53,448 nt of DNA from Mycoplasmatota bacterium (GCA_030595255.1 JAUVDP010000005.1:1-53448); one strand, 5' to 3'; numbered from the stretch's first letter, positions 1 through 53,448 are shown. Numbers and translations: made by a program. The notes: a model not told the origin generated them from the sequence alone.

Positions 1-141
1 CCATTCGCAGTTACAGGAGTTATTTTCTTCTTCCCAGCTAGAATAGCTTATAAAAAGATTCAACCTAAAATGGAAGAAAGAAGAAAACAAAGACTTGCAG
101 ATTATAAAGAAAGACATAAAAACGATCATATAGAAAAATAA
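1..141 (+). CDS. C-terminal end of a membrane protein (partial)
   Basis: Frame 1 is open from the window edge to a TAA at 139-141, giving 46 residues. They start with a hydrophobic stretch (residues 1-12, ending PARIA) followed by a strongly basic, charged tail rich in Lys, Arg and Glu. This is how the last membrane helix and cytoplasmic tail of an integral membrane protein look. A terminator hairpin follows directly, so this is the last gene of its unit. The family cannot be named from this fragment. Confidence 0.6.
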   Translation, partial: PFAVTGVIFFFPARIAYKKIQPKMEERRKQRLADYKERHKNDHIEK

Positions 142-150
142 TTAAATATT

Positions 151-184
151 AGGCTTTCATCACTTTGATGAAGGTCTTTTTAAT
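151..184 (+). terminator. Intrinsic terminator
   Basis: Imperfect stem with two G-U pairs (arms around 152-162 and 166-176), then a T-rich run. It closes the partial gene that ends at 141. Confidence 0.7.
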
Positions 185-251
185 TATTTAAATGTAATCA
201 TCTTTTTTTATAGTTGCAATTTTGTTACAATAATATTTAGGAGTGATAAAA

Positions 252-1043
252 ATGAGTAACTTAAAAGTAGGTATGCCTGCATTAATGGAATTTGATACAA
301 TTAAAGAAAATTATGAATTAGCAAAAGAGTTAAATTTAGATTTCTTAGAATTAAATATTAATATGAGTTATTGTTTTCCAAAACCTGAATGTAGAGTTCA
401 ATTGCGTAAATTTAAAGATGAGAGTGATATTGATTTTACATTACATTATTATGATACAGTTGATGTAGCAACACCAAATGAGAATTATCAAGAGTATCTA
501 TATAAAGATATGGAACAATTAGCTTCTAATTTAGATGGTATTATAGATAGATTAGTTTTACATCTTGAGCCAGGTGCTTTTATGACTATTCATAGTGAGA
601 AGAGATATGTCTATAAATATGACAAATCTTATGAATCAAGAACAGTGGATACACTAGGCAAAATAAGAGATATTCTTAAATCTCATAATATTATGTTAGT
701 GCTTGAAAATGTACCTATTCACCCGTTTATGGAAAATTTATATAAGGTATTAGGTGAAAATAACTTTAATTTTTGTTGGGATATTGGACATGATAGAATA
801 TACAATAATTTACTATTCTCAAGCTTTAAAGAAAAGTATAACTTACAAGTAAAACATATGCATATGCATAATGTTAATAATATGAAAGATCATCAAGAGT
901 TAGCACTAGGACAATTAGAAATTGAAAAATATATTGATTTTGCAAATGACAATGATGTTCATGTAGTTATTGAGGTTAAAGATAGTATTAATCTTAAGAG
1001 ATCAGTAGACTATTTTAATAACTATCAAGAATCTATTAATTAA
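252..1043 (+). CDS. Sugar phosphate isomerase/epimerase-like TIM-barrel protein
   Basis: A 263-aa protein of the xylose-isomerase-like TIM-barrel superfamily (sugar phosphate isomerases/epimerases and AP endonuclease 2). The metal-ligand pattern is visible: Glu152 in LENVP, Asp177 and His180 in CWDIGHD, His204/His206 in the KHMHMHN strand, Asp213-His214 and Glu241 in VVIEVK. The start is ATG 252, because AGGAG at 239-243 lies 8 nt upstream; a GTG at 243 is inside that site. The family isomerises or epimerises phosphorylated sugars or inositols in the cytoplasm. The substrate cannot be told from sequence, and neighbours give no pathway. It appears to be a single-gene unit. Confidence 0.8.
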   Translation: MSNLKVGMPALMEFDTIKENYELAKELNLDFLELNINMSYCFPKPECRVQLRKFKDESDIDFTLHYYDTVDVATPNENYQEYLYKDMEQLASNLDGIIDRLVLHLEPGAFMTIHSEKRYVYKYDKSYESRTVDTLGKIRDILKSHNIMLVLENVPIHPFMENLYKVLGENNFNFCWDIGHDRIYNNLLFSSFKEKYNLQVKHMHMHNVNNMKDHQELALGQLEIEKYIDFANDNDVHVVIEVKDSINLKRSVDYFNNYQESIN

Positions 1044-1238
1044 AATATAGAATTAGTTGATGCTGACTTGGTAGGATACACTCCTGTATAACAAGGTGCT
1101 TATGATACTTTAGTTGGTGATGCTTATGATAACTATAATCCATTTCCAGACGGTACATCACGTGTAACTTATCAGTTTATTAGTGATGATAGATTTGATC
1201 GTTTAAATGAAATATTAAATGTAGCAAAAGTAAATTAA
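1044..1238 (+). pseudogene. Remnant of an unidentified gene (C-terminal stump with internal stop)
   Basis: The frame after the isomerase stop reads as coherent protein up to a TAA at 1236-1238, interrupted by an in-frame TAA at 1089-1091. The part after the stop (QGAYDTLVGDAYDNYNPF and onward, ending LNVAKVN) is protein-like and rich in Asp, Tyr and Gly. There is no start codon with a ribosome site, and a good terminator follows at once. This fits the 3' end of a decayed gene that kept its terminator. I do not recognise the parent family. Confidence 0.5.
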
Positions 1239-1243
1239 ATATA

Positions 1244-1275
1244 AAAGCTAAGTCCTAATTAGACTTAGCTTTTTA
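1244..1275 (+). terminator. Intrinsic terminator
   Basis: Nine-pair stem AGCTAAGTC (1246-1254) with GACTTAGCT (1262-1270), 7-nt loop and a T run. It probably belonged to the decayed gene just upstream. Confidence 0.85.
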
Positions 1276-1353
1276 TTGATTTAAATGGCTAAAAAAGGTA
1301 AAATGAGTATATATAGTATGACAAAAAAAAGTTATTCACAGGGAGATGATACT

Positions 1354-2463
1354 ATGCCATTTAAAATAGTAACGAGATATTTTGATGTTGTTCCACTATT
1401 TAGATATAAACAAATTGAGTTAAAAGAAAGATTAACTATCATTTTTTATATGGCTGGATTTGGATTTTCAGTAATTGCGGTTGTTACAACATTTTTACTT
1501 GGAAAACCTTTTTGGGTTAATATACCGAATCTTTTATTACTGTTGTCTTGTTTACTTTTACCATTTCTTTATCCTAATAACTTTGAAAAAGTAGTAAAAA
1601 TTGTATTATATTCAGTAGCTTTTATATATTTACCTATTAGTTATTACATTAATGGTGGAGACGAAGGAATAGGAGTTTTATATTTCTTAATGGTAGTAGT
1701 GTATTTTAATTTCTTCTTTGATGGAAAGAGATTAGCAAAGGTAATAAGTGCTGTCTTAGCACTTTATGTTGGAATTATTATAATGGGGTATATATATCCT
1801 AGTTTAATAACATATCATGTTACTGATGCATCAAGGATAATTGATATTATATTATCTTTTGTATCAATATCAATATTAATATCAGTAGTATCTAATATAA
1901 TATTTTATAATTATCGAATTGAAAAAGATAATAAGGAATTCTTACTCAAAGAATTAAAGAAACAGAATAATACATTAGAACTCTTATCAACAACTGATCA
2001 ATTAACTGAAGTTTATAATAGAAGACATTTTTTAGATGCCTTAAAAAGTGAATTTGATCATTTTGAATTATCAAAAAAACATTTCTATGTAATGATGATT
2101 GATCTTGATGATTTTAAAGTTGTAAATGATACTTATGGACATCTATATGGTGATGAGATACTTAAGGGTGTAGCTAAAGCAATTAGTTCATGCTTAAGAG
2201 AACATGATATTGTTGCTAGATACGGTGGAGAAGAGTTTTCTGTGATTATATCTCATAATACTTTAGAAAGTGGAAAAATGATTGCTGAAAGAATAAGAAA
2301 AGCAGTAGAAGATATGAAATATAGAGGTGAAAATAATATTACTGTAAGTATTGGGATTGTTAAAAATAAAGCAAATGATACTTTACTTGGGATTATGAAA
2401 AGATCAGATAATTTTTTATATGAAGCCAAAGGAAAAGGTAAAAATAGAGTAGAAGGAAAATAG
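1354..2463 (+). CDS. Membrane-bound diguanylate cyclase (GGDEF domain)
   Basis: Makes cyclic di-GMP from two GTP. The 369-aa product has about six hydrophobic segments between residues 27 and 186, a short helical linker, and a GGDEF domain from about 212 to the end. The active-site motif is GGEEF at 291-295. An inhibitory product-binding site RxxD is present at 282-285, exactly five residues before it. The Mg-binding IDLDDFK segment is at 249-255. The start is ATG 1354, 8 nt after AGGGAG (1340-1345); ATG 1285 lies within 10 nt of the previous terminator and has no ribosome site. The membrane part carries no sensor domain I can name. It is the only clear c-di-GMP synthase in the window and a plausible source for the c-di-GMP riboswitch at 34696. 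Confidence 0.92.
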   Translation: MPFKIVTRYFDVVPLFRYKQIELKERLTIIFYMAGFGFSVIAVVTTFLLGKPFWVNIPNLLLLLSCLLLPFLYPNNFEKVVKIVLYSVAFIYLPISYYINGGDEGIGVLYFLMVVVYFNFFFDGKRLAKVISAVLALYVGIIIMGYIYPSLITYHVTDASRIIDIILSFVSISILISVVSNIIFYNYRIEKDNKEFLLKELKKQNNTLELLSTTDQLTEVYNRRHFLDALKSEFDHFELSKKHFYVMMIDLDDFKVVNDTYGHLYGDEILKGVAKAISSCLREHDIVARYGGEEFSVIISHNTLESGKMIAERIRKAVEDMKYRGENNITVSIGIVKNKANDTLLGIMKRSDNFLYEAKGKGKNRVEGK

Positions 2464-2469
2464 TAAATA

Positions 2470-2497
2470 ACAGTTCGTAATTTGAACTGTTTTTTGT
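2470..2497 (+). terminator. Intrinsic terminator
   Basis: Stem ACAGTTC (2470-2476) with GAACTGT (2484-2490), then six T. It ends the diguanylate cyclase gene. Confidence 0.85.
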
Positions 2498-2553
2498 TAT
2501 TTTGATATTTTCCTTTTGAGGTACACTTTATATATAAAATATATTGTCGTTTT

Positions 2554-2583
2554 TTGTGCTTTATTATTTATATATGTTATAAT
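2554..2583 (+). promoter_or_regulatory. Sigma-70-type promoter of the cyd-rnf operon
   Basis: TTGTGC (2554-2559), 18-nt spacer and TATAAT (2578-2583), with a TG extended -10 element (2575-2576). It lies just upstream of the first gene of the respiratory operon, after the previous terminator. Confidence 0.6.
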
Positions 2584-2620
2584 TAAGCATGAATTAAATT
2601 AGAGTAAAAGAGGTGGTTAT

Positions 2621-3247
2621 ATGATAAGTATTATTATGGTATTAGTTTTATTAGTTGCTTTTGGTATTTTACCGAATTCTCTTAATATTATAGCTATTTC
2701 TGGGATTATTGTTATCCTTGCTTATAAGTTTAAAAACATGTTTAAAAGAGCTTATATTTATTATATAGTTGCCTTGTTATTGTCATCGGCTGCTTTAATA
2801 TTTTATGAAAATGATTATTCTGATTTAATATTTGATGGATTAATTGGATATAGCTTTTTATTTGTTGTTATGATTTCTGGGGTATTGCCTGATAAATGGT
2901 TGTTAACTAGAAACTTAAAAAGAAATAGAGGAATGTTTTCTATTTTATCATTTATCTTTATTACACCACATGCCGCAAATCATGCATTTGGATTAGCAGG
3001 TGAAATCAATATTTTTGGTGTTATAGCTTATATATTAATGGTTCCTTTAACTATTATATCTTTTCAAGTTATTAGAAGAGAGATTAATAATAAGGATTGG
3101 ATTATGATTCAAAAAGCTGCATATGTTATATATTTAAGTTTATTCGTCCATTTACTTGTTGTAGCTGATTGGGAGAATAAAATTATTTATGCAGTATTAT
3201 TTACTTTGTATTTAAATAATAAGTTTATTAAGGAGTTAAAAAAATGA
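2621..3247 (+). CDS. Ferric-reductase-like transmembrane protein (possible haem b protein)
   Basis: A 208-aa membrane protein with about six or seven helices. The segment after residue 90 (basic loop, then TPHAANHAFG with His117 and His121, and later His177 in a helix) resembles the ferric reductase-like/MsrQ (YedZ) transmembrane domain, which binds haem b through paired histidines and accepts electrons from quinol or flavin. It opens the operon that continues with cytochrome bd and Rnf subunits, which supports a redox role. The ribosome site is AGGTGG (2611-2616). It overlaps the next gene by ATGA. The family call rests on pattern recognition only. Confidence 0.6.
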   Translation: MISIIMVLVLLVAFGILPNSLNIIAISGIIVILAYKFKNMFKRAYIYYIVALLLSSAALIFYENDYSDLIFDGLIGYSFLFVVMISGVLPDKWLLTRNLKRNRGMFSILSFIFITPHAANHAFGLAGEINIFGVIAYILMVPLTIISFQVIRREINNKDWIMIQKAAYVIYLSLFVHLLVVADWENKIIYAVLFTLYLNNKFIKELKK

Positions 3248-3426
3248 AGTTACTAGAAAAAGCAGTTTATTCAACCATTCTATTTTTAGCGGTTTATACT
3301 CTATTATCAATTACTTTGAGAGTGTTTGCTTGGACTAGTATTTATGTATCTCATTTAATTGGAGGAGTTGCTTCAACTATTATTGGAGTATTATTTTTTA
3401 TGTATTTATTAATTAAAAAGCAGTGA
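3244..3426 (+). CDS. Small membrane protein of the cyd-rnf operon
   Basis: A 60-aa protein with two predicted membrane helices (about residues 8-27 and 34-56) and a Lys-Lys-Gln end. The ATG overlaps the stop of the previous gene (ATGA), so it is translationally coupled. It lies 43 nt before cydA. I recognise no family. Position suggests a small accessory subunit for the redox complexes, comparable in place but not in sequence to CydX-type subunits. Confidence 0.6.
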   Translation: MKLLEKAVYSTILFLAVYTLLSITLRVFAWTSIYVSHLIGGVASTIIGVLFFMYLLIKKQ

Positions 3427-3469
3427 TGCTTTGGGTGGTTATAATTAAGAATTATTAGGAGGAAAAGAA

Positions 3470-4639
3470 ATGTTAGAAATTTTATCAAGAATGCAATTTG
3501 CATTTACAATAGCGTTTCACTTTATATTTGTACCTTTAACAGTAGGACTAATCATTATTATTGTTATCTTTGAACTTAGGTATTACTTTAAAGATGATGA
3601 TAGATTTAGAAAATTATCTAATTATTATAGTGATATCTTTTTAATTAACTATGCTTTTGGAATAGTAACAGGAATAGCTATGACAGTTCAGTTTGGAACT
3701 AACTGGGCACCTTACACTGTAGCTATGGGTGAAGTATTTGGGTCACCATTAATTTTAGAAGTAATAGCAGCGTTCTTTTTAGAGTCAACGTTTACTGGTA
3801 TTTGGCTTTTTAGAAGACATAGGATATCTAAAAATCTTAGGTTGTTTACTGTATCAATGATTACTCTTGGAACATTGTTGTCAGCTATGTGGATAATTTC
3901 TGCGAATGGATTTATGCAGCATCCGACAGGAGCTTACTGGGATGGTAGTAAGATTATTTTAGAAGATTTTGGGAAGCTATTCTTTAATCCATATACTTGG
4001 TATATGTATATTCATAATCACTTATCAGCAATATTATTAAGTGGATTTGTAGTACTTGCGATAAGTTCTTGGCAAATGCTTAAGGGTAAAGAAGAAGATA
4101 AACATCTATTTGAAATAAGTGCTAAATATGGTGCTTGGGCAATTCTTATACCAGCTATATTATTACCGATTACTGGTAATTCATATTTAGATTATTTAAA
4201 TACAGTTCAACCTGATAAGATAGCAATGATTACTGGAATTGATACAGGAGGATTAAAAACTGTGGTTAGGATATCCTTTGGATCAATGGTAACTTTAGGA
4301 ACTATCTTTATCGCAATCTCAGCTTACACATTGATATTCTTTAAAAAGTATCTTAAATCTAAGACGTTACATAAAATATATATATGGCTTGTACCTTTAC
4401 CATATTTAGCTATTATAGCTGGATGGATGGTTACTGAATTTGGACGTCAACCTTGGATTATATATAATATTATGGAAGTATCTGAAGGTATAAGTATTGT
4501 ACCTGTAGAACAAGTTTGGTTTAGTATAATCTCTATTACAATCTTGTATGCGATATTATTCACTATGGATTACGTCTTAACAATAACAAGAATTAAAAAA
4601 GGAATTGTAGAACCAAGTGGAGGTGAAGATAATGAGTAG
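3470..4639 (+). CDS. cydA: Cytochrome bd ubiquinol oxidase subunit I
   Basis: Haem-carrying subunit of the bd-type terminal oxidase, which reduces O2 to water with quinol. Conserved ligands are in place: His17 (high-spin haem b595 side), Glu97 and Glu105 in the EVIAAFFLESTF helix, His182 and Met273 for haem b558, and the GRQPW motif near the C terminus. At 389 aa it is short compared with E. coli CydA (522 aa). The Q-loop (about 235-265) is cut to a minimum. It keeps a Lys (Lys250, E. coli Lys252 position) but has Thr255 where Glu257 is expected. AGGAGG precedes the ATG. It overlaps cydB by 8 nt. No cydCD genes are in this operon. Confidence 0.95.
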   Translation: MLEILSRMQFAFTIAFHFIFVPLTVGLIIIIVIFELRYYFKDDDRFRKLSNYYSDIFLINYAFGIVTGIAMTVQFGTNWAPYTVAMGEVFGSPLILEVIAAFFLESTFTGIWLFRRHRISKNLRLFTVSMITLGTLLSAMWIISANGFMQHPTGAYWDGSKIILEDFGKLFFNPYTWYMYIHNHLSAILLSGFVVLAISSWQMLKGKEEDKHLFEISAKYGAWAILIPAILLPITGNSYLDYLNTVQPDKIAMITGIDTGGLKTVVRISFGSMVTLGTIFIAISAYTLIFFKKYLKSKTLHKIYIWLVPLPYLAIIAGWMVTEFGRQPWIIYNIMEVSEGISIVPVEQVWFSIISITILYAILFTMDYVLTITRIKKGIVEPSGGEDNE

Positions 4640-5663
4640 TGATACATTAATTAATATTACTTATACTATTATTTCATTTTCATGGGTTGTTTATTTAGTT
4701 CAAGAAATGTTTATAACAGGAGCTAGTGCTTTAAATATGGGTATATGTAAAAATGAAGAAGAGAGAAAACAAATACAAGTAGTTTCAGGACTTCATTTTG
4801 ATGGAGTTGAAGTATGGCTTTTAGCTGCTTTAACAATAACACTTGGTACTTTTCCTTTAGTGTTTGGAACTACATTTACTTATTTATATGTAGTATTCTT
4901 CTTACTTCTATATGCCATTATAGGAAGAGGAGTATCTATTGAAGTTATCTATAAATTAGAATCAAAAAGATGGATTAAATCAATGGTTGTTACATGGACT
5001 ATTTCTAGTATATTACTTATCTTTATATTAGGAGTTTATATTTCAAATGTCTTTTATGGTTTCCCACTTGAGGGTGGTGAAATGACTTCTAATTATTTTA
5101 GTATGTTTAATGTCACAGGAATAGCGGGTGGATTATTATTTTTATCACTCGCATTAGTTTCAGGGGCAGGATGGATAAAAATTAATACTATTGGAGATGT
5201 AGGAGATAAGGCACTTATTTTCATTAAGAAGTATGGAATTATCTATACGGTACCCATTTTATTATTATTAGTATTTATGGGGTTTAATAATACTGATGCT
5301 TCAATATTTATAGGTGAACTATTTAGTAAGTCTTACCTTTACTTTATTTTCCCATTACTTACAATAGTTTTTGCTTTATTAACTTTATATATGGGAGTTA
5401 AAGGAAAAGGAAAAGAAATCTTTATATTTAGTTTATTAACAATGGGATCTTTCTTAATTACTGGATTTACAGGAATGTATCCATATATGATTCCTTCGAA
5501 TATAGCTCTTGAAAATGGGATTACAATTTATGATGCGGCAGTTTCAGATCAAGCATTAGAAGTAGTGTTAATAGTAGTCGCAATATTCTTCCCAATTACT
5601 TTTGCTTATCAATCATGGAAGTATATTAAATTCACAGATAAAGTTAAATTAAATGATGAATAG
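4632..5663 (+). CDS. cydB: Cytochrome bd ubiquinol oxidase subunit II
   Basis: Second membrane subunit of the bd oxidase, structurally similar to CydA. The 343-aa sequence has about eight or nine helices and the family pattern: an N-terminal helix followed by FITGASALNMG (the 'D/TGGS.L' region), a GVEVWLLAA segment, and a RGVSIE motif corresponding to the conserved R.V..E of CydB. The start is ATG 4632, 8 nt after GGAGG (4619-4623) located inside cydA, so the two are translationally coupled. The rnfD gene starts only 12 nt after its stop. This places the oxidase and the Rnf subunits in one transcript. Confidence 0.93.
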   Translation: MSSDTLINITYTIISFSWVVYLVQEMFITGASALNMGICKNEEERKQIQVVSGLHFDGVEVWLLAALTITLGTFPLVFGTTFTYLYVVFFLLLYAIIGRGVSIEVIYKLESKRWIKSMVVTWTISSILLIFILGVYISNVFYGFPLEGGEMTSNYFSMFNVTGIAGGLLFLSLALVSGAGWIKINTIGDVGDKALIFIKKYGIIYTVPILLLLVFMGFNNTDASIFIGELFSKSYLYFIFPLLTIVFALLTLYMGVKGKGKEIFIFSLLTMGSFLITGFTGMYPYMIPSNIALENGITIYDAAVSDQALEVVLIVVAIFFPITFAYQSWKYIKFTDKVKLNDE

Positions 5664-5675
5664 GAGGCCGAAATA

Positions 5676-6737
5676 ATGGCAGCTAAAATTATGTTATGGC
5701 CTTCAGCTAGGTCGAAATTTGTAAAAGAAAAGAATATGGATTTAATATATAAATTGTTATTAGTACTTAGTGTAGTAATGGTACTAAATAACTATTATTT
5801 ATATTCTTTTATGTATGCAGTTAAATTGTTATTAATGATTGTTGTTGCAATTATTTTAACAGTTGAATCAGAGATTTTATTTTATTCTCATGATAAAGAT
5901 ATTGATAGAACAGAAGCAAAAGCTTTGATTAAGAAATCATATCCAAAGCTTACTGCTTTAATATATGTATTACTAATACCAATTGGTACACCTTTATGGC
6001 TTGTAGGGCTCGGAGCAATACTTGCGACTTTCTTAGGTAAATTACTCTTTGGTGGATTTGCACATATGGTATTTCATACATCACTTGTAGGAGTATTATT
6101 TGTTACACTAGGATGGACTCAGTTGGTTGATGGTGTCGCTTTTATGACATCATTTGATAACTATTTATTAGAACTAATATTTGATAATGATTTCTTTAAT
6201 AATACATTAAGTATTGGAGGATTATATGATCCTTCAAACTACACTACATCGTTAGGTATGTTACTAAATAATGATATGTATAGTTTCTTTGATGTATTCC
6301 ATGGTATTGTACCAGGGATAATAGCACCAGGAGCCGTCTTAATATTGATATTTGGATTCCTATTATACAAAAAAGCTATTAACTGGATTACTCCAGTAAC
6401 GATGTTAGGTACTTTCTTAGTAACAGCATTCATTATTGGATTATTAAATGGATACGATCCAATATATCCGTTATATCAATTATTCTCAGGTTCATTCTTA
6501 TTCGTATTAATCTTTGTAGTCACAGATCCAATTACTACACCTATTCCTACTAAAGGAAAAATAATTTTCGGGTTAGTTGCGGGAGCACTCACAATGTTTA
6601 TACGTCAAGGAGTTAAATATGAAGAAGGTGTAATATTCGCTGTATTATTTATGAATATGTTAACGCCTTTATTAAATCAATCACTTAAGGCTAAGAAACC
6701 TGTAAAAAAAGCACCTCCTAAAAAGGTAGGTGAGTAG
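5676..6737 (+). CDS. rnfD: Rnf/Nqr electron transport complex subunit D
   Basis: Membrane subunit of the ion-pumping Rnf complex (homologue of NqrB) that normally carries a covalently bound FMN and a riboflavin. It has 353 aa with about nine helices. Diagnostic parts are GKLLFGG (121-127), the VPGIIAPGA segment near 212 and TDPITTPI.TKGKIIFG near 283-298. The usual SGAT flavin-attachment motif reads YTTSLG here (189-194), with Thr191 in the threonine position. The C-terminal tail is rich in Lys and Pro. AGGAGG precedes the ATG. It directly follows cydB. Confidence 0.9.
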   Translation: MAAKIMLWPSARSKFVKEKNMDLIYKLLLVLSVVMVLNNYYLYSFMYAVKLLLMIVVAIILTVESEILFYSHDKDIDRTEAKALIKKSYPKLTALIYVLLIPIGTPLWLVGLGAILATFLGKLLFGGFAHMVFHTSLVGVLFVTLGWTQLVDGVAFMTSFDNYLLELIFDNDFFNNTLSIGGLYDPSNYTTSLGMLLNNDMYSFFDVFHGIVPGIIAPGAVLILIFGFLLYKKAINWITPVTMLGTFLVTAFIIGLLNGYDPIYPLYQLFSGSFLFVLIFVVTDPITTPIPTKGKIIFGLVAGALTMFIRQGVKYEEGVIFAVLFMNMLTPLLNQSLKAKKPVKKAPPKKVGE

Positions 6738-6738
6738 T

Positions 6739-7299
6739 ATGAAGAAGACTTTATACTTTGCAGTATTCTTATCAGTTACAGCAATGCTTGTAACAGCTAT
6801 AGCGTATCTTGGATATAGCTTAACTGAACCTATTATTGCTCAAAATAGAATTGATAGTATTGAAAAGAATATCGCTATTTTATTTGATCCTGAAGATGGT
6901 TATTCAAGAAATGAGGATCAATTAGAAAATTCATATTTAGAAAAGAATTATAAATCAATCTATGAAATATATGAAGTTCTAGATAATGATGGAGAAATTT
7001 ATGTATTAATCTATAATATAACTGCACAAGGTAGAAATGGAATGATTGATGCCTTAATCGCAGTTGATCCATATACAGATACTGTAGTTGTAGTAACATA
7101 TTACAGTCATACTGAAACACCAAATATTGGTGAAAAATATACAAGAGATGAAGAGATTACTAAACTACTTGGACAATCTCTTGATAACGTTGAAGTTGAC
7201 GTCATCACAGGTGCATCTACAACTTGGATTGCAATTGTAACGATGTTTGAGGATATCAAAACTCATTATAATGCAGAGGAGGTGCACATAGATGGCTAA
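6739..7299 (+). CDS. rnfG: Rnf complex subunit G, FMN-binding domain protein
   Basis: A 186-aa protein with one N-terminal membrane anchor (residues 7-29) and an extracytoplasmic FMN-binding domain. The HTETPNIG segment (124-131) and DVITGASTT (154-162) match RnfG/NqrC. The flavin would be attached to Ser160 or the neighbouring Thr by an ApbE-type flavin transferase; no apbE gene lies in this window. The start is ATG 6739, just past the rnfD stop, with a GGTGAG site ahead; an upstream GTG lies inside rnfD. It overlaps rnfE by 8 nt. Confidence 0.92.
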   Translation: MKKTLYFAVFLSVTAMLVTAIAYLGYSLTEPIIAQNRIDSIEKNIAILFDPEDGYSRNEDQLENSYLEKNYKSIYEIYEVLDNDGEIYVLIYNITAQGRNGMIDALIAVDPYTDTVVVVTYYSHTETPNIGEKYTRDEEITKLLGQSLDNVEVDVITGASTTWIAIVTMFEDIKTHYNAEEVHIDG

Positions 7300-8011
7300 G
7301 AAAAAGAAAAGATTAACTCCTAAACAAAATGTTATTAAAGGACTTATTAAGGAAAACCCAACCTTTGTTTTAATACTAGGTATGTGCCCAACTCTAGGAG
7401 TTACAACATCTTTAGAAAATGGTCTTGGAATGGGACTGTCTGTATTATTTGTATTAATATTAACAAATACTATTATTTCACTTATTAGAAACATAGTACC
7501 TAGTGAAATTAGAATACCTGTATATATCGTAGTAATAGCTTTAATAGTTACAATGTTAGAATGGTTACTTCAAGCTTATATTCCTAGTTTATATGCATCA
7601 CTAGGAATATTCTTACCACTTATTGTAGTTAACTGTATTATCTTAGGTAGAGCTGAAGCTTATGCTTCTGATAATACTATCTTTGATTCACTTTTTGACG
7701 CTATAGGAATGGGACTTGGATTTACTTTAGGTCTTTCAACATTATCATTTGTTAGAGAGTTACTAGGAACTGGTTCAGTTCAATTACTAGGATTTACATT
7801 ATTTGAAGCAAATGTTGCAGCTTCATTCTTAGTTCAACCTGCTGGAGCATTCCTTACTTTAGGATTAATAATTGGAATTATAAATACAATTAAAGCTGAT
7901 AAAGCTAAAAAGAAAAAAGCTATTATGGATATTAAAATAGCAGCAGCATTAAAGAAAAAAGCAGAAAAAGCAGCAGCTTTAAAAGCAAAGGAGGAATTAG
8001 CAAATGTCTGA
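7292..8011 (+). CDS. rnfE: Rnf complex subunit E
   Basis: Integral membrane subunit that pairs with RnfA (homologue of NqrD). Both hallmark segments are present: NPTFVLILGMCPTLG with Cys32 and LIVVNCIILGRAEA with Cys115. In Nqr/Rnf structures these cysteines and those of RnfA hold a [2Fe-2S] cluster inside the membrane. It has 239 aa and about six helices. An unusual Lys/Ala-rich helical tail (about 195-239, repeated KKA and AAA units) is longer than I expect for the family. AGGAGG (inside rnfG) precedes the ATG. It overlaps rnfA by 8 nt. Confidence 0.93.
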   Translation: MAKKKKRLTPKQNVIKGLIKENPTFVLILGMCPTLGVTTSLENGLGMGLSVLFVLILTNTIISLIRNIVPSEIRIPVYIVVIALIVTMLEWLLQAYIPSLYASLGIFLPLIVVNCIILGRAEAYASDNTIFDSLFDAIGMGLGFTLGLSTLSFVRELLGTGSVQLLGFTLFEANVAASFLVQPAGAFLTLGLIIGIINTIKADKAKKKKAIMDIKIAAALKKKAEKAAALKAKEELANV

Positions 8012-8579
8012 TCTATTAACACTCGCGTTTACATCATTCTTAGTTCAAAACATTATTTTAAGTCAATTCCTCGGAATTTGTTCATTCCTAGGAGTATCTA
8101 ATAAAAGATCTAAAGCTCTTGGAATGGGTCTTGCTGTATTCTTTGTAATTACGTTATCTGGTATAGTAACATGGTTAATTTATTATAAAATATTAGAACC
8201 AGGTGGAATTACATTTATGAGAACTATTGTATTCATATTAGTAGTTGCTGCAATGGTTCAAATCTTAGAAATGGCTATTAAGAAATTTAGTCCATTACTA
8301 TATGGATCACTTGGTGTTTACTTACCTCTTATTACTACAAACTGTGCAGTACTAGGGGTAGCATTATTAAATATTCAAAATAACTTTACACTATCAGAAA
8401 CTGTAGTATTTAGTGCATTTACATCTTTAGGATATACTGCAGTAATTATTATATTTAGTTATATTAGAGAACAAATGCTTAAAGCTCCAATTCCTGAAGG
8501 ATTCAAAGGAATCCCTTCAGGATTAATCGCAGCTTCAATCATGGCCTTATTATTTAAAGGCTTTGTAGGTCTAATTTAA
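8004..8579 (+). CDS. rnfA: Rnf complex subunit A
   Basis: Membrane partner of RnfE (homologue of NqrE). It has 191 aa, six helices and the conserved cysteine segments LGICSFLGVS (Cys26) and LITTNCAVLG (Cys114), the second half of the intramembrane [2Fe-2S] site. A SYIREQ segment before the last helix also fits. Its length is normal for the family. The stop overlaps the rnfB start (TAATG), so translation is coupled. Confidence 0.94.
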   Translation: MSDLLTLAFTSFLVQNIILSQFLGICSFLGVSNKRSKALGMGLAVFFVITLSGIVTWLIYYKILEPGGITFMRTIVFILVVAAMVQILEMAIKKFSPLLYGSLGVYLPLITTNCAVLGVALLNIQNNFTLSETVVFSAFTSLGYTAVIIIFSYIREQMLKAPIPEGFKGIPSGLIAASIMALLFKGFVGLI

Positions 8580-8893
8580 TGTTAGTGGCTGTATTACAAA
8601 TAGGAGCTATTGGATTGATACTAGGTGTATCAATTGGAATAGCTAATAAATATTTAGAAGTTAAATCACATCCACTTGTTGAAGCGATTTATAATGAGTT
8701 ACCTCATTTTAATTGTGGAGCTTGTGGGAATCCTGGATGCCTTGCAATGGCAAACACTGTAGTTGATGAAAATGCACCATTAACTAACTGTAAACCAGGA
8801 GATGCTGAGATGAGAAAAACTATTCAAACTATTTTAGATGATTATAAATCAGGTAAATTAGTTTTTGAAGGTGACACAAAAAAACCAAGCTAA
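8579..8893 (+). CDS. rnfB: Truncated Rnf complex subunit B (single Fe-S domain)
   Basis: In other bacteria RnfB takes electrons from ferredoxin or RnfC through an N-terminal 4Fe-4S domain and a C-terminal 2x[4Fe-4S] ferredoxin domain. This copy is only 104 aa. It has one membrane helix (about 4-22) and the Fe-S motif C46-x2-C49-x4-C54-x16-C71 (the NCGACGNPGC region). It then stops after a short helical tail. The ferredoxin-like half is missing. There is no frameshift or remnant downstream, since a strong terminator follows at 8901, so the short form seems to be the real product. It is the last gene of the operon. Confidence 0.88.
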   Translation: MLVAVLQIGAIGLILGVSIGIANKYLEVKSHPLVEAIYNELPHFNCGACGNPGCLAMANTVVDENAPLTNCKPGDAEMRKTIQTILDDYKSGKLVFEGDTKKPS

Positions 8894-8899
8894 AATATT

Positions 8900-8931
8900 A
8901 GCACAAACGAATAATTCGTTTGTGCTTTTCT
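8900..8931 (+). terminator. Intrinsic terminator of the cyd-rnf operon
   Basis: Perfect 11-pair stem GCACAAACGAA (8901-8911) with TTCGTTTGTGC (8915-8925), 3-nt loop, then TTTTCTTT. Confidence 0.92.
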
Positions 8932-8958
8932 TTAAACATTGCTAATTCGTGTTATAAT
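8931..8958 (+). promoter_or_regulatory. Promoter of the rRNA methyltransferase gene
   Basis: TTTAAA (8931-8936), 16-nt spacer and perfect TATAAT (8953-8958), placed directly after the terminator T-run and about 30 nt before ATG 8989. Confidence 0.55.
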
Positions 8959-8988
8959 AGATTTGTTATTATGAAAGTTAGGTGTATT

Positions 8989-10128
8989 ATGGAAAATATT
9001 GAGTTAATTGCAACTGCAACCTTTGGGCTTGAGGCAGTTGTAAAAAGAGAATTAATAGCATTAGGATTTACTGTAACTAAAACTGAGAATGGAAAAGTTA
9101 CTTTTTTAAGTGATGTAGCTGGAATTGCTAAAGCTAATTTATGGCTTAGAGCAGCTGATAGAGTTTTACTTAAAGTAGGAGAATTTAAGGCGTTTACTTT
9201 TGATGAATTATTTGATAAAACTAATGCTTTAGACTGGACTAAATATATTCCTGTAGATGGTAAATTTACTGTTAATGGTAAAAGTATTAAATCTAAGTTA
9301 TTTAGTATATCTGACTGTCAAAGAATTGTTAAGAAATCAATTGTTGAAAATATGAAAAAGAAATATAAAGTTGATTGGCTACAAGAAACTGGTGCAGACT
9401 ATACTGTATTAGTATCTTTATTAAAAGATGTTGCGACATTAACTATTGATACATCAGGAACTGCTTTACATAAAAGAGGATACAGAGTTGAATCAGTAAT
9501 GGCTCCTATTAAAGAAACTTTAGCAGCTGGTATGTTGTTACTTAGTTACTGGAGTAAAGATAGAATATTATATGATGTCTTCTGTGGATCAGGTACTATT
9601 CCAATAGAAGCTGCATTAATTGGTAGAAATATTGCTCCTGGATTATATCGAGATTTTGCTTCTAAACATTGGCAAATAATTGGTGAATCTGTTTGGAAAG
9701 ATGAAATAAAAGAAGCTTTAAAAGCGATTGATCAAGATATTAAGTTAGATATATATGCTTCAGATATAAGTCAAAAGGCTATTGAAGCAGCTAAAGAAAA
9801 TGCTGAAGAAGCAGGGGTACTTGATGATATAACCTTTACTAAACAAGATTTTAAATTTGTTAACTACTCACATGATTATGGAGTAATTATATCTAATCCA
9901 CCTTATGGTGAAAGAATAGGTGAAGATGTAGAAATTAAAAAGCTATATAAAGATATGGGATTTAGATTTAGTAAATTACCAACTTGGAGTAAATATATAA
10001 TCACATCATTTGAAAATTTTGAAGATGTATATAGACATAAAGCTGATAGACAAAGAAAACTATATAATGGAAAAATAGAAACTAGGTACTATCAATATTA
10101 CGGACCTAGACCACCAAGAGAAGAATAA
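8989..10128 (+). CDS. THUMP-domain 23S rRNA guanine-N2 methyltransferase (RlmL N-terminal/YpsC type)
   Basis: SAM-dependent methyltransferase predicted to methylate a guanine in 23S rRNA. The 379-aa product has an N-terminal ferredoxin-like and THUMP region (about 1-160) and a Rossmann methyltransferase domain. The SAM loop is DVFCGSGTIPIEAA, the acidic residue is in IYASDIS, and the catalytic motif is SNPPYGERIG. The start is ATG 8989, after AGGTG (8980-8984). Longer versions from 8920 or 8971 would begin inside the promoter and terminator and lack a ribosome site. The HAD gene follows after 19 nt. Confidence 0.88.
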   Translation: MENIELIATATFGLEAVVKRELIALGFTVTKTENGKVTFLSDVAGIAKANLWLRAADRVLLKVGEFKAFTFDELFDKTNALDWTKYIPVDGKFTVNGKSIKSKLFSISDCQRIVKKSIVENMKKKYKVDWLQETGADYTVLVSLLKDVATLTIDTSGTALHKRGYRVESVMAPIKETLAAGMLLLSYWSKDRILYDVFCGSGTIPIEAALIGRNIAPGLYRDFASKHWQIIGESVWKDEIKEALKAIDQDIKLDIYASDISQKAIEAAKENAEEAGVLDDITFTKQDFKFVNYSHDYGVIISNPPYGERIGEDVEIKKLYKDMGFRFSKLPTWSKYIITSFENFEDVYRHKADRQRKLYNGKIETRYYQYYGPRPPREE

Positions 10129-10147
10129 TAAATAAAGGGGAAACAAT

Positions 10148-10834
10148 ATGGATAAGACAAAAATTGCTGTTATAGATTTTGATGGTACTTTGTTTAATGG
10201 AGAATCTATGCCATTTATTTGGAAAAGATATGGAGAGTTAGGTTATTCTAAAATAAGACAAATGAGAGCTTTATTTAAAATTATGGTTGTTAAGTTTTTT
10301 GCTAAAAGAAAGATGTTTAAAAAAGTAACAACTGAAGTTTATAAAGAGAGTGCAACAAATTATTTACTTAAAATGTTTAAAGGATTTACTAAAAAAGATA
10401 TGGAAAAATTCTTTAATGAAATCTATGATTCTGTAGAAGAAAAATTTAACGAATATGTTATTAAAAGAATCTATGATTTAAAAAATGATAATTATGAAGT
10501 TATATTAATTTCAGGAAGTTATAATATGTTGATGGAGTTAGTAGCAAAAAAACTTGATATTGATTATAGTGTTGGAACACAGTTAAACTTTTTAGATAAT
10601 GGGAATCTTGATGTAAAAACAAGATTGAATATTATTAAAAAAGAATTAAAAGTGAAAGAATTATATAAAGTATTTCCTAAAGAAGTAATAGATTATGATA
10701 AATCATATTCATTTTCTGATAGTATCGCTGATTTACCAATATTAGAAACTACAAATAAAAAAGAAGTAATAAATCCAGATGGTAAATTAAGAAAAATTGC
10801 TTTAGATAATAATTGGATAATTTATATAACATAA
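10148..10834 (+). CDS. HAD-IB family phosphatase (SerB-like)
   Basis: A 228-aa haloacid-dehalogenase hydrolase of subfamily IB. Motif I is DFDGTLF (10-16) with the nucleophile and acid aspartates, motif II is the Ser of ISGSYN, and motif IV is FSDSIADLPIL. The end reads NPDGKLRKIALDNNW, typical of the PSPase-like group that cleaves phosphomonoesters such as phosphoserine or lipid phosphates. The long insertion after motif I contains a basic, hydrophobic helix pair that is probably the C1 cap. The substrate is not determined. It is likely co-transcribed with the methyltransferase gene. Confidence 0.85.
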   Translation: MDKTKIAVIDFDGTLFNGESMPFIWKRYGELGYSKIRQMRALFKIMVVKFFAKRKMFKKVTTEVYKESATNYLLKMFKGFTKKDMEKFFNEIYDSVEEKFNEYVIKRIYDLKNDNYEVILISGSYNMLMELVAKKLDIDYSVGTQLNFLDNGNLDVKTRLNIIKKELKVKELYKVFPKEVIDYDKSYSFSDSIADLPILETTNKKEVINPDGKLRKIALDNNWIIYIT

Positions 10835-10844
10835 TTTTTATATT

Positions 10845-10874
10845 AAAAAGCGGCTAAAAATTAGCCGCTTTTAT
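10845..10874. terminator. Bidirectional terminator
   Basis: Stem AAGCGGCTAA with TTAGCCGCTT around a 3-nt loop, A run on the left and T run on the right. It sits between convergent genes and serves both strands. Confidence 0.9.
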
Positions 10875-10880
10875 AATGCG

Positions 10881-11081
10881 TTAATAAATAGTTACAAATA
10901 AGATACCTAAACCAAGAACTAATATTGTCCAACAAACGAAGAATATCCAAAATCCTTTAAGACCCATCATTTTAATCATTGTTTTTACTTTAAAATTATT
11001 AAGTAACCATGGAGGTCTAAGTATAATCATATAAGAGTAAAAGATACCAATAATTATTAATACTATTCCTAATGTATGCAT
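10881..11081 (-). CDS. Small two-helix membrane protein, last gene of the ABC exporter operon
   Basis: A 66-aa protein with two hydrophobic helices (about 3-22 and 43-65) joined by a basic loop with LRPPWLL and KVKTMIKMMG. I recognise no family. It starts 12 nt after the stop of the ABC-2 permease, with an AGGGAGG-type site ahead, and ends at the shared terminator. It therefore belongs to the TetR-ABC operon. A role as small accessory subunit is only a guess from position. Confidence 0.6.
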   Translation of the reverse strand: MHTLGIVLIIIGIFYSYMIILRPPWLLNNFKVKTMIKMMGLKGFWIFFVCWTILVLGLGILFVTIY

Positions 11082-11093
11082 TATCTCACCTCC

Positions 11094-11816
11094 CTATAAG
11101 TTACTTTTTTTAGCATAGATTTTCATAAACATTGTTAAGAATAACATGTTGTAAATAACACCCAATATAAAGTACGTAATATAGTTAAAGTTTGTTTGGA
11201 AATCTGGTAATAATTCTATTTGTATCAATCTAGCTGGCCAGAATCCTGGTGCGAATACTAAGAATACTTCTTGCCAGTTCATCGTGAAGAATGCAATTAC
11301 TGGAAGTACTAATAGTAATCCACTCAATTTCATAACTACAAATCCTTCTACTTTATTTCTGCTAAATGAGTTCACTATTAATGTTAATCCTGGAGCTTGA
11401 AGAGCTCCAGTAAATGAGATTAATATAATAGACCAAAATGATGCATTTGGTAAAAAGTCTGTTGCTAAAGTAATAACTAATGTTGCTATAAATCCAAAGA
11501 TAAATGCAACAACTAATTTTACTATTACATATGACTTAACTGAAATAGGTGTAATCTTAAGTGACATTAAAACTAAATCATCTTTATCATCAAGTAATGT
11601 AAATGCAATTAGTGCTCCAAAGATATAACCAGTCATTAAGATTAGAAACATAGCTAATATCTCTGGTGCTAAGTTATCTGGTTCAACTCTTTCTTCAATA
11701 TAGTTAATTAGAAAGTAACCTAATGCGCCAAGCATTATTGGATATAATGCAAATACTAAATACATTTTATCTCTAAGCATATTATTTAATTCTGCTTTTA
11801 TAACTGTGCCAAGCAT
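11094..11816 (-). CDS. ABC-2 type transporter permease
   Basis: A 240-aa membrane protein with six predicted helices and the ABC-2 layout: a short cytoplasmic amphipathic start, the first helix near residue 20-38, and a second about 60-75. It is the second of two different permeases fed by the ATPase at 12549-13409, so the exporter is probably a heterodimeric permease with one ATPase. Both permeases have similar size and are 2 nt apart. The exported substrate is unknown; TetR control suggests a toxic compound or a cell-envelope component. Confidence 0.8.
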   Translation of the reverse strand: MLGTVIKAELNNMLRDKMYLVFALYPIMLGALGYFLINYIEERVEPDNLAPEILAMFLILMTGYIFGALIAFTLLDDKDDLVLMSLKITPISVKSYVIVKLVVAFIFGFIATLVITLATDFLPNASFWSIILISFTGALQAPGLTLIVNSFSRNKVEGFVVMKLSGLLLVLPVIAFFTMNWQEVFLVFAPGFWPARLIQIELLPDFQTNFNYITYFILGVIYNMLFLTMFMKIYAKKSNL

Positions 11817-11818
11817 AT

Positions 11819-12559
11819 TTACACCCCGCTTTGTTTAACAGCGTAAGCTTGAAATTTTGGTAATGCATAGAAGTAATATAATAATATTCCTCCTATTGTT
11901 AAATACCCTAGACTAAAGAAATATTTATAATCATATTCAAATCCCCAGCCTTTAAATCCACCTTCAATAAGTATTTGTGCTGATTGAATTGGATTGAATA
12001 ATAATACAAATTCCCAAACATCTCCACTAATTATACCAACTGAGTAGAAGATAGAAGGTACTCCTAAAGTAAACATAAATATCATAATGTTAACTAACAT
12101 ACTTGTAAAATCTTTTTGAAAATATGCCATTACTATTCCTAGTAATGTATGGAATGCAGTTGCAATGAATATTGCAACAAACATAAGAAAATAGTTTATA
12201 CTAAGATCTCTTATAAATACAAAAACAATAATTATAAGTGCTGAAGCAAACATATTATGAACCGTGTTTGCTATTAATTTTGATAATACTAGTTCTTTAT
12301 TAGATACTGGTGTAACTAACATTGTACTAATAGTTGATTCACTCTTTTCAAAAAACATTACTGATCCAACATACATAATTGCCATTAATGTTGCATCCAT
12401 CATTAATACGAGTGGTAGTAGATATCCTAACCATTCACCATTCACAAAGAATAAAACTATTCCCCATATAATGGCTACTAAGACGCTAACTGAGGTCATA
12501 TTATATTTATTTAATCTTTGTAATTCACCTTTTACTAAAACCCATAGTCTATTCACCAT
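11819..12559 (-). CDS. ABC-2 type transporter permease
   Basis: A 246-aa, six-helix ABC-2 permease. The hydrophilic segment FFEKSESTISTMLVTPVS after the second helix is the classic conserved loop of this family (similar to the E.E.GT...L..SP pattern). Its start overlaps the last codons of the ATPase gene by 11 nt, so the two are translationally coupled. GTG at 12556 is an alternative start one codon in. It works with the ATPase before it and the permease after it. Confidence 0.85.
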   Translation of the reverse strand: MVNRLWVLVKGELQRLNKYNMTSVSVLVAIIWGIVLFFVNGEWLGYLLPLVLMMDATLMAIMYVGSVMFFEKSESTISTMLVTPVSNKELVLSKLIANTVHNMFASALIIIVFVFIRDLSINYFLMFVAIFIATAFHTLLGIVMAYFQKDFTSMLVNIMIFMFTLGVPSIFYSVGIISGDVWEFVLLFNPIQSAQILIEGGFKGWGFEYDYKYFFSLGYLTIGGILLYYFYALPKFQAYAVKQSGV

Positions 12560-13409
12560 TTTTAAGTGCTACTCCTGTAACTTGTATAAAGATATCTTCT
12601 AGTGTTGTTTCACCACTATGTAATGTTTCTATTTCTTTGGTTTGTAAAAGGTCTAAGAATTCTTTATTTTTACCGATTCCATCAAGAGGAAATTCAATTC
12701 CTACTGTTTTTCCATTTTCTTTATATTCCATAAACATAGATCTTTTTCCGTATTTGATTTTTAGGTTTCTTGGAGTATCCATTTCAACAATTTCTCCTTC
12801 AACAATAAATGCTACTCTATCACATAACTGATCAATATCAGTCATAATATGTGAAGTAATAAATACTGTCCCACCATTTGCTCTAAATTCTCTAATCATA
12901 TCTTTAAGGATCATTGCATTCATAGGATCAAGTCCGTTAGTTGGTTCATCCATAAATAGCATTTCAGGATTATTTAACATTGCTCTTACGATGTTTAATC
13001 TTATCTTCATTCCTTTACTATACTCACCAACCATTTTATCTCTATCTTCCCATAGATTTACTCTTTTCATTAATTCTTCAACATTAGCATTATTTTTATA
13101 TAACTTTAAGAAGAAATTAATGTTTTCCATAGCTGTCATTTTAGAGAAGTGAATTGGCATTTCAAAACTTACTCCAATGCTTTCATAAAACTCATCACTA
13201 AATTCAGTAATGTTTTTCCCACTATAACTAATTTCACCTCTGTAGTCACCTAAAATCTTAATAAGTATTTTTTGAGTGGTGCTTTTACCAGCACCAGAAG
13301 GGCCTAAGAAACCGAAAATTTCACCTTCATTTATCTCAAAACTAATCCCGTTAATTACATCAGCTTCGCCTTTTGGGTATCTGTATTTAAGGTCTTCTAC
13401 TTTGAACAT
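12549..13409 (-). CDS. ABC transporter ATP-binding protein
   Basis: A 286-aa ATPase of the drug/ABC-2 exporter class. Walker A is GPSGAGKST (about 36-44), the signature is YSKGMKIRL in place of LSGGQ, Walker B is MLFMDEPTNGLDP and the switch histidine is in ITSH. The Q-loop glutamine appears as Glu (SFEMP where VFQEP is usual). The C-terminal 70 residues form the DrrA-type accessory domain. The ATG overlaps the tetR stop (TAATG), so synthesis is coupled to the regulator. Confidence 0.9.
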   Translation of the reverse strand: MFKVEDLKYRYPKGEADVINGISFEINEGEIFGFLGPSGAGKSTTQKILIKILGDYRGEISYSGKNITEFSDEFYESIGVSFEMPIHFSKMTAMENINFFLKLYKNNANVEELMKRVNLWEDRDKMVGEYSKGMKIRLNIVRAMLNNPEMLFMDEPTNGLDPMNAMILKDMIREFRANGGTVFITSHIMTDIDQLCDRVAFIVEGEIVEMDTPRNLKIKYGKRSMFMEYKENGKTVGIEFPLDGIGKNKEFLDLLQTKEIETLHSGETTLEDIFIQVTGVALKNGE

Positions 13410-14035
13410 TATTTATCACCTATTAGTATACCTTTCTCAAGTATAAATGCTATCTTATTAAATTTATCTAACATTCTATTATAATTAATCTCTTTATCAG
13501 TATTACTAAATTCTTCAATTGATATATTATTTATTAGATTAATTACCATTTCAGTAAATACTTCAGTATCAATATCAGGATTAATTCTTCCTAGTTTTTT
13601 ATCTGATTCAATATATCCTCTATAAAACTCTTTAGCCTGATTTAATCCGTCATGCATAATTTCTTTATATATTAAATCTTTTGAAGAAAATAGATATCTC
13701 ATCATTTTTATTCCTTTTGGATTATCTATAGCAAACTTAATACCTATTTTATACAATTGTCTAAATAGTTCTAAAAAAGGTATTTCATCTGGATTAGGGA
13801 GTAACTCTCCCATGTATTCCATTTTTCTTTCACCAAGAGCATAAAATACATACTTATATAGATCAAGCTTATTTTCAAAGTACTGATAAAAGCTCCCTCT
13901 AGGTATTTTAGCCTCTTTTATGATGCTTGATATTTTTACTTCATTAAAGCTTTTATTTGAGAATTCATCTAAAGCTGCGTCAAATATTCTCAATTGTTTT
14001 TCTTTTTTTAATCTTCTAAATGTTTGTTTTGGGAT
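13409..14035 (-). CDS. TetR/AcrR family repressor of the ABC exporter operon
   Basis: DNA-binding one-domain-plus-ligand-pocket repressor, about 208 aa. The HTH is in KISSIIKEAKIPRGSFYQYF; the rest is a variable helical ligand domain. Start choice: the promoter TTGACA-17-TAAAAT (14099-14071) and a palindromic operator sit upstream, so an ATG at 14080 would overlap the -10 box and precede the transcript start. The strong site AGGAGGTGG (14048-14040) points to codon 14035-14033, which is ATC. No ATG, GTG or TTG is in frame at that place, so a rare ATC start is proposed. The next in-frame option, a TTG about 14 codons in, would cut into helix 1. The gene leads its own operon and very likely represses it. 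Confidence 0.8.
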   Translation of the reverse strand: MPKQTFRRLKKEKQLRIFDAALDEFSNKSFNEVKISSIIKEAKIPRGSFYQYFENKLDLYKYVFYALGERKMEYMGELLPNPDEIPFLELFRQLYKIGIKFAIDNPKGIKMMRYLFSSKDLIYKEIMHDGLNQAKEFYRGYIESDKKLGRINPDIDTEVFTEMVINLINNISIEEFSNTDKEINYNRMLDKFNKIAFILEKGILIGDK

Positions 14036-14047
14036 AGTACCACCTCC

Positions 14048-14065
14048 TATGACATGGTTGTCATA
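14048..14065. promoter_or_regulatory. TetR operator, site 1
   Basis: Perfect inverted repeat TATGACA-N4-TGTCATA, at the predicted transcription start of the TetR-ABC operon and directly before the ribosome site. Binding here would block transcription initiation, so the site fits autorepression. Confidence 0.75.
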
Positions 14066-14070
14066 CTTTA

Positions 14071-14099
14071 ATTTTATCATTGCTTAAAATCACTGTCAA
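14071..14099 (-). promoter_or_regulatory. Promoter of the TetR-ABC exporter operon
   Basis: Reading on the minus strand: TTGACA (14099-14094), 17-nt spacer, TAAAAT (14076-14071). Near-consensus, flanked on both sides by the operator palindromes. Predicted start of transcription about 14064-14062. Confidence 0.75.
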
Positions 14100-14105
14100 G
14101 ACATA

Positions 14106-14123
14106 TATGACAATGCTGTCACA
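14106..14123. promoter_or_regulatory. TetR operator, site 2
   Basis: Near-perfect copy of site 1: TATGACA-N4-TGTCACA, one mismatch in the outer arm, core TGACA-N4-TGTCA intact. It lies just upstream of the -35 box, 58 bp centre to centre from site 1. It could also affect the divergent ridA-like gene. Confidence 0.65.
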
Positions 14124-14224
14124 TTTACTTAATATTTTAATATTTTGGTTTTAGAAATCTTGTTAATATGATAAGATATTATTAAGATACTAATAGTAAT
14201 TATTAGAAAAGAAGGAGAATAGAA

Positions 14225-14575
14225 ATGGAAATTAAAAGATTTGAAGGAACAGGAAGAATGAGTAGAGTAGTTGAATATAATGAAACTATCTATTTATGTG
14301 GACAAACAGCAAAATTAGATGGGGATACAATAGAGCTTCAAACAGCTGGAACATTAAAAAAAGTTGATGATTTATTAAAAAAATATGGATCAGATAAAGA
14401 ACATGTATTATCAGTAACTATCTATTTAAAAGATATGAGTTTATTCCAGGGTATGAACAGTGTATGGGATGCTTGGGTAATTGATGGGTTAGAACCAGCA
14501 CGTGCAACAGTTGAAGCTGGAATGGCTAGTAAAGAAATTCTTGTGGAGATGTCAGTAATAGCCGCAAAAAAATAA
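14225..14575 (+). CDS. RidA/YjgF family protein (enamine/imine deaminase)
   Basis: A 116-aa protein of the RidA family, which hydrolyses reactive enamine/imine intermediates made by PLP enzymes in the cytoplasm. The signature near the end, PARATVEAGMA (91-101), includes the substrate-binding Arg and the typical Ala-Thr-Val-Glu. The YLCGQTA segment at the second strand also fits. AAGGAG lies 8 nt before the ATG. It is divergent from the TetR operon and shares that regulatory gap. It is followed closely by a kinase-like gene. Confidence 0.88.
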   Translation: MEIKRFEGTGRMSRVVEYNETIYLCGQTAKLDGDTIELQTAGTLKKVDDLLKKYGSDKEHVLSVTIYLKDMSLFQGMNSVWDAWVIDGLEPARATVEAGMASKEILVEMSVIAAKK

Positions 14576-14595
14576 AGTAATTTGGAGTTGAGTTT

Positions 14596-15159
14596 ATGAT
14601 ATATATACTCGCAGGTATTGCGAAGTCAGGAAAGACAACTATAGCTAAAGAGTTTAATAAAAGGTTTAACATACCTTATTTTTCAACTGATTACATTATG
14701 ATGATGTTAAATAGAGGTAATCCTAGTCTTATGATTGATCCTGAAGAAGGAGATCCTATTATTGCTAAAAAATTAGAACCTTATGTTTATGGTATGTTAA
14801 AGACCATGATTGAAAACAAAGGTGAATATTTAATTGAAGGAGTACATTTTAACCCAGATTTCAGTGCTGAATTAATTAAAGAATTTCCTAATGATATAAG
14901 AATAGTATATTTAGGATTTAAAGATACTAGTGTAGTAATGAAAATTTTCGAATTAAATAAATACAAAGAAGAACTAGAAAACGCTTGGTATAAATTATTC
15001 TCTGATGAAGAGATGGTTGAATTTATATCAAAATTAATTGATGACAGTAAAAGAGTTTATGAAATGTGTGATTATTACAACTTAGAATACATTGAGGTTT
15101 TTGATTTAAATTCTCAAATTAATGAAATAATTAATAAATTATATAACACTAAGTTTTAA
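14596..15159 (+). CDS. P-loop small-molecule kinase-like protein
   Basis: A 187-aa P-loop NTPase. Walker A is GIAKSGKTT (7-15). It is followed by NIPYFSTDYI with an acidic/Ser-Thr switch typical of the AAA_33/2-phosphoglycerate-kinase-like and adenylylsulphate kinase-like group. An acidic EGVHF segment (about 82) takes the Walker B/substrate place. It is probably a cytoplasmic phosphotransferase for a small substrate that I cannot identify. It starts 20 nt after the RidA gene with a GGAG site and is 11 nt before the next gene. Confidence 0.7.
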   Translation: MIYILAGIAKSGKTTIAKEFNKRFNIPYFSTDYIMMMLNRGNPSLMIDPEEGDPIIAKKLEPYVYGMLKTMIENKGEYLIEGVHFNPDFSAELIKEFPNDIRIVYLGFKDTSVVMKIFELNKYKEELENAWYKLFSDEEMVEFISKLIDDSKRVYEMCDYYNLEYIEVFDLNSQINEIINKLYNTKF

Positions 15160-15170
15160 AGGAGGACAAT

Positions 15171-16112
15171 ATGAAATTCTTATCAATAGTAGTTTATATT
15201 ATAGTACAAATATTATTTATTCCATTCGCGATTATTGGTGTTTTTTTAATTCTAATAAAACAATTTACTGTGAGTAGATATCTAAAAATATCTTCAACTG
15301 CAGTTGATAATGTTAGCGTTAGATGGGCAATGGATATCTTTGATATTAAAGAAGACAAAACATCTACACAATTATTTAAACATTTACCAAATGCCTCTTT
15401 AATAGGGCATTGGATGGTAATGTATCCTACTTATTTAAGATATAAAATAAGTAATAAATATAATGGTTTCTTTTCTTCTAAAGATTCAGGAAAAGAGTTT
15501 TTTGGTAATCCAATAACTAATAGAACTATATATTTTGATAAGTATATTACTAATCACCAAGATACTGCGAAACAGTTAGTAATCTTAGGTGCTGGATTTG
15601 ATACTAGATGTTATGGTAAGTTAAGTGGAGGATGTCCAAACCTTTATGAGATTGATTTGCCTAATACTCAAAAAATAAAGATTAAGACATTAGAAAAAGC
15701 AAAAATTGATTCGTCTAATGTAAATTTTGTTACTGCTGATCTAAGAAAAAGTGATTGGAGTACTAAGTTAAAAGAAAAAGGATTTAATCCAAGCTTAAAA
15801 TCAGTATTTCTTTTAGAAGGAATAACTGTATACTTAAACGAGGAAAATGTCTTAGAAATACTTAATAAGATTTGTGAAATTGCCAGTAAAGATAGTGTTG
15901 TCTTAGTAGATTTCTATTCTACAAAATTTGTAAACTTTAGTAGACTTCCTAAAAAAAGTGAAGGATATAAATTTGGTTTAGATTTAAGAGATAGTAATAA
16001 CTTTGAAGAGTTCATTAATAAAACTAATTTGAAACTTAAAAATCATAACTATTTAGGACAACATAATAACAATGGTCCTTTCATGGTAACCGCAGAATTA
16101 GTAGTTGAATAG
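15171..16112 (+). CDS. LCMT-like class I SAM-dependent methyltransferase with N-terminal membrane helix
   Basis: A 313-aa protein of the leucine carboxyl methyltransferase/PPM1 family. The SAM site is LVILGAGFDTRCY (about 136-148), followed by EIDLPNTQKIK and the strand-4 motif LLEGITVYL. All are hallmarks of the bacterial O-methyltransferases related to polyketide and mycobacterial enzymes. Unlike most family members it begins with a hydrophobic helix (about 4-30), so it is likely membrane-anchored. The target is unknown. AGGAGG precedes the ATG, and a terminator follows. Confidence 0.82.
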   Translation: MKFLSIVVYIIVQILFIPFAIIGVFLILIKQFTVSRYLKISSTAVDNVSVRWAMDIFDIKEDKTSTQLFKHLPNASLIGHWMVMYPTYLRYKISNKYNGFFSSKDSGKEFFGNPITNRTIYFDKYITNHQDTAKQLVILGAGFDTRCYGKLSGGCPNLYEIDLPNTQKIKIKTLEKAKIDSSNVNFVTADLRKSDWSTKLKEKGFNPSLKSVFLLEGITVYLNEENVLEILNKICEIASKDSVVLVDFYSTKFVNFSRLPKKSEGYKFGLDLRDSNNFEEFINKTNLKLKNHNYLGQHNNNGPFMVTAELVVE

Positions 16113-16115
16113 ACT

Positions 16116-16142
16116 AAAAGGAATCCAAAGGATTCCTTTTTA
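16116..16142 (+). terminator. Intrinsic terminator
   Basis: Perfect stem AAAAGGAATCC (16116-16126) with GGATTCCTTTT (16130-16140) and 3-nt loop. It ends the RidA-kinase-methyltransferase unit. Confidence 0.9.
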
Positions 16143-16236
16143 ATATTTAAAAACAATTATTAGTTTTAAATGCAAATATTTAAATAATGATGTAAAATAT
16201 ATAAGTAATGTAAAAAGAAGATGAATGGAGATAGTT

Positions 16237-17442
16237 ATGATATATGATGTAATCGTAATTGGTGGTGGACCCGCAGGTTTAATGACATGTGGTGTTTTAA
16301 ACAAAAAAAGTATAAACTATCTTTTACTTGAAAAAAACGAGAAACTAGGTAAAAAACTCTTAATTACTGGTGGTAAAAGATGTAATGTAACTAATAACTT
16401 AAATGTAGATGATTTCATCTCTTCTTTAACTATGAAACATAAAAGATTTTTATATGGTGCATTAAATGATTATGGTCCTAAAGATGTATTAGAATATTTT
16501 AAAGAAAATGGATTAAATTTAATACTTGAAAATAATTTAAAGTATTTCCCAGAAACTAATAAAAGTTCAAGTGTTCTTGAAGTACTTAAAAGAAATATTG
16601 ATCTTAAAAAAGTTAGACTTAATAGTTATGTAAAACGTATTGTTAAAAAGGAAGACATATTTATTATTAGTACTATTGATAATACTTATAAATCAAAAAA
16701 ACTTGTTGTAGCTACGGGCTCAAATAGTTATCCAGCAACTGGTAGTAGTGGTGATGGTTTACTATTTGCTAAACAATTAGGTATCGATTATAAAAAGTTT
16801 ACTCCTGCTGAAACTCATGTGTATTCAGAGTATGTTACTAGTAATTTACCTGATTTACAAGGAGTATCATTAGTTAATACTAAAGTAAGAATTTTAGGAA
16901 CTAAAATTGAAAATACTGGTGGACTTGTTTTTACTCATTTTGGAGTTAGTGGTCCTACTATTTTACATTCTGCTGAATTTATATATGAAGAGTTACAAAA
17001 TAGAAATGTTAGTATTGCTTTTGGATTAACTGAAAAAAGTAAAGAAGAAGTAATTAATTTGATTGAACAAGGAAAACAAGATAATAGACTAATACTAAAA
17101 ATATTAGAGAAACTTACAACTAAGAGATTATCAAAAAAAGTTCTGGAGTTATCTAATATTGAGAATAAAAATATAAAAGAAATATCTAAAAAGGATATTA
17201 GTAAAATAATAGAGTTATTAACTAATTTTACAATTCCGATTGATCGAGTTCAGTCTAAAGAAAAAGCATTTGTTAATGCTGGTGGAATTATTACTAAGGG
17301 ATTAAATCCTAAGACAATGGAATCTAAGAAAGTACCTGGTTTATATTTTATTGGAGAAACAGTTGATATTCATGGTCCTATTGGAGGGTTTAATGTAACC
17401 ATTGCCTTATCCACAGGATATAAATGCGGTAATAACATATAG
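16237..17442 (+). CDS. YhiN/HI0933-family flavoprotein (BaiN-like)
   Basis: A 401-aa FAD-dependent oxidoreductase. The FAD Rossmann motif is VIGGGPAGLM at the start. The family signature is KLLITGGKRCNVTNN (about 38-52), with a second nucleotide segment VATGSNSYP. The end FIGETVDIHGPIGGFNVTIAL is diagnostic for YhiN/HI0933. Relatives are poorly characterised; BaiN acts on bile-acid intermediates in gut clostridia, but nothing here suggests that substrate. The start is ATG 16237, 6 nt after GGAG (16227-16230); an in-frame ATG at 16225 would overlap that site. Confidence 0.87.
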   Translation: MIYDVIVIGGGPAGLMTCGVLNKKSINYLLLEKNEKLGKKLLITGGKRCNVTNNLNVDDFISSLTMKHKRFLYGALNDYGPKDVLEYFKENGLNLILENNLKYFPETNKSSSVLEVLKRNIDLKKVRLNSYVKRIVKKEDIFIISTIDNTYKSKKLVVATGSNSYPATGSSGDGLLFAKQLGIDYKKFTPAETHVYSEYVTSNLPDLQGVSLVNTKVRILGTKIENTGGLVFTHFGVSGPTILHSAEFIYEELQNRNVSIAFGLTEKSKEEVINLIEQGKQDNRLILKILEKLTTKRLSKKVLELSNIENKNIKEISKKDISKIIELLTNFTIPIDRVQSKEKAFVNAGGIITKGLNPKTMESKKVPGLYFIGETVDIHGPIGGFNVTIALSTGYKCGNNI

Positions 17443-17451
17443 GAGGAAACT

Positions 17452-18561
17452 ATGGCAAAAGCAAAAGTGTTATTAAAAGATGAACTATTTAATACTGAAA
17501 CTATCTCTGTATTATCTAGAGCTATTAAAAGAGTATATAAACCTTTAGATGAGATAGCTTTTATTGATGAAATAGTAACTCCTTTTTATAAGTATGAGTT
17601 AAAAGAAAGAATATATTGGATTAGTGAAGTAATAAAAAGGCATTTACCAGATTCGTATATTGAATCAGTAAATATCTTGTTAGAATCTTTAAAAGATACT
17701 GATGGAGAAGGAATGCTCGCATTTTCTTCTTATCCAGATTATGTGGCTAAGAATGGGTGTAATCAAGAACACTTAGATTTTTCACTGGATATGTTAGGTA
17801 TATTTACAAAGATGTTTTCTGCTGAATTTGCAATAAGGTTTTTTATTAATGATTTTCCAGAAGTTACTTATAATAAAATGATAGAATGGTCTTTAAGTAA
17901 TAATGTTCACCAAAGAAGACTAGCAAGTGAAGGGCTAAGACCAAAACTTCCTTGGGCAAAAGGTATTTCATTTGATATAAAAAAAGGTGTAAAACCTCTT
18001 GATAATTTATATTATGATAATGAAAGATATGTGACAAGGTCTGTAGCTAATCATTTAAATGATATATCCAAGATTGATCCAGATTTAGTACTGTCTATTT
18101 TACATAAATGGAAAAAATTAAATAAGCAAAACACTAAGGAAATGGAATATATCATTTCACATAGTTTAAGAACTTTAGTAAAAAAAGGTCATAAAGAAAC
18201 ACTGGAATTTTTAGGGTATAGCTATTCTCCAAATATAGCTATTAGTAATTTATCTATTGAAAATTCTAATATAAGTATTGGAGATTCAATTCAGTTCTCT
18301 TTTGAGATTAATGCTTTAAAAGAAGAACAATTAGTAATAGATTTTATGATTATTTATCCTACGATAAAAAATAGAAAATCAAGTAAAGTATTTAAAATAA
18401 GAAAAATTATACTTAATAAAGATAATAGTGTTAAAATATCTAAGAAACATGCATTTAAAGTAATGACAACTAAAAAACTACATTCAGGTGAACATAGTTT
18501 AGTTATACAAATAAATGGAAAAGAATATGGAAGAGAAGTATTTAACCTTTCAGTTGAATAA
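17452..18561 (+). CDS. alkC: DNA alkylation repair protein, AlkC-like (HEAT repeats plus Ig-like domain)
   Basis: A 369-aa protein. Residues 1-255 are helical repeats with the family motif NNVHQRRLASEGLRPKLPW (around 153-171). The last about 110 residues (IAISNLSIENSNISIGDSIQF onward) look like an all-beta Ig-like domain. HEAT-repeat plus C-terminal Ig-like domain is the architecture of AlkC glycosylases, which remove alkylated bases such as 1-methyladenine and 3-methylcytosine; the related AlkD lacks the Ig domain. It is 9 nt after the flavoprotein gene with an AGGAGG site, so co-transcribed. The AlkC assignment rests on the architecture. Confidence 0.78.
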   Translation: MAKAKVLLKDELFNTETISVLSRAIKRVYKPLDEIAFIDEIVTPFYKYELKERIYWISEVIKRHLPDSYIESVNILLESLKDTDGEGMLAFSSYPDYVAKNGCNQEHLDFSLDMLGIFTKMFSAEFAIRFFINDFPEVTYNKMIEWSLSNNVHQRRLASEGLRPKLPWAKGISFDIKKGVKPLDNLYYDNERYVTRSVANHLNDISKIDPDLVLSILHKWKKLNKQNTKEMEYIISHSLRTLVKKGHKETLEFLGYSYSPNIAISNLSIENSNISIGDSIQFSFEINALKEEQLVIDFMIIYPTIKNRKSSKVFKIRKIILNKDNSVKISKKHAFKVMTTKKLHSGEHSLVIQINGKEYGREVFNLSVE

Positions 18562-18573
18562 AGAGGTGTTTAA

Positions 18574-19218
18574 ATGAAAAAAGATTATTTGATATCACTT
18601 GGAGTTATATTTATTACAGGAGTATTAGTCTTTATTGTAACTAGAGATTTCTTTTTAGAATTTGCTAGTAAGTATAAATTATTAGGTGGATTTATTAAGT
18701 TTTTCTTTCTAGCTTCTATTGGTGATTTTATAGCAATAAGAATAAAATCTAAAGAATGGAAAATCCCTAGTTACATCTTAATAAAAGCTGTTGTTTGGGG
18801 ATTAATAGGTATAGTAATAGTATTGATGTTTACTATTTATCCACTTGGAATTGAAACTCTTCAAGATGAAAATATACTACCGTTACAAGGAAACATATTC
18901 TTCTTCGCACTATTCACTTCAGTTATTATGAACTTTACATTTGCGCCTACTATGATGGCGTTTCATAGAGTATCTGACACATATTTAAACTTAAAATTTG
19001 AGAATAAAAAAGTATCTATTGGTGAAGCAATAGATACAGTTAATTGGAGACAGTTTATTAATTTTACTGTGTTTAAGACAATCCCATTATTTTGGATTCC
19101 AGCACATACAATTACATTCTTATTACCTGAAGAGTACCGAATAATATTTGCTGCAGTATTAGGAATTTTTCTTGGATTACTTCTCGGAATATTTAATAAT
19201 AATAAAAAGACACCTTAA
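18574..19218 (+). CDS. Mpv17/PMP22-like membrane protein
   Basis: A 214-aa membrane protein with four or five helices. The C-terminal half carries the order seen in Mpv17/PMP22 proteins: APTMMAFHR, then NWRQFINFTVFKTIPLFWIPAHTITFLLPEEYR, then a last helix. Bacterial members have no known function; eukaryotic relatives form small channels. It is the third gene of the flavoprotein-alkC unit (12 nt gap, AGAGGTG site). Its last codons form the left arm of the terminator. Confidence 0.6.
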   Translation: MKKDYLISLGVIFITGVLVFIVTRDFFLEFASKYKLLGGFIKFFFLASIGDFIAIRIKSKEWKIPSYILIKAVVWGLIGIVIVLMFTIYPLGIETLQDENILPLQGNIFFFALFTSVIMNFTFAPTMMAFHRVSDTYLNLKFENKKVSIGEAIDTVNWRQFINFTVFKTIPLFWIPAHTITFLLPEEYRIIFAAVLGIFLGLLLGIFNNNKKTP

Positions 19219-19236
19219 TTTGGTGTCTTAATTTTT
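19206..19236. terminator. Bidirectional terminator
   Basis: Stem AAGACACC (19207-19214) with GGTGTCTT (19222-19229), flanked by A and T runs, between convergent genes. It includes the final codons and stop of the Mpv17-like gene. Confidence 0.8.
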
Positions 19237-19893
19237 TTAATAAATTCTCTTTCTAATATATACCTTGTTATCTATGAAACTCCAAATAATTACTACTTGT
19301 GTAATTACCATTACTAATTGTAGAGATAGATACAATAAATCATAGAACATAAAGGTATTTCTTAAGAAATGAGGATACGGTCCTACAAATAATTCAATAA
19401 ACCATTTTAGAAATGGTGTATAGAATGAGAAGAACCCGTAATTAATTGCTGCAAATACAAGGAATGAATTATTAATGTATACTTCATATTTTTCTTGTAA
19501 AATTATTCTAAAGGCAATAAACACATTGGTTACAGCTGAAAGAATTAGAATTAATTTAAATATTGTTAATATTGTAGATCCAGGTTCAACAGAGAACATT
19601 AATATGTTATATAAAACAAATGCTAAACTTGCTGCTATTGCTAAACTTGAAAATATTGTTAAATCCCTATACTGTCTAAAGAATATAATTAAAATTATAT
19701 AAAACGGAGTCGACAATACAAATGCAATTGAATAGTCTAAGGAAATATATGTTTGATAAACATCAATTACTGAATTAGGGTCAGCATTTAAATACATTTG
19801 TTCTGCTATCATTGAAATAATAATACTTAAAATATAAGCAGATATAATAATTGCTGCAAATATGATTTTTTTAGCTTTGTTGTTCTTCAACAT
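19237..19893 (-). CDS. Hypothetical membrane protein, six to seven helices
   Basis: A 218-aa protein with about six or seven hydrophobic segments, a basic N terminus (LKNNKAKK) and a basic C terminus (NKVYIRKRIY). The single hydrophilic loop after helix 1 (MYLNADPNSVIDVYQ) would face outside. I recognise no family. The start is ATG 19893, 8 nt after GGGAG; a GTG at 19908 lies before that site. Monocistronic, facing the long gap to 20263. Confidence 0.6.
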   Translation of the reverse strand: MLKNNKAKKIIFAAIIISAYILSIIISMIAEQMYLNADPNSVIDVYQTYISLDYSIAFVLSTPFYIILIIFFRQYRDLTIFSSLAIAASLAFVLYNILMFSVEPGSTILTIFKLILILSAVTNVFIAFRIILQEKYEVYINNSFLVFAAINYGFFSFYTPFLKWFIELFVGPYPHFLRNTFMFYDLLYLSLQLVMVITQVVIIWSFIDNKVYIRKRIY

Positions 19894-19908
19894 ATTACCA
19901 ACTCCCAC

Positions 19909-20262
19909 ATTACATTATAACATAGTAGAAATAGACTTTACACAATAATTACAACAATTTTTATATTGTTGTAATACGGCTTATCTAAGGCGTTTATTAT
20001 CGAATAAATAAAACTAATTTTATCAATTTTCACTAAAATAGATTATAGTATTTTTAACTTGATAACTTTCTTTAAAATGTATATTACAAATTTAGTACTA
20101 TGTGATAAGGTATAATTAGTATACTATGAAATAATTTATGTTAATGCATTTTTGTATTTTCGTAATAAATAATTTTTCGGTTATATATTCATAATTTAAA
20201 ATAATTAAAATAATTTTATTGCATTATAAATATTTATTTGATAAAATATAATCATACAAGAG
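19909..20262. other. 354-bp AT-rich intergenic region between divergent genes
   Basis: No gene-like reading frame or RNA gene recognised. It holds one long palindrome (see 19948-19975), several TATAAT-like hexamers (for example 20111-20116 and 20247-20252) and long A/T runs. It must contain the promoters for the divergent genes on both sides. Confidence 0.5.
19948..19975. repeat. 10-bp-arm inverted repeat
   Basis: Perfect arms ATTACAACAA (19948-19957) and TTGTTGTAAT (19966-19975) with 8-nt AT spacer. No T-run terminator geometry on either strand beyond the local AT richness. It may be a dyad operator upstream of the minus-strand membrane protein gene. Confidence 0.6.
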
Positions 20263-20271
20263 GTGATATTA

Positions 20272-22527
20272 ATGTTAGAATTAAAAAAGATAAGTAAAGA
20301 TTATAAAGTAGGAACTGGGACATTTAGAGCATTAAATGAAATTGATCTAAAATTTAATAAAGGTGAATTTGTGGCTATCTTAGGACACTCAGGTTGTGGG
20401 AAAACTACATCACTAAATATTATTGGTGGACTTGATAGATATACTGAAGGAGACCTAATCATTAATGGTACTTCTACAAAATCATTTACAGAAAAAGATT
20501 GGGATTCATATAGAAACAATAGTATTGGTTTTGTTTTTCAAAGTTATAATTTGATTAATCATTTAACTGTACTAGATAATGTAGAACTTGGAATGACATT
20601 ATCAGGTGTAGGAAAAACTGAAAGACAAGAAAGAGCTATTAGTGTTTTAAAGAGAGTTGGGCTAGAGTATCATATAAACAAGAAACCAACATTACTATCA
20701 GGTGGAGAAAAACAAAGAGTAGCTATTGCGAGAGCTTTAGTTAATGATCCTGATATTATACTAGCTGATGAACCAACAGGGGCATTAGATAGTAAAACTG
20801 CAAGAGAGATTCTTGATTTAATAAAAGAGATATCAAATGAAAAACTCGTAATTATGGTTACTCATGAAGCTAAGTATGCAGAAGAATATGCTTCTAGAAC
20901 TGTTAAGTTATTAGATGGAGAAGTAATTGAAGATACTGGTGAAATAAAGGGTATGCCTGATTTAGACGGGTATAAGCCTAAGAAAACATCTATGAGTTTC
21001 TATACTGCACTTAAGTTATCTTTTAATAATTTAAAAACTAAGAAGTTTAGAACGATTATTACTGCATTTGCTTCTAGTATTGGGATTATTGGAGTAGGGT
21101 TAGTACTATCAATTAGTAATGGGTTTTCAGGGATATTAGATGATTTAGAAAGTGATCAATTAGTGGGATTACCTATAATGATTACTGAGGGTGAATTAAT
21201 GTTCCAAGGACCCCCTATCGCACAAGAAGAAACTGGAGTTCCTGATTCAGAAGAAGATGAAGTAGCTATATACGATTCTGATGATTATACACATGTTAAT
21301 AATATAACTCCTGATTTTGTTTCTTACCTTGAAACAATGGATAATAATATATATACTGCACTTCAATATAACTATGGATATATTCCAAGGTTATTAGTTG
21401 AAGATGGAAATGTTATAAAACTTATAAATAGTATGAGTATTAATTTATCTAGTTTTATAACTCCTGAAGATGAGTTAGCTGATTATTATGATGTGCTTGA
21501 AGGAGATTTTCCTGCTAATCAATTTGAAGTTAGTTTACTTGTTAGGGATGAAAGAGTTGTAGATATTGAGGTAATGGAGGCACTAGGATTTAATACTAAT
21601 GCCCCAGTTAATTTTGATGAAATAATTGGTAAAAAAATATATGTAGTTAATAACAATGATTTATATGCTGAATTAGGTGATTCATTTTTACCTAATATAT
21701 CATTTGATGATAGTGATTTAGTTAATGCTGTTGAATTAACTATTACTGGAATTATTCAAATGATTGATGATACAGTTAGTCTTGGTGGAGATAATGGAAT
21801 TTATTATTTATATGATTTAGAAAGTTCTTTAATAAATTCTTCAGTAAACTCAAATATATGTATTGCTCAAGACGCTAATAATACTTCAGTATTTAATGGT
21901 GAAGTATTAACTGAAGATGCTAAGTTTAATATGTTATCAACTCTTGGATGTAATGATGAAATTCCTAGAGCTATTAATATATACTCTGATAGTATTGATA
22001 ATAAAACAGCTATAAAAGATTTTATTACTCTATATAATGAAGGTTTAGCTGATGAAGATCAAATAGTTGAACTTGATTTAGCTGAAACTATTGGTAATAC
22101 AATGGGAACTATTATAAGTATGATTTCAATAGTATTATCTGCATTCGCATCTATTTCACTTATTGTTTCAAGTGTTATGATTGGTATTATAATTTATATT
22201 AGTGTATTAGAAAGAACTAAAGAAATTGGTATTATTAGATCCTTAGGTGGACGTAAGAAAGATGTTAGTAGAGTATTTAATGCTGAAAGTATTATCATAG
22301 GAGCATTTGCTGGAGTACTTGGAGTAACTATTACATATGTACTTACATTCCCAATTAATTTCTTCGCAGAGAAATTTGATGAGGGATTAAGGGGAGTTGC
22401 ACAAGCAGACCCACTACATCTAATAGCTTTAATTCTTATCTCAACGTTATTAACATTTATTGGTGGATTCATTCCTGCGACTATCGCAGCTAAGAAAAAT
22501 CCTGTAGAAGCTTTAAGAGTTGAATAA
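20272..22527 (+). CDS. MacB/FtsX-type ABC protein (ATPase fused to permease)
   Basis: A 751-aa fusion. Residues 1-225 form an ABC ATPase: Walker A GHSGCGKTT, signature [15 protein letters not shown], Walker [14 protein letters not shown] and the MVTHE switch. From about 250 follows a MacB-type permease: one helix (about 262-285), a large acidic external domain to about 600, then three helices with ERTKEIGIIRSLGGRKKDV, the FtsX signature. The family does not move substrate through a pore; it uses ATP for mechanical work outside the membrane, such as peptide or lipoprotein release. GTG 20263 overlaps the AGAGGTGAT site, so ATG 20272 was chosen. Monocistronic. Confidence 0.9.
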   Translation: MLELKKISKDYKVGTGTFRALNEIDLKFNKGEFVAILGHSGCGKTTSLNIIGGLDRYTEGDLIINGTSTKSFTEKDWDSYRNNSIGFVFQSYNLINHLTVLDNVELGMTLSGVGKTERQERAISVLKRVGLEYHINKKPTLLSGGEKQRVAIARALVNDPDIILADEPTGALDSKTAREILDLIKEISNEKLVIMVTHEAKYAEEYASRTVKLLDGEVIEDTGEIKGMPDLDGYKPKKTSMSFYTALKLSFNNLKTKKFRTIITAFASSIGIIGVGLVLSISNGFSGILDDLESDQLVGLPIMITEGELMFQGPPIAQEETGVPDSEEDEVAIYDSDDYTHVNNITPDFVSYLETMDNNIYTALQYNYGYIPRLLVEDGNVIKLINSMSINLSSFITPEDELADYYDVLEGDFPANQFEVSLLVRDERVVDIEVMEALGFNTNAPVNFDEIIGKKIYVVNNNDLYAELGDSFLPNISFDDSDLVNAVELTITGIIQMIDDTVSLGGDNGIYYLYDLESSLINSSVNSNICIAQDANNTSVFNGEVLTEDAKFNMLSTLGCNDEIPRAINIYSDSIDNKTAIKDFITLYNEGLADEDQIVELDLAETIGNTMGTIISMISIVLSAFASISLIVSSVMIGIIIYISVLERTKEIGIIRSLGGRKKDVSRVFNAESIIIGAFAGVLGVTITYVLTFPINFFAEKFDEGLRGVAQADPLHLIALILISTLLTFIGGFIPATIAAKKNPVEALRVE

Positions 22528-22533
22528 TATTAT

Positions 22534-22563
22534 GAAGGAATCCATATTTGGATTCCTTTTTTT
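22534..22563 (+). terminator. Intrinsic terminator
   Basis: Stem AAGGAATCCA with TGGATTCCTT and a long T run (22555-22563). Confidence 0.9.
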
Positions 22564-22639
22564 ATGCTTATAAATAATTAAGACATCTAATTATATGGTA
22601 TAATGATTATAGATATTTTATTAAAAGGAGTGAACTTAA

Positions 22640-22957
22640 GTGGAAAAAATAGTAGAGAGATTGATTAAGTTTAGAGATGATAGAAATTGGAAACAATTTC
22701 ATACTCCTAATAATTTAGCTAAATCAATTGCGATTGAATCTTCAGAGTTATTAATTAACTATCAGTTTGATAATTATTACTTTGAGCTTGATAATGTTAA
22801 AGATGAGCTTGCTGATATAATGGCTTATTGTTTAATGTTAAGTGATCATTATGGATTTGATATTGAAGAAATTATGAATGAAAAGATAAATAAAAATGAA
22901 GTTAAATATCCCGTAGATAAGGCATTTGGGAAAGCTAATAAGTATAATAATTTATAA
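22640..22957 (+). CDS. MazG-like nucleotide pyrophosphohydrolase
   Basis: A 105-aa all-alpha NTP pyrophosphatase of the dCTPase/RS21-C6 type. The metal-binding pattern ExxE-x(n)-ExxD is visible: ESSE about residue 34, then DELAD about 55. These enzymes cleave (d)NTP to (d)NMP and PPi and clean the nucleotide pool. The start is GTG 22640, 9 nt after AAAGGAG (22624-22630). The downstream MOSC gene begins 13 nt later, so both share a transcript. Confidence 0.85.
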   Translation: MEKIVERLIKFRDDRNWKQFHTPNNLAKSIAIESSELLINYQFDNYYFELDNVKDELADIMAYCLMLSDHYGFDIEEIMNEKINKNEVKYPVDKAFGKANKYNNL

Positions 22958-22970
22958 TGGAGGTAGTGAC

Positions 22971-23387
22971 ATGATAAAAGTTGTATCAGTTAATAGTAGT
23001 GAAGTAAGAGGAGTAAGAAAGACCCCTATTGAAGAAGGTGCTTTTAAGGCTGGATTTGGATTAGTTGGAGATGGACATGCATCAAATGAAACTCATAAAC
23101 AAATAAGTTTAGCTGGAATCGAAAGTTATAAAAAACTAGAAAAAGAAGAAGGATTAGAATTAACTCCTGGATCTTTTGCAGAAAATATTACAACTGATGG
23201 AGTAATATTATATGAACTAGTTGTAGGTACTAAATTAGTAATTGGCGAGGTTGTACTAGAGATAACTCAAATAGGTAAAAAGAAACATAGTGTTCCTTTT
23301 AGAACAATGCTTCCAACTGAAGGTATTTTTGCGATAGTATTAAAAGATGGAATTATTAAAAAAGGTGATGAAATCACTTTAATGTAA
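22971..23387 (+). CDS. MOSC domain protein lacking the catalytic cysteine
   Basis: A 138-aa MOSC (molybdenum cofactor sulfurase C-terminal) beta-barrel. Family segments are present: VGDGHAS early, GSFAENI (about 67-73), LEITQIGK and LPTEGIFAIVLKDG. In the usual GKxCHxxC motif both cysteines are missing; the segment reads GKKKHSVP. A sulfur-carrier or Moco role is therefore doubtful, and no Moco genes are nearby. ATG 22971 has a GGAGGTAG site; an in-frame start inside the previous gene is not credible. Confidence 0.82.
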   Translation: MIKVVSVNSSEVRGVRKTPIEEGAFKAGFGLVGDGHASNETHKQISLAGIESYKKLEKEEGLELTPGSFAENITTDGVILYELVVGTKLVIGEVVLEITQIGKKKHSVPFRTMLPTEGIFAIVLKDGIIKKGDEITLM

Positions 23388-23396
23388 TTAAATAAT

Positions 23397-23424
23397 AAAA
23401 GAGGAGTACATTTATTCCTCTTTT
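23397..23424 (+). terminator. Intrinsic terminator
   Basis: Stem AAAAGAGGAGTA (23397-23408) with TATTCCTCTTTT (one G-U pair), 4-nt loop, ending in T run. Confidence 0.85.
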
Positions 23425-23465
23425 AATTTCGCAAGAAAATACTAACAATTAAATAAAAATTAATA

Positions 23466-23495
23466 TTGCGTTTTAGGTTTATTCTATTTTATGCT
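23466..23495 (+). promoter_or_regulatory. Possible promoter of the phosphofructokinase gene
   Basis: TTGCGT (23466-23471), 18-nt spacer, TATGCT (23490-23495), about 43 nt before ATG 23539. Moderate match to consensus. Confidence 0.4.
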
Positions 23496-23538
23496 ATTAT
23501 TGTATTGAAGAATTATTTTCAATAAGGAGATGAATCAC

Positions 23539-24777
23539 ATGAAAAAACTTAAAGGAAACCTGTTATACGGGCAATCTGGAGGACCAACAAGTGTAATTAA
23601 TGCTTCTGCATATGGTATTATTAAAGAAGCTTTAGAACATAATGATTTAATTGAAGAAGTAATAGTAATGAGACATGGAATTAATGGAGCTTTAAATGAA
23701 GATTTTTACTTTATGAGTGAACAAGATGAATTTGATATTGAATTATTAAAACATACTCCTGGATCTGCGTTTGGATCTGTTCGTTATAAAATCGCGAATT
23801 TTAAAGAAGATGAAACTGATTATGTAAGATTATTATATTTGTTCCAAAAATATAATATTAAATATTTCTTCTATAATGGTGGAAATGATTCAATGGATAC
23901 ATGTTTAAAAATATCTCAATATATGAAATATGTTGATTATGAAGTTAGAGTTATTGGTATTCCAAAAACAATCGATAATGATTTACCTTATACAGATCAT
24001 ACTCCTGGGTATGGTAGTGCAGCTAAATTTATTGCTAATACTATGATGGAAATTAGTTGTGATATGTTAGCTTATCCTAAAGGAAAAGTTACTATAGTTG
24101 AAATTATGGGACGTCACGCAGGATGGCTTACTGCGGCTTCGCATTTAGCTACAGTTAAAGGATTTGGACCTGATTTAATTTACTTACCAGAGGTTCCATT
24201 TTCAATCGAACAATTTAAAAGAGATGTTAGAAGAGTATATGGAGAAAAACATCAATGTTTAATAGCTGTATCTGAAGGATTAAAAAATGAAGAAGGAATG
24301 TTTATTAGTTCTTCTTCAGCACTTAAAGATGCATTTGGACATTTCCAACTTGGTGGTGTTTGTACTAAGTTATCTCAAATATTAAATAATGAAATGAGAA
24401 TCACTTCAAGATCTATTGAACTAGGTACTGTCCAAAGAGCGGCAGCTCATCTTCAAAGTCTAACTGATGTTGAAGAAGCAATAGAAGTTGGTAGACAAGG
24501 TGTTAGATATGCAGTTGCTGGTATTACTGATATAATGGTTACTATTAATAGAGTAAGTACTGAACCTTATAAAGTTAAATTTGGTAAACATCCTCTTAGT
24601 GAAATAGCAAACTTTGAAAGAGTTATGCCACCTGAAATGATTACTAAAGATGGTAATGGAATTACTGCTGAATTTATTACATATGTTAACCCGCTTATTC
24701 AAGGTGAAAATACACCATTGTATAAAGATGGGGTTCAACAATTTAGCATTATGAAACAAAAAAAACGTAAAGACTGA
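23539..24777 (+). CDS. Pyrophosphate-dependent phosphofructokinase
   Basis: Converts fructose 6-phosphate and PPi to fructose 1,6-bisphosphate and Pi, reversibly, in glycolysis/gluconeogenesis. The 412-aa enzyme has GQSGGPTSVINAS at the N terminus. Two residues mark PPi in place of ATP: Asp117 in GGNDS (ATP enzymes have Gly) and Lys143 in IPKTIDND (ATP enzymes have Gly). MGRHAGW follows. The start is ATG 23539, 9 nt after AAGGAG (23524-23529); the ATG at 23530 is too close. Its stop codon lies within the terminator stem. PPi-PFK is typical of Acholeplasma-like organisms. Confidence 0.9.
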   Translation: MKKLKGNLLYGQSGGPTSVINASAYGIIKEALEHNDLIEEVIVMRHGINGALNEDFYFMSEQDEFDIELLKHTPGSAFGSVRYKIANFKEDETDYVRLLYLFQKYNIKYFFYNGGNDSMDTCLKISQYMKYVDYEVRVIGIPKTIDNDLPYTDHTPGYGSAAKFIANTMMEISCDMLAYPKGKVTIVEIMGRHAGWLTAASHLATVKGFGPDLIYLPEVPFSIEQFKRDVRRVYGEKHQCLIAVSEGLKNEEGMFISSSSALKDAFGHFQLGGVCTKLSQILNNEMRITSRSIELGTVQRAAAHLQSLTDVEEAIEVGRQGVRYAVAGITDIMVTINRVSTEPYKVKFGKHPLSEIANFERVMPPEMITKDGNGITAEFITYVNPLIQGENTPLYKDGVQQFSIMKQKKRKD

Positions 24778-24796
24778 GAAATCAGTCTTTTTCTTT
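24768..24796 (+). terminator. Intrinsic terminator overlapping the PFK stop codon
   Basis: Stem AAAGACTGA (24769-24777) with TCAGTCTTT (24782-24790), GAAA loop, T run. Confidence 0.9.
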
Positions 24797-24889
24797 ATAA
24801 TAATATTAATTTATAAGGCTTCTTGTTGAATAGTTATAATATATATGTATACTGATATTAGTTATGTAAGTGTTGACAGAGGTGACAAT

Positions 24890-25603
24890 ATGAGTTTTTC
24901 AAGATTTTTTGGGCATGATATAGACTTCAATTTAGCAATACAACCATTTACATGGCAACATTATTTGTTGATGTTTTTAGGTGTCTTAAGTGTTGTTGTT
25001 ACTTTGTATTATGCTAAGAACTTAAAAGCTTATAAATATGAAAGAATAATAAAGATTGTATTTGTTATTTGGTTATTAGCTTTAGAACTAGCTTATCATC
25101 TTCATTACTGGCTTTTTGGACTATTTAGTGTTCCTTTACATGTATGTAGTTTTGGAGTTTTATTAAGTGTGATTCTATTGCTTACTAATAATAAAAAGGT
25201 ATTTGAAATATTATTTTTTGTAGGTATTTTCGGAGGTCTTTTAGCATTATTTATTCCTAATACTTTAGGATATACATACTATAATATGAGATATTATCAC
25301 TTTATATTCTTACATATGAGTATAGCTATTGTTCCTATCTATTATTATCAAGCATATGGATTTAGAGTTAATCTTTTTTCTATCTATAAAACATTCGGAT
25401 ATTTCATACTTGTTTTACCACTAGTAGTGTATGTGAATTATGTCCAAGATAAGAACTATATGTTTATAGGAGAGAAACCAGCAATAATTGCTGGTTTATT
25501 ACCAGAGTGGCCATATTATATAATATTATTCGCAGTACTAGCTTTATTAATGTTTCATTTATTATATTTTGTTTCTAATATTAATGATAAGAAATTTAAA
25601 TAA
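24890..25603 (+). CDS. YwaF/TIGR02206-family membrane protein
   Basis: A 237-aa protein with seven or eight helices. The conserved motif LPLHVCSFGVLLS-like segment (PLHVCS, about residue 78) followed by the glycine-rich helix and FIFLHMSIAIVP are characteristic of YwaF/TMEM164-like proteins, whose function in bacteria is unknown. ATG 24890 is preceded by AGAGGTGAC; the ATG at 24845 has no site. Monocistronic with its own terminator. Confidence 0.75.
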   Translation: MSFSRFFGHDIDFNLAIQPFTWQHYLLMFLGVLSVVVTLYYAKNLKAYKYERIIKIVFVIWLLALELAYHLHYWLFGLFSVPLHVCSFGVLLSVILLLTNNKKVFEILFFVGIFGGLLALFIPNTLGYTYYNMRYYHFIFLHMSIAIVPIYYYQAYGFRVNLFSIYKTFGYFILVLPLVVYVNYVQDKNYMFIGEKPAIIAGLLPEWPYYIILFAVLALLMFHLLYFVSNINDKKFK

Positions 25604-25604
25604 T

Positions 25605-25630
25605 AGGATACTTTATGTATCCTTTTTATT
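25605..25630 (+). terminator. Intrinsic terminator
   Basis: Stem GGATAC (25606-25611) with GTATCC (25617-25622), then TTTTTATT. Confidence 0.75.
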
Positions 25631-25719
25631 ACTGAATTTTCAAGTCCTTTCTTTTGCATTAAGAAAAAAATAGACTATAATTATACGTATATCGAACATT
25701 TTGTAAACGGAGGAATATT

Positions 25720-26325
25720 ATGAAAGATAAATTAAAAGTTATAAAAGAATATGTAAAAGAGATTTTAAGTAAAGAAGCGACAGGACATGATTATTTTCAT
25801 AGTTTAAGAGTAATGAATAATGCAACTGAAATATCAGTTGATTTAGATGTCAATTTTGAAGTTATTAAGCTTGCTTGTTTAAGTCATGATCTTATAGATA
25901 AAAAAGTAACAGATGATACTGATAAATCAAAAAAAGAACTAATTAGAAAATTAGAACTTACTGGGTATAGTATCGATGTGATAAATGATGTTGTTAATAT
26001 TATTGAAAATGTGTCTTATTCTAAAGGTAACGTACCAAAGTCTTTAGAAGGAAAAATTGTCCAAGATGCTGATAGATTAGATGCACTAGGAGCAATAGGT
26101 ATTGCTAGAACTTTTGCTTATGGTGGAAATAATAACCGTTTAATATATAACCCAGGTAGTGAGGATAATAGTGATTCAATTTATCATTTTTATGATAAAT
26201 TATTTAAGCTTACAAAACTAATGAATACGGCTAATGCACGCGCTATTGCTGAGAAAAGAACTGAATATATGAAAGAGTTTTTATCAACATTCTACAAAGA
26301 ATGGGATGGAAAAGATTTAGAGTAA
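25720..26325 (+). CDS. HD-domain phosphohydrolase (YpgQ/YedJ type)
   Basis: A 201-aa metal-dependent hydrolase. HD residues: His23 and His27 in TGHDYFHSLR, His56-Asp57 in CLSHDLID and Asp118 in VQDADRLDALGAIG, the last being the signature of the YpgQ/YedJ group. YpgQ acts as a (d)NTP pyrophosphatase; the substrate here is not known. A GGAGG site precedes the ATG by about 7 nt. Monocistronic with a strong convergent terminator. Confidence 0.87.
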   Translation: MKDKLKVIKEYVKEILSKEATGHDYFHSLRVMNNATEISVDLDVNFEVIKLACLSHDLIDKKVTDDTDKSKKELIRKLELTGYSIDVINDVVNIIENVSYSKGNVPKSLEGKIVQDADRLDALGAIGIARTFAYGGNNNRLIYNPGSEDNSDSIYHFYDKLFKLTKLMNTANARAIAEKRTEYMKEFLSTFYKEWDGKDLE

Positions 26326-26358
26326 AAAGAGAAGGGCATAAAGATTAATTTAAGTTAT

Positions 26359-26397
26359 AAAAAAAGTTAGAGACACACAAGTCTCTAACTTTTTTAA
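26359..26397. terminator. Bidirectional terminator
   Basis: Perfect 14-pair stem AAAAAGTTAGAGAC (26361-26374) with GTCTCTAACTTTTT (26381-26394) around a 6-nt loop, A and T runs outside. Between convergent genes. Confidence 0.93.
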
Positions 26398-26681
26398 TTC
26401 TTATATAAAATATCTTCGTATTCATCATTTCTTGTTAGTTTAGCTACTGCATATGAACAAATAGGAATTACTTTTAAAGCGTCTTCTCTAGCCATTTTTA
26501 CAACTTCAGCTAATAGTTTACCAGCAATTTGTTTTCCTCTTAATTCAGGAGATACAAATGTATGATCAACTGCGATTACATTTTCTTTTTCATATACCCA
26601 TGTAATATGAGCTATAAAGTTATCATTACTTTCACCTATATAAAATTTATTAGTTCCTTTTTTTACTTGAAATTCATCCAT
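26394..26681 (-). CDS. YjdJ-type GNAT N-acetyltransferase
   Basis: A 95-aa mini-GNAT of the YjdJ/GCN5-related group. The pattern DHTFVSPELRGKQIAGKLL contains the acetyl-CoA P-loop (RGKQIAGKL). It is followed by ICSYAVAKL, where the family has CPY/CSYA...W. It is about half the length of standard GNATs, which is normal for this group. The acceptor is unknown. AGGAGG lies ahead of the ATG. Monocistronic. Confidence 0.87.
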   Translation of the reverse strand: MDEFQVKKGTNKFYIGESNDNFIAHITWVYEKENVIAVDHTFVSPELRGKQIAGKLLAEVVKMAREDALKVIPICSYAVAKLTRNDEYEDILYKN

Positions 26682-26817
26682 GTTGAATCCTCCTAATTAT
26701 CTATTGTATATAGTATATTTGATTTACTAGTTAATTCCAAGTGATGTGAAACATTTTAACATTGAAAAGATATTATATTTAATGTAAAATACATATAAGG
26801 GTTTAAAGAGGTGCGCG

Positions 26818-27966
26818 ATGAATAGAACAAGAAAAGAAAAAATCCAAGATTTTGTATTAAAACTTATAATTCCACTAGTTTACTTGTGGATGTTTTCAGA
26901 TGCAAAGATATCTATAAAGAAAACAGATGAGATAGACTTTAAAAGAAAAGAACCTTATTTAATGCTTGCGAATCATACTTTTATGTTTGATGTAATACAT
27001 GTTCCAATGCGGTTTAAGATACCACCATACGTCGTTGCTTCAAGAACTTTATTCACAAAACAACCAACAAAATTCTTATTAAGCGATGTTGCTCACTGTA
27101 TCCCTAAATCTAAAGGAGCTAGTGATACTAGAACTGCTAGAGGCTTAATTGGAGCTGTTAAAAGAGGATATCCAGTTTTAATATTCCCTGAAGGAAATAC
27201 TACATTTCATGGAAATACTAAGTATATTGAACATTCAACTATGAAGTTAGTTAAGAAGTTAAAAGTTGATGTTATTACTTGTAATGTTAAAGGTGGTTAT
27301 TTATCTAAACCAAGATGGGCAACAAGTAAAAGAAAAAATAGAAGAGTTGAATTAAATTATGAAATTGCTATTCACAAAGATGATTTAGCTAAGCTAAGTA
27401 TTGATGAAATTTCAGAAAAAATAAATGAAAAACTATATAATAATGATTATGAATATCAAAAGAAAGTAATGATAAAAAGACCTGGTAAAAAACTTGCTGA
27501 AGGGTTAGAAAATGTTTTATATATTTGTACAGAATGTAAGAGTGTTAATACTTTAGTAACTAAAGGTAACTCTATTACTTGTACTCACTGTAATACTAAG
27601 GGTAATATGGATGAATATGGTTTAATAAATGGATTTAAATTTAATAACCCAATTGATTGGGATGAATGGCAAAAAGAGTTAAAAGAAGAATTATATAATT
27701 CAATTGTTGATTCAACTGGGCTTCTATTCACTATTAGATTCAAAGATGATTCTGAAGAGTTATTTGGTAAAATAACGCTCCATTATGAAAAAGGATATTT
27801 AAAGATAAATGGAGCTAAGAATTTCACACTTAATATTAAAGATATGATCAATCCAATAATTACATTGAGAAGAGATTTTTCTTTCACTTATCAAGACATT
27901 TATTACTCCATTAAACTAGATAAGTTTGGAGCTAGTTTATTAAGAATTGCTCAAGATAAATATTAA
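26818..27966 (+). CDS. PlsC-like acyltransferase with C-terminal zinc ribbon
   Basis: A 382-aa protein. Residues 1-225 are a lysophospholipid acyltransferase domain: NHTFMFD with His53-x4-Asp58 as catalytic pair, and FPEGNTT (Pro124-Glu125-Gly126) for the glycerophosphate site. This domain adds an acyl chain to lysophosphatidic acid or a similar acceptor at the membrane. Unusually it continues with a zinc ribbon, Cys237-x2-Cys240 ... Cys255-x2-Cys258, and then a 120-aa C-terminal domain I do not recognise. GAGGTG ahead of the ATG. Monocistronic. Confidence 0.82.
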   Translation: MNRTRKEKIQDFVLKLIIPLVYLWMFSDAKISIKKTDEIDFKRKEPYLMLANHTFMFDVIHVPMRFKIPPYVVASRTLFTKQPTKFLLSDVAHCIPKSKGASDTRTARGLIGAVKRGYPVLIFPEGNTTFHGNTKYIEHSTMKLVKKLKVDVITCNVKGGYLSKPRWATSKRKNRRVELNYEIAIHKDDLAKLSIDEISEKINEKLYNNDYEYQKKVMIKRPGKKLAEGLENVLYICTECKSVNTLVTKGNSITCTHCNTKGNMDEYGLINGFKFNNPIDWDEWQKELKEELYNSIVDSTGLLFTIRFKDDSEELFGKITLHYEKGYLKINGAKNFTLNIKDMINPIITLRRDFSFTYQDIYYSIKLDKFGASLLRIAQDKY

Positions 27967-27992
27967 ATAACTAAATAATCAAATAATATAGT

Positions 27993-28021
27993 AAAAAGGC
28001 TTAATATTTAAGCCTTTTTTT
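27993..28021 (+). terminator. Intrinsic terminator
   Basis: Perfect 12-pair stem AAAAAGGCTTAA (27993-28004) with TTAAGCCTTTTT (28008-28019), 3-nt loop. Confidence 0.92.
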
Positions 28022-28029
28022 GGTATAAT
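28001..28029 (+). promoter_or_regulatory. Possible promoter of the 28056 operon
   Basis: Perfect TATAAT at 28024-28029 with a weak TTAATA 17 nt upstream (28001-28006), overlapping the terminator stem, 27 nt before the ATG. Confidence 0.45.
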
Positions 28030-28055
28030 TAAGTAAGCTTAAGGAGGCGAAAAAT

Positions 28056-28787
28056 ATGACAAAAGAACAATTTGATATTTTTACTACAAAGACGAATTCA
28101 TTTTTGAAAAAAGCTAAGCTATATTATGGTTTATTCATATTAATATTTGTAGTTCTACTTATAGGTATGTTTTTCTACCCAGTAGTTTCTTTATTTATGA
28201 CATTTATCATGATACTTACAATTATGGCAATGTTATATCAATTTGTATTTAAAGAATATATTTTTTATACAAGGAAACATGTTGAATACACAAGAATCTC
28301 TTATCATAAACAATTTAAAATAAGTGATGAGGTAGTAAAATTCTTTAATGAAAATGCTTTTCAAAATTTATTTGATATTGGTTATGAGTTAGTGCTTAAG
28401 AATGATGTTTATGTTTTAGCTACTAAGCCAATTGACGATACACCGTTTAATATAGGATTAGCTGTTTATTTTAATGATAATGAAACTGATGCAGTTTCTG
28501 CATCACCTAAAGTATTAAGTAATGAACTTACAGGATATATAATAAAAGCTTCTATTATTAAAGTTGTAATGTTAGTGTCAGATAATTTTTCTGAAGGAGA
28601 AAAAGATTATTTAAAATATAGTGCAGCATTTCATAAAAATACTGTAGTAATTGGACTTGAAAAGAATAAGAATACTTTATACTATAATTATTTCTTAAAT
28701 GGAATGGGATTAAACGACTTCTTAGGTAAATTATTTAAAGTAGATTTAACGTTAGTACCATTTACTGATTTTGAAGATGTAGAATAA
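28056..28787 (+). CDS. Hypothetical two-helix membrane protein with cytoplasmic domain
   Basis: A 243-aa protein with two adjacent helices (about 22-45 and 46-66) after a short N-terminal segment, and a 170-aa soluble C-terminal domain of mixed alpha/beta character. The layout resembles DUF3137-type proteins, but I see no motif that proves it. AAGGAGG precedes the ATG. It is the first of three genes (2 and 11 nt gaps) that all encode membrane proteins and end at the terminator near 29661. Confidence 0.65.
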   Translation: MTKEQFDIFTTKTNSFLKKAKLYYGLFILIFVVLLIGMFFYPVVSLFMTFIMILTIMAMLYQFVFKEYIFYTRKHVEYTRISYHKQFKISDEVVKFFNENAFQNLFDIGYELVLKNDVYVLATKPIDDTPFNIGLAVYFNDNETDAVSASPKVLSNELTGYIIKASIIKVVMLVSDNFSEGEKDYLKYSAAFHKNTVVIGLEKNKNTLYYNYFLNGMGLNDFLGKLFKVDLTLVPFTDFEDVE

Positions 28788-28788
28788 T

Positions 28789-29049
28789 ATGAGTGTATTT
28801 GAGATTGGAATGTTGGTGTGTTTTGGCTTTGCTTGGCCTATATCAATAGCCAAAAGTTTAAAAACAAAAAGTATTAAAGGTAAAAGCCAACTATTTATGT
28901 ATGTTATTATGTTAGGATATTTATTTGGAATGGCTCATAAGATTTCAAATGATTTAGATTTTGTTGTATTTTTGTACGGAATTAACTTCTTAATGGTTTT
29001 TATCGATTTAATGTTATATTATAGAAATAAGAAGTTAGTTACTTTATAG
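28789..29049 (+). CDS. Small PQ-loop/SemiSWEET-like membrane protein
   Basis: An 86-aa protein with three helices. The first carries FGFAWPISIAKSLKTKSIKGKS, a Pro-containing turn followed by a basic TKSxKGKS loop as in PQ-loop/SemiSWEET proteins. The end YRNKKL is common in a conserved clostridial family of this size. SemiSWEETs transport sugars as dimers; whether this one does is unknown. It starts 1 nt after the preceding stop. Confidence 0.6.
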   Translation: MSVFEIGMLVCFGFAWPISIAKSLKTKSIKGKSQLFMYVIMLGYLFGMAHKISNDLDFVVFLYGINFLMVFIDLMLYYRNKKLVTL

Positions 29050-29060
29050 GGAGTGAATTT

Positions 29061-29657
29061 ATGGACACAGTTATAAGATTATCACTTATGATAGTTATTG
29101 GAGGATTTATTGGTTGGATAACTAATAAAGTAGCAATTAAATTATTATTCAGACCTGTTAATCCTGTTAAGATTTTGTTTTTTAGATTTCAAGGTGTATT
29201 TCCAAAAAGAAAAGATCAAATGGCAATTTCTTTAGCAGATACTATTGAAAATGAATTATTATCAAAAGAAGTTATTTTTAATAAGGTTTTAAACGAAGAA
29301 AATTTAGAAAATATTAAAGCGAATTTAAAAGAAACACTTAAAAAGAAAATTACAGAAATCATTCCTTCTATGGTAAGAATGTTTATGGGAGATGTTGATA
29401 AAATGGTCTCTAACTTTATAGATAAAGATGGAGATAAATTATTTGATGAGATGATTGATGAGTTCCAAAAAACAGGACTTGAAAAGCTAAATATTAGAGA
29501 GATTGTTAAAGAAAGAATTGATGAATTAGATTTTATTGAATTTGAAAAAATCATTTTTGGATTAATGTCTAAAGAGTTAAAACACATTGAAATTATTGGT
29601 TTATTTCTAGGAGCATTAATTGGTATTTTACAATTTATTATTGTCACATTTATATAA
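29061..29657 (+). CDS. DUF445 family membrane protein (YheB-like)
   Basis: A 198-aa protein with the diagnostic DUF445 start GGFIGWITNKVAIKLLFRP (about 14-32). A helical, charged middle part (about 50-175) and a C-terminal membrane helix (about 176-198) follow, so both ends are anchored. It is shorter than B. subtilis YheB (about 370 aa). Function unknown. GGAGTGA site, third gene of its operon. Confidence 0.85.
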   Translation: MDTVIRLSLMIVIGGFIGWITNKVAIKLLFRPVNPVKILFFRFQGVFPKRKDQMAISLADTIENELLSKEVIFNKVLNEENLENIKANLKETLKKKITEIIPSMVRMFMGDVDKMVSNFIDKDGDKLFDEMIDEFQKTGLEKLNIREIVKERIDELDFIEFEKIIFGLMSKELKHIEIIGLFLGALIGILQFIIVTFI

Positions 29658-29658
29658 A

Positions 29659-29688
29659 ATAAAACGGCTAAATCTAGCCGTTTTTTGA
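29659..29688. terminator. Bidirectional terminator
   Basis: Stem AAAACGGCTA (29661-29670) with TAGCCGTTTT (29675-29684), 4-nt loop. It overlaps the stop codon of the convergent amidase gene. Confidence 0.9.
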
Positions 29689-31104
29689 TTGGAGTGGATT
29701 AACTCTTTTCTTGATAATTTGCTCTAGAGCATACCCTATTTTAATTAAGTTTTCTTCTTTGTATTTTGGAGCTAAGAAGTAAGTTCCTATTGGAATATTA
29801 TTTGTTTCTTTACCTGAAGGGATAGTCATTGTAGGATATCCACAATGAGGACCAAGACTTGTGTAATTAGCAAAGTAAATTAAATCTAGATTATTTTTAT
29901 CAAAGATTTTATCTATTACTTTTATTGTATCTTCTCTTTCCTTAATTCCTTTTAAGTACTCTTCTTCATTCATTCTTCCTGAAGTATTATATTCACATTC
30001 TTCTAGAAGTTTTTGTCCATATTTTAGACAAACAACATCATTATTTCTATTGAATTCTACAATCTCTTTTAACGTCTTAATTTTTGTATTATTTCCAAGT
30101 GAACTTAAGTAGTTATTAATATTTCTTTTAAACTCATATTTCATAACATAAAAGATATAATCTGTTTGTTTGATATTTAAATCCTTAACTATAATAGCAC
30201 CAGCATCTTCCATAACTTTTACATTGTAATTAAAGACTTTCTTTTTAGCTTCTGATAATTTATCATAACGAGCTTTGTCAATTCCTATACGTGCACCTTG
30301 TAAGGCGTTTTTATCTAAATATTTTGTGTAATCAATAAACTCATCAGTTTTTTCATTAGTAATAGGATCATTAATATCATTAGATCTTATTGCGCTTAGT
30401 AAAATTGCAGCGTCAGTTACATTTTTAGCCATAGGTCCTGCGGTATCTAATGTTGAAGATATTGGAACAATACCTTTTCTACTTACAAACCCAAGAGTAG
30501 GCTTAATTCCTACAACTCCATTTTGAGCTGCGGGAGACATAATACTTCCCCCAGTTTCAGTTCCTATTGAAACTGGCGCTAAGTTAAGTGTTACACTTAC
30601 AGCGCTTCCTGCGCTTGAACCTGATGGATCTATATCTAAGTTAAACGGACATAAGACTTCTTTACCAAGAGAACTATAACCGTTTCTCATATTATAAGAC
30701 ATAAAATTAGCGAATTCAGTTAGATTAGCTTTACCTAATATAATTGCTCCATTATCTCTTAATTTAGAAGCTATTGTAGCATCGTAATTAGCATAGTTAT
30801 CTTTAAGTGCAAGACTACCTGCGGTAGTATGCATTTTATCCATTGTGTTAATGTTATCTTTTAGTATAACTGGGATACCATGCATTAATCCTCTTACTTT
30901 TCCTTCTAATCTTTCTTTATCTAAAACAGATGCTATATTTAAGGCATCTGGGTTTACTTCTAGTACAGAGTTATAATTGATCTTTCCGTTATCAATATTA
31001 ACTATTCTATCCATATATATTAAAACTAAATCTCTTGAAGTAATAATTCCTGAATTTAAGGCTTCTTGGAGCTCTAAAATATTCTTCTCAACAACATCAA
31101 ACAT
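29674..31104 (-). CDS. Amidase signature family enzyme
   Basis: A 476-aa amidase. The Ser-cisSer-Lys triad is present: Lys82 in VILKDN, cis-Ser163 in SGSSAGSA and nucleophile Ser187 in GTETGGSIMSPA. The sequence lacks the C-terminal features of GatA and stands apart from gatB/C, so it is more likely a catabolic amidase (aryl/aliphatic or peptide amide) than the tRNA enzyme. No signal peptide is seen, so cytoplasmic. AGGAGG ahead of the ATG. Divergent from the PHP gene. Confidence 0.9.
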   Translation of the reverse strand: MFDVVEKNILELQEALNSGIITSRDLVLIYMDRIVNIDNGKINYNSVLEVNPDALNIASVLDKERLEGKVRGLMHGIPVILKDNINTMDKMHTTAGSLALKDNYANYDATIASKLRDNGAIILGKANLTEFANFMSYNMRNGYSSLGKEVLCPFNLDIDPSGSSAGSAVSVTLNLAPVSIGTETGGSIMSPAAQNGVVGIKPTLGFVSRKGIVPISSTLDTAGPMAKNVTDAAILLSAIRSNDINDPITNEKTDEFIDYTKYLDKNALQGARIGIDKARYDKLSEAKKKVFNYNVKVMEDAGAIIVKDLNIKQTDYIFYVMKYEFKRNINNYLSSLGNNTKIKTLKEIVEFNRNNDVVCLKYGQKLLEECEYNTSGRMNEEEYLKGIKEREDTIKVIDKIFDKNNLDLIYFANYTSLGPHCGYPTMTIPSGKETNNIPIGTYFLAPKYKEENLIKIGYALEQIIKKRVNPLQSKNG

Positions 31105-31155
31105 ATTAACTCCTCCTTTGCATATCTATTATATCATATTTAAGTAATTAATAAG

Positions 31156-31183
31156 TTGAATTATTTGTCTTAAGCCCTATAAT
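31156..31183 (+). promoter_or_regulatory. Promoter of the PHP phosphatase gene
   Basis: TTGAAT (31156-31161), 16-nt spacer, perfect TATAAT (31178-31183), 34 nt before the ATG. Confidence 0.6.
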
Positions 31184-31217
31184 ATGTTATTTTAGTAACT
31201 GTAAAAGAGGTGTTATT

Positions 31218-32042
31218 ATGAAGGCAGATTTACATATGCATAGTACCTTATCAGATGGTCGTTTATCCCCTTTTGATGTTATTAAAAGAGCTAAAAAAAA
31301 TGGTACTGATATTATTGCTTTAACAGACCATGATATTTGTGGGAATGTTGAAGATAATATAGCTTTAGCTATGGAACAAGGAATTGCTTTTATTCCTGGT
31401 ATTGAGTTATCAACTGTTCATGAAAATAAATCAGTTCATGTTTTAGGTTATTTTAGAGATAATTCATATAAAAGTAAAGAGATGATATCTTATTATAAAG
31501 AGATAAAAGAAGCTAGAGAAAATAGAGCTATGAAATTCTTAACGAATTTAAAAGAAATTTTTAATATTGAAATTTCTTATGAAGAAGTTTTATCTTATTC
31601 AGATGGTATTGTTGCTAGACCTCATATCGCAAAGGCAGTAGTTAACAATTATCCTGAATATAGTTTTGATGATGTGTTTAGTAAACTCATTGGTGATGAT
31701 TCTAAGGCTTATGTGCCAACATGTAAGTTAAGTGTAGAAGAAGGTATAGACTTATTAAGAAGAAACAATTGTGTTGTAGTTTTAGCACATCCTACCTTAC
31801 TTAAACCACATATAAAGGATTATGTTTTATCAAGAAATTTTGATGGAGTTGAAGCAGTATATTTAAGAAATAAAGATGGAGAAGAACAACAGTTTAGAAC
31901 TCTAGCTATTGCTAGAGATTTGATAATAACTGGTGGTAGTGATTTTCATGGTATAATTAATGACAGTAATCATGGAGATATTGGAGATGTATTTATAAAA
32001 GATGAGGATTTAACAAAATTTTTAAATAAATATAACAATTAA
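31218..32042 (+). CDS. PHP-domain phosphoesterase (nucleoside bisphosphate phosphatase type)
   Basis: A 274-aa metal-dependent phosphoesterase. All four PHP motifs are present: DLHMHSTLSDG, LTDHD, the Glu of IPGIELS, RPHIA, AHP and the final GSDFHG. This set fits the trimetal PHP enzymes such as YciV/RNase AM, which release phosphate from 3',5'-bisphosphonucleotides and short 5' RNA ends. The exact substrate is inference. AGAGGTG site. Next gene after 48 nt. Confidence 0.87.
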   Translation: MKADLHMHSTLSDGRLSPFDVIKRAKKNGTDIIALTDHDICGNVEDNIALAMEQGIAFIPGIELSTVHENKSVHVLGYFRDNSYKSKEMISYYKEIKEARENRAMKFLTNLKEIFNIEISYEEVLSYSDGIVARPHIAKAVVNNYPEYSFDDVFSKLIGDDSKAYVPTCKLSVEEGIDLLRRNNCVVVLAHPTLLKPHIKDYVLSRNFDGVEAVYLRNKDGEEQQFRTLAIARDLIITGGSDFHGIINDSNHGDIGDVFIKDEDLTKFLNKYNN

Positions 32043-32090
32043 TTAATATTAAGTAGTATAATATAGATAGAGGTCAAAGGAGTTGATTTT

Positions 32091-32444
32091 ATGGGAAACA
32101 AGAAAATTTCTGGAGAATTAAGATACAAAGATAAAGGTCAAGTAACATACAATATTATAGAAGAAAAAAATAAGGATTTAAGAGATTGCCTTGAAATGAT
32201 TTATGAAGATGATGGTAAAAGATATGATTGGCATTACTATTGGCAAGAAGATGGTAAAAATGCATTAGATCACATTAGAGAAATATCATATGAAAATATG
32301 AAGGCAGGATTTGTAAAACATATTAATAAACATGGATATATCCTTCACAAAGGAGAGTATCAACTATTGAAAGAATGTATCGTTATTTTCATTAGTCATA
32401 AAGACTATGTATTAGAACGTTGTGAAAGATTTGGACTTAAATAG
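32091..32444 (+). CDS. Conserved-looking hypothetical protein
   Basis: A 117-aa soluble protein rich in charged residues, Tyr and Trp (DWHYYWQEDGK near 46-56), with Cys32, Cys94 and Cys110. No signal peptide or membrane helix. I do not recognise the family. AAAGGAG site, 48 nt after the PHP gene and followed by a perfect terminator, so it may be expressed with the PHP gene. Confidence 0.6.
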   Translation: MGNKKISGELRYKDKGQVTYNIIEEKNKDLRDCLEMIYEDDGKRYDWHYYWQEDGKNALDHIREISYENMKAGFVKHINKHGYILHKGEYQLLKECIVIFISHKDYVLERCERFGLK

Positions 32445-32458
32445 AATAAATTAAACAA

Positions 32459-32490
32459 ACATTTAAAACAGCCTGTTTTAAATGTTTTTA
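32459..32490 (+). terminator. Intrinsic terminator
   Basis: Perfect 12-pair stem ACATTTAAAACA (32459-32470) with TGTTTTAAATGT (32474-32485), 3-nt loop, T run. Confidence 0.88.
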
Positions 32491-32506
32491 ATATAAGGAG
32501 AATTTT

Positions 32507-32908
32507 ATGAGAAAAGGAAAAATCATTAAAAACTTAAAAGAAAAATATGAGGTTAAAACTAAGTATTTTAAAGACTATGATTTAGAAGTATCTAATAAAT
32601 CAAAAACCTATTATATTAAAGTGCTAAACATTTCTAGTAACCATCAAATTACAGTGAATTCTAAGTTAATCTGGAATATAAAAAAAGGAAAAGTAGATGG
32701 TATAAAATTTAATACTTTAGATTCAGTTCTTCTTAGTTTAAAAGAATTTAATAAGTTAGATAATAAGATTATTATATTTACTAATAAGCCATATAAGTTA
32801 CTTAAAGCACTTAATGAATCTGACTTAATTGATATAAGTGCAGAATCAGAAATTAATGATATATTTATTACTTATGATATCTCAAAATTATTAGAATATA
32901 TGGAATAA
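32507..32908 (+). CDS. Hypothetical protein
   Basis: A 133-aa basic soluble protein. The first 60 residues alternate Lys-rich strands (KYEVKTKYFKDYDLEV, TYYIKVLNI), which suggests a small beta-rich fold similar to restriction-endonuclease-like or nucleic-acid binding cores, but no catalytic motif is complete. The second half has an IIIFTNKPYKLLKAL segment. No family recognised. It has an AAGGAG site and its own terminator. Confidence 0.55.
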   Translation: MRKGKIIKNLKEKYEVKTKYFKDYDLEVSNKSKTYYIKVLNISSNHQITVNSKLIWNIKKGKVDGIKFNTLDSVLLSLKEFNKLDNKIIIFTNKPYKLLKALNESDLIDISAESEINDIFITYDISKLLEYME

Positions 32909-32944
32909 ATTAATGATATTTTATAAAATTAATATACAAAAAAA

Positions 32945-32974
32945 AACACTCATATTGTATGAGTATTTTTTTTT
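32945..32974 (+). terminator. Intrinsic terminator
   Basis: Stem ACTCATA (32948-32954) with TATGAGT (32958-32964), extended by A-T pairs, nine T. Confidence 0.88.
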
Positions 32975-33011
32975 GACGTAAATAATGATATAATAGAGTT
33001 GAGGTGATACT

Positions 33012-33608
33012 ATGACTATTATTGTAACTGGGTTCGAACCATTTTTGAACAATGAAGTGAATCCCACTTCAGAAGTATTGGGACTACTCCCAAGTAGTAT
33101 TAGAGGTAATGACATTATTACTGTTAGACTTCCAGTAGAATATGATCGATGTTTTGATGTTTTAAAACCATATATTGAAAAATATAATCCTGGAATGATC
33201 ATTCTTTTGGGTCTTGCTCCTACAAGAAAAAATATTTGTATTGAAAGAGTTGCACTTAACGTAAGTAGCTCTAAATATGAAGATAACTCACAAATAATTA
33301 AGACCGAAGAAAAGATAATTGAAGATGGTAAAAATGCATATTTTTCTACATTACCAATGACAAAGATATATAATATTTTAAAGAAAAAGAGAATTCCAGT
33401 AGAAATTTCTAATACAGCAGGTTTGTACATTTGTAATAACGTAGCATATCATGTTTTACATCATATTGAAGTTAACAACATGGATATAAAAGCGGGATTA
33501 ATTCATGTTCCATTTATGACAAAGCAAGTCAAAGATGATTCAGTTAATTCTTTACCGCTTGTAATAATTTTAGAGGGAATAATAGATACTATAAAGGCGA
33601 CTTTATAG
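33012..33608 (+). CDS. pcp: Pyroglutamyl-peptidase I
   Basis: Removes N-terminal pyroglutamate from peptides in the cytoplasm (cysteine peptidase family C15). The 198-aa protein opens with IIVTGFEPFLNNEVNPT, a hallmark. The catalytic triad is Glu78 in ICIERVALN, Cys141 in NTAGLYICNNVAYH and His165 in AGLIHVPF. Length is near the usual 200-215 aa. GAGGTG site. The hydrolase gene follows after 17 nt and is likely co-transcribed. Confidence 0.94.
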   Translation: MTIIVTGFEPFLNNEVNPTSEVLGLLPSSIRGNDIITVRLPVEYDRCFDVLKPYIEKYNPGMIILLGLAPTRKNICIERVALNVSSSKYEDNSQIIKTEEKIIEDGKNAYFSTLPMTKIYNILKKKRIPVEISNTAGLYICNNVAYHVLHHIEVNNMDIKAGLIHVPFMTKQVKDDSVNSLPLVIILEGIIDTIKATL

Positions 33609-33625
33609 TCAGAAAAGAGGATATT

Positions 33626-34546
33626 ATGGGAATTGAGGAATTTGTAGTTAAAGGTAAAAACGATTTAGATTTAAGTTGTTTTAAGATTGTTCCTGAGGGT
33701 GAAATTAAAGGAGTAATACAAGTTTTTCATGGAATGGGAGAACATAAAAAAAGATATCATCATTTTGCTAAATATATGGCGAAAAATGGTTTCGCAGTTT
33801 ATGCTCATGATCATAGAAAACATGGTAAAAGTGTAAATAACCCTGAAGAAGTTGGTATCTTTACAAAAGAGGATACTTGGAAAGATGTTTTACTTGATTG
33901 TAATTTTGTGAATAGAAGAATTCAAAAAGATTTACCTGAAGTACCTATTATAGTAATGGGACACTCAATGGGAAGTATTATTGCTAGAAAGTACATTTCT
34001 AATTATGAATCAGTACCTAAAATGGCAATTTTTTCAGGAACACTTCCTCCTATTGGTATGGGAAGAGCTTGGGCTCCATTATTCCTTACTTCAGTAATGG
34101 GACTATTTATGAAAGATAAAAGGATTCCTTTTATTGCTAAATTACTAAATGATCCACTAAATAAATCTTATACGATAAAAAGAACAAAATTTGATTGGCT
34201 TTCTAATGATATTAGAGTTATTGACAAATATATTGAAGATCCACTTTGTGGATATGCGTATTCGAAAAAATTTTATAAAGAATTCTTTTATGCTATGCTG
34301 GATGTAAATAAATCAGATGTAATTTTAGAAACTAATGATATTCCTATGTTGTTTATCTCTGGAAAAGATGATCCAGTTGGTGATTTTGGTGAAGGTGTTA
34401 AAAGAACTAGAGAACTTTATAGCGGACATGGGTATACACAACTTACAATTAAATTAATTGATGATAACCGTCATGAAATAATTAATGAAAAAGAGAAAAT
34501 AGCAACATATAAATACTTGCTAGAATGGATTAGTTCAAATATATAA
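33626..34546 (+). CDS. Alpha/beta hydrolase (monoacylglycerol lipase/lysophospholipase-like)
   Basis: A 306-aa serine hydrolase of the S33/Hydrolase_4 group. The nucleophile elbow is GHSMGS with Ser114. The acid is Asp248 or Asp249 in SGKDDPVGD and the histidine is His283 in NRHEI. The HGMGEHKKRYHHFAKYM segment (35-51) is the typical oxyanion and lid region of monoglyceride lipases and lysophospholipases. No signal peptide. Likely acts on lipid esters; substrate not proven. It follows pcp after 17 nt with a GAGGA site. Confidence 0.85.
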   Translation: MGIEEFVVKGKNDLDLSCFKIVPEGEIKGVIQVFHGMGEHKKRYHHFAKYMAKNGFAVYAHDHRKHGKSVNNPEEVGIFTKEDTWKDVLLDCNFVNRRIQKDLPEVPIIVMGHSMGSIIARKYISNYESVPKMAIFSGTLPPIGMGRAWAPLFLTSVMGLFMKDKRIPFIAKLLNDPLNKSYTIKRTKFDWLSNDIRVIDKYIEDPLCGYAYSKKFYKEFFYAMLDVNKSDVILETNDIPMLFISGKDDPVGDFGEGVKRTRELYSGHGYTQLTIKLIDDNRHEIINEKEKIATYKYLLEWISSNI

Positions 34547-34598
34547 TAAAGATATATTTCATTTAAAGAGTCATGGAAAAAAATACAATAATTTATAA

Positions 34599-34622
34599 TT
34601 AAGCCGACTTCGGCTTTTTTAT
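34599..34622 (+). terminator. Intrinsic terminator
   Basis: Stem AAGCCGA (34601-34607) with TCGGCTT (34610-34616) and six T. It closes the pcp-hydrolase unit. Confidence 0.8.
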
Positions 34623-34695
34623 TTATAAAGAATTCAATGGGTCATATATGGTCTACCTATTTATTTCTGGTTATGTTAAATTGTAGTAGTATAAA

Positions 34696-34789
34696 ATAAA
34701 TATTCAAAAGGCAATAACGTGGAAATACGTTTACGCAAAGTCACAGAGCTAACGAAGAAATTCTATGCTGGCTGGTCCGCAATATTTGT
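34696..34789 (+). ncRNA. Cyclic di-GMP-I (GEMM) riboswitch aptamer
   Basis: The order of conserved GEMM-I elements is present. P1 closes with AAATATT (34698-34704) and AATATTT (34781-34787). Next come AGGCAA (34709-34714) and hairpin AACGTG-GAAA-TACGTT (34716-34731) with the GAAA tetraloop that docks in c-di-GMP-I aptamers. The invariant ACGCAAAG (34733-34740) follows, then CACAGAGCTAA, and the receptor-side strand ATGCTGGCTGGTC before the closing GC. P3 can pair AGTCA (34739-34743) with TGGCT (34769-34773, one G-U). The aptamer is followed by an intrinsic terminator 70 nt later and then the first mreB gene, so it should control transcription of the mreB-EAL operon in response to c-di-GMP. 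Confidence 0.88.
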
Positions 34790-34848
34790 TATGAAATATC
34801 AATTTATTTTGAAATTGCACTCAAAAATATCCTTTGATATCTTCTATA

Positions 34849-34860
34849 TTGTGATAAAAT
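34849..34860 (+). promoter_or_regulatory. Possible internal extended -10 promoter
   Basis: GTGATAAAAT (34851-34860) contains a TG-extended -10 (TG-A-TAAAAT) with no good -35 box. The identical 10-mer precedes the coiled-coil gene (39566-39575). Initiation from here, about 34867, would omit the aptamer and half of the terminator stem. Confidence 0.3.
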
Positions 34861-34862
34861 GC

Positions 34863-34892
34863 GCGCCTTAGATACATTTAAGGCGTTTTTTG
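34863..34892 (+). terminator. Riboswitch expression-platform terminator
   Basis: Stem CGCCTTA (34864-34870) with TAAGGCG (34879-34885), 8-nt loop, then six T (34886-34891), in the leader 36 nt before the mreB start. A terminator between an aptamer and a coding region is the usual transcriptional riboswitch layout. Confidence 0.85.
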
Positions 34893-34927
34893 TTTATTTT
34901 TATACAATAAAATATTAGGAGGAAATT

Positions 34928-35959
34928 ATGAGTGACAAGCAAAAAGGAAAATTCAATGTAGGTGTTGATCTTGGTACTTCTAATCTTCTAATTTATGTGG
35001 AAGGTCGAGGAACTGTATTCAATGAACCTTCAATTATCGCTATCGACAAAGCTACAAAAAAGGTTGTCAAAGTTGGTAAAGAAGCCGCAGAATTAGTTGG
35101 TAAAGTACATGATAAGATTGAAGTAATTAAACCTTTAAATGGTGGAGTTATTGCTGATATGGACATGATTCGTGAATTATTAATTTTTACATTTGAAAAA
35201 TTATTTGTTTCAAATTTAAGTAAAATTAATAGATTATTGATATGCATCCCTTCAGATATAACTGACACAGAAAAAACTGCAATAATGCTTCTAGGTCAAG
35301 AGTTAGGAATTGATGAGACTTATATTGATGAAGAAATTAAAGCAGCAGCAATAGGTGGTGGAATTGATATCTATACTCCTTCGGGACAACTAGTTGTAGA
35401 TATAGGGGGAGGAACTACTGACTTTGGTGTATTATCACTTGGTGATGTAGTTTTATCAAAATCAATTAAAATTGCAGGAGATTATTTTGATAAACAAATT
35501 ATCTCTTATGTAAAAGAGAATCATAAATTAGAAATTGGTTTACAAACTGCCGAAAAAATTAAAATTACTTTAGCATCATTAACTGGAGATTTTCCTGTTA
35601 ATGAAGAAGGGAATCCTTTAACTTATAGTGCAATGGGTAGAGATGTAGATTCAGGATTACCTCAACAAGTTATAATTCAAGCAGAAGAAATAAGAGAAGT
35701 TCTACTTAGTTGTTTTGATACTATTAGATCTACTTTAATTTCAACACTTGAAGCAACACCTCCAGAATTAGCTGGAGATTTAGTGGATAACGGAATATTA
35801 ATTACTGGTGGAGGAGCACAAATTCTTGGAATTAGAAAATTCTTTGAAGATATAACTGGGACAGATGTACACATTTCAAATGGGCCTTTAATCGCTGTGG
35901 TTGAAGGTACAAAGAAACTCCTGAAGATGGATCGTAAACACTTCTTCGGAGATTATTAG
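34928..35959 (+). CDS. MreB-like actin homologue, paralogue 1
   Basis: Actin-fold ATPase that polymerises into membrane-bound filaments. The 343-aa product has the phosphate-1 loop DLGTSN (14-19), NEPS (33-36), catalytic-region Glu135-Glu136, the phosphate-2 loop DIGGGTTDFG (158-167) and the adenosine motif ITGGGA (292-297). The usual EEPMAAAIG reads EEIKAAAIG, so the Pro is lost as in its two neighbours. First gene after the c-di-GMP riboswitch; AGGAGG site. The next mreB starts 9 nt after its stop. No mreC, mreD or rodA gene is near, so a role in a wall elongasome is not supported; shape or movement is more likely (inference). Confidence 0.92.
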   Translation: MSDKQKGKFNVGVDLGTSNLLIYVEGRGTVFNEPSIIAIDKATKKVVKVGKEAAELVGKVHDKIEVIKPLNGGVIADMDMIRELLIFTFEKLFVSNLSKINRLLICIPSDITDTEKTAIMLLGQELGIDETYIDEEIKAAAIGGGIDIYTPSGQLVVDIGGGTTDFGVLSLGDVVLSKSIKIAGDYFDKQIISYVKENHKLEIGLQTAEKIKITLASLTGDFPVNEEGNPLTYSAMGRDVDSGLPQQVIIQAEEIREVLLSCFDTIRSTLISTLEATPPELAGDLVDNGILITGGGAQILGIRKFFEDITGTDVHISNGPLIAVVEGTKKLLKMDRKHFFGDY

Positions 35960-35968
35960 GAGGATATT

Positions 35969-36982
35969 ATGGCAGAAAAAATTGGATTAGGAATAGACTT
36001 AGGTACTGCTAACTTACTAGTATATCTTGAAAGAAAAGGAATTATATTCAATGAACCTTCAGTTATAGCTTTTGATCGCGAAAGCGGTAAAATAGTAGCA
36101 GCTGGTGTAGATGCTCATCAAATGCTTGGAAAAGTACACAGTAAAATATCTGTAGTTAAACCACTAAAAAATGGAGTAATAAGTGATATGAAAGCTGCTA
36201 AAGCTTTAATAGCATATGTATTAAAAAAAGTAGAAAATTTAACATCAAAAGAATTATCAAAAACTTCATGTGTTATTTGTTGTCCATCAGAAGTAACAAA
36301 GATCGAAAGAGATATTATGGTGGATTTAGCATTAAATACTGGAATTAGTGATGTATTTATAGAAGAAGAAATCAAATCAGGTGCTCTTGGAGCAAATGTT
36401 GATATCTTTAAATCAAAAGGAGTTATGATTGTTGATATTGGAGGCGGAACCACTGACGTTGGTGTGCTCTCATTTGGAGACATTGTATTATCTCGTACTA
36501 TTAGAATGGCTGGGAATTATGTAGATACACAAATTGCAAAATATGTTAAAAAAGATTTTAAAGTAGAAATTGGAGAACTTACTGCTGAAAGAAGTAAAAT
36601 TGAACTTTCAGATTTAAGAAAAGATTCTTCAGAAATTATAAATAGATATGCAGGTAGAGATATTGTTAGAGGAATCCCTAAATGGGTTGACATAAGCAGT
36701 AAAGATGTTAGAGAAGTTTTACTTCCTGTATATGAAGAAGTAGTAAAATTAATAAGCGCAGTATTAAAAGATACTCCTCCTGAATTAAGTGCAGATATAT
36801 TCCAAAATGGAATATTATTAACTGGTGGAGGAGCTCTAATTAAAGGCGTTGAAGAGTTCATAAGTGATAGAATAAAAGTACCAGTAAAAGTTGTTAGTAA
36901 TCCTTTAACATGTGTTGCTGAAGGATCTAAATACTTACTTAAAAATCGTGGGGATTATTTAGTTAATCCACTGCAATTATAG
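35969..36982 (+). CDS. MreB-like actin homologue, paralogue 2
   Basis: A 337-aa actin-fold ATPase with DLGTAN (10-15), NEPSVIAFD, Glu132-134 (IEEEIKSGALG), DIGGGTTDVG (146-155) and LTGGGALIKGVEEF near the end. It is clearly a diverged copy of the genes on both sides: same length, same motif spacing, different surface residues. AGGAGG site 9 nt after paralogue 1. In Spiroplasma and Haloplasma, sets of several MreBs act together in helical shape and motility; the same division of work is plausible here. Confidence 0.92.
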   Translation: MAEKIGLGIDLGTANLLVYLERKGIIFNEPSVIAFDRESGKIVAAGVDAHQMLGKVHSKISVVKPLKNGVISDMKAAKALIAYVLKKVENLTSKELSKTSCVICCPSEVTKIERDIMVDLALNTGISDVFIEEEIKSGALGANVDIFKSKGVMIVDIGGGTTDVGVLSFGDIVLSRTIRMAGNYVDTQIAKYVKKDFKVEIGELTAERSKIELSDLRKDSSEIINRYAGRDIVRGIPKWVDISSKDVREVLLPVYEEVVKLISAVLKDTPPELSADIFQNGILLTGGGALIKGVEEFISDRIKVPVKVVSNPLTCVAEGSKYLLKNRGDYLVNPLQL

Positions 36983-36995
36983 AGGAGTGAATAAT

Positions 36996-38033
36996 ATGGA
37001 AAATAGTAAACTTTTGAAATCAAAAGAGAAACTTATAAAAATTGGAATAGATTTAGGAACTGCAAATTTATTAGTATATGTTGATGGAGAAGGAATCATC
37101 TTTAATGAACCTTCAGTGATTGCAATGGACTATGATACATCAGAAGTTATAGCAGTTGGATATAACGCAGCTAAAATGATTGGTAGAGGACACCATGGGA
37201 TTAAAATAGTAAGTCCATTAAATCAAGGTGTAATCTCTGATATGGAAGCTGCTAAAAAATTAATTGAAATAGCTATTAGAAAAGCTGAAAATTCAGATAT
37301 TAAATTAAAAGCTTCGACAGTATTAATTTGTTGTCCAAGTGAAGTTACTCAAATAGAAAGAGATGCTATGATTGATTTAGCTCATAAACTTGGTGTACCT
37401 GATGTCTTCATAGAAGAAGAAGTTAAGGCAGGTGGAATCGGTGCAGGACTAGATATTTATAGTTCAAACGGATCTATGGTTATTGATATTGGTGGAGGTT
37501 CTACTGATATTGGTGTTTTATCACTTGGTGATATCGTAGTAAGTGAATCTATAAGAGTTGCCGGAAATCATTTTGATCAAGAAATAATTAATTACTTACA
37601 ATATGAACATGGTTTATTAATCGGTAAAAAAACAGCACAAAGAATCAAGGAAGAAATTGGGACGTTGCGAGAAGAGCTTACAGAAAATAAAACAACACTT
37701 GCAAAAGGTAGAGACATTGTTTCTGGTTTACCTAGAAAAATCGAAGTTAGTCAAGAAGAAGTAAGAGCAGTTCTAATTGAACCTTTTAATAACATTTCAA
37801 CAGCAATCCTTAAGGTGTTACAAAATACACCTGCTGAATTATCTGCAGACATAATTGTTAATGGTATGTTAATAAACGGAGGTTGTGCATTAATTGAGGG
37901 CGTAGACGAGTTTCTTGAAAAGAAAATCGGATTAGACGTTCATATTGCTAAAAATCCTCTAACAGCAATTGTTGAAGGAACAAAAGTGTTACTTCAAAAT
38001 CGCGGAAACTATTATGTAAAGCCTGTAGACTAA
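36996..38033 (+). CDS. MreB-like actin homologue, paralogue 3
   Basis: A 345-aa actin-fold ATPase. It has a longer Lys-rich N-terminal extension (residues 1-14), DLGTAN (19-24), Glu140-142 (IEEEVKAGGIG), DIGGGSTDIG (154-163, Thr to Ser change) and INGGCALIEG where the others have TGGGA. The altered adenosine motif may change nucleotide handling. ATG 36996 follows GAGGAGTGA; a GTG 9 nt upstream lies in that site. The GGDEF/EAL gene starts 1 nt after its stop, so all four are one translational unit. Confidence 0.91.
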   Translation: MENSKLLKSKEKLIKIGIDLGTANLLVYVDGEGIIFNEPSVIAMDYDTSEVIAVGYNAAKMIGRGHHGIKIVSPLNQGVISDMEAAKKLIEIAIRKAENSDIKLKASTVLICCPSEVTQIERDAMIDLAHKLGVPDVFIEEEVKAGGIGAGLDIYSSNGSMVIDIGGGSTDIGVLSLGDIVVSESIRVAGNHFDQEIINYLQYEHGLLIGKKTAQRIKEEIGTLREELTENKTTLAKGRDIVSGLPRKIEVSQEEVRAVLIEPFNNISTAILKVLQNTPAELSADIIVNGMLINGGCALIEGVDEFLEKKIGLDVHIAKNPLTAIVEGTKVLLQNRGNYYVKPVD

Positions 38034-38034
38034 A

Positions 38035-39489
38035 ATGTATATGAAGAAGAGAAACATCCTTTTAGGAATATTGTTGTTTCTTCTATTGTCACTAATTTTC
38101 AAAACATTTCAAGAAAATGAAATAATTACAATAGTGATAAGCGTTCTGAGTACAGTGGTTTTACTACTGTACTTAAGAACAACTTCAGAAGTAAAATTTG
38201 TAATTGAAAAGAACAGAATTACAAATAGGTCAAGTAGAAATAATCTAAAGAATAGCTTCGTAGTCTTTTTAGAAATATCAAATCTCGCTACATATAGCCA
38301 ATTCTATGATATTAATCTGAGCGATAAATTATTTGATCAAATTTATCAAGAAGCTATTAAGCAAGTAGGGAAAAGTTGCGTATTTTTATACAGAACAGAT
38401 CAATTAGTGTTTATCTTAGATTTTCAAAATCAAACTGTAATTAATCAGGTGTTGCGCTATGAAGAACAATATAGAAGTGCAAAACAGATTATAAATCACT
38501 TATCTAAAATGACATTTAAGATAGACAAAAAAGAATCAAACTACGATGTTAAACTTGTTTCAGGTTGTGCATCTGTAGGTATAAGAGAAGAAATTCATTC
38601 TATTGAAGAATTAATAAAATTAGCTCACTTCTCAATGTTAAGAGCGAAGGAATTTAAAAAAGAAATAGTTGTAGCTAATGATGAAACACATATAATCAAA
38701 CAAGACTTAGATAGCTTCAATAAGGAGATTGAAGAAGGATTTGAACTTGATGAATTTTCACCATTTTTCTTTCCGATTATTAATACTAAAACAAGTAAAA
38801 TAGTTGGTTGTGAAAGTTTAGTAAGATGGAGAAAAAATAAATATAGAATTATAGAAGCATCCAAATTTAAAGATATTGCTGACGAGAAGAATTTGTTTGA
38901 AAAGATCGATAAGAGGGTTATAGAAAAAACTCTAAGCAATTATTCAGTATGGAGAGAATTAGGTTTAATTGATAAGGAATTCAGTATTACTATTAATCTT
39001 AGTTTAAAGAGTTTAATGCTTTTTAAAACTTATGAGTTAATAAATTTAGTGAAATCATATGATGTTGATCCTAAAAATGTTGAGTTTGATATTTCAGAAA
39101 ATGATGTATCATCACAACCTGCTATCCAAGCAATCCATAATTTAAAAAAAGCTCACTTTAAAGTAGCTTTAGACGCATTTAGATCTAAAACATTTTCTTT
39201 ATCATCGATAATGGCAATTGATGTAAACACTATAAAAATAGATAAATCAAGAATGCCAACTTCAGTTGATGAAGATAAAACATTTTTACTATATAAAACT
39301 ATTACTAAGTTTTCTAGAGTAATGAATCTAATTGTTATGTCAAAAGGAATCGAAAATTATAATCAATTTAAGCTTGCACAAAAGCTTAATGTAGACCTTG
39401 TACAAGGATATTATTTCACGCCACCTCTAGATGAAGTAAACATCCAAGTATTTTTAAAAAAATACCAGGATGGTATCCTTACACCCTAA
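38035..39489 (+). CDS. Membrane-anchored degenerate GGDEF-EAL protein, probable c-di-GMP receptor
   Basis: A 484-aa protein. Two membrane helices (about 7-24 and 29-47), then a GGDEF-like domain (about 70-215) and an EAL domain (about 225-475). The GGDEF site is destroyed (TDQLV at 121-125). The EAL domain keeps Glu260 (ESL), Asn321, Glu355, Asp380, Lys401 and Gln457. It has Ala381 in place of the second metal Asp of DDFG, and Lys437 where AEGVE has Glu. Loss of metal ligands with retained ligand-pocket residues suggests binding without hydrolysis, as in FimX or LapD. It is the fourth gene of the riboswitch-controlled mreB operon, with ATG 1 nt after mreB3, and ends in a strong terminator. 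ATG at 38041 is an alternative start. Confidence 0.87.
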   Translation: MYMKKRNILLGILLFLLLSLIFKTFQENEIITIVISVLSTVVLLLYLRTTSEVKFVIEKNRITNRSSRNNLKNSFVVFLEISNLATYSQFYDINLSDKLFDQIYQEAIKQVGKSCVFLYRTDQLVFILDFQNQTVINQVLRYEEQYRSAKQIINHLSKMTFKIDKKESNYDVKLVSGCASVGIREEIHSIEELIKLAHFSMLRAKEFKKEIVVANDETHIIKQDLDSFNKEIEEGFELDEFSPFFFPIINTKTSKIVGCESLVRWRKNKYRIIEASKFKDIADEKNLFEKIDKRVIEKTLSNYSVWRELGLIDKEFSITINLSLKSLMLFKTYELINLVKSYDVDPKNVEFDISENDVSSQPAIQAIHNLKKAHFKVALDAFRSKTFSLSSIMAIDVNTIKIDKSRMPTSVDEDKTFLLYKTITKFSRVMNLIVMSKGIENYNQFKLAQKLNVDLVQGYYFTPPLDEVNIQVFLKKYQDGILTP

Positions 39490-39490
39490 C

Positions 39491-39527
39491 CGAAGAGGAA
39501 AATCCCCGTTTTCCTCTTCTTTTTATT
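39491..39527 (+). terminator. Intrinsic terminator of the mreB-EAL operon
   Basis: Perfect 11-pair stem GAAGAGGAAAA (39492-39502) with TTTTCCTCTTC (39509-39519), 6-nt loop, TTTTTATTT. Confidence 0.93.
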
Positions 39528-39563
39528 TATTAAATATTGAAATATGTATAAAAACCGCTTAAA

Positions 39564-39575
39564 TAGTGATAAAAT
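39564..39575 (+). promoter_or_regulatory. Possible promoter of the coiled-coil gene
   Basis: GTGATAAAAT (39566-39575), a TG-extended -10 (TG-A-TAAAAT) 30 nt before ATG 39605. Same 10-mer as in the mreB leader. No convincing -35 box. Confidence 0.4.
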
Positions 39576-39604
39576 ATTCTTATCAGGGAAAAGGAGGATC
39601 AATT

Positions 39605-42253
39605 ATGGCAGAAAAAAGCGGATTAATTGAGAAATCGTTAAATATTAATTATTTAAAAGTACAAAAAGCAGAAATAGGAGTTACTGAAAAAACTAGTGAT
39701 CTTAAAAAAGGATTTCTAAAAAATACAGCAAATCACTTAAAGGATTTTAAGGCTGAACAAAAAGCAGTCGAAGCTCAAAAGAAAGCTGTAAAAGCTAAGT
39801 TTAAGGCTAGCTTAGATAGTGTTAACATTAATCATAAAAAACACTTTGGTGATTTATTAGAAAAAACTAAAGAAGTTGAAGAAAACTATGTAAGCGACCT
39901 TGAGAAAGTTACAGTTTCAAAAGAAACAGATGAAGCTAAACTTAATAAAGCAATTAAAGAAATCGAAAAAGATCATCTTAAAGAAGTTGAAAGTTTATTA
40001 AAAGGATATGAAAGTAATATCGCTAAAAGCAATAAAGAAAAAGAACAAATTGATGCTAAAGCATTATCTGATGTTGAAAACTTAAATAAAAAACTACAAG
40101 ATGCAAAAGAAAAGCACTTAGAAAAAGTGTCTTCTTTTAATGAAAAAATATCAGAGAAAATAGACAAATTAAAAGAGTCAAGTGATAAAAAAATTGCAAA
40201 AGAAAATGCAGATATACTTAAAGAAGAAGAAAAAAATGCTAAATCAATTGAAGATTTAAAACCTGGATTCGATAAAAAATTAGCTGAAGTTGAAAAAAAA
40301 GTTGCATTAGAAAAACAACAATTTGATACTAAATATGTTGCAATTAAATCAACATTAGATTCTAAAGTAGCTAGACATGAAAAATTTATGAATAAGAACA
40401 TAAAAGATAATGACCAAAGAGCAGCTAAACAACATAAAAAAGAAATAGCAATTTTACAAAAAAATGCTGATAAAGAACTAAAAATATTAACTAATGAACA
40501 TAATGAGAAGTTTAAAGGAGTAAATTCTAAAAGAAAATTATTGATTCAAGAGAATCTAGAATCAATAGCTACTTTAGCTAAAAAGTTAATTACTGCTAGA
40601 GAAGAAAAACTATATCAAATTGAATCACATAAAGTTATCTTAAGTAAAGATGTTGATAGTATTAAACTAGAAACTGATTTAAAAGTTCAAGAAGCAATTA
40701 ATAAATTAAATGAAGTTGAAAGAGATAACTTAATAAAATCATCAGGTATTGTTTTAAAACAAAAACTAGATATTGAACAAGAAGATGATTCTCAAGTTAA
40801 ATTAAAAGTTGTATTTGATAAACAAAATGAAATTAATAAAATCAAAAGTGAACAAGAGTTAGCTATTAAGAATAAAGAACTTAAGCTTATTGATTCTAAA
40901 TTAGAATTAAAAATTAAGTTAATGGAATTGAAAAAAGCAATTGAGTTATCTAAAATAGAAAATGAAACAAAAGTTTCTGAAAAAGAATTAGTATTAGATA
41001 CTAAAGTAAATGAAGAAAATGAAATTATTGAATATCATAATATTGATTTTGTTTGTCAAAGCCAATTATCATCAGAAAACCTTTCATTCCAAACAGAGAT
41101 TAAATCACTGTTTGAAGGTAGAGAAGAAGTTATCTTAGCTTATGAAGAACTTGAATTAGCTAATAGATCTTCATTAAAAGTAAAATTCTTAGAAGCTCAA
41201 AAAGCAAGAATTGAAGCTGATAAAGAAGTAGTTATTGCTAAGATTAATGGTGCATTTGAGACTGAACAAATCTTATATGATGAAGAAAGAGAAAAAGCTT
41301 CATCTAAAGACTTAGAAGAACTTAAAATTTATGAAAAAGAAGCAAATGATGCAATTAAAAAAATAACTGATAAAAGAAATGCCTTAGATCCTAAAGCTTA
41401 TAAAAAAGAAATTAAGGATTTAGATAATGATATTAATGATAGTCGTAATGAATTAAATACTTATGTTCATACAAAAAGAGAAAACATTACTTCTAATACA
41501 GTATTATTTGATAAAGGTATCGCTGAAGTTAAGGCAAGAAGAGAAACTTCTATTGATGAAACAAAAGAATTCTTTAGCCAAGAACTATTAAGAATTAATG
41601 AAGCAATTGAACTTGTTATCAGTAATAAAGATAAAGAATTAAAAGAAGCTAAAAATAGACATCTTAAAACATTTGAAAATACTGCATTATTACTTCAAAA
41701 TGCTCAACTTAGAAATAATTTATTAGTTGAAGAAACTACAGCATTTAAAATGAGTAGAATTCAGAATGAAAATAATGTTATTAAAGACTTTAAAGATATA
41801 TTTGAAAAACAAAAATTTGGATTTAAAGAAGTTTACGATGAGAATCTATCAGAATTGGAAGCTAAAATTAGAAGTGAAGAATCTATAAGTAAAGATGGTT
41901 TATCTAATGCTGAAGCAAGTTATGAAGCCAAAGTTGCTGAATTTACTAGACACCTTCAAGATGCTGAAAATGCTGAAGCTAGTAAGTTAGAAAAACAATC
42001 TTCAATTCACAAACAAAACTATTCTACTATAGAACTTAATGCAAGTAACAAAGTTAGTAATATTAAAGTAGACTTCGTTACCAAAGAGAATACTTATAAA
42101 GCAAACGTTACTGAAATTGATAAAAATATAAGTAATCAATCTAAGAACTTTGAAGCTACTAAAAAAGCTGTTAAAAAAGATTATGAACTTACTTTAGCTA
42201 AAAATAATAGTGAAGTTAATTTAAAACTGCAACAAGATATTAAAGCATTATAA
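39605..42253 (+). CDS. Giant coiled-coil protein, probable cytoskeletal element
   Basis: An 882-aa protein made almost wholly of Lys/Glu/Ala/Leu heptad-type sequence from about residue 20 to the end. There is no membrane helix, no signal peptide and no P-loop, so it is not an SMC-type ATPase. One cysteine is visible in the middle (DFVCQSQ). Long charged helices of this kind form rods or scaffolds. It lies right after the mreB-EAL operon, separated by a terminator, and carries its own promoter-like element, so it is co-located but separately expressed. ATG 39605 has an AAAGGAGGATC site; the longer frame from 39566 starts in the promoter. No named family recognised. Confidence 0.8.
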   Translation: MAEKSGLIEKSLNINYLKVQKAEIGVTEKTSDLKKGFLKNTANHLKDFKAEQKAVEAQKKAVKAKFKASLDSVNINHKKHFGDLLEKTKEVEENYVSDLEKVTVSKETDEAKLNKAIKEIEKDHLKEVESLLKGYESNIAKSNKEKEQIDAKALSDVENLNKKLQDAKEKHLEKVSSFNEKISEKIDKLKESSDKKIAKENADILKEEEKNAKSIEDLKPGFDKKLAEVEKKVALEKQQFDTKYVAIKSTLDSKVARHEKFMNKNIKDNDQRAAKQHKKEIAILQKNADKELKILTNEHNEKFKGVNSKRKLLIQENLESIATLAKKLITAREEKLYQIESHKVILSKDVDSIKLETDLKVQEAINKLNEVERDNLIKSSGIVLKQKLDIEQEDDSQVKLKVVFDKQNEINKIKSEQELAIKNKELKLIDSKLELKIKLMELKKAIELSKIENETKVSEKELVLDTKVNEENEIIEYHNIDFVCQSQLSSENLSFQTEIKSLFEGREEVILAYEELELANRSSLKVKFLEAQKARIEADKEVVIAKINGAFETEQILYDEEREKASSKDLEELKIYEKEANDAIKKITDKRNALDPKAYKKEIKDLDNDINDSRNELNTYVHTKRENITSNTVLFDKGIAEVKARRETSIDETKEFFSQELLRINEAIELVISNKDKELKEAKNRHLKTFENTALLLQNAQLRNNLLVEETTAFKMSRIQNENNVIKDFKDIFEKQKFGFKEVYDENLSELEAKIRSEESISKDGLSNAEASYEAKVAEFTRHLQDAENAEASKLEKQSSIHKQNYSTIELNASNKVSNIKVDFVTKENTYKANVTEIDKNISNQSKNFEATKKAVKKDYELTLAKNNSEVNLKLQQDIKAL

Positions 42254-42257
42254 TCAC

Positions 42258-42290
42258 AAAAAAAAGGACTTTTTAGTCCTTTTTTATTTT
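42258..42290. terminator. Bidirectional terminator
   Basis: Stem AAAAAGGACT (42261-42270) with AGTCCTTTTT (42275-42284), TTTT loop, A and T runs. Between convergent genes. Confidence 0.9.
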
Positions 42291-42947
42291 GATTTTTCCT
42301 TTTTTAATTTCATAAATAATATCTGCATGTTTTGCTACATTCTGAGAGTGCGTTACAATAATTACACACTTCCCTTTTAAAGCTAAATCTTTAAATATAT
42401 CAATGATTTCATCTTCAGTATCATCATCTAAATTACCTGTAGGTTCATCAGCTAAAATTACTTTGGAATTATGGACTAAAGCGCGAGCTATAGCCACACG
42501 TTGTTGTTCACCACCACTGATTTTTAAGACTTCTCTATCCGCAGTTTCTTTATCAATTCCTAAATTTTCAAGTATCTCATATGCTTTTTCTTTTTTATTA
42601 GGAACTTTAACTTTTTTAATATCCATAGCTGTGATTACATTTTGAATCGCAGTCATATAATTAATTAAGTTATATGATTGAAATATTACATTTACAAACT
42701 CTTTTCTATATTTTGTATATCCAATATCATTAATAGATTCATCTAGATATGTAATATCTCCATCTTGAACTGAATCAAGTCCACTAAGTAAAGATAATAA
42801 TGTTGTTTTTCCTGATCCACTTGATCCAACAACTGCGTATAATTTACCTGTTTCAAAAGTAATATTAATATCTTTTAAAACAGCTCTCATTTTTTGTCCA
42901 TCTTCATATCTATGATATAAGTTCTTTACTTCTATTAAGTTTTCCAT
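42273..42947 (-). CDS. MacB/LolD-type ABC transporter ATPase
   Basis: A 224-aa ATPase. Walker A is [11 protein letters not shown], the signature [15 protein letters not shown], Walker [14 protein letters not shown] and the switch IVTHS, all as in LolD/MacB/FtsE-like proteins that drive FtsX-type permeases. Its start overlaps the terminal region of the permease gene: ATG 42947 follows AGGTG at 42958-42954. It is the second gene of a two-gene operon with the permease. It differs from the fused MacB-like protein at 20272. Confidence 0.9.
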
Positions 42948-42956
42948 CTTTTTCAC

Positions 42957-44351
42957 CTAGTTTCTTGACGATAATATTTTTTTAGGTTGGAATCTAGTTA
43001 TATATAAACTAGGTATCGCACTACTTAATATTATTATCATACTTCCTAAAGCTATTGTTACTAAAAAGTCATTGAATGAAACTGATACATCTATTTCATC
43101 TATATATTCAACATCACCTAGTGGAGTTAATGTAATCATTCCTCCACCACCGCCACCTTTTGGTGTATCAGTAGTTTCAGTACTTGCATCAGCTACTTCA
43201 TTTTCAATTAGTACATCACCTAAATATCCACTTATACTATTACTTGTAGCTATTGCAAGTGTAAAAGCAACTGTTGCAATTAATAGTAATTCAATTAAGT
43301 ATTGAAGACTAATTTTTATTTTATCTTCTCCTAAAGAAAGTAATACTCCAATTTCATATTTTCTTTCTTTTAAAGTGTTAATAATTAATAGTGTTAAAAT
43401 TACAACTGCTGCTACAACTACTGCGATTAATACAATATCACTAAACGAAGCAACACTTTGTAAAGGTGCTGTAATGGCATCATAATTAACATCGTTGAAT
43501 GTTAATGCACCACTACTTATTTCCTCATGGTTTAAAGTGCTTTCTTCTACAAATAGATCAATATTTAAAGGATCATCTAAGTAATATTTTGCGGTAGTTA
43601 TTGTAAAATTTGAAGTATAATCTTGTCCGTTAATTGATAACGCATCATTTAACGGAATAAATACTTCATTATCAATAATGTTTCTACCAGTAGTTTCAAA
43701 GGCATCTTCACTATTGAATAATCCAACAATTATAAATCCTGTTTCATTTAACCCTTCTTGGTTTACTAGTGATAAAGTATCCCCAATAACTAAGTCATTT
43801 TGAAATGCGAGTGTTTCAGATATTATTATTACTCCTTGATCACTTCCTGAAAAGGAAGTACTCTCAAGTGTTAATTCATATGCTCCACTATCACCAAACT
43901 GATCTAGCAATATTGGATTGTAAGTTCCTGTTACACTAATTTTATTTATATTGGTATAGTCTAATGTTCCTACATCGTTTAACGGTAAGAAACCAACTGC
44001 TACTGTGCTTGTAGTAAAACTAAAGTTAAAGTCAGTAACATATTCACTTTCTGCTATTTCATACGCTATTTCACTTGATATAGGTGTAAGTAAATTATTT
44101 ATCTCTTCACTTGAAGGTCTAGTTCCATACTCATCTCTATATGATCTAATGTAATCAAATAAATCAGTTTTATTTGTTGTTAATGTAATTTCAGGTCCAA
44201 GCGAGATTCTTGCTTGGTCCATTGCTTCTATAGTTGCACTCTTTATAGATATGCTACTTAGTACTAAGTTAGCAATCACAAATAGTAATGTTGCTAGAAT
44301 AATGGTACGTCCTTTATTTTTAATAACGCTAATCCAAGATCTTTTAAACAT
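42957..44351 (-). CDS. FtsX-like ABC permease (MacB type)
   Basis: A 464-aa permease: one N-terminal helix (about 17-38), a large external domain (about 40-310) and three C-terminal helices. The cytoplasmic loop NTLKERKYEIGVLLSLGEDK is the FtsX signature. A second external loop near residue 385-420 carries a TETTDTPKGGGGGG low-complexity linker. ATG 44351 follows GGAGGAG; the GTG at 44360 overlaps that site. The partner ATPase is the next gene. It is likely a mechanotransmitting exporter; substrate unknown. Confidence 0.88.
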   Translation of the reverse strand: MFKRSWISVIKNKGRTIILATLLFVIANLVLSSISIKSATIEAMDQARISLGPEITLTTNKTDLFDYIRSYRDEYGTRPSSEEINNLLTPISSEIAYEIAESEYVTDFNFSFTTSTVAVGFLPLNDVGTLDYTNINKISVTGTYNPILLDQFGDSGAYELTLESTSFSGSDQGVIIISETLAFQNDLVIGDTLSLVNQEGLNETGFIIVGLFNSEDAFETTGRNIIDNEVFIPLNDALSINGQDYTSNFTITTAKYYLDDPLNIDLFVEESTLNHEEISSGALTFNDVNYDAITAPLQSVASFSDIVLIAVVVAAVVILTLLIINTLKERKYEIGVLLSLGEDKIKISLQYLIELLLIATVAFTLAIATSNSISGYLGDVLIENEVADASTETTDTPKGGGGGGMITLTPLGDVEYIDEIDVSVSFNDFLVTIALGSMIIILSSAIPSLYITRFQPKKILSSRN

Positions 44352-44510
44352 AATTATCACTCCTCCAGTTAATTAATAATAATTATACTTTATCCATTTT
44401 TAAGATATGTGAAAGAGTAGTGAAGATTTGTAATTAAATTAAACTTAATTAAATACATAAAATTATCACAAGTATATATTATAATAAGTATATATAAGTA
44501 GGTGAGATAT

Positions 44511-46055
44511 ATGAGATCTAATATTAAAAGGATTTTATGGGTAGTATTAATTGTAATTATTGCTTTAGCTAGTAAAGCACTTTTTGAATATGTATATAAT
44601 TTCTATGCAAGTAAATATTTACTTGCACAATTCTTCAATGTTGTATTTCATTATACAGTTACAGGGGTAGCTATCCTTATTTGGATTGGGATTGTAGCTA
44701 GTAGTAAAACAACACCTTCAAAGCTTCCTTGGCTTATACTTTTATTATTTGAGCCTTTTATAGGATTATCTTTATTCCTTACTTTTGGTAGGAACTTTAA
44801 AAGAAGTAGGAGATTTAGAACTCATCCACTTATCCATGATGGTAAGTATTTAACTAATGAACCTACAACTGATTTTAATGATCAGGGTTATCTAGATATT
44901 GATTCTGAAATAACTGATATATATAAAACTGCTTATAATATTACTAGTCACCACGCTTATCTAAATAATTCAAAAGCTTCAGTTTTAACAAACGGAAAAG
45001 AGTTTTTCCCTAGATTAATTAAAGAGATTAAAGCTGCTGAAAAATATATATTAATGGAGTACTACATTATTAGAACTGATAGAATTGGTAAAAAAGTATT
45101 AAACCTTCTTATAAAAAAAGCAGAAGAGGGAGTAGAAGTTAAATTAATTTACGATTCAATTGGGAGTGTTATGCTTAATAAAAAATTTGTGAGAAATTTG
45201 AAAAAAAGTAAAGTCAAAGTTGTTGCAAATGATAGAGTATACTTTGGTCTATTTAATACTAGAATCAATTATCGTAATCATCGTAAGATTACAATAATTG
45301 ATGGTAAGTATGGTTTTATTGGTGGAATGAATTTAGCTGACGAATATAATAACGGAGTTAAGAAATTTGGTCATTTTAGAGATACTCACTTAGTACTTGA
45401 AGGATTAGTTATTAATTCATTAACTTCTCTATTCTTTAGAGATTGGTATTACAATACTAATATATTTATCGAAGATTCAAAATACTATAATGCTTTAAAA
45501 GTAGATGTTGAAGGATTAGTTCAAATCATACCTTCAGGACCTGATTTCCACTATCCTCCAATTAGAAATACATATGTTAAAATGATTAATAACGCGAAGA
45601 TATCAATTAAGATTATGACGCCTTATTTAGCGCTAGATCAGCAGATGTTAACGTCTTTAATTATCGCCTCTAAAGGTGGAGTTAAAGTTGATATTATTAT
45701 CCCTGGTATCCCTGATAGAAAATCAGTATACTTAGTAACTAAATCATTTATTGGTGAATTATTAGATGCTGGAATAAATATCTATTTCTATAAAAAAGGT
45801 TTCACCCACGCTAAAGTATTAATCTCTGATGATACACTTGCGTCATGTGGTACTTATAACTTAGATAATAGAAGTGCAATTATTAATTTTGAAGCTACAG
45901 CTTTACTATATAAAACTGGAGTAGATAAACTTATTAAAGATTTTAATAAAGACTTATCAATATCTAAACAAGTGAATCCAAAAAGATGGGGTAATAGAGG
46001 AATTACTAGTAGAATTGTGGAAGGTATGTTTAATCTATTTTCTCCACTAGTTTAA
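44511..46055 (+). CDS. cls: Cardiolipin synthase
   Basis: Joins two phosphatidylglycerol molecules to cardiolipin at the membrane. The 514-aa protein has two N-terminal helices (about 8-26 and 38-60), a PLD-nuclease N-terminal segment (LPWLILLLFEPFIGLSLFLTFG-like) and two HKD motifs. The first is HRKITIID in the NYRNHRK region, followed by GGMN; the second is HAKVLISD, followed by GTYNLDNRS. Length and order match bacterial ClsA-type enzymes. ATG 44511 follows AGGTGAG. ABC genes follow 34 nt later. Confidence 0.93.
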   Translation: MRSNIKRILWVVLIVIIALASKALFEYVYNFYASKYLLAQFFNVVFHYTVTGVAILIWIGIVASSKTTPSKLPWLILLLFEPFIGLSLFLTFGRNFKRSRRFRTHPLIHDGKYLTNEPTTDFNDQGYLDIDSEITDIYKTAYNITSHHAYLNNSKASVLTNGKEFFPRLIKEIKAAEKYILMEYYIIRTDRIGKKVLNLLIKKAEEGVEVKLIYDSIGSVMLNKKFVRNLKKSKVKVVANDRVYFGLFNTRINYRNHRKITIIDGKYGFIGGMNLADEYNNGVKKFGHFRDTHLVLEGLVINSLTSLFFRDWYYNTNIFIEDSKYYNALKVDVEGLVQIIPSGPDFHYPPIRNTYVKMINNAKISIKIMTPYLALDQQMLTSLIIASKGGVKVDIIIPGIPDRKSVYLVTKSFIGELLDAGINIYFYKKGFTHAKVLISDDTLASCGTYNLDNRSAIINFEATALLYKTGVDKLIKDFNKDLSISKQVNPKRWGNRGITSRIVEGMFNLFSPLV

Positions 46056-46089
46056 TAAAAAATATATTTAATACATGAGGGTGATATAA

Positions 46090-46998
46090 ATGAAAGCTAT
46101 TGAAGTTGTAAATTTAGTTAAGACTTATGGTGACATAGAAGCAGTAAAGAATATAAGTTTCAGTGTTGAAAAAGACTCATTCTTTGCTTTTTTAGGACCT
46201 AACGGAGCTGGGAAGAGTACTACTATAAATATTATAGCTACTCTCTTAGAGAAGAACACAGGTACTGTTAAAGTTGCGAACTATGAGTTAGGTAAAGATG
46301 ATTCGAGTATTAGAAGAAAGATTGGAGTTGTTTTTCAAGGTTCTATGTTAGATGACTTACTAACAGTTAAAGAAAATTTAGAAGTTAGAGGTTCTTTTTA
46401 TGATATTAGTAAATATGAAGTAATGAATAGAATTAATGAAATTAATGAGTATTTAGAAATACTTTCTTTTATTAATCAAAGATATGAATCGTTAAGTGGA
46501 GGGCAAAGAAGAAAAGCGGATATTGCGAGAGCTTTACTTAACTGGCCTGAGATATTAATTTTAGATGAACCTACTACAGGACTCGATCCTAAAAGTAGAA
46601 AAGATATATGGAAGTTAATAGAGAAACTAAGAAAAGAAAAAGAAATAACTATCTTCTTAACTACTCATTATATGGAAGAAGCATTAGATGCGAATAGAGT
46701 AGTTATAATAGATGAAGGAGTAATTGTAGCTATGGGTTCTAGTGAGGAGTTAAGATTAAAATATTCTAGTGATAGAATTAAAGTTATTCCACATAACGGA
46801 TTTGAAGAAATACTTATAAAAGATAAAGTTAATTATTATATAGTAAATGAAACAATAAATATTATTATTGATAGTTGTTTTGATGGATTACCTTTTATTG
46901 AAAAATATAAGGAACATATAAAAGAATTTGAAGTACTAAGAGGTAATATGGATGATGTCTTTTTAAATATTACTGGTAAAAGGTTGGTGAGTAAATAA
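46090..46998 (+). CDS. ABC-2 exporter ATP-binding protein (DrrA type)
   Basis: A 302-aa ATPase with Walker A GPNGAGKST, Q-loop VVFQ, signature LSGGQRRKADIARAL, Walker B ILILDEPTTGLDP and switch TTHYMEEA, followed by a DrrA-type C-terminal domain. This class drives drug, bacteriocin or lipid exporters with ABC-2 permeases. Its stop overlaps the permease start (TAATG), so the pair is coupled. A GGGTGAT site precedes the ATG. It may be co-transcribed with cls upstream. Confidence 0.92.
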   Translation: MKAIEVVNLVKTYGDIEAVKNISFSVEKDSFFAFLGPNGAGKSTTINIIATLLEKNTGTVKVANYELGKDDSSIRRKIGVVFQGSMLDDLLTVKENLEVRGSFYDISKYEVMNRINEINEYLEILSFINQRYESLSGGQRRKADIARALLNWPEILILDEPTTGLDPKSRKDIWKLIEKLRKEKEITIFLTTHYMEEALDANRVVIIDEGVIVAMGSSEELRLKYSSDRIKVIPHNGFEEILIKDKVNYYIVNETINIIIDSCFDGLPFIEKYKEHIKEFEVLRGNMDDVFLNITGKRLVSK

Positions 46999-47873
46999 TG
47001 AATGTACTATATCAACTAGTATTAAGAAACACTAGAATATTTTTAAGAGATAAAGCAACTGTATTCTTTAGCTTTTTTTCAGTAATTATAATAATAGTAT
47101 TGTATGTACTGTTTTTAGGAAAAATGCATTCAGACAGCTTATCTGAAGCTTATAATAATATTGATGGGATTGATTGGCTTGTAAGTTCATGGATAATGGC
47201 TGGTATCTTAACTGTTTCCACAGTTACTGTACCACTAAGTTCTATTGGAACTTTGATTAATGATAGAAAATCAGGAGTATTAAACGATTTTTATACATCA
47301 CCAATAAATAGAAATGTATTAGCGCTTAGTTATTTAATTAGTTCATGGGTAATAGCTATTATAATGGTAATATTAAACTTTGTTGTAGGACAAACTTATG
47401 TAGTAATTATGGGTGGAGAGATATTAGGATTTGTTTCTACAATTAAAATATTAGGGCTTATATTATTATCAATTATGACTTTTAGTAGTTTGTTCTTCTA
47501 TATAGCTTTATTCATGAAAACATCAAATGCATTTAGTACTCTAGCTACTTTAGTAGGGACATTTATAGGATTCCTTGGAGGAATCTATATACCTATTGGT
47601 GTACTAAGTAAGAATATCCAAACAGTAATGAATTTATTACCAAGCGCACATAGTGTAACTTTGATGAGAAATGTTTATATGGAAGGTGCAATTGATAAAG
47701 TGTTTGGAAATGCGCCTGCAGAAGCATTTGAAAGCTATTCATTTATGTTTGGTCTTGAGGTTAATATTGGAGACCATTTGATGAGTCATTTCTCATTAGT
47801 AATCAGTATGATAGCATTTGGATTGTTCTTTTATGTGTTAAGTGTTATTAAGTTGTCAAAATCTAAGTTATAA
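46998..47873 (+). CDS. ABC-2 type exporter permease (DrrB type)
   Basis: A 291-aa membrane protein with six helices. The conserved loop RKSGVLNDFYTSPINR after helix 2 is the ABC-2/DrrB signature (E.r..G....l..tPi.r), and the GGIYIPIGVL segment near helix 5 matches the G-rich permease motif. It works with the coupled ATPase just upstream. Substrate unknown. Confidence 0.9.
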   Translation: MNVLYQLVLRNTRIFLRDKATVFFSFFSVIIIIVLYVLFLGKMHSDSLSEAYNNIDGIDWLVSSWIMAGILTVSTVTVPLSSIGTLINDRKSGVLNDFYTSPINRNVLALSYLISSWVIAIIMVILNFVVGQTYVVIMGGEILGFVSTIKILGLILLSIMTFSSLFFYIALFMKTSNAFSTLATLVGTFIGFLGGIYIPIGVLSKNIQTVMNLLPSAHSVTLMRNVYMEGAIDKVFGNAPAEAFESYSFMFGLEVNIGDHLMSHFSLVISMIAFGLFFYVLSVIKLSKSKL

Positions 47874-47928
47874 TAATTCATAAGATATACATATGTTTAA
47901 GATATAATATAAATATGGAGGTGAACAA

Positions 47929-48213
47929 ATGGGACTATTTAAAAGAAAAAAGAAACAAGAAGATGAACGAACTGATCTTGAAAAGAAATTTGAAGATGTA
48001 GGTCAAGAGGCAGGTAAAAAAACCGGAGTATTTGTTCAAAAAAGCATAGACAAGTTTGAAGAAGTAAAAGTAAAAGTAAATGCGGATGAAAAGATGGAAA
48101 AAGTTAAAGAGTTCGCTTTAAAGGCAGAAGACAAGATTGATGAGATTGTTGATAAAGCAACAAAGGCATCAAAAGAAACTTATGATAAAGTTAAAGAAAA
48201 AGTAGGGAAATAA
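47929..48213 (+). CDS. Small charged helical protein
   Basis: A 94-aa protein with a basic start (FKRKKKQ) followed by a long amphipathic helix of Lys/Glu/Val/Ala repeats (KVKVNADEKMEKVKEFALKA and similar). No membrane helix or cysteine. The pattern resembles YtxH- or LEA/apolipoprotein-like stress proteins, but that is composition only. It has a perfect GGAGGTG site and a TATAAT at 47903-47908. Followed 39 nt later by the VTT-like gene. Confidence 0.7.
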   Translation: MGLFKRKKKQEDERTDLEKKFEDVGQEAGKKTGVFVQKSIDKFEEVKVKVNADEKMEKVKEFALKAEDKIDEIVDKATKASKETYDKVKEKVGK

Positions 48214-48252
48214 TATTTCCCTTCTTTTTAAATTAAGTAAAGGAGGATTATT

Positions 48253-48858
48253 ATGGATTTATTACTATCTATAGATTTTACATCTTTTGTAGATAAAGCT
48301 ATATTGTTTTTAGGAAATTATGGATTCATAATTGTTATAGTGTTTGGGATAGCTCATCCAATACTTGAAAATCCATTATCTTTGTTTAATTTGGCTTTAG
48401 CTATTACACTTTTAGGTACAGGACTAGGTTATATAGTAGTCTTTGTTTCTAATATAATTGGTATATTAATTCTTTACTTTTTAGTTATAAAATTCAAAGA
48501 TAAATATCAAGAAGCAATTGAAGAAAAAAAGATGGCAGATAAGGCGTTAATGTGGATAAAGAATACAGCTATATGGAGACACATAATAGTAATTGGAGTA
48601 CCAATGGTTCCTACCTATCCTGTAAAAGTCGCAGTACCTTTATCAGGGGTAGAATTTAAAAAATATATGGTTACGTTAGTTGGAGCTTATTTATTTTTAT
48701 TCTTTGGGAATACTTTAATATACTATGGAGTATTAGGAATTGTGACTGATAATATTCCTAATTATGTATCATTTACATTATTATCTTTATTTGTGGTGTA
48801 TATTTACTTCGGACATAGAATTTTTTATAAAGAGAAACTAGATCAATTAGGAGAGTAG
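48253..48858 (+). CDS. VTT/DedA-like membrane protein
   Basis: A 201-aa protein with five or six helices. The segment HPILENPLSLFNLALAI in the first half and VPMVPTYPVKVAVPLSGVEFKKY in the second fit the VTT (DedA/SNARE-associated) pattern, in which a P.P-containing re-entrant loop follows an Arg-rich helix; here a WRH precedes it. VTT proteins act as lipid flippases/scramblases, including for undecaprenyl phosphate. The match is moderate. AGGAGG site; stop codon inside the terminator. Confidence 0.6.
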   Translation: MDLLLSIDFTSFVDKAILFLGNYGFIIVIVFGIAHPILENPLSLFNLALAITLLGTGLGYIVVFVSNIIGILILYFLVIKFKDKYQEAIEEKKMADKALMWIKNTAIWRHIIVIGVPMVPTYPVKVAVPLSGVEFKKYMVTLVGAYLFLFFGNTLIYYGVLGIVTDNIPNYVSFTLLSLFVVYIYFGHRIFYKEKLDQLGE

Positions 48859-48875
48859 ATTACTCTCCTTTTATT
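48849..48875 (+). terminator. Intrinsic terminator
   Basis: Stem GGAGAGTA (48850-48857) with TACTCTCC (48861-48868), 3-nt loop, TTTTATTT. Confidence 0.85.
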
Positions 48876-48941
48876 TATAAAAATTTGCGATATACTTCTC
48901 TATTTAGAAAAATTATAATACAATAAATTGAGGTGATAAAT

Positions 48942-49619
48942 ATGTCAGTAGAAATGACAAGAAATATATTAACATTGATAGACATAAAAAAAGTTGGAGA
49001 TGACTACTATATATTCAATTTTGAAATGCCTGAGGGAATTGAGTTTAAAGAAGGACAATATGGTTCATTCAAACATGTAGATAAAGAAATAGAAGGTAGA
49101 AAAGTAAGAGCTTTAAGCTATGCGTCAGGAATTAAAGAAAAGATATTTAAGATTGGTACAAGAATTATAGATAAACCAAGTGATTTTAAAGCTAAGATGT
49201 TAGAATTACAACCAGGAGATAAAATGACTGTTGACGGACCTCTTGGCGACTTTACTTTAGAAGAAGATTACAATAGTGTATTCTTAGCCGCTGGGATTGG
49301 TATTACTCCTATTAGAGGATTACTAAAACAATTAGAGGGCTTAAATTACACAAAAGAAGCTACATTAGTATATGCTGAACATAGACAGTTTTATTGTTTT
49401 GTTGATGATTTTAGTAAAATGAAAAATGTAAATGTTAAGTATGAAAAAACAGGAGAAAATATGAAATCAACTGCGGCAATTATGGGAGCTAAATATAAAA
49501 ATGATGCTTTCTACTACGTATCTGGAAATCCTGGATATGTAACTGCGGTTACTTCAATACTTCAAGGTGAAGGTGTAGATCCAAAACAAATTAAATTTGA
49601 TAAGTTTACAGGATATTAA
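48942..49619 (+). CDS. FAD/NAD(P)H-dependent oxidoreductase of the ferredoxin-NADP reductase family
   Basis: A 225-aa flavoprotein reductase. FAD domain: RALSYAS (usual RxYSxxS), DGPLGDFTL. NAD(P) domain: LAAGIGITPIRGLL, YAEHR and the YYVSGNPGYV loop (usual CGP). There is no [2Fe-2S] domain and no membrane helix, so it is the bare reductase module as in NqrF C-terminal halves, flavodoxin reductases and flavohaemoglobin tails. The redox partner is unknown. ATG 48942 follows GAGGTGAT. Monocistronic. Confidence 0.87.
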   Translation: MSVEMTRNILTLIDIKKVGDDYYIFNFEMPEGIEFKEGQYGSFKHVDKEIEGRKVRALSYASGIKEKIFKIGTRIIDKPSDFKAKMLELQPGDKMTVDGPLGDFTLEEDYNSVFLAAGIGITPIRGLLKQLEGLNYTKEATLVYAEHRQFYCFVDDFSKMKNVNVKYEKTGENMKSTAAIMGAKYKNDAFYYVSGNPGYVTAVTSILQGEGVDPKQIKFDKFTGY

Positions 49620-49647
49620 AAAAAGTAGCATATTTGCTACTTTTTTC
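49617..49647 (+). terminator. Intrinsic terminator
   Basis: Stem AAAAAGTAGCA with TGCTACTTTTT, short loop, T run; begins at the stop codon. Confidence 0.88.
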
Positions 49648-49674
49648 ATATAATAAGAGGTGCGAGGTGGTAAT

Positions 49675-50217
49675 ATGAAAAAGATTGATAATTATAAAGT
49701 TATTTCTACAACTTCAGGAGATAAAGGACTTTCAAAGAACTACTCTAATGTAGAACTTTCTAAAAGTAATATCTTATTTGAAGCTTTAGGTAATATAGAT
49801 GAACTAAGTAGTTATTTAGGACATTTATATCATATGACAGATGATCAAGATATAATAAGATTAATACAACAAAAACTACAAAATATTAGTTCTTTAATTG
49901 CGACATCTGATGATTCAGCTAGAAGAGAAAGTATTTCAAAAATTACTAAACATGATATTGAAGTAATTGAAGAATTAGAACAAAGACTTTTATCCAACAC
50001 TGTTATAGAACCGTTATTTGTACTTCCGGGAAGTGATACTTCTTTAATTGGTTCTTATTATGATTTAGCTAGATCTATTACTAGACGAGCTGAAAGAAGC
50101 TTAGTAATGTTCACAGAAATTAATAGAAGAACTGATTTAGATTATTGTTTAATGTATTTAAATAGACTAAGTGATTTGTTATTTATTTACGCAAGAAGTT
50201 TAGCTCCAAGAAAATAA
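49675..50217 (+). CDS. PduO-type cob(I)alamin adenosyltransferase
   Basis: Transfers the adenosyl group of ATP to reduced cobalamin to make coenzyme B12. The 180-aa protein keeps the family blocks: TTSGDKGLSKNYS near the N terminus (ATP site), FEALGNIDELSSYLG, FVLPGSD, ARSITRRAER (catalytic Arg block) and LNRLSDLLFIYAR. ATG 49675 follows GAGGTGG; an in-frame ATG at 49660 overlaps that region. No B12-dependent enzyme or cobalamin transporter is in the window, so it serves genes elsewhere. Confidence 0.93.
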   Translation: MKKIDNYKVISTTSGDKGLSKNYSNVELSKSNILFEALGNIDELSSYLGHLYHMTDDQDIIRLIQQKLQNISSLIATSDDSARRESISKITKHDIEVIEELEQRLLSNTVIEPLFVLPGSDTSLIGSYYDLARSITRRAERSLVMFTEINRRTDLDYCLMYLNRLSDLLFIYARSLAPRK

Positions 50218-50221
50218 TAAA

Positions 50222-50257
50222 TAAAAAAACCGTATAATTGTATACGGTTTTTTATTT
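50222..50257. terminator. Bidirectional terminator
   Basis: Perfect 11-pair stem AAAACCGTATA (50226-50236) with TATACGGTTTT (50241-50251), 4-nt loop, A and T runs. It serves the adenosyltransferase gene and may also stop phnD transcription from the other side. Confidence 0.88.
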
Positions 50258-50350
50258 TATTTTTTTCAGTGAATGTATAATAATACTTTAGTTTGATAAA
50301 AAATAATACTTTAAGTTGTTATTATAACACTAAAATAATTTTATTTTAAA

Positions 50351-51334
50351 TTAGTCTAAAATTGTATCCAATCCACTTACTTTACGAGTTCCTTCATACC
50401 CAACGAAAGTCATTGGAGAGTATGCAGAATGTGAATAAATATCAAAGATTGCAGCATTTGCATCATCATTGATTAAATTCATAAATGCGATTTGTAATGC
50501 TTCAGCTAATTTAACATTGATGTGTCCACCAACTTGAATACCATCATTTGCGATTGGTACAGTTACAGCGATTACATCAGTTAATGCGAAGATATCTCCA
50601 GCAGTGAATGGATTATGCATACGAGCATCTCCATAAATAGCAGCGATATCGCAAGTTTCAGCTTCTAAAGCAGATATAGAACCACCGTAACCACCAGCAT
50701 CAGTAGCATTAGGCATATCTTCTATAGTTTTACTAAAGTTTTCAGTTAACCATAAGTTTGGATAAATATAACTAGCACTTGAAGTTGCTCCACCTGTACA
50801 GAATGAAACATCTTTAATATCGTCCCAAGTTAAATCGTCTCCACCATTAATAATTGCAGCTAACGTTCTACCAGCAGGTGAAGGTCCAGCGATTAATAAT
50901 GATAAATAAGTAGTTGCATCTTTAGAATTAGGAATTTCTTGAGTTGCTAATCCATCATTCCAGTCTGCAGCGTTTGAAGAACTTTTAGTTAGGCTGTTTC
51001 TTGCAGCAGCTAATATCGGTACTAATGAATCAGCATAAGTAACGTAAGTTCCTCCTGGTAAGAATACAACATCAGCAGTTCCAGCACTTGCAGCTTCAGC
51101 AGCAGCAGCATAATCAGCACTTACTTCGATATTGATTTTTTCAAACTCATACCCTAAAGCATTAAGTTCAGCTAATAATAAAGCTTCTAGTGGAGCAGTA
51201 ACTTCTAAAATATCTACTGCATCACGAGAAGGTACAAATACAACGTTTAATTCAGTCATTGTATCATCTTGTCCACATGCAGATAAAACAAACACGCTCA
51301 CTAATAATAATGTTAAACTAAGTAATTTTTTCAT
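50351..51334 (-). CDS. phnD: Phosphate/phosphonate ABC transporter substrate-binding lipoprotein (PhnD family)
   Basis: Extracytoplasmic binding protein of the PhnCDE-type importer. The 327-aa product has a lipoprotein signal with lipobox LSAC (Cys20). Typical PhnD features follow: LNVVFVPSRDA at the first strand, GTADVVFLPGGTYV, and SSASYIYPNLWL where the anion-binding SxxSY of the family sits (Ser residues near the helix start). It is transcribed from its own promoter (51448-51476) after the terminator that closes phnEE. Substrate (phosphonate, phosphite, phosphate or another oxyanion/organic ligand) is not decided by sequence. Good GC-rich codon use compared with neighbours. Confidence 0.88.
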   Translation of the reverse strand: MKKLLSLTLLLVSVFVLSACGQDDTMTELNVVFVPSRDAVDILEVTAPLEALLLAELNALGYEFEKINIEVSADYAAAAEAASAGTADVVFLPGGTYVTYADSLVPILAAARNSLTKSSSNAADWNDGLATQEIPNSKDATTYLSLLIAGPSPAGRTLAAIINGGDDLTWDDIKDVSFCTGGATSSASYIYPNLWLTENFSKTIEDMPNATDAGGYGGSISALEAETCDIAAIYGDARMHNPFTAGDIFALTDVIAVTVPIANDGIQVGGHINVKLAEALQIAFMNLINDDANAAIFDIYSHSAYSPMTFVGYEGTRKVSGLDTILD

Positions 51335-51447
51335 TTTTCCTCCTAGAGCTATCTCTTCAGTATTAGGCGCTCATCTCCAATAGACCAAAATAATGGTTTC
51401 GAATTACAAAAAAATATCAGAAAAAAATAAATATATTTAATACATCT

Positions 51448-51476
51448 ATTATAAGATAAAATGACAATAAATTCAA
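51448..51476 (-). promoter_or_regulatory. Promoter of phnD
   Basis: On the minus strand TTGAAT (51476-51471), 17-nt spacer and perfect TATAAT (51453-51448). Predicted transcript start near 51441, giving a leader of about 105 nt before the phnD ATG. Confidence 0.7.
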
Positions 51477-51542
51477 TAGTTTTTCTAAATACTATATTAT
51501 AGGACTATGCATAGATATAGAGGATATATCCATCTTTCAAAT

Positions 51543-51583
51543 AAAAAAAATACCCACCTTTTTAGTGATAATTAAGGTGGGTT
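51543..51583 (-). terminator. Terminator after the phnC-phnE-phnE unit
   Basis: Perfect 9-pair stem ACCCACCTT (51552-51560) and AAGGTGGGT (51574-51582); on the minus strand it is followed by a run of T (complement of A run 51543-51550). It separates the permease genes from phnD, whose higher expression would fit a binding protein. Confidence 0.8.
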
Positions 51584-51591
51584 TCATTTTT

Positions 51592-52395
51592 TTAAGAAAG
51601 TTTTCCTCTTATAATATTAGAGAAAAATTCAATTGCTAATACTATTACAGCTAAACCAATAAGGTATGCACTGGCATCATTAAATCTATTATTACCAATA
51701 GCCCATAATAATGGACCACCAATACCACCGGCTCCTACTAATCCTAATACTGCAGCATTTTTAATATTAATTTCAAAACGGTAAATTGCAGTTGATAAGA
51801 ATTTTGCAGTTAACTGAGGTATAATCCCGAATCTAATTTTTTGAGTAGCACCACATCCGGTTGCGTTTAAAGCATCAGTTACATTTTTGTTAATACCCTC
51901 GACTGCTTCAACATATAATTTTGTCATCATTCCAATAGAAGTGAATCCCATTGTTAGTACCCCTGCAAATGGACCTAATCCTGTAATACGAATAACAGCA
52001 ACACCAACTACAAATATTGGGAATACTCTTATTCCAGTTATAGTTCCTTGGAAAAAGATATTAACAAATTTAGGAGCAATATTTCTAGCTGCTAAGAAAG
52101 CTATTGGAATTGCTAAAACAGCTCCTGTTATAGTTCCTAGAAAAGCTATTGCTATAGTTTCTAGACCTAAAACCTTAACACTGTAAGAATGAGTACCAAA
52201 TAAAATGTCAGTACTTGGGTGGAAAAAACTAGCTAATAATCTTTGAACAACTTCAAACCCTGTTCTATTAAATCCAGTAAAAGCTAGTCCAGATATCGAC
52301 CAAATAATTAAAGCGGATATTGTAGAAAGAATTAATAATCTTTTTAGTAATACTTTTGGAGCATTATCAAATTGTTGCTGGACAGTTAATTCCAT
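51592..52395 (-). CDS. phnE: Phosphonate-type ABC transporter permease (PhnE family), second
   Basis: A 267-aa binding-protein-dependent permease with six helices. The LGTITGAVLAIPIAFLAARNI block and the cytoplasmic EAA-like loop ALNATGCGATQKIRFGIIPQL are PhnE hallmarks. AGAGGIGGPL near the end is also typical. It overlaps the first phnE by 1 nt (TAATG, with GGAGG ahead), so both permeases are made together and probably form a heterodimer. Confidence 0.9.
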   Translation of the reverse strand: MELTVQQQFDNAPKVLLKRLLILSTISALIIWSISGLAFTGFNRTGFEVVQRLLASFFHPSTDILFGTHSYSVKVLGLETIAIAFLGTITGAVLAIPIAFLAARNIAPKFVNIFFQGTITGIRVFPIFVVGVAVIRITGLGPFAGVLTMGFTSIGMMTKLYVEAVEGINKNVTDALNATGCGATQKIRFGIIPQLTAKFLSTAIYRFEINIKNAAVLGLVGAGGIGGPLLWAIGNNRFNDASAYLIGLAVIVLAIEFFSNIIRGKLS

Positions 52396-53264
52396 TACGC
52401 CAACCTCCTTCTAATATATTTACTTAAGGCTTCAATAGATAATATTGCTATAAATACTATAAACAATATCATTCCTGCGCGATTGTATTCTCTGTTTTGT
52501 AATGTTCTTTTTAATATAACACCAATACCACCAGCACCAACATATCCTAATACTGTTGAATGTCTAATATTGATATCGAAACTGTATAAAGATAAAGAAA
52601 AATATACAGGTAAAATATCTGGTAAAACAGCAGTAATAAATGCTTTTACTTTTGTTACTCCAGTACTTTCAATTGCTTCGTAAGCACTTAAATCAATAGT
52701 TTCAATGTGTTCATAAAGCATTTTTGTTAAAATACTAAATGTAAATATTGTTACAGATATTGTTCCAACTAAGGGACCACTACCTGGGATAAATAATAAA
52801 AGTATAATTCTAGCATATACTAACATTGGGAATGTTCTTATTAATGATAATAACACCTTTACAGATGCACCCATCCATTTTGCATTTTTATTAATATTTG
52901 CACTAATAAAAAATGCAACAGGTAATGATAAAAGTGCTCCGACTAACGTTCCAAGAAAAGCCATTCTAATTGTTTCAAGAACTTTTGGAACAACTGTTGA
53001 GTAATAACTAAAATCTGGTCTAAGTATTTGAGATAAAAAATCAAATATATTTGTGAAATTTCTAAATATAACAGCTAATTCAAATTCTGTTATTTTCGAG
53101 AAATATACAATTATAATTACTAGTGCAATTGTAATATACATACTTGCACTTCTTGGTGGATTAACAATAGTTCCATTTTCTAAAACTACTTGTTTTGGTT
53201 TTGGAATAATCTTATCGAAAAAATGTACTATGGATGTACCAGCTTGTTGAATTTTATTTTTCAT
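52395..53264 (-). CDS. phnE: Phosphonate-type ABC transporter permease (PhnE family), first
   Basis: A 289-aa PhnE permease with a longer charged N-terminal segment (residues 1-36) before the first helix. Key blocks: LGTLVGALLSLPVAFFIS, RTFPMLVYARI, the EAA-like AYEAIESTGVTKVKAF and YVGAGGIGVIL. It starts about 4 nt after the phnC stop; ATG 53264 is chosen, while TTG 53276 would overlap phnC and has no ribosome site. Paired with the next permease. Confidence 0.9.
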   Translation of the reverse strand: MKNKIQQAGTSIVHFFDKIIPKPKQVVLENGTIVNPPRSASMYITIALVIIIVYFSKITEFELAVIFRNFTNIFDFLSQILRPDFSYYSTVVPKVLETIRMAFLGTLVGALLSLPVAFFISANINKNAKWMGASVKVLLSLIRTFPMLVYARIILLLFIPGSGPLVGTISVTIFTFSILTKMLYEHIETIDLSAYEAIESTGVTKVKAFITAVLPDILPVYFSLSLYSFDINIRHSTVLGYVGAGGIGVILKRTLQNREYNRAGMILFIVFIAILSIEALSKYIRRRLA

Positions 53265-53268
53265 ATTT

Positions 53269-53448
53269 TTAACCAATATTATCTGCGGCTGTTAATTTTC
53301 TACCATAAACAAATGTTAGTACATCATTATTTACTTTTTCAACTGGACCATCAAACACAATTTTACCACCACGTATTCCTATTACTCTTGTAGCATATTG
53401 TAAAGCTAAATCAACATGATGCATATTTGCAATTACAGTAATATTCAT
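53269..53448 (-). CDS. phnC: Phosphonate-type ABC transporter ATPase, C-terminal end (partial)
   Basis: The minus-strand frame is open from the window edge to TAA at 53271-53269, 59 residues. ITVIANMHHVDLALQYATRV contains the switch histidine and the DxAxxYAxR pattern of PhnC. GIRGGKIVFDGP and a short tail ending AADNIG follow. Walker A and B lie outside the window. It is the first visible gene of the phnC-phnE-phnE unit. Confidence 0.88.
   Translation of the reverse strand: MNITVIANMHHVDLALQYATRVIGIRGGKIVFDGPVEKVNNDVLTFVYGRKLTAADNIG

Follow-up and report, generated by a model that had tools for sequence, protein, structure and literature searches.

Why does an aptamer for the second messenger c-di-GMP stand ahead of three actin genes in a wall-less deep-sea relative of the mycoplasmas, and what would it do to their expression? 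c-di-GMP riboswitches are known for motility and adhesion genes, and an actin-cytoskeleton target was not found in the literature that we searched. The window analyzed here, meaning the whole stretch of 53,448 nucleotides, is part of a 1.6-Mb draft genome (G000:C6) with a completeness of 90%, its relatives reaching up to 99%. The nearest named relative is Candidatus Izimaplasma bacterium HR2 (JRFF01000040.1), with an MreB1 identity of 99%, and from this match we infer that the source genome belongs to the order Izemoplasmatales, for which complete loss of peptidoglycan has been inferred (PMC10868615). The likely answer, in our reading, is that the aptamer turns off transcription of the cell's sole actin operon when the messenger is abundant, although ligand binding, the direction of switching, and the roles of the proteins are inferred.

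The aptamer and its operon

A search with the Rfam covariance model for c-di-GMP-I (RF01051) matched positions 34700 to 34784 of the plus strand at 57.1 bits (E 1.3e-8; gathering cut-off, 35 bits), covering model positions 1 to 87, the full length. It was the sole Rfam match above the gathering score within the 53-kb window. By the covariance model this is a genuine c-di-GMP-I (GEMM-I) aptamer; that it binds the ligand is inferred. The sites expected to be modulated by c-di-GMP are GGCAA and ACGCAAAG, an expectation for which there are no binding data. Behind the aptamer and a terminator lie the tightly packed genes mreB1, mreB2, mreB3, and an EAL gene, arranged with the leader elements as follows.

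34672-34682, plus strand: predicted extended-TG -10 region, TATGTTAAATT (sequence, leader comparison)
34689-34712, plus strand: segment A, GTATAAAATAAATATTCAAAAGGC, first 24 nt at the predicted transcript 5' end; alternative pairing with B, T, or D
34700-34784, plus strand: c-di-GMP-I aptamer
34777-34790, plus strand: segment B, CCGCAATATTTGTT, 3' strand of P1 (leader folding)
34846-34853, plus strand: segment C, ATATTGTG, pairs with B when P1 is open (leader comparison)
34863-34891, plus strand: intrinsic terminator, GCGCCTTAGATACATTTAAGGCG plus T6 (stem 34863-34886, 10 pairs, T tail)
34893-34905, plus strand: segment D, TTTATTTTTATAC (also given as TTTATTTTATAC), immediately 3' of the U-tract; complementary to the 5' end of the transcript
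34917-34922, plus strand: ribosome-binding site of mreB1, AGGAGG (sequence)
34928-35959, plus strand: mreB1 (PF06723, E 5.6e-108; paralog clade support 100/100)
35969-36982, plus strand: mreB2 (PF06723, E 3.9e-112; paralog clade support 100/100)
36996-38033, plus strand: mreB3 (PF06723, E 3.2e-117; paralog clade support 100/99)
38035-39489, plus strand: EAL gene, a membrane protein with a degenerate GGDEF-like fold and a catalytically degenerate EAL domain (Pfam EAL, AF2, alignment)
39492-39524, plus strand: operon-closing terminator (terminator scan)

Each of the three MreB proteins passes the Pfam MreB_Mbl model over its full length (361 to 391 bits against a cut-off of 27; E-values from 6e-108 to 3e-117), and the EAL domain passes at 1e-42. 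The mreB3 start was placed at the ATG at 36996, an alternative upstream GTG at 36987 being possible. The terminator scan gave 4 terminator-like sites in 5 kb, where 1.2 +/- 1.0 would be expected. An earlier note on this sequence had claimed a GEMM-I aptamer, then a terminator, three mreB genes, and a "GGDEF/EAL gene" with intergenic gaps of 9, 13, and 1 nt (mreB1/mreB2, mreB2/mreB3, and mreB3/EAL gene). The aptamer, the terminator, and the three mreB genes all held, the gaps held exactly, and the description of the fourth gene held in part, EAL passing in Pfam and GGDEF being seen only as a degenerate fold in an AF2 model.

Transcription is predicted to start at about 34689 on two grounds: orthologous leaders have a -10-like hexamer at a similar spacing from the aptamer, and two of the genomes (G060 and G061) carry TTGACA-17-TAGAAT/TAGACT at the promoter position. 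A scan with a consensus promoter did not list the predicted -10 region, and the sites that it did list were no more numerous than in shuffled sequence; the promoter call therefore rests on leader comparison only. An internal promoter at segment C (TGATAAAAT) was rejected, since other leaders do not conserve the sequence.

Directly past the operon, behind its terminator, 39566-42253 encodes an 895-aa coiled-coil-like protein for which no Pfam or NCBIfam match was found. Proteins of 880 to 884 aa, 25 to 37% identical, occupy the equivalent site in G050, G051, G082, G046, G080, and G079, and an equivalent is missing at that site in G060, G061, and Sphaerochaeta. It is possible that this protein is a cytoskeletal partner.

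Conservation of the aptamer-mreB1 neighborhood

c-di-GMP-I aptamers occur in 71 of the 90 genomes of the order, usually 1 to 7 in each; the source genome has six, together with 10 GGDEF domains. Orthologs of MreB1 (at least 69% identity) were found in 14 genomes of the order. In all 13 family genomes that have mreB1 and for which upstream DNA was available, the aptamer lies 129 to 154 nt before mreB1 on the same strand. Among 344 genomes sampled from the phylum, one from another order of Bacilli (G403) had a further ortholog; there the whole operon is preceded at a like distance by an aptamer that scores even higher (77.1 bits). The synteny of GEMM and mreB that the earlier note had proposed to look for is thus present in 13/13 family genomes plus G403, and the neighborhood is not due to chance. 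The G403 MreB1 falls inside the Izemoplasma branch with good support, and this genome therefore probably received the operon with its riboswitch; such joint acquisition is likely, if inferred.

Gene order within the module is not fixed. In the sister family, the EAL gene comes first in G011 and G013: two aptamers precede it in G013, and in G011 the aptamer lies near the end of a separate contig, so that its join to the EAL gene is inferred. In G049, mreB1 to mreB3 are missing, and a 15-codon open frame and a complete leader stand directly before the EAL gene (L086:562-2016); the rest of this genome, which is 75% complete, yielded no MreB1-like gene. The persistence of the aptamer in these three genomes indicates that neither rearrangement nor gene loss has parted the switch from the module.

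These arrangements bear on a rival explanation, in which the riboswitch mainly serves the EAL gene as c-di-GMP feedback and the mreB genes merely ride along in the operon. The G049 leader, directly ahead of an EAL gene without actins, and the EAL-first modules of G013, with its two aptamers, and G011 speak for it. Against it, the mreB genes come first and nearest the switch in 14 genomes, the aptamer occupies this place in every mreB1-bearing genome of the family, and the Sphaerochaeta module has its actins first without any riboswitch. We regard this rival as very unlikely and keep the actin operon as the target.

In the Sphaerochaeta order, MreB1 was found in 16 of 139 genomes, and the four loci examined (L088-L091) share an identical order, mreB1-2-3-EAL. 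No c-di-GMP-I aptamer above the cut-off was detected at these four loci or anywhere in those four genomes; the riboswitch therefore belongs to the module's Bacilli branch.

Alternative pairings in the leader

The expression platform was examined in silico in 15 leaders, 14 from the family and that of G403, which is from another order and the most diverged. In this set the terminator at 34863-34891 competes through A:B, A:T, and B:C pairings, the support for A:T being moderate. Segment T comprises the 5' arm and loop of the terminator; segment A is complementary to the 5' arm, and often to the loop as well, in 15/15 leaders, and a canonical terminator is present in every leader examined. Segment C, ATATTG[T/C]G, is invariant in 14 leaders.

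Folding of partial and full transcripts gave a consistent order of events in the 14 leaders. While only the 5' arm and loop of the terminator are transcribed, A:T forms with 5 to 14 expected pairs in 14/14, mostly accompanied by B:C, and the terminator takes over once its 3' arm has been transcribed. A:D appears in the minimum free energy structure of 14/14 full leaders, with the terminator hairpin staying intact inside it. At full length and equilibrium the terminator outcompetes A:T in the 14 family leaders, so antitermination there must be kinetic. In the G403 leader the A:T antiterminator (12 bp, -15.5 kcal/mol, matched by 0 of 1000 shuffles) outcompetes the terminator even at equilibrium at full length. 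P1 in the window leader costs just 1.7 kcal/mol over the free fold, and ligand would therefore be able to tip the balance.

When partner segments were shuffled, B:C exceeded the shuffle mean in 13/14 leaders and A:D in 14/14; A:T was clearly above shuffles in 10/14, the exceptions being G047, G045, G080, and G049. In the A:D alignment, 165 of 167 cells pair, with two two-sided changes, and A:D formed 11.8 pairs with its own partner and 11.6 with a foreign one. Since most of the paired positions are invariant, covariation is thin; for this reason, and because foreign partners pair almost equally well, it was rejected as decisive proof of A:D. C:D pairing, good by eye only in some leaders, was dropped from the main model as a general element.

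A second leader with the A-B-C-T-D layout lies elsewhere in the source genome, ahead of a small membrane protein gene (L085:3240-4240, G000:C4), with three tandem paralogs of about 55 aa downstream, each followed by a terminator-like sequence. The repetition of the layout at this site supports a real leader type.

A proposed OFF switch

Aptamer identity, the operon, its conservation, the complementarities, the loss of catalytic residues, and the absence of other MreBs are shown at the sequence level, and the mechanism built on them is a likely one whose response to ligand is inferred. At high c-di-GMP, the ligand would bind the aptamer and segment A would be held in P1 with B; the terminator would form, and MreB1 to MreB3 and the EAL protein would not be made. 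At low c-di-GMP, B would pair with C, leaving A free to catch the 5' arm and loop of the terminator as they emerge, and RNA polymerase would read through. After read-through, A would pair with D past the U-tract, closing the 5' end of the mRNA and excluding P1. The products would be three distinct MreB actins, forming a wall-independent cytoskeleton for shape and probably motility, and an EAL protein, anchored in the membrane and probably dead as an enzyme, which probably senses c-di-GMP at the protein level.

The earlier note had suggested that AAAGGC (34707-34712) could pair with GCCTT of the terminator 5' arm, making c-di-GMP an OFF signal. Both sequences are present, and comparison of the 15 leaders, including that of G403, supports the OFF logic in silico. 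What that note had missed were D, a complement of the same 5' end lying past the U-tract, and the B:C hairpin that competes with P1. Its broader claim, control of the actins by a second messenger at the RNA level, is likewise supported, while binding and response to c-di-GMP and the roles of the actins remain inference.

The main rival for the RNA is an ON or translational switch, in which c-di-GMP binding would free D and the terminator would set only a basal level, the decisive step being C:D pairing beside the Shine-Dalgarno sequence, or the state of the 5' end, instead of termination. In its favor, D lies 3' of the terminator, so that A:D, the most consistent pairing among these leaders, requires read-through RNA to form, and the terminator hairpin is intact within A:D in the full-leader fold. 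Against it, C:D complementarity, judged by eye, is good only in some leaders, every leader keeps its canonical terminator, and all leaders have a segment A complementary to the terminator arm, most strongly so in the diverged G403. An ON or translational switch is thus unlikely, and the transcriptional OFF switch remains our preferred reading.

Three MreB actins without a wall

MreB1 to MreB3 are the only MreBs found in the source genome, as also in G079, G011, and G403, and two Sphaerochaeta genomes (G092 and G569) have only three each. Across Izemoplasmatales, G403, and Sphaerochaeta, MreB1, MreB2, and MreB3 each form their own clade with 100% bootstrap support; an old set of three paralogs has therefore been kept as a unit. 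The f5 genomes, probably Spiroplasma or Spiroplasma-like (5 to 6 MreBs, TGA read as W), have MreBs that fall outside these clades, with support of 99/95 or better, and orthology to those proteins was rejected by the tree.

MreC (PF04085) was not found in the 7 genomes searched, nor RodA/FtsW (PF01098) in the 5 Izemoplasma genomes searched, positive controls being detected in both searches; completeness is 90% for the source genome and up to 99% for the relatives. The criterion for a canonical elongasome (mreBCD), MreC plus RodA/FtsW in the genome, is thus not met, and in the absence of these proteins a role for the three MreBs in wall synthesis is unlikely. The closest solved structure for each MreB is 7bvy, with 7e1c also among the nearest; we take these to be Spiroplasma citri MreB5 and Spiroplasma MreB3, respectively. 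Pairs of Spiroplasma MreBs (MreB4-MreB5, MreB1-MreB5) suffice to confer helical form and swimming on a synthetic cell without a wall (PMC9710875). Given these nearest structures and the sufficiency of MreB pairs for swimming, a role in shape or movement is likely, though unproved, the function being inferred.

An alternative view, concerning the proteins and not the switch, is that these are ordinary shape or division proteins and that the link to c-di-GMP is a generic control of growth mode rather than of motility. It is supported by the Izemoplasma isolate zrk13, described as coccoid and without a flagellum, with no mention of motility (PMC8397711), and by the fact that MreB is a scaffold for wall synthesis in most bacteria. 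Against it stand the failure to find RodA/FtsW and MreC in the Izemoplasma genomes searched, the nearness of each MreB to 7bvy together with the swimming conferred by Spiroplasma pairs, and the joint retention of three ancient paralogs. The evidence tips slightly away from this alternative without excluding it, and we continue to favor a role in shape or movement.

The EAL protein

An AF2 model of the fourth protein (13 sequences, mean pLDDT 82) has two N-terminal helices, predicted to be transmembrane, then a domain with a GGDEF-like fold, and finally an EAL barrel. In Pfam, no GGDEF match passes for this protein. Its Foldseek matches are the GGDEF-EAL proteins PA0575 and MorA, with LapD lower. 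In 16/16 aligned homologs, including those of Sphaerochaeta, ELTE has Asp in place of its Glu, DDFG lacks its second Asp, and EGVE has Lys in place of its Glu, while the EAL Glu and the xRW, Asn, Lys, and Gln positions are retained. The complete set of residues required of an EAL phosphodiesterase (E, N, E, DD, K, and the E of EGVE) is thus not met. Judged from sequence alone, the protein is probably a dead enzyme that has kept its fold. That it still binds c-di-GMP as a receptor is inferred without binding data; with its catalytic residues replaced, the protein is better described as c-di-GMP receptor-like, as in the earlier note, than as an active enzyme, and the accompanying idea that the fourth gene adds feedback or a protein-level input remains inference. 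Because G049 keeps the gene without the actins, the EAL protein may have a role of its own.

Other c-di-GMP-I aptamers of the order

Many other aptamers in the order precede genes for short secreted proteins with a YAYW/YAWF motif (L083:5492-6582, L013, L015, L035, L020, and L024), often as tandem aptamers (two in G000:C60 and three in G027:C10). These proteins have no Pfam match and bear only a resemblance to matrix-fiber proteins. At L013, L015, and L035 the 5' arm of the terminator starts within the 3' end of the aptamer, an arrangement that, on the sequence evidence only, would be in keeping with an ON switch. In that case, c-di-GMP would increase the surface proteins and decrease the actins, which we offer as a lead and not as a result.

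Elsewhere, an aptamer lies directly ahead of a GGDEF gene (L016:1501-2556, G046:C13), possibly as feedback on c-di-GMP synthesis. Another in the source genome precedes a gene whose product is predicted to be a lipoprotein carrying a trypsin-like protease domain (PF13365; L084:4938-5651, G000:C2), followed by a gene for a 1225-aa lipoprotein-like protein.

Comparison with known systems

The leader resembles known c-di-GMP-I (GEMM-I, RF01051) riboswitches in its full-length aptamer, conserved core, and terminator-type expression platform, and differs from them in its target, a three-actin operon, and in the extra partner D that the 5' end has beyond the terminator. The MreB1-5 swimming cytoskeleton of Spiroplasma (PMC8432965, PMC9710875) likewise has several MreBs in a wall-less member of the same class, but the Izemoplasma proteins are not orthologous to it and form three outside clades; to our knowledge, no riboswitch or EAL partner has been described for the Spiroplasma MreBs. 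The EAL protein shares with LapD/FimX receptors a two-domain GGDEF-EAL fold, a membrane anchor, and degenerate catalytic residues, but it matches the LapD model at only 53.6 bits against a cut-off of 1020, and no periplasmic output domain is seen in its model.

In Escherichia coli K-12, csrD lies by mreBCD (L138, 3400044-3403332), so that there, too, mreB stands beside a degenerate GGDEF-EAL gene. CsrD is degenerate and acts in RNA decay, with no riboswitch known to be involved, and the adjacency may be a coincidence. The Sphaerochaeta module matches the operon gene for gene and in gene order, with MreBs 65 to 78% identical, but no c-di-GMP-I aptamer above the cut-off lies near it or elsewhere in the four Sphaerochaeta genomes searched.

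A search of open-access full text found no link between a c-di-GMP riboswitch and mreB or actin, subscription papers being mostly not covered; within that scope, the claim that no such system had been described held. The aptamer class is a known one; what is new is the kind of target, an actin operon, and the added partner for the 5' end.

Implications

The leader described here is, by prediction, a clear three-way RNA switch for which nature has supplied 15 variants. The riboswitch would control all the MreB actins of the cell in a wall-less lineage, where a role as a wall scaffold is impossible, and would tie the messenger of the motile and sessile states to the supply of cytoskeleton, providing a testable entry to the wall-free function of MreB. 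That Sphaerochaeta, from a different phylum, has the four-gene module as well points to an actin system that is portable. A bolder reading, which we consider possible, is that three MreBs and a membrane c-di-GMP receptor constitute a self-contained module for shape or motility that belongs to wall-poor bacteria and moves horizontally, and that the messenger may control twice, at the RNA level through a riboswitch with three partners and at the protein level through a dead EAL protein acting on the filaments.
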